In this document: one piece after another, positions 1 through 17,979 of the stretch
Numbering within the stretch: position 1 is the first letter of the stretch
Layout: the number at the start of each line of letters is the position of its first letter
DNA from: Haplosporangium gracile
Lineage: Eukaryota > Mortierellomycota > Mortierellomycetes > Mortierellales > Mortierellaceae
DNA: 17,979 nucleotides
Assembly (NCBI GenBank): GCA_015499985.1
Contig: JAAAUF010000487.1
Span: 13,182 to 31,160 of the forward strand
Direction: 5' to 3'
Program-made: the position numbers and the translations under genes
The notes under the pieces: generated by a model
Databases searched by the model: none
Seen by the model: only the letters and a program-made list of their open reading frames with translations
What the model was told of the DNA's origin: nothing

Positions 1-12
1 AAAAAAAAAAAA
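1..12. repeat. poly(A) tract at the left edge
   Basis: Twelve consecutive A residues open the window. With the 23-T run at the other end, this suggests that the window is a contig broken at homopolymers rather than a biological boundary. No telomeric repeat is present. Confidence 0.9.
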
Positions 13-133
13 TGCTTGTACTGTACAATCTGAAGCTCTAGTAGGGAGGTCATTCTCGGTTTAATACCACCAACATTTTTCTTTCTTTCTCATCTCATAT
101 TTATTTGAACGCTAATCGTTGAAAATAGCAAGG

Positions 134-310
134 ATGCGCGTGAATGTGGCAAAGATGTCGACAAAGCTACTGAGAAGTGAACACCCCAAGAAGTTTTACT
201 GGGCAACCTTGTATGGCGTCCAACCGGGGCAGCAGTACTGGGTACAATGGGGCGTCACCATTAAGAACCTTCATGGGTCCTTTGTTGGCGATTACCGCGT
301 CTGGATCTGA
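134..310 (+). CDS. small aromatic-rich hypothetical ORF (58 aa)
   Basis: The ATG at 134 opens a 58-codon frame ending at TGA 308-310. I do not recognise the product. It is rich in Trp and Tyr (KKFYWATLYGVQPGQQYWVQ, then WGVTIKNLHG and a C-terminal DYRVWI). Many codons end in G or C, as in the real genes of this window and unlike the AT-rich flanks. An in-frame TAA at 113-115 closes the frame upstream, so an earlier exon would have to be spliced in. Two other frames over the same stretch are also open, so the island may instead be a fragment of another gene. There is no signal peptide or known motif. Confidence 0.25.
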   Translation: MRVNVAKMSTKLLRSEHPKKFYWATLYGVQPGQQYWVQWGVTIKNLHGSFVGDYRVWI

Positions 311-443
311 CAAGCACAATGTAACTAATCCACTATCCCCTTTCTTCATTGTTGGCTTGCTTGTGCCGCCCTAGAGAAAAGGAAGGACATTTGTTTTATT
401 TACTTGAGTATTATTACCGGTACTTTTACCATTCGTGTACTAG

Positions 444-1109
444 ATGACGACGAATGACCCAAGGAGATCAGGGGCGACACCCATGCTGGTCTACCAACCA
501 CAACACAAAATCTTTCATAACCTGCGCCAGTCCGGGAAGGAACGGACTCTACACTCACCAAAACCTAGGACCCCCACCCGGGTCGAGAACAAGAACAGCA
601 ATAATATCGACAGCACCAGTAGCAGCACCGACAGAAATAACAAGAAGCGCATCGACAACTATTTCAGTACCAGGGAACCTTCTATTCGCGACCGTGCAAT
701 CTTGCAACTCCCTCAATCACTTTACACCCCTCTTTACTGCGATGATAGCGATGGTGGTGACAACAGTGGGTACGAGAACGAAAAGACGACGGTGACGGTG
801 ATGGCTTGCTTACCTTTGGGGAGTAGACGTGCCGAATGTGAATTAGCGATAGAGTATGTTCAGCTTGTGCCTGCTGGTCGATGCGATCCACGCGCCGTGG
901 AAGTTGAAGCTGAGGGGGAGGAGACTGAAAGTGGGGACAGTATGATTCAGCGGCAGGAGCAGTTGGTGGATAATGATGATTGGGTAGATGAGAGTTGGTG
1001 TGACAGGAATGCTCCGATGGAGCATTCTAGTTGTCGAGAGTTGGACGAACTTGTTCGCCCATTTTGTCCACAGCGATGGCAGGATTTGCTTTTTGATGAT
1101 GATAAATAA
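444..1109 (+). CDS. acidic hypothetical protein with PIP-box-like motif (221 aa)
   Basis: This single uninterrupted frame runs from ATG 444 to TAA 1107-1109. I do not recognise a family. Residues 1-66 are basic and polar, with a Ser/Thr/Asn-rich stretch at 51-65. Residues 67-74 read KKRIDNYF, which fits the hydrophobic-x-x-aromatic-aromatic core of a PCNA-interacting PIP box with Lys in place of the usual Gln. Residues 100-113 and 152-182 are acidic, and the protein ends WQDLLFDDDK. There is no signal peptide or membrane segment, so a nuclear or cytosolic protein is likely. The sequence just before the ATG reads TACTAG, so the frame could instead be a last exon behind a 3' splice site. An AATAAA hexamer overlaps the stop codon. 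The length and low number of rare frames favour a real gene; the function is open. Confidence 0.55.
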   Translation: MTTNDPRRSGATPMLVYQPQHKIFHNLRQSGKERTLHSPKPRTPTRVENKNSNNIDSTSSSTDRNNKKRIDNYFSTREPSIRDRAILQLPQSLYTPLYCDDSDGGDNSGYENEKTTVTVMACLPLGSRRAECELAIEYVQLVPAGRCDPRAVEVEAEGEETESGDSMIQRQEQLVDNDDWVDESWCDRNAPMEHSSCRELDELVRPFCPQRWQDLLFDDDK

Positions 1110-1110
1110 A
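1105..1110 (+). terminator. AATAAA polyadenylation-type hexamer overlapping the stop codon
   Basis: AATAAA lies across the TAA stop (1107-1109) of the 221-aa ORF. If used, cleavage would fall about 10-30 nt later and give a very short 3' UTR. Confidence 0.3.
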
Positions 1111-1233
1111 AACACATTTGAGCGCGTTATTTTCTACATGGGACTATAGCTCGGGACAGAAGATCTTTTTTTTTTCAGGATATAGTTTTTGCGAGTTCCC
1201 TTTGCTCCAATGCCTCCAGTTCATTTTTAGTCA

Positions 1234-1267
<34 letters not shown>

Positions 1268-2172
1268 CTTTGTCACCCATTTTATTTTTGCGTTAACACT
1301 ACGGCAAAACCACCCTTGGGGAGGAATAACCTTGATAAAAAAAATGCTCTGGTTGAGCCACGAATACAAAAACAGCACGCAACAAGACTTTATGATGTCA
1401 AAATCGCACAAAAGCATTCTTCATATAGAAGAATAAGCGGTTTCGGGGTGAGAGACGCGCTAGGGTCCTTTTGAAGCCAGTTTTTTGGTCAATGCCTCAG
1501 CCCCCAATGGAGTAAACCAAGGCATGAAAAAAGATCTTGGACAGGGACACAAAAAAAGAAAAAGAATCAAGGGATCAGGAAAATTAAAGGACAGTAACAA
1601 TCAACAGCACCAAACAATAACGCAAAAGATACAGGGAAAAAAGAAAATGATCAAGGGATGCAAAAAGAAAAATCAAGAGTCATCATTAACGGGCTTGTAG
1701 CAGCCAACATTTATTGCGACGTTGCTTTTAACTCTTTGATACTGGCTCTTTCAACTCCCTTCTTTCACCATTGTATTAAAAGGGTAGGTAATGAATACAT
1801 AACAAATACCAGTTCGGTATCTGCATCGAAAGCATGTTCTTGCTTCGGCTCATTGTATTTCTGATACCTAACCTTTTTATCCTTAATCCTCCTTCTGTCT
1901 CTCTCTTCATCCCCTTTCTTTTTTGCTGTCCTCTGTCTCTGTCCTTGATTCCACTTTTTTTTGCTGGACTGTGTCTCTCCCTTGACGCCTCCCTTTGTCC
2001 TGAGGGAGACTTTACCTCAACGGGTTCATTGTGACCAGATGCTTTTAAATATCTTCTTGTCTTCTGTCGCTTATTTTGAAATTTCACTCTTCTTTCATTC
2101 CTTTCGCACCTTTCCTTCTTCAACAACACCCCAGAACATCCCATATTACTCATTTTATATACAACAATAACC
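1110..2172. other. intergenic region with pyrimidine-rich promoter-side DNA
   Basis: I see no convincing gene here. The stretch holds a (TC)n microsatellite, a purine-rich Lys-coding stretch at 1485-1700 that looks like low-complexity DNA, and from about 1870 to 2130 a C/T-rich tract that ends before the microexon gene. TTTAAATA at 2043-2050 is a possible TATA-like element about 120 nt upstream of that gene's ATG. Open frames on both strands here have skewed, low-complexity composition. Confidence 0.5.
1237..1264. repeat. (TC)n microsatellite
   Basis: About 14 uninterrupted TC dinucleotides. Confidence 0.95.
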
Positions 2173-2660
2173 ATGACTGCTCGCAACGTTGTTTTTTTTC
2201 TTGTTCTTGCATTGGCACTCGCCATAAATGGACTTATGACTAATGCGGCCCCGTTACCTCTGTAAGAGTTCTCTTCATTTGTATGGAGTGAACATGTAAC
2301 TTGGTATAGTAGTACTTGGTACTAACCGTTCACCTTTGTCGTGTTCACTCTTTTGCTGTCACTCCTTCCTATGTATCCAGCAAGTAAGATGTTGATTGGG
2401 TGTCTTTGATGGACCATACAAGCATCTGTTGCTTTGATGCGCCTAGCTGTCCTTAGTACTAACCGCTTATATCTGTCGTGTTCACTCTTTTGCTCTCATC
2501 TCTTCCTATGTATCCAGCCCGTAAGATATCGATTGAGTGTCTTTGATGGACCATGCAAACATCTATTGGTTTGTTGCGTACAACTGTCCTTAGTACTAAC
2601 CGCTTATCTTTGTCGTGTTCACTTGTTGTTCTCATCTCTTCCTATGTATCCAGCCATTAA
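2173..2660 (+). CDS. tiny secreted peptide precursor assembled from two 3-nt microexons (33 aa)
   Basis: The model joins exon 1 (2173-2261), microexon CAA (2381-2383), microexon CCC (2518-2520) and a last exon (2654-2660). The ATG has ACC before it. Residues 1-25 look like a signal peptide: MTAR, a hydrophobic core VVFFLVLALALAI, then NGLMTNA with small residues at -1 and -3. The end reads APLPLNPH, an eight-residue mature peptide if cleavage follows Ala25. All three introns (119, 134 and 133 nt) start GTAAGA, carry a perfect TACTAAC branch site (2320-2326, 2457-2463, 2594-2600) and end ATCCAG. Both microexons are one codon long, so skipping either keeps the frame. In each unspliced form the donor supplies an in-frame TAA. 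The third unit has TTAAGA where the others have GTAAGA, so it lacks a donor and terminates the frame at TAA 2658-2660. I know no homologue, and the role (effector, pheromone or other) is unknown. The splice pattern is inferred from sequence only. Confidence 0.6.
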
Positions 2661-2672
2661 GATATCATTCGA
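2319..2672 (+). repeat. 137-bp tandem repeat, about 2.6 copies, each an intron/microexon cassette
   Basis: The copies start with GTACTAACC at 2319, 2456 and 2593, an exact 137-bp spacing. Each contains the branch site, a conserved pyrimidine-rich arm with TGTCGTGTTCACT, the acceptor CTATGTATCCAG, one codon of exon and then TAAGA. Copies 1 and 2 continue through TGTCTTTGATGGACCAT to CTGTCCTTA. Copy 3 has lost one base in the pyrimidine arm and fades out soon after TTAAGATATC. Confidence 0.93.
2320..2326 (+). promoter_or_regulatory. TACTAAC branch site, intron 1 of the microexon gene
   Basis: A perfect yeast-type branch-site heptamer, about 55 nt upstream of the acceptor AG at 2379-2380. The same heptamer recurs at 2457-2463 and 2594-2600 in the next two introns. 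Confidence 0.75.
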
Positions 2673-3144
2673 ATGTGATTGTTAGCCTAGCCCACATCAT
2701 ACGCGTTTGCGTTATCGTCCCTTGTGTCGAGTAGCTTTTTTTCTCGTAAGTACTCTTGCTGTTATCTCATTCACTATGACTATGCTGTAAGATACAGGCT
2801 ATGGTTTGTTGTTCTTATATCCGGCTGTGATTAACTCCGTTTTGAGGTTTATTGTACATCGCGCCGACGTTTATCTTTTGCTCTTTGTAATACCTGTTAT
2901 TTTTCATCACAGCTAAGTAGGGCACAAATAACGTAATGTTGTTAATAATTCATTCCGCCTGTACCTGGCGCTCTATCGTTTTTTATAATCCCGTTTTGTT
3001 TCTTTGTTCTATTAAAATGGGATTGAATCAAGTTTTGACATATGTTTCAACGTGTTGATGTCGTTTATTGCAGTTAGTTGCATGTAGATTTCTCTTGTAG
3101 ACTACTGTGCGATGCCAACTCTAATTACGCGATAGTGTCAAAAG
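2673..3144. other. AT-rich region without a gene
   Basis: This is the 3' flank of the microexon gene. Loose donor-like words occur (CGTAAGTACT near 2748, CTGTAAGATAC near 2786) but without matching TACTAAC/acceptor pairs. I see no ORF or RNA gene. Confidence 0.5.
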
Positions 3145-3798
3145 CTACCGCTGCCGGGTATACGCCTCAATCCTGAGAGCATCCATCTGTCGCTGGTACT
3201 CAAGCTGCTGCATATGGATCTCCGCCAACGCCTGCCGTTCCTGATTCACCTCCTCTCTCTGCCTCCTCAACCATCTCTCCTGTGAGATCCGCCTCCCCTC
3301 ACTACTAAGCGCCACAATTGTGTCTGAACGCTCTTTTCTTGACTCCTCCGTTCCTGTTCAAAAAGTTGGTGTTGGGGACTCCTGGCTTCTTGTAGGACCC
3401 TGTACGGGTTGTTGGCAGGTCCGCGACCGACCACTCCAGCGCTTGGAGGTACGTTTGGGCTTGTTATTGATGTTGACGTTTTGGATTCGATTGAAGCCGG
3501 CGCCACCGTTGTTATGTCTGCGTCTGCGGAGACAGAACCAGCACGCGCCAATGATCAAGATACCGAGGGAGGACGCGACGCCGACAATGATTGAGATTGT
3601 CCTTCTACGAACATTATTGGTGTAGTTTTCACTGTTGGCGTCGTCGCCAGTTTTGGTGGGTGTGGGACTTTCTACTGGCGCGGTGGATATGAGTGTTTGT
3701 GTTGGTGTATCTAGAAAAAATTGGGTTGTCCACTAGTTGCTCCGAAGGTCGAACACTGCAGTGTCCAAAAATGTCGCATTGAACGATTGTCCTATTGA
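3145..3798 (-). pseudogene. 5'-truncated kelch-repeat single-pass membrane protein with two in-frame stops
   Basis: One continuous minus-strand frame from about 3798 down to TAG 3145-3147 reads as the C-terminal part of a kelch/membrane protein. It begins with a kelch-like blade end, GQSFNATFLDTAVFDLRSN, then a stop (TAG at 3733-3735) where the kelch pattern expects Gln before WTTQFF. A Thr/Pro/Ser stalk follows, then a transmembrane helix TISIIVGVASSLGILIIGAC (about 3600-3541) with a WFCLRRRR stop-transfer. A basic tail is broken by TGA at 3358-3360, after which the same frame continues as a Gln/Glu/Arg-rich coiled tail containing ISQERWLRRQREEVNQERQA to its own stop. Two nonsense codons and no recognisable kelch blades upstream point to a decayed gene. 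Fungal proteins with N-terminal kelch repeats, one membrane helix and a cytosolic tail are the model. A 3' splice site at TTTTTTCTAG (just before ATACACC) is an alternative for the first stop. Confidence 0.65.
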
Positions 3799-6700
3799 AA
3801 AAAGAGTGGATTCAAGGCAAAGCGGGAAAAACAAGAACAAATATTCAAAATGTCCATTTGATCCAACAGGCAAAAAAAAAAAAGTAGAGAGGAACAAAAT
3901 TGGTGACACTGCGCATCCCCGTTTTATCTCCCTTCTGTCCTTCAGAAACATTTCATACATGAAAAATGTGGTGAGGGCGGGGAGTGCACAAGGCATCCCC
4001 TAAAAAGAATATTGCTTTCTTCAGCATGGTCTCGAATGGGTGAACAAAAGACCGACCTTGACTCATTCTTTCTCCATGCGCGCGATTTCAATTGTAAGGT
4101 ACGGAAGCATAAGGTACACAGAGAAGAAGCATAAACAAGAGTGCAGCAGTCGTAAACAAGAAGAGCACACACCACCCAACCCACTCGCCTCCGAAGAAGG
4201 ATCAGCAACAAAACGAAAATTGGTCATAAAGAAGAACGTGCTTTGGACAGGATAGCGAAGAGGGAAAAAAGGAGGGGAGTGTTGGTGGAAGTAAGGACGG
4301 GCGGGTCTAAATAATTACCCGAGCGCAGGGGATACAGAAGGTATGAGAGCAAAAATGCGCTGTTTTTGTTTTGCAAGATGGATCCTCATTGGGTGAGATA
4401 GCTCATTCCTAACTAATCGTCGATCGGGGTTTTGCAAGGGGAAGAGGAGGGTTTACGTATCAGGTGGACAAGAAGTTCATCCATTCTGACTGTTTGTTAC
4501 GTGTGTCGGAGCATTGAGGAATCACATCATGATAGCATGTCCATGGCGCGCTTTTTTTTTTATGTTTTTTTTGTGAGCCGATAATTGGTAAAACGAAACA
4601 CACTTTTTTTTTTTATCAAAGTTTCGTCCATGGCTTTGCATACGATAAAACAACGAAAAAAGGAGTCCGTGGTCCTCATTCTTCATGTGAACTTTTTTCC
4701 ATGCTGCATAGCATTGAGGCAATTATGTCTTGGATGCAGGTTCTGCTTCCATTCTGTTTGTGCCTCGATCTAGTCCCTCTTCTTTATTTACTATTCTTCC
4801 ATATCTCTCTGTTTTTTATCTGCCTTCCCCTTTCTTTTGAAGTACCTGTAAATTAGTCCTTTTAACCCTGCCTTGCTTTTCCTTCTAGTTCATTCATTTC
4901 AAGATCCTGCACCCCTGCGTAGCAATATCATTTGAACTTGTGGTCTGGTCCAAGGAGTGAGGGGATACAAGGGCAAAGTTTTAAAAAATCGCGCAAACCT
5001 TTGCTTAGTTATCGTGTTCCTGTTTCTTTTTTTTTCAAGGGTATTTCGCTTCATTCTGATCCGCTTCCTTGTGTGTACCTTGAAGGTGCTTATGCGTCTC
5101 TCGTTCCCCTGTCAAAATGTTGTATTTTTATCCAAGGTTATCATCGCGTACACGAGATCGAAGAAAAAAGAAGAACAAGACTGTAATTGTGAGTTGAGAG
5201 CCATGAAAAATAAGGAAAAAAAAAAAAAGATTTTCGAGAGCATTCAGATTTTGATGTGATGTAGTGTATGTAGTGTGGGCGCGTGGTGTGAAAACAGGCC
5301 TTTTTGTTCCAAGCAGAAAAAGGCGATGCAGGAAGTTGAAAAAGTAAACCCCTCACACTCTCAGTCTTGGGGGAACGGGTGCTATCCACGAGGGCAGGGG
5401 AGGTTAAAGAAGGGTCATGCAGGCAACGTGGTTAATCTTTTCTGCTGATTGCCATTTTCTACTGCCATCCTTTGATCTCCGTCCCTGTGTCACACACTCA
5501 TCCGCACCTCTTGTATTTTTTGTCACAGACAAGGAACGAGTTCTTTTGAATGCTGTAGTTCTTTCACCATCACCATCTTTTTTTTTTTTTTCTTCGTATG
5601 TGAACGTTGAAATGACGAATCCGAAAATTATCTCACGAAATGTATTCCACAGAGCTCCATTCACCCAATCAACAAGCTCCATTCTGGTTACCCTTTTTTT
5701 TTTCCTGTTCCTCTTGATTTTTTTAGTGCGGTGTACTGTAGGGCGGTGTGAGGAAACGGCAAAAGGCCGTTGCCGGGCCATTTTTTTTTTCTTTTTTTGC
5801 TCGTCGATAGTACTCAGGCCCTCGTACAGAACCCAAAAAGTGAGGGAAACTAATCGTGATAAAGTCTTTATTACGTGTACACAGCGAGAGAACGAGGCGA
5901 GCGTCAAGTGCCCAAAGGAAACAAACAAATAATCTTGATACGAGAGAGAAAGAGGAATATGGGGTAACTTTTCTTTCTTTCTATTTCTTCTCCCCAACGT
6001 GCTGCTGCTCACCAAACAAATAAACAATCATTTATTTTCGTTCTTTGTGCTCATGGACGGAAATTTACAGTAGGAAAAAAAAAACTGTAACGTGAGAAAA
6101 TTGAGCCATCGGAAAGATAGAACTTCCGTTGTGGTTATTCTGGTCTAGTAGACAGGTCGAGGGGATGCCCCACATTAAAGATAACGTTTTTTTCATAGCT
6201 TTATTTTCTTTCGAAAAAAAGTCTACTCTAAAATCAAAAGAAAAAAAAAAAAGTTGGGCTGGGCGACACAAAAAGGGGAGGTGATGGCTAAACGACAGCG
6301 CTGGAGAATATCTCGTCATTCTCCTTACCCTTGCATTCCATGCTTGCTGACCGAGCAACTCCCATTTGCTATGAGCAAAAGCAAAAGGCCCGGAAGAAAA
6401 TAAACAAGCGAAAACAGGATCAATTGACAGCCAGTCGATCTGCGGAGCAGATGTCTCTTCATCCAGTCCTTGGCCACAACAATCAGGCATGCTACTTTTA
6501 TTGGATCTCCTTTGCGCTTTGTAATAACTTGCTAAGCAATTAGAGCGAGAGATAAAATAAAAAAACGAGTATCTATGATTTTTTGGCCCACAAGGAAGCG
6601 GGAAGAGAGATCGGACAAATACGCAAACCTGCAATTACGCTGTGTATTTGTCTTTTCGTTCTTCGACGACCTTCTACTCTCGACAAACTGATGAAGATAG

Positions 6701-7711
6701 TCAAAATACTTGTTTTGTTTGTTTAGATGTAAACAAAGCGCACGCACATGGACGGATTGATTGCACAAGAACTGCACAGACTGCAAATCGCACTAGCGAC
6801 AAAAAACGAAGTAGATAGGAACGATGATCTGACGGAATAATCGAAGGAGCGAAATGGTCAGTCAGCGATAGGCAGAACGGGGGTTGTTTGGGTTGAAAGG
6901 GAAAAGGGTAAAAGGGTAAAAGGGTAAAGGAGAGGGAAGAGGGAGAGGAATAGAAGAGAAGGAGCGAGCGAATGACTGGCCACGCTGAATTGAACTCGCG
7001 GGTTCGCCCATCCACTCACGCGCACCTTGGCTACGTAGATGGGACCAACGAGGACACGAAGAGATTGAAAAGAGATGGAGAGTAGAAGAACGAGGGGAAG
7101 GAGCGGTGATGAGCATTCAGGTCCATGACGCCTATGACATGATGAGTCTTTATCTGTTCGTTGGTCATGTATAGCATCTCATTCTGGATGAATGCAAAAA
7201 AGTACAGAGTGACTGTGACAGCACCACCTTGTGCGCTTACACCCAAGGCACGTCAACAAACAGTTTAAGAAAGTAGACAGAGCGCAATGTGGGTGACACC
7301 TTTTCATATCCGTTGCGTTAGGAAAGAGTTGGTGGTAGAAAGAAGGAAAAAATGGAAAAGTTGAAAAGAAGGAAAAAGTGGATTCATATATATATTTGTG
7401 TAAAATTTAGTTTTCTGCCCTTTTGAAAGACCTCGATGGTTTGGCCTCGACTCTGCTGTCAATGTGAGATGAACGAGAGGGCGTTGAGGGTAGAGTCGAC
7501 CCTTTTATATTTGAGAGGCGACATAAGAAAGTAGAAAAGTGGAGAATGATGGCGAGTGCCTTTTCTTTCTGCATGTAGAAAAGGATAGATAGGTAATAAT
7601 GGATATGCCTCAGCTTCAAGGAGTACTGTATGTGTAGAGATGATCTGCTTTTTATTTATTCTACAGTTTTTCCTTCCAGTCGGTTGATTTTTCGTTCCAT
7701 TTTTCCAGTCG
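3799..7711. other. long AT-rich gene-poor region
   Basis: I find no convincing coding gene. Frames of up to about 207 codons exist (5404-6027 minus, 5417-5932 plus, 6065-6634 minus), but they overlap on opposite strands, are built across A/T homopolymers and show no domain. Homopolymer runs near 3871, 4553, 4602, 5218, 5578, 5695, 5780 and 6240 would break real reading frames easily. A (GGGTAAAA)n block lies at 6899-6930 and a TATATATAT tract near 7387. No tRNA or rRNA was recognised. Confidence 0.5.
6899..6930. repeat. short (GGGTAAAA)n tandem repeat
   Basis: An eight-base unit is repeated about four times with one imperfect end. It is not a standard fungal telomere repeat and lies internally. 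Confidence 0.8.
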
Positions 7712-7876
7712 ATGGATTACTGCAGGTACAAGAAGCCAAGAAGCACCCCCGTTATGGGGCAAGAAGACCTGGCTATTCAAGGAGCACCAGCTCCTTATAA
7801 GAAGATTCATCACCTCGAATCATGGAAGTCCCATCATCATCACCACCACCATCATCAACCATCACTTCTTGTATGA
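7712..7876 (+). CDS. possible small His-rich peptide or exon (54 aa)
   Basis: The ATG at 7712 directly follows a good acceptor (TTTTTCCAG, ending at 7708) and opens 54 codons to TGA 7874-7876. The product begins MDYCRYKKPRSTPVMG, has APAPYKK in the middle and contains eight consecutive His before QPSLLV. All three plus frames are open across most of this stretch, so the true frame is uncertain. A donor-like GTATGT near 7628 could join an upstream exon (from an ATG near 7602) into a different frame. The stretch is richer in G and C than its surroundings. The CATCAT/CACCAC run could also be simple-sequence DNA. I cannot assign a function, and it may not be a gene. Confidence 0.25.
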   Translation: MDYCRYKKPRSTPVMGQEDLAIQGAPAPYKKIHHLESWKSHHHHHHHHQPSLLV

Positions 7877-8358
7877 ACCCATTAAAAAAAAAACACTATA
7901 TAAAAAATAAAAAAATGTCCATCAGGTCTCAATTGAATAGATCAGTTATTATTTAATTCTCTATGACGAAGTTTTCGCCTTTTTGAAAATGCAATGTAGT
8001 TTGATTGAATTGAACTGAATACTCCAGAGTGTCACATTCGAGATAAACCATAGTTCGTCCTTGTCGTTGTTGTCAGCCAATGGCAATCGATTCTCTTGTT
8101 CAGCAATGGATAAACAGATGTCCATATCTCTCTCTATTCCTGTGCCTGCGAAGACGACAAAGTGAGAGAGAGCTGTGGGTTCACGGCAAAAGAAATAAAA
8201 AATGGCCCTTCTGATTTTCCGCGCAGATAGATATACAGCTCATTATTTTTTTTTTTATCGCTCACGACTTCGCTTCTTTCTTTCTTCTTATTTTTCCACT
8301 TTTACTCCTTTCTCTTTCTCTCTTTCACTTTCAACTTTCTTCTTTTCTTCACTTCCAT

Positions 8359-8406
8359 CTTTCTTTCTTTCTTTTTCTTTCTTTCTTTCTTTCATCTTTC
8401 ATCTTT
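8359..8406. repeat. (CTTT)n pyrimidine microsatellite
   Basis: About nine CTTT units with slight interruptions, followed by two CATCTTT units. Confidence 0.85.
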
Positions 8407-8469
8407 CACACTCCTTCGTTCATATCATCTCTACTACACTTTTCTCAACACTCTATCTTCCAACTCACT

Positions 8470-8500
8470 CACCTAATCACTCACCCACCTAATCACTCAC
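8470..8500. repeat. 16-bp direct repeat, two copies
   Basis: CACCTAATCACTCAC occurs at 8470-8484 and again at 8486-8500. Confidence 0.85.
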
Positions 8501-8655
8501 TCACATACCTCACCTCCTCTCGATCCCCGCCGGCTATTTGTCAACCATATCTCACCAATAGGCAACTTACCACAAAAAAGAACGCCGATCGACACTCCTT
8601 TCAACACTCAACCCCCACACGACTATTTTTTCACTTCTTTCTCCCTTTTTCTTCC

Positions 8656-8703
8656 CCTTTTCCTTTTCCTTTTCCTTTTCCTTTTCCTTTTCCTTTTCCT
8701 TTT
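8656..8703. repeat. (CCTTTT)8 hexanucleotide repeat
   Basis: Eight near-perfect hexamers of pure pyrimidine. On the other strand this gives artificial Lys/Glu/Arg open frames. Confidence 0.93.
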
Positions 8704-9135
8704 CTTTTTCATTCTCACAACTCGGTACCTGGATCGTCCTTCTTCTTTTCTCTTTCTCTCTTTCTCTCTCTCTATCCTCACAACTCTCCTTTCCTCTCCA
8801 CGCTGGATTAACACTTTGCATGTATCTAGTCGTTCTCTACACCTTTCGCACTCCATCTCGACCCGCCAAACTGGACCCAGCCATAGCTCCACTCTCAGTC
8901 CACCCGTAAAGGCACCCCATCCCTTTTGTTACCCCTCTTCCTTTCCCTTTGCTTCTTTGCCAAGAACAAAAACCTCCCCACTCTTTTGTTTATTTCCTTC
9001 TTTGTGAATACGCCCATTTTTCTTTGTCTTACCCTTCTTTCCCTTTCCTTTCTGACGCCCTGACACCTACCCATTTTCCCTCGCAACCTTCCCTACTCAA
9101 CCACACACCCGTACACATATTCATACATACACGCA

Positions 9136-11630
9136 ATGTTGTCTTCTAGCCCTGTCCAGATCATCCCTTCCTCCCCTGCCTCCTTAGCCCATAAAAGAAC
9201 AATTGCAGTTTCCCCCTTGGTCCGGTCGACCCCGTCCTTGGAGGAGGAAGGAAACAGCGATATGCCCCTTACATCCGCCGATCAATCCACACAGCAACAG
9301 TCTCGGCATACTCCTCACGTTCTTCACCATGTCACGTCCCGTCTTGTTGTTGCTGCCCAGCTCACTCAAGAGCCTCTCGACGATGAGAATGCTGATGTTT
9401 CGAGCCTTGGAGACGATTCGGAGGCGGATCGGCTTACTTTGGCGGAAGAGTCGCCCAGGAGCGCACATGCACCTGCGAGGCAAGGGTCTTCGGAGTCTTC
9501 ATATTCTATGATGATGCATCCCTTCCAAATGGACCATTCTTCGTCTCCTTCGTCGACCTTTTATCAGCACCAGAGCCAGTCGCAGTCGTCACATCATGGC
9601 CATGGTCCACACCACCAGCTGACGAGGACCAACACCGATACCACAGATGTCCTGGTCTCGATGCCTGCCTCGATCGAGGCCTCGAGACACAACTCGGACG
9701 ATGAGGATGATAGCCACTCGCCTTACCCTCGTCATCATCGTGTCGGTCACGGACATGGTCATCATCACCACAGCCACTATCATCCACATGCTCCTCACCA
9801 TTATTTGGATCTGCAACAGCATCACCACACCTCGTCGATCCAGGACTGGACCCAGCGTCGTCAAAACCAGCAGTCGACTTCCACTACTTCTCAGCAGCAG
9901 CACTTCCAGCTCCAGGCACCACCTAAGCAGCCCAAGATCGAGGAGAAGACCGAGGAGGTCAAGCAGACTGTCGCTGGGGCGCCATTGGTTCAGGAGATCG
10001 CCACTGCATTAGAGGCAACACAGTTGTGTGACGAGCCTGAACAGGAACAGGAACAGGATGATCTGCGTGATGATGCCACCTCGGTCGCCGTCTCGTCCGT
10101 CGAGGAGTCCGTCGCCTCCGCCGCCGTCGCGGTTCCCATGCCCATCCCCAAATCCAAAGTTCCTCACACCTACCTCCCGGCCTCGCCCTCCCCCAAGAAG
10201 TCTTCTTCCTTCTTCTCCAAGCGTCGCGATTCGAAGCTCTACCGCAAGAAATCCACCCGTGAGACCTCCCACGGCATCTTCCATGACCTCAAGCGGTTCT
10301 TGAAGGTCCATTCCAACTCTCCTCTCCTCTCACCCTCGTCTCCTCCTGCTGATGGATCCTCTTCGCCACCAAAGATGAAGAAGTCTTCGTCGAGCAGCAG
10401 CTTGCACAGCGAATCGTCTAAGCACCACCAAGGCCCCCATGGCAACGCCATCGAAACCAACCTTCGCAAGAAGTACGGCAAGATGGGCAAAGTCATTGGC
10501 TCGGGCGCCGGCGGAACCGTCCGTCTCATCACCCGCGAATCCGACCATAAGACTTTCGCCATTAAACAGTTCCGGAAACGCAAGCCCTCCGAGTCCGAGC
10601 GCACCTATGTCAAGAAGATCACGTCGGAGTACTGTCTCGGCTCGACCCTCCACCATCCCAACATCATCGAGACCCTCGATATCATCCAGGAGGGTGATAG
10701 CTACTATGAGATCATGGAGTTTGCAAAGTATGAACTTTTCTCGTCGGTCATGTCGGGTGCCATGGTGCGAGACGAGATTGCGTGCTGCTTTAGGGGTATT
10801 GTCGATGGAGTTGCATATCTGCATGAGATGGGTGTGGCCCATAGGGATTTGAAGTTGGATAACTGTGTTATGAATGAGCGTGGCATTGTCAAGATTATTG
10901 ACTTTGGATGCTCCATGGTCTACCAGTTACCCTTTGATAAGCAGATCCAAATGGCTAAAGGTAACCCACTTGCTCTCTTAATAATTTGATGTGCTATTTT
11001 TTCCCCAATGCTCACACCCTTCGGCGCGAAAATAACAAATCGCTAACCCATATTCTCTCTCTCTCTCGTTTCCTGAACTTGTTATCAATAGGCGTGTCAG
11101 GCTCAGACCCATACATTGCCCCAGAAGTCTTCACAACCGAAGAACACGACCCCCGCCTTGCCGACGTCTGGTCCCTTGGCATCATTTTTGTCTGCATGAC
11201 CCTCTGTCGGTTCCCCTGGAAGCTCGCCAAGACCGGCGCTGATGCCGACCCCTCCTTCGAAGCCTACGCGAACCTCTCGGGTACCGGAAAGGCCCGTCTC
11301 CTCAAACTGATGCCCCGCGAATCCCGCCCCATCCTGGGTCGCATGCTCGAAGTTGACCCTGCCAAACGTGCCCAGATGAAGGAGGTTCAGGAAGATGAGT
11401 GGGTCAAGGGGATTGAGGTTTGTACATTGCAGGCCATGTGTTTGTATCACCCTCATCATTTGGGTGAGGACCCTAACTGTGTCTCGAACCCCAACCCTAA
11501 GCCTCGGTTCCATAAGCAGTCGGCTTATGTCAACGATGAAGTCGTGGGGGATGTCGAAGATGAGGAGGTTGTTAGCGTGACAACGGCTTCTTTTACCAGC
11601 GTCCAGATGGCCGTCGCTCCCGTCCACTAG
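9136..11630 (+). CDS. Hal4/Hal5/Npr1-type serine/threonine protein kinase (787 aa)
   Basis: Exons 9136-10960 and 11092-11630 join across a 131-nt intron (donor GTAACC, CTAAC at 11043-11047, acceptor ATAG) to give 787 residues. The N-terminal 440 residues are low complexity: Ser/Thr/Gln-rich, a His-rich block at 200-231, an acidic Glu/Gln/Asp stretch near 298-315 and Ser-rich basic segments at 350-435. The kinase domain starts near 447 with a glycine loop GSGAGGTV (455-462), the ATP-binding Lys477 in FAIKQF, catalytic HRD 569-571 in [14 protein letters not shown] 589-591 and APE 618-620 within [10 protein letters not shown], then DVWSLGI. All catalytic residues are present. [11 protein letters not shown] and the GSDPYxAPEV activation segment are characteristic of the fungal Hal4(Sat4)/Hal5/Npr1 group, which in yeast controls stability and traffic of plasma-membrane K+ and nutrient transporters. 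That role here is inferred. Which paralogue it is cannot be told by eye. Confidence 0.92.
10961..11091 (+). other. intron in the kinase activation segment
   Basis: The 131-nt GT-AG intron splits codon 609 (G|GC), between DFG and APE. Retention gives an early stop (TGA) nine codons in and removes the C-lobe. Confidence 0.88.
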
Positions 11631-12088
11631 ATCCATTCCCCCCCCCCTCCCTCCCCCCCTTTTTTTTGTATTTTTATTTTTTCCTTTCCTTTCGCCTGTA
11701 TAAAAAAACTCACCCTCCTCCCCTCACTAGATAACATACATGCCATCTGTAACAATACACGTTTTTCCTTGAAAAAAAACAAAAAACAAACTTCATTACG
11801 CATCCTATGTTTACCTTCTTGGTGCTGTGCTTTGCTTTTGAATATGCTTAATGACATGCGACAGGACAGGTTATTCAGGGTAAGTATGTCTCGTGGAGTG
11901 CGACAGAATGAAATGACGTCTTTGCATGCAAGAATTAGTACCCGCTCAGATGATAACAATCTAGAACAACAAGTGCTGACAAAATCAATCTACCATGCCC
12001 CCATTACGCTCACTATTCAATGCTCGAAGACATTCATCACCAAAACGACCCCATGATTCTAAAAATACAAAACACCATTTTATTACTG
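11631..12088. other. convergent intergenic region (3' ends of two genes)
   Basis: The region lies between the kinase stop and the KIAA0930-type stop on the opposite strand. It starts with a C-run/T-run tract (11638-11690). I see no gene. Confidence 0.7.
12078..12083 (-). terminator. AATAAA polyadenylation-type signal of the KIAA0930-type gene
   Basis: On the minus strand AATAAA lies five bases after the TAA stop (12091-12089). This implies a very short 3' UTR if used. Confidence 0.45.
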
Positions 12089-14489
12089 TTACTTATGTCT
12101 GTGACCTGTCTGAAGAGGCACTGACACCGACGATTGAGCCGAAGGAGGAGGAGGGTGAGGATTCGAGAAGGAAGGGTGATAGGCGTGATCCATCAACATG
12201 GTCACAATCCCCGTCCAGGGGACATTCACAAACGTCATACAGCACCGCAGACTCTGGGGTGACTTGACAAGCGCCTCAATCTCCTGTCGCGTCCCGACGC
12301 CACTACTATTGATCATATCCTGCCGTGAAGAGGTAGAGGAACCCTTGCTGTTGGACGACAACAGGTCGTTTTGTTTCTCTGACCCACGATGTTGTTGTGG
12401 AGAGGAAGGAGAGTGTGGAGGTGAGGCTGAGGAACCAAAACTTTGTGTTGACTGGTTGAGGTTCTGTGTCAACGAATGCACCGCAGAACTTGTAGGCGTT
12501 CCACTACCACTACCACTACCACTTCCATTTTCATATCCTCCGTTCGTATTGCCGCTACTGATATTGTGACCATTGTAACTGCTACGCTGTTGGAGCTGCT
12601 GAGAAGTCTGACCAGTCGCCTGCGCAAGCGTCGCCAACGAGATCCGACGGAGCGATTGGAAGAACGATCCTGCCGAGAGCGACTTTGCAGTCGATGAGAC
12701 GCTTCTTCCTGATGATGACGATGTGGGTGATATAGGCCCTGTTTGGGTTTGAAGAGATGGCGAAGTTTCGATTCTGGATGGCGGTTGGCGATGTTGTTGT
12801 TGGTCATTGACGTTTCCATATCCTTCTGCAAATGATGTCCTTTGATCGTTGCCATTGCCATTGGGGTTGTGATTGTCCTGCTGACCGTTCGGTATGGGTG
12901 GGAGCTTCTTCTCAAAGTGAGATCGAGGTGAGGTAGGTGATCCTAACGTGGTATCATCCAGCGTTGCCAAGTCATCCCCAATACTCGACGCCGTAATCGC
13001 CACCTGTGGGAAGGAATATAAAAGAAATATTAATCTCGTGTTTCTTCAAAACTAAAAAAATATAATAGGTTATGATCTCTCAAAATACCTGAGCATGACC
13101 ACGCGCGCCTGGTCCTCGCATCATAACAAACTCAGTGGGGACAGTATGTGGTCCCAGCTTGAACCGTCTGCCAACTTTCGAAGCCGCCTTTTGTTGGTAG
13201 ATCCCAAGAAGACTCTGAAATCCTGCAGCTCCCTGGAACAGCGTGATCTTGCTCCCGCCACGAGCCGATGTGCTAGGAAAAGGACGACCAGGTTGGAGAT
13301 AGTCCCCGGTAGGTGATTGTGGAGCGTTTGAATCCTGTGTCGTTGCTCTTGTCCGACCGTGGTGCGACGTGTTCAGTGTGAGAGGTGTCGACACCAAGGA
13401 TGACTGTGGGGCTGATGGTTGGTGATGAGTACTAACATTAGGAGTTGGGTATTCTGTCCTGGCAGTCGGGACTGTCACAGCAAGTTCGACACACAGGTAT
13501 TCATTGTCGCGGACCATAAGCTGTTCAAACGAGTCCTCATAATCATCAATCACATAGTAGATCAAGGGCCAAGAGCATTCGACCGACTCTTCCTTGACGT
13601 CCATGCGTGATTTTGTGGGCGAAGCGTAGACTCGTTTAGATACATGTTTCCGTGTACATATCATGCTCGTCTTTGTCGTTCCGGTCACTGGGTTCGTCTC
13701 TGACACACGCGAGCACACCGCCACCGTCAGCTTGCACTGGAGCTATCCATGCATTTGATTTGACAAAGAGCAAGAGAAGTTAGCAACAATGCCACCGCAA
13801 AATAAAAAAAAAAGGACGAACAAAATGCACTGGGAGAGTAGTACCTGGACGATGACGTTCAGGAAAAAAGTATCCTTCCAAAGAACAACATCCTCCTGTT
13901 CTGGTGTCAAGATGTCCCGTCCGATGGTACCCTTGACCTTGCGTTTGACAAACACCGGATCGACGCCCAGCCCACCGTTCTCGACCTCATCTGATACCCG
14001 TTGGACAAAGAAGAGCAAATCATCGTTCCTATCATCTGATTGATCCGATACGAATAGCTCATGGAACAACTGCCTCCATCTATTTTGTTTTCGTAAATAG
14101 TGAATCAGCCAGAACAAAGATGATAAGAAGCTCAAAGCAGTAAGTACATTGAAACAAATTCCAGCGAGATGAAGAACAAAGAAAGGCTAGAAGGGGTAAG
14201 GGATAGAGGGGAATGACGGAAGTAGACTCCCTAAACAACCTAAGCAAAAAAGGGTGCACGGTACAGAGAAAAAGTACCTTGGATCATGCGCGTCAAGATC
14301 GATGTCATGGCGTTGTGATTCCCGAAAGTCACGATAAGGGTCAGCATGTGCTCCCCTGGCATGTCCTTGTGCCTGTTGTGCCTGTCGTATCGCATGGTTC
14401 TTGACTGTGTCCTGCTGTGTGCCGGGGTCAATGGGGCCGTGGAGGTTCTCTTGGACCAGTCTGTCCAGTATAGCACGCAAATTAGACAT
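12089..14489 (-). CDS. KIAA0930: KIAA0930 / DUF2045 family conserved protein (671 aa)
   Basis: Four minus-strand exons, 14489-14278, 14079-13845, 13742-13089 and 13003-12089, join in frame through introns of 198, 102 and 85 nt. The product matches the animal KIAA0930 family as I remember it: DDLLFFVQRV (about 90-99), VVLWKDTFFLNVIVQ (135-149), LTVAVCSRV at the start of exon 3, KRVYASPTKSRMDVK, YYVIDDYEDSFEQL, EYLCVELAV, ITLFQGAAGFQSL, then FVMMRGPGARGHAQVAI across the third intron. A Ser/Gln/Asn-rich linker follows, and a conserved-looking C-terminal block LRCCMTFVNVPWTGIVTMLM. It is longer than the roughly 400-residue animal protein because of low-complexity insertions in exons 3 and 4. The start MSNLRAILDRL was chosen as the first Met after the pyrimidine-side leader. 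The function is unknown in the family, and no catalytic motif or membrane helix is seen. It is convergent with the kinase and divergent from SND2. Confidence 0.85.
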
Positions 14490-15803
14490 TCTCTTCTTTC
14501 GTTTAATGAAAGGAGGAAGTGTTGTAGAAAAAGAAAGGGCGGCTTGAAAGAGGCTATGAGGTGTTAACAACGAGAAGAATTATGGACTGGTATGAAAGAC
14601 ATGTGGCTGCCTGGTAGTGTTGTCGATGGAATAAAAGAGTAAGAGAACTGGCACAATAGAAAAGAAGAAGGAATGCAGAGTGGTTGTTGTTAAGAAGGTG
14701 TGTTCAATGGGTGTATTTGCATGAGAAGAAGAGTCAGTGAGAGAGATGTAAGAGAAGCGGAGTTGTAGTGTGATGGAGGCAGCGGTGGAGGAAAGGGGGC
14801 TAAAATGGAGGGAAGGAGAGAGGTAGTTGTGGTGTAAGTGAATGAGAAGGGGAAGGAGGAAGTTAGGGAAGGAGGGAATGACTAGGTTGGTGACGAAAGA
14901 GAGAAGAAAAGAAGAAGAGAAAAAAAAGAAACGAGGGAATAGACGACGACAAAAAAAGGGAGCCAAAAAAAATAATAAAAAAAAATAAAAAGTCTTTCAC
15001 ATCAAAAGCATAGCAGGAACAGGAACAGCGTTCAGTAACTACAAAAAATAGAAGAGGAAAAAGGGAAGGGAGGAAGGAGACACACCACTACACGCTCTCG
15101 TCCTCTATGGTTCAGGATCCACACAACAATTAGTACGCCAACTGCCTTGACATCCACAAACATACAAACATGGACACGCTGGATTAAATAAGGTGGATGT
15201 CTGAAATAATTTTATCGCGTCAAGTACGCGTTCCACTTCATCAATTGATCAACCATCAACTCTCACAACCTAACTAAGCCTCCAACTAGCTGCCCTTCAA
15301 CATCAGACAATCCAAAGACTAAGTATCGCTCTTGGTTCAGTCAGTGCTTCAAAGTGTGATAAGGTATAAAGAAGAAAAAGGCGGGAAGATGGTGTGCATC
15401 TCCTCCCTTGCCTCTTGCCTCTTGCCTCTTGCTTCAAGCAAAATAAAAAGTGATCACTGAGTGTTCCTGAATTTTGTATATTGTGCGGGAGGCAGGGGTG
15501 AAGAGACTGAGGAGAAAGAATTGAAGCGCCTTTGTTTTTTCTACTTTCTCTACCCTTGACACTCAACTCAGTGTCCGTCTGGAGCTGCTAAGAACGCGTC
15601 GCGCTCTCTGGCTCATCTTCGTCCTTCACTGATTTCCTTTTATCAAAAAAACGTTGTTTCGTGGAAGTGAATGATCGCAAGTGCTGCAAATTTATCTCTC
15701 ACTCTGCCCGATCCGCTTTAGTGCTCAAAACGGATAAAGGCGGTTTGTTCTGTTTTTTGTTCTTTACACTTCTCCTCTTCCTCCTCCCTCACTCTTCATT
15801 GCC
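14490..15803. promoter_or_regulatory. divergent upstream region between the KIAA0930-type gene and SND2
   Basis: This 1.3-kb interval lies between two divergent start codons. From 14490 to about 15090 the plus strand is purine-rich, i.e. pyrimidine-rich on the strand of the KIAA0930-type gene, matching a leader like that of the kinase. From about 15750 the plus strand is pyrimidine-rich ahead of SND2. TATAAAG occurs at 15365-15371. Open frames at 14580-14966 and 15303-15566 (minus) have biased composition and no domain. Confidence 0.5.
15407..15434. repeat. (CTTGCCT)4 heptamer repeat
   Basis: Three perfect heptamers and a fourth with one or two changes. Confidence 0.88.
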
Positions 15804-17080
15804 ATGGTAACCAACCCGCACCCATCTTAACCGTGGACATGCAAGCCAGGACTCTTTTCAAGGGAAAACAACAACAACATCAACTCGAAACTCACACTTC
15901 CATCACTTTCATTCATACTACTCTCGCTTGTCTAGGCCAACTCATCACAAAAAAAGATTGCCCATGAAAACTCAAAGACCCTCCTCTCCCTCCGTAAAGG
16001 GTTCATCTGGGTTAACGTAAGTCTCCCCCTCTTCTTCTTCTTTTTATGTTTACTTTACCAACTACCTCTTGTCATTCATTCACTTGTCGCTAACTCCCCT
16101 CTCTCCCCTTATACAACAAATAGGCGTTCTATATCTTCTACAGGATCATCTACCACTGGAGCTCATTCGGATTCAAACTCGCAGCGGGATACATCATCAC
16201 CGCAGGATTGACCGTCCTCCTCTACGCCCAGATCAACGCCATGTCCCAGCCTCGCTACAACACCCGTGGTGAGCTTGCCGATGCTGGCCAGGATCTCTCC
16301 CAGGAGGGTCTCGTCCAGTAAGTTGCCTCTTGTTTCGATCGGGGTCGGTTGAGGATTTTATCTTTGCATTGCTGGCTGTCGAATTGGAATCAGCCCAATC
16401 ATTGGACAAGGCGAGGATAAGGTTTTTTTTTGTTCTCGCTCTTTCGTTTCCTTTCGCTTCGATGGAGTACAGGCGCAACGTTCCTGCACCCCCACAAAAT
16501 TATTGCAAATACCATTTGTCATGGGAAATGGACACACTACGCTATCTCTCTCATTGTGAGTGCTTGGCATACTGACATGCGACCCTTCACTTTTTTGTCA
16601 TTGTATATGAATAGGTACGCTTTTGATATCATCTACGTCACTTGGTTCGTCCATGTCCTCTCTGCCTTCTGGTCTAAGGCCTGGTGGTTCTATCTCGCTG
16701 TAAGTTTCTTATCACATTCTCGTTGGCACAAAATTAATATTCTGATTGACAGCAAAATGACAATGTACAGGAATATGGATCATGAGCATAGGAAAACGAA
16801 CGGTCGAAAGCTAAACATAAATCATCCTTCACCTTTCTCTCTCATACAACATATACAATAGATCCCTGCATATGCCGGATACAAGGCATGGCACTTGGCC
16901 ATCAAGCCTATGTTGGGTCGCAGCGGATTGGGCGGTGGGTTGGGTGGTCTTGGAGGAAGTGCTTCTGTTGCTTCGGGAAGTGGTGCTGCTTCTGGTGCCC
17001 CCGCCGACGGTATCAAGTCCAAGAGACGTGAAAAGATGGAGAAGCGAGCCGAAAAGGGTCCCGTCATGAAGTACCGCTAA
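15804..17080 (+). CDS. SND2: SND2 / TMEM208 ER membrane protein (193 aa)
   Basis: Five exons, 15804-15806 (the ATG only), 15936-16016, 16124-16317, 16615-16699 and 16862-17080, join in frame to 193 codons plus stop. The introns are 129, 107, 297 and 162 nt, all GT-AG. The spliced N-terminus MANSSQKKIAHENSKTLL fits the family's MANxxxKK start. Hydrophobic segments lie at about 22-40 (GFIWVNAFYIFYRIIY), 44-65 (GFKLAAGYIITAGLTVLLYA) and 94-135, followed by a Gly/Ser/Ala-rich linker and a basic end KSKRREKMEKRAEKGPVMKY. The motif DAGQDLSQEGL between helices 2 and 3 matches the family's D-x-G-x-DL region. Yeast Snd2 (Env10) and human TMEM208 act in SRP-independent targeting of membrane proteins to the ER, and the length agrees (about 170-180 residues). 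An alternative start at ATG 15964 would give a wrong-frame product, so the split start is preferred. Confidence 0.88.
15807..15935 (+). other. intron immediately after the initiator ATG of SND2
   Basis: The sequence reads GCCATG|GTAACC at the donor and GTCTAG|GCCAAC at the acceptor. An in-frame TAG sits at the acceptor itself, so without this intron the conserved MANSSQKK start is not available. Confidence 0.8.
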
Positions 17081-17409
17081 GCATTCTTTTTCTTTTCAAC
17101 TTCAGGGTTTGCTAAAGGACTGGATATTTATTTCGATCTAAAAGTAGCCAGGAGATTGATGAGCAGGAAGGGGAGGAGGGGCGTCATAGAGTCCTATTTC
17201 CCTTGAATACATTGTAACATACTTTTTTTGACAACACAGGAGCACGTTTTACAGGGAGAGAGATATGTTTTAATATTGGTCTATGGAAACAAGAAGAGTA
17301 TTTTACAGAAGATTGGGTTTTAAGGAATGTTACAAGGCGGGAAGAAAAGGTGCGGGGAGTATACGTTATCGGCGTGGTTGTTGGTTTTTGATAGCGAGAG
17401 GCCGTGCCA
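17081..17409. other. 3' flank shared by two convergent genes
   Basis: The stretch between the SND2 stop and the stop of the small minus-strand ORF. I see no gene and no exact AATAAA. Confidence 0.5.
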
Positions 17410-17640
17410 CTAAAACTTGATAATAGAAGGTGCTTGACTGCTGCTATGATTGCTTCCTACGAATTGCTCCAGGAAGAATGCCTGATCCAGGGCCTGCTCA
17501 ATCGTCATTGTGCAAAAGTCGTCTGGTTGTGGTTCTTGGAGTGAACTGCGTGGAGACAAGATCGGTGATGTTGTAGTTGAGCTTGAGGTCGAGTGTGTCT
17601 TGTTGGTGTTCTTCTTGGTCGAGATCTTGAACAGTGTCAT
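17410..17640 (-). CDS. small Ser/Thr-rich hypothetical protein (76 aa)
   Basis: The frame runs from ATG 17640-17638 to a stop at 17412-17410. I do not recognise it. The N-terminal half is Ser/Thr/Asn/Lys-rich (KISTKKNTNKTHSTSSSTTT). The second half contains EPQPDDFCTMTIEQALDQ and AFFLEQFVGSN, which looks like a short amphipathic helix. The frame stays open upstream to about 17770 with a Pro/Ser-rich reading but without another ATG, so an upstream exon is possible. A TATAAAG element on the same strand at 17812-17818 is about 170 nt before the ATG and followed by a CT-rich leader, which supports transcription. There is no signal peptide or membrane segment. Confidence 0.4.
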   Translation of the reverse strand: MTLFKISTKKNTNKTHSTSSSTTTSPILSPRSSLQEPQPDDFCTMTIEQALDQAFFLEQFVGSNHSSSQAPSIIKF

Positions 17641-17811
17641 TGTTGGTGTTGAAGGGGTAGAGTGGGGAGTAGGGAGCGACTGGTTTCTTGCCGTTGATAA
17701 GGGTCTAAGAGGTGTTGTGTATGTGCGGCAGGGGGAGGAGGGAGGAGATGAAGATTGCTGTGTTGGTTGTTAATTTTTTGTTGAAGAAAAAAAAGAGAGA
17801 AAAGCGAGACC

Positions 17812-17818
17812 CTTTATA
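17812..17818 (-). promoter_or_regulatory. TATA element upstream of the small minus-strand ORF
   Basis: TATAAAG on the minus strand (CTTTATA on plus), followed by CGCTTTTCTCTC, a typical fungal pyrimidine-rich initiation region. Confidence 0.4.
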
Positions 17819-17956
17819 CTTGTGCTGCTTCCGATAACTATCCGCTTTGCCCAAAGGCTCCATGATGATGACTCCATTTGTTGACCATTCTTGGAATCGT
17901 ATCTATCGACGGCAAGGAAAAAACGGAAACTCCGTCGTTTTGGTTCAATGATGGTG

Positions 17957-17979
17957 TTTTTTTTTTTTTTTTTTTTTTT
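17957..17979. repeat. poly(T) tract at the right edge
   Basis: Twenty-three T residues close the window; probably an assembly break rather than a feature. Confidence 0.9.

Follow-up and report, generated by a model that had tools for sequence, protein, structure and literature searches.

Can a fungal gene carry exons of only three nucleotides, and what would such exons be for? The question is raised by a short gene in the window, i.e., the whole 17,979-nt stretch of DNA analysed here (G000:C615:13182-31160, in a genome of 37.5 Mb on 1157 contigs). An initial annotation had read this gene as containing two tandem 3-nt exons, each in an intron cassette of its own, from which variants of a tiny secreted peptide would be spliced. 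The fungal origin that it proposed was borne out by five genome matches to the chitin-synthase N-terminal domain PF08407, which we take to be a fungal marker domain, compared with none in 14 control genomes. Our results suggest that the gene probably belongs to a fungal family of small genes encoding short secreted peptides, in which each C-terminal residue would be supplied by a separate, predicted 3-nt exon.

The gene in the window

The predicted gene (positions 2173–2660) comprises an 89-nt first exon, two 3-nt exons and a third acceptor (Table 1). The donor, branch-point and acceptor motifs, as well as the microexons CAA and CCC and the final CCATTAA, lie exactly at the positions given in the initial annotation. 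The pattern TACTAACN{40,60}CAGNNNGTAAGA matched twice in the window and in none of 200 shuffled versions. Because the cassettes are duplicated copies of one tandem repeat of 136–137 bp, the three TACTAAC/ATCCAG pairs are not independent coincidences.

Other parts of that annotation require qualification. Each microexon had been described as one in-frame codon; the frame is indeed kept, but the exons lie in phase 2, so each 3-nt exon spans two codons. Likewise, a hydrophobic stretch is present where a strong signal peptide had been noted, although "signal peptide" is a reading of that stretch. The proposed end at CAT TAA (2660) exists, but its use depends on the loss of a donor, and the terminal exon typical of the family is also present downstream. 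The coding end at 2660 arises because cassette 3 of the window has TTAAGA at the donor position, whereas a GT donor is found in the other 43 of the 44 cassettes described below. The copy on C389, 90% identical over 261 nt, has CGA followed by GTAAGA where the window has its cassette-3 end. Since the usual terminal exon (CAG followed by CTAAGTAG) is present from 2913, transcripts might also leave out cassette 3 and finish at C/TAA. The predicted product has 33 residues with the tail AAPLPLNPH, or the tail AAPLPLNP when cassette 3 is skipped.

The neighbouring genes in the window include those for a protein kinase, a DUF2045 protein and a TMEM208/SND2 protein. Positions 1510–1940 are approximately 73% identical to the sequence upstream of exon 1 on C726, indicating that the duplicated segment reaches well past the gene on that contig. 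In the stretch at 2700–2800, which is not included in the count of 44 cassettes, the branch point and acceptor are unrecognisable, and similar stretches were seen by eye on C1018, C452 and C215. A scan for bacterial promoters and terminators found nothing; its models are bacterial and uninformative on a fungus.

Table 1. Predicted features of the window gene (C615; positions within the window) and cassette arrays of the related copies.
Contig	Position	Strand	Feature	Remark
C615	1874..2172	+	Promoter and 5' leader, conserved among paralogues	BLAST homology starts: C1106 1874, C215 1937, C726 1981, C1018 2081
C615	2173..2261	+	Exon 1, 89 nt	Hydrophobic N-terminus then AAPLP; phase 2 end
C615	2262..2380	+	Intron 1	GTAAGA at 2262; TACTAAC 2320-2326; ATCCAG ending 2380
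C615	2381..2383	+	Microexon 1, 3 nt	CAA
C615	2384..2517	+	Intron 2	TACTAAC 2457-2463; ATCCAG ending 2517
C615	2518..2520	+	Microexon 2, 3 nt	CCC
C615	2521..2653	+	Intron 3	TACTAAC 2594-2600; ATCCAG ending 2653
C615	2654..2660	+	Cassette 3 as terminal coding end	C CAT TAA (CCATTAA); donor position TTAAGA
C615	2700..2800	+	Decayed cassette-like stretch CTGTAAGATACAG in the family terminal intron	Paralogue comparison by eye, not computed
C615	2910..2912	+	CAG acceptor of the family terminal exon	Also in C1018 and C452; TAA there in C215
C615	2913..3104	+	Family terminal exon	C/TAA stop, then conserved 3' UTR
C1106			17 cassettes	Array continues off contig end
C452			14 cassettes	Array continues off contig end
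C1018			6 cassettes	Both gene ends present
C615 (window)			3 cassettes	
C389			2 cassettes	Without exon 1 ahead of the array
C215		-	2 cassettes	
C726				Contig stops within exon 1

A family of cassette arrays

A DNA search of the genome located the gene on six further contigs (C1106, C1018, C452, C215, C389 and C726). Parsing of the arrays yielded 44 cassettes on six contigs, with at most 17 in a row and 3 nt between the AG and the donor in every case. Since a cassette had to match [CT]AG, 3 nt and any of six donor forms to be collected, part of the conservation seen in those letters, and part of the constancy of the 3-nt length, follows from the search itself; the branch point was left unselected. 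In an open search allowing 0–60 nt between ATCCAG and GTAAGA, 3-nt spacers alone were listed, and a pattern for any microexon matched at 37 places, all on contigs of the family, with no control matches. The repeat spacing was 133–156 bp over the 38 spacings within arrays and showed no jump, which indicates that no cassette within an array was passed over.

The arrays on C1106 and C452 may be halves of one gene. At C389:1-261, on the reverse strand, the end of an array lies behind sequence unrelated to exon 1, at the contig end, and could represent either a translocated fragment or an assembly join. In the reverse-strand copy on C215, exon 1 has no donor (ATAAGA) and the terminal exon no acceptor (CATAA). 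These losses, together with the changed third donor in the window, indicate that some members of the family are decaying.

Where exon 1 is complete, it measures 89 or 95 nt, and it ends in phase 2 in all four copies (the C215 boundary being set at ATAAGA). Three paralogous first exons share 66, 72 and 76% protein identity with that of the window; the hydrophobic stretch is conserved in four members and is followed by AAPL in all of them. Constraint on exon 1 is weak (pooled pN 0.15, pS 0.19), and the exon had no match in Pfam. At the other end of the gene, the terminal exon starts with CTAAGTAG or CTAAATAG after CAG on C615, C1018 and C452, and the acceptor ahead of C/TAA is kept in three of four terminal exons. 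Both ends are known solely for the predicted 33-residue product of the window and the predicted 38-residue product of C1018, which ends in AAPLPKPAGIPTGN; the predicted product of C1106 has at least 48 residues. Tryptophan, cysteine and tyrosine are all missing from the four predicted products, of which two are partial, and no protein repeat was seen in them by eye.

The Ala-Pro, Leu-Pro and Lys/Glu-Pro steps past the hydrophobic stretch presumably resemble the dipeptide spacers that are trimmed in fungal peptide precursors. As a pheromone lead, the genome was searched for STE2 without a match; the control genomes likewise had none, so this result says little. Dikaritin-type RiPP precursors are linked with UstYa, and a genome search for UstYa (PF11807) also returned no match, again as in the control genomes.

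The introns between cassettes are conserved where splicing would demand it. All 38 have GT-AG ends and 36 of them start with GTAA; TACTAAC occurs in 26, and the branch point of the remaining 12 differs from it by one or two letters. Mean diversity was 0.084 in the branch-point, donor and AG columns compared with 0.239 in the other intron columns, a difference for which none of 20,000 permutations gave a value as low. Lengths range from 130 to 153 nt, and 20 of the 38 introns are exactly 133 nt long; the spacer between AG and donor stays at 3 nt despite this spread.

Other microexon arrays were sought in the genome with patterns bound to the branch points and distances that they specify. CTAACN{5,34}CAGNNNGTAAGT gave three matches (nine in controls), and TACTAACN{20,50}CAGN{4,33}GTAAGA gave four, one of which was a family cassette (30 in controls). 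CTAACN{40,65}AGNNNGTAAGA gave 43 matches (57 in controls), 29 of them within the family and 14 on as many other contigs, one each. Within the scope of these patterns, further arrays were rejected.

Variation in the 3-nt exons and its possible causes

Among the 44 cassettes, the mean pairwise difference was 0.21, 0.64 and 0.76 at microexon bases 1, 2 and 3, respectively. Across the 136 intron columns, drawn from up to 43 upstream and 40 downstream flanks, it averaged 0.22 with a maximum of 0.66, so one intron column exceeded microexon base 2 in raw diversity, and both bases rank at the top solely in tree-based counts. On a tree of 39 cassettes, five of the 44 being left out for cut flanks, the three bases required 3, 17 and 19 Fitch steps, compared with a mean of 3.5 and a maximum of 9 in the intron columns; these steps assume limited recombination between cassettes. 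The first base, which occupies the wobble position, thus changes no faster than the introns. Because the tree was built from intron columns, circularity was checked with columns held out. On a tree of upstream columns, the downstream maximum was 14 compared with 16 and 18 at the variable bases, and on a tree of downstream columns, the upstream maximum was 11 compared with 17 and 19. When the columns were halved at random 60 times, no held-out intron column reached the count of either variable base in any of the splits. A comparison of nearest pairs, disjoint yet not fully independent, gave a similar picture: the variable bases differed in 24 of 38 cases and the flanking bases in 340 of 2564 (Fisher p 2e-12), with identical microexons in 4 of the 19 pairs. 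In cassettes 2 and 3 of C1018, for instance, the flanks are 97% identical and the microexons read CAT and CCC. The states of the variable bases had no more tree structure than shuffled labels; these bases are saturated.

The phase of the exons gives this variation a particular meaning. In phase 2, each residue would be encoded by the two variable bases of one exon together with base 1 of the exon that follows, typically as NNC. The first base of the microexons is C in 39 cassettes, G in three and T in two, and since NNC cannot be a stop, the codon is nearly stop-proof; change at the two variable bases of an NNC codon always yields an amino acid. Retention of a GTAA intron would stop translation at once (NNG TAA), and the 3-nt length keeps the frame under every pattern of inclusion or skipping. 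T occurs only once in 44 at microexon base 2 (the first codon position), and usage at the second codon position is near even.

Conserved splice motifs, combined with extreme change at only those two bases that determine the amino acid, suggest that splicing and translation do include the 3-nt exons and that the peptide is pressed to differ. This combination would be unexpected from unspliced repeats, intron-borne RNAs or introner-like insertion. The tiny precursor with in-frame 3-nt exons predicted by the initial annotation is likewise supported. That annotation had sought the variants in combinatorial splicing at one locus; beside any alternative splicing, the diversity is predicted to arise from change between copies and loci. 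We infer from the sequence that the 3-nt exons are spliced, that the peptides are secreted and act outside the cell, and that the transcripts may be alternatively spliced. Each gene would then consist of exon 1, encoding the hydrophobic N-terminus and AAPL(P), a series of two to at least 17 cassettes (branch point, AG, NNN, GTAAGA) and the C/TAA exon. Unequal exchange might multiply the cassettes, and selection for novel peptide sequences would then diversify their codons, perhaps with the aid of a mutation process acting locally. The peptides might act as recognition or interaction ligands, and alternative splicing may add further forms. In our reading, diversifying selection or a targeted mutation process would act on the predicted one-codon exons and so generate variable secreted peptides. 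A bolder version, which we regard as tentative, is that the array would constitute a coding device: each residue would have an intron-insulated, nearly stop-proof codon with two randomised bases, and splicing would pick the residues so that many peptides could be made per locus. Here, too, cassettes would be copied by recombination, randomisation would come from selection or a targeted mutator, and the peptides would serve as recognition tags or ligands.

Several other explanations have to be weighed against this reading. If the 3-nt exons are real, a mutation process that locally targets the spliced codon might account for their excess change, and the peptide would be under little selection. 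Both variable bases differ in seven of nine pairs (overlapping ones) whose flanks are less than 10% different, and the lack of tree structure in their states is likewise consistent with such a process. However, the adjacent first exon base, with its three steps, shows no excess, and columns of CpG in the intron consensus stay at nine steps or fewer; we therefore consider this origin unlikely. It is slightly more doubtful that the cassettes are decaying non-coding tandem repeats, with exon 1 joined to a distant acceptor or the peptide ending in a retained intron. This explanation would accommodate the loss of splice sites in two members, the weak constraint on exon 1 and the clean end of the unspliced frame of the window gene at the first donor (APLPL stop). 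A neutral spacer, however, would vary like the introns, whereas four to five times as many changes were observed, and neutral repeats would not hold the branch point.

The remaining two explanations place the function, or the mobility, in the introns. Their similarity in length and sequence would suit hosts of intron-encoded small RNAs, with the 3-nt exons as leftovers, but the window had no Rfam match at gathering score, the mean folding z was +0.40 with none of the 38 introns below -2, and RTGATGA boxes were found in none of the 38 and CTGA in four. The hypervariability of the exons would also be left without a reason, which makes such a role very improbable. Least credible of all is that introner-like mobile introns were inserted side by side, leaving 3-nt target-site duplications. 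Near-identical introns do stand in a row, but all 24 genome matches to TACTAACN{35,65}CAGNNNGTAAG (four in controls) fall within this one family, in disagreement with introners as the term is generally understood, and most adjacent 3-mers are different and not repeats of one another.

Significance and comparison with known systems

If spliced as predicted, these genes would offer a natural test of the lower limit of exon size, as runs of 3-nt exons would seem to demand the removal of introns one by one. Change in the predicted exons outpaces that in the surrounding introns several-fold and is limited to the two bases that determine the amino acid. Because exons of 3 nt often escape gene-prediction programs and read mappers, such families may be overlooked; other fungi could be screened for them with the cassette signature.

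Single 3-bp exons are reported from animals (PMC7392893; PMC8042270). The micro-exon genes of Schistosoma mansoni are described as having a signal peptide and many short exons, mostly multiples of three and from 3 bp upwards, that yield variable secreted proteins; most of these exons are 15 bp, the introns measure 0.1–5 kb, and a conserved aromatic/basic motif with W follows the signal (PMC10526429). In contrast, all internal exons parsed here are 3 nt long, the introns are about 133 nt and do not reach several kilobases, and the W motif is absent, AAPL standing after the hydrophobic stretch in four members. The bicycle genes of aphids are reported to encode rapidly evolving proteins, many of which have signal sequences; their internal exons are small, numerous and almost all in phase 2 (PMC9168663). 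The predicted phase-2 exons of the present family resemble them in this respect, whereas the bicycle genes belong to insects and carry CYC motifs, for which the predicted products here lack both cysteine and tyrosine.

Among fungi, the AGL cell-surface genes of Rhizophagus have introns that are better conserved (63%–71%) than the mature coding sequence (42%–61%), a feature shared with the present family of putative secreted peptides. They differ in having one or two introns by the signal sequence, and the accessible part of that report describes no microexons (PMC8786786). The SP7-like effectors of Rhizophagus likewise form a secreted family with a signal peptide and variable repeats, reported as 6–11 units with nuclear signals in some members. 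Their repeats are hydrophilic with conserved islands and follow a conserved intron placed before the first repeat, and one-codon exons are not described in the accessible part of the source (PMC11333574). Such a layout is absent here, where arrays of up to 17 introns surround 3-nt exons.

By analogy, the nearest precedent is the set of microexons in the NACHT-ANK (nank) genes of truffles (Tuber), which are reported to carry many codon-sized microexons with alternative splicing (PMC3689799; PMC4986451). As far as these accounts go, both cases involve a fungus, many tandem codon-sized exons (matched here by the 44 predicted 3-nt cassettes), a system of diversification and a proposed role in recognition. 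The truffle genes, however, encode STAND/NLR receptors, whereas the predicted splicing here would build the variable tail of small secreted-type precursors. NACHT and ankyrin domains are absent from the present family, whose exon 1 matched nothing in Pfam and whose product on C1018 would have only 38 residues. What is new with respect to the truffle precedent is thus a putative secreted-type peptide in place of a receptor, together with the measured hypervariability of its predicted one-codon exons.
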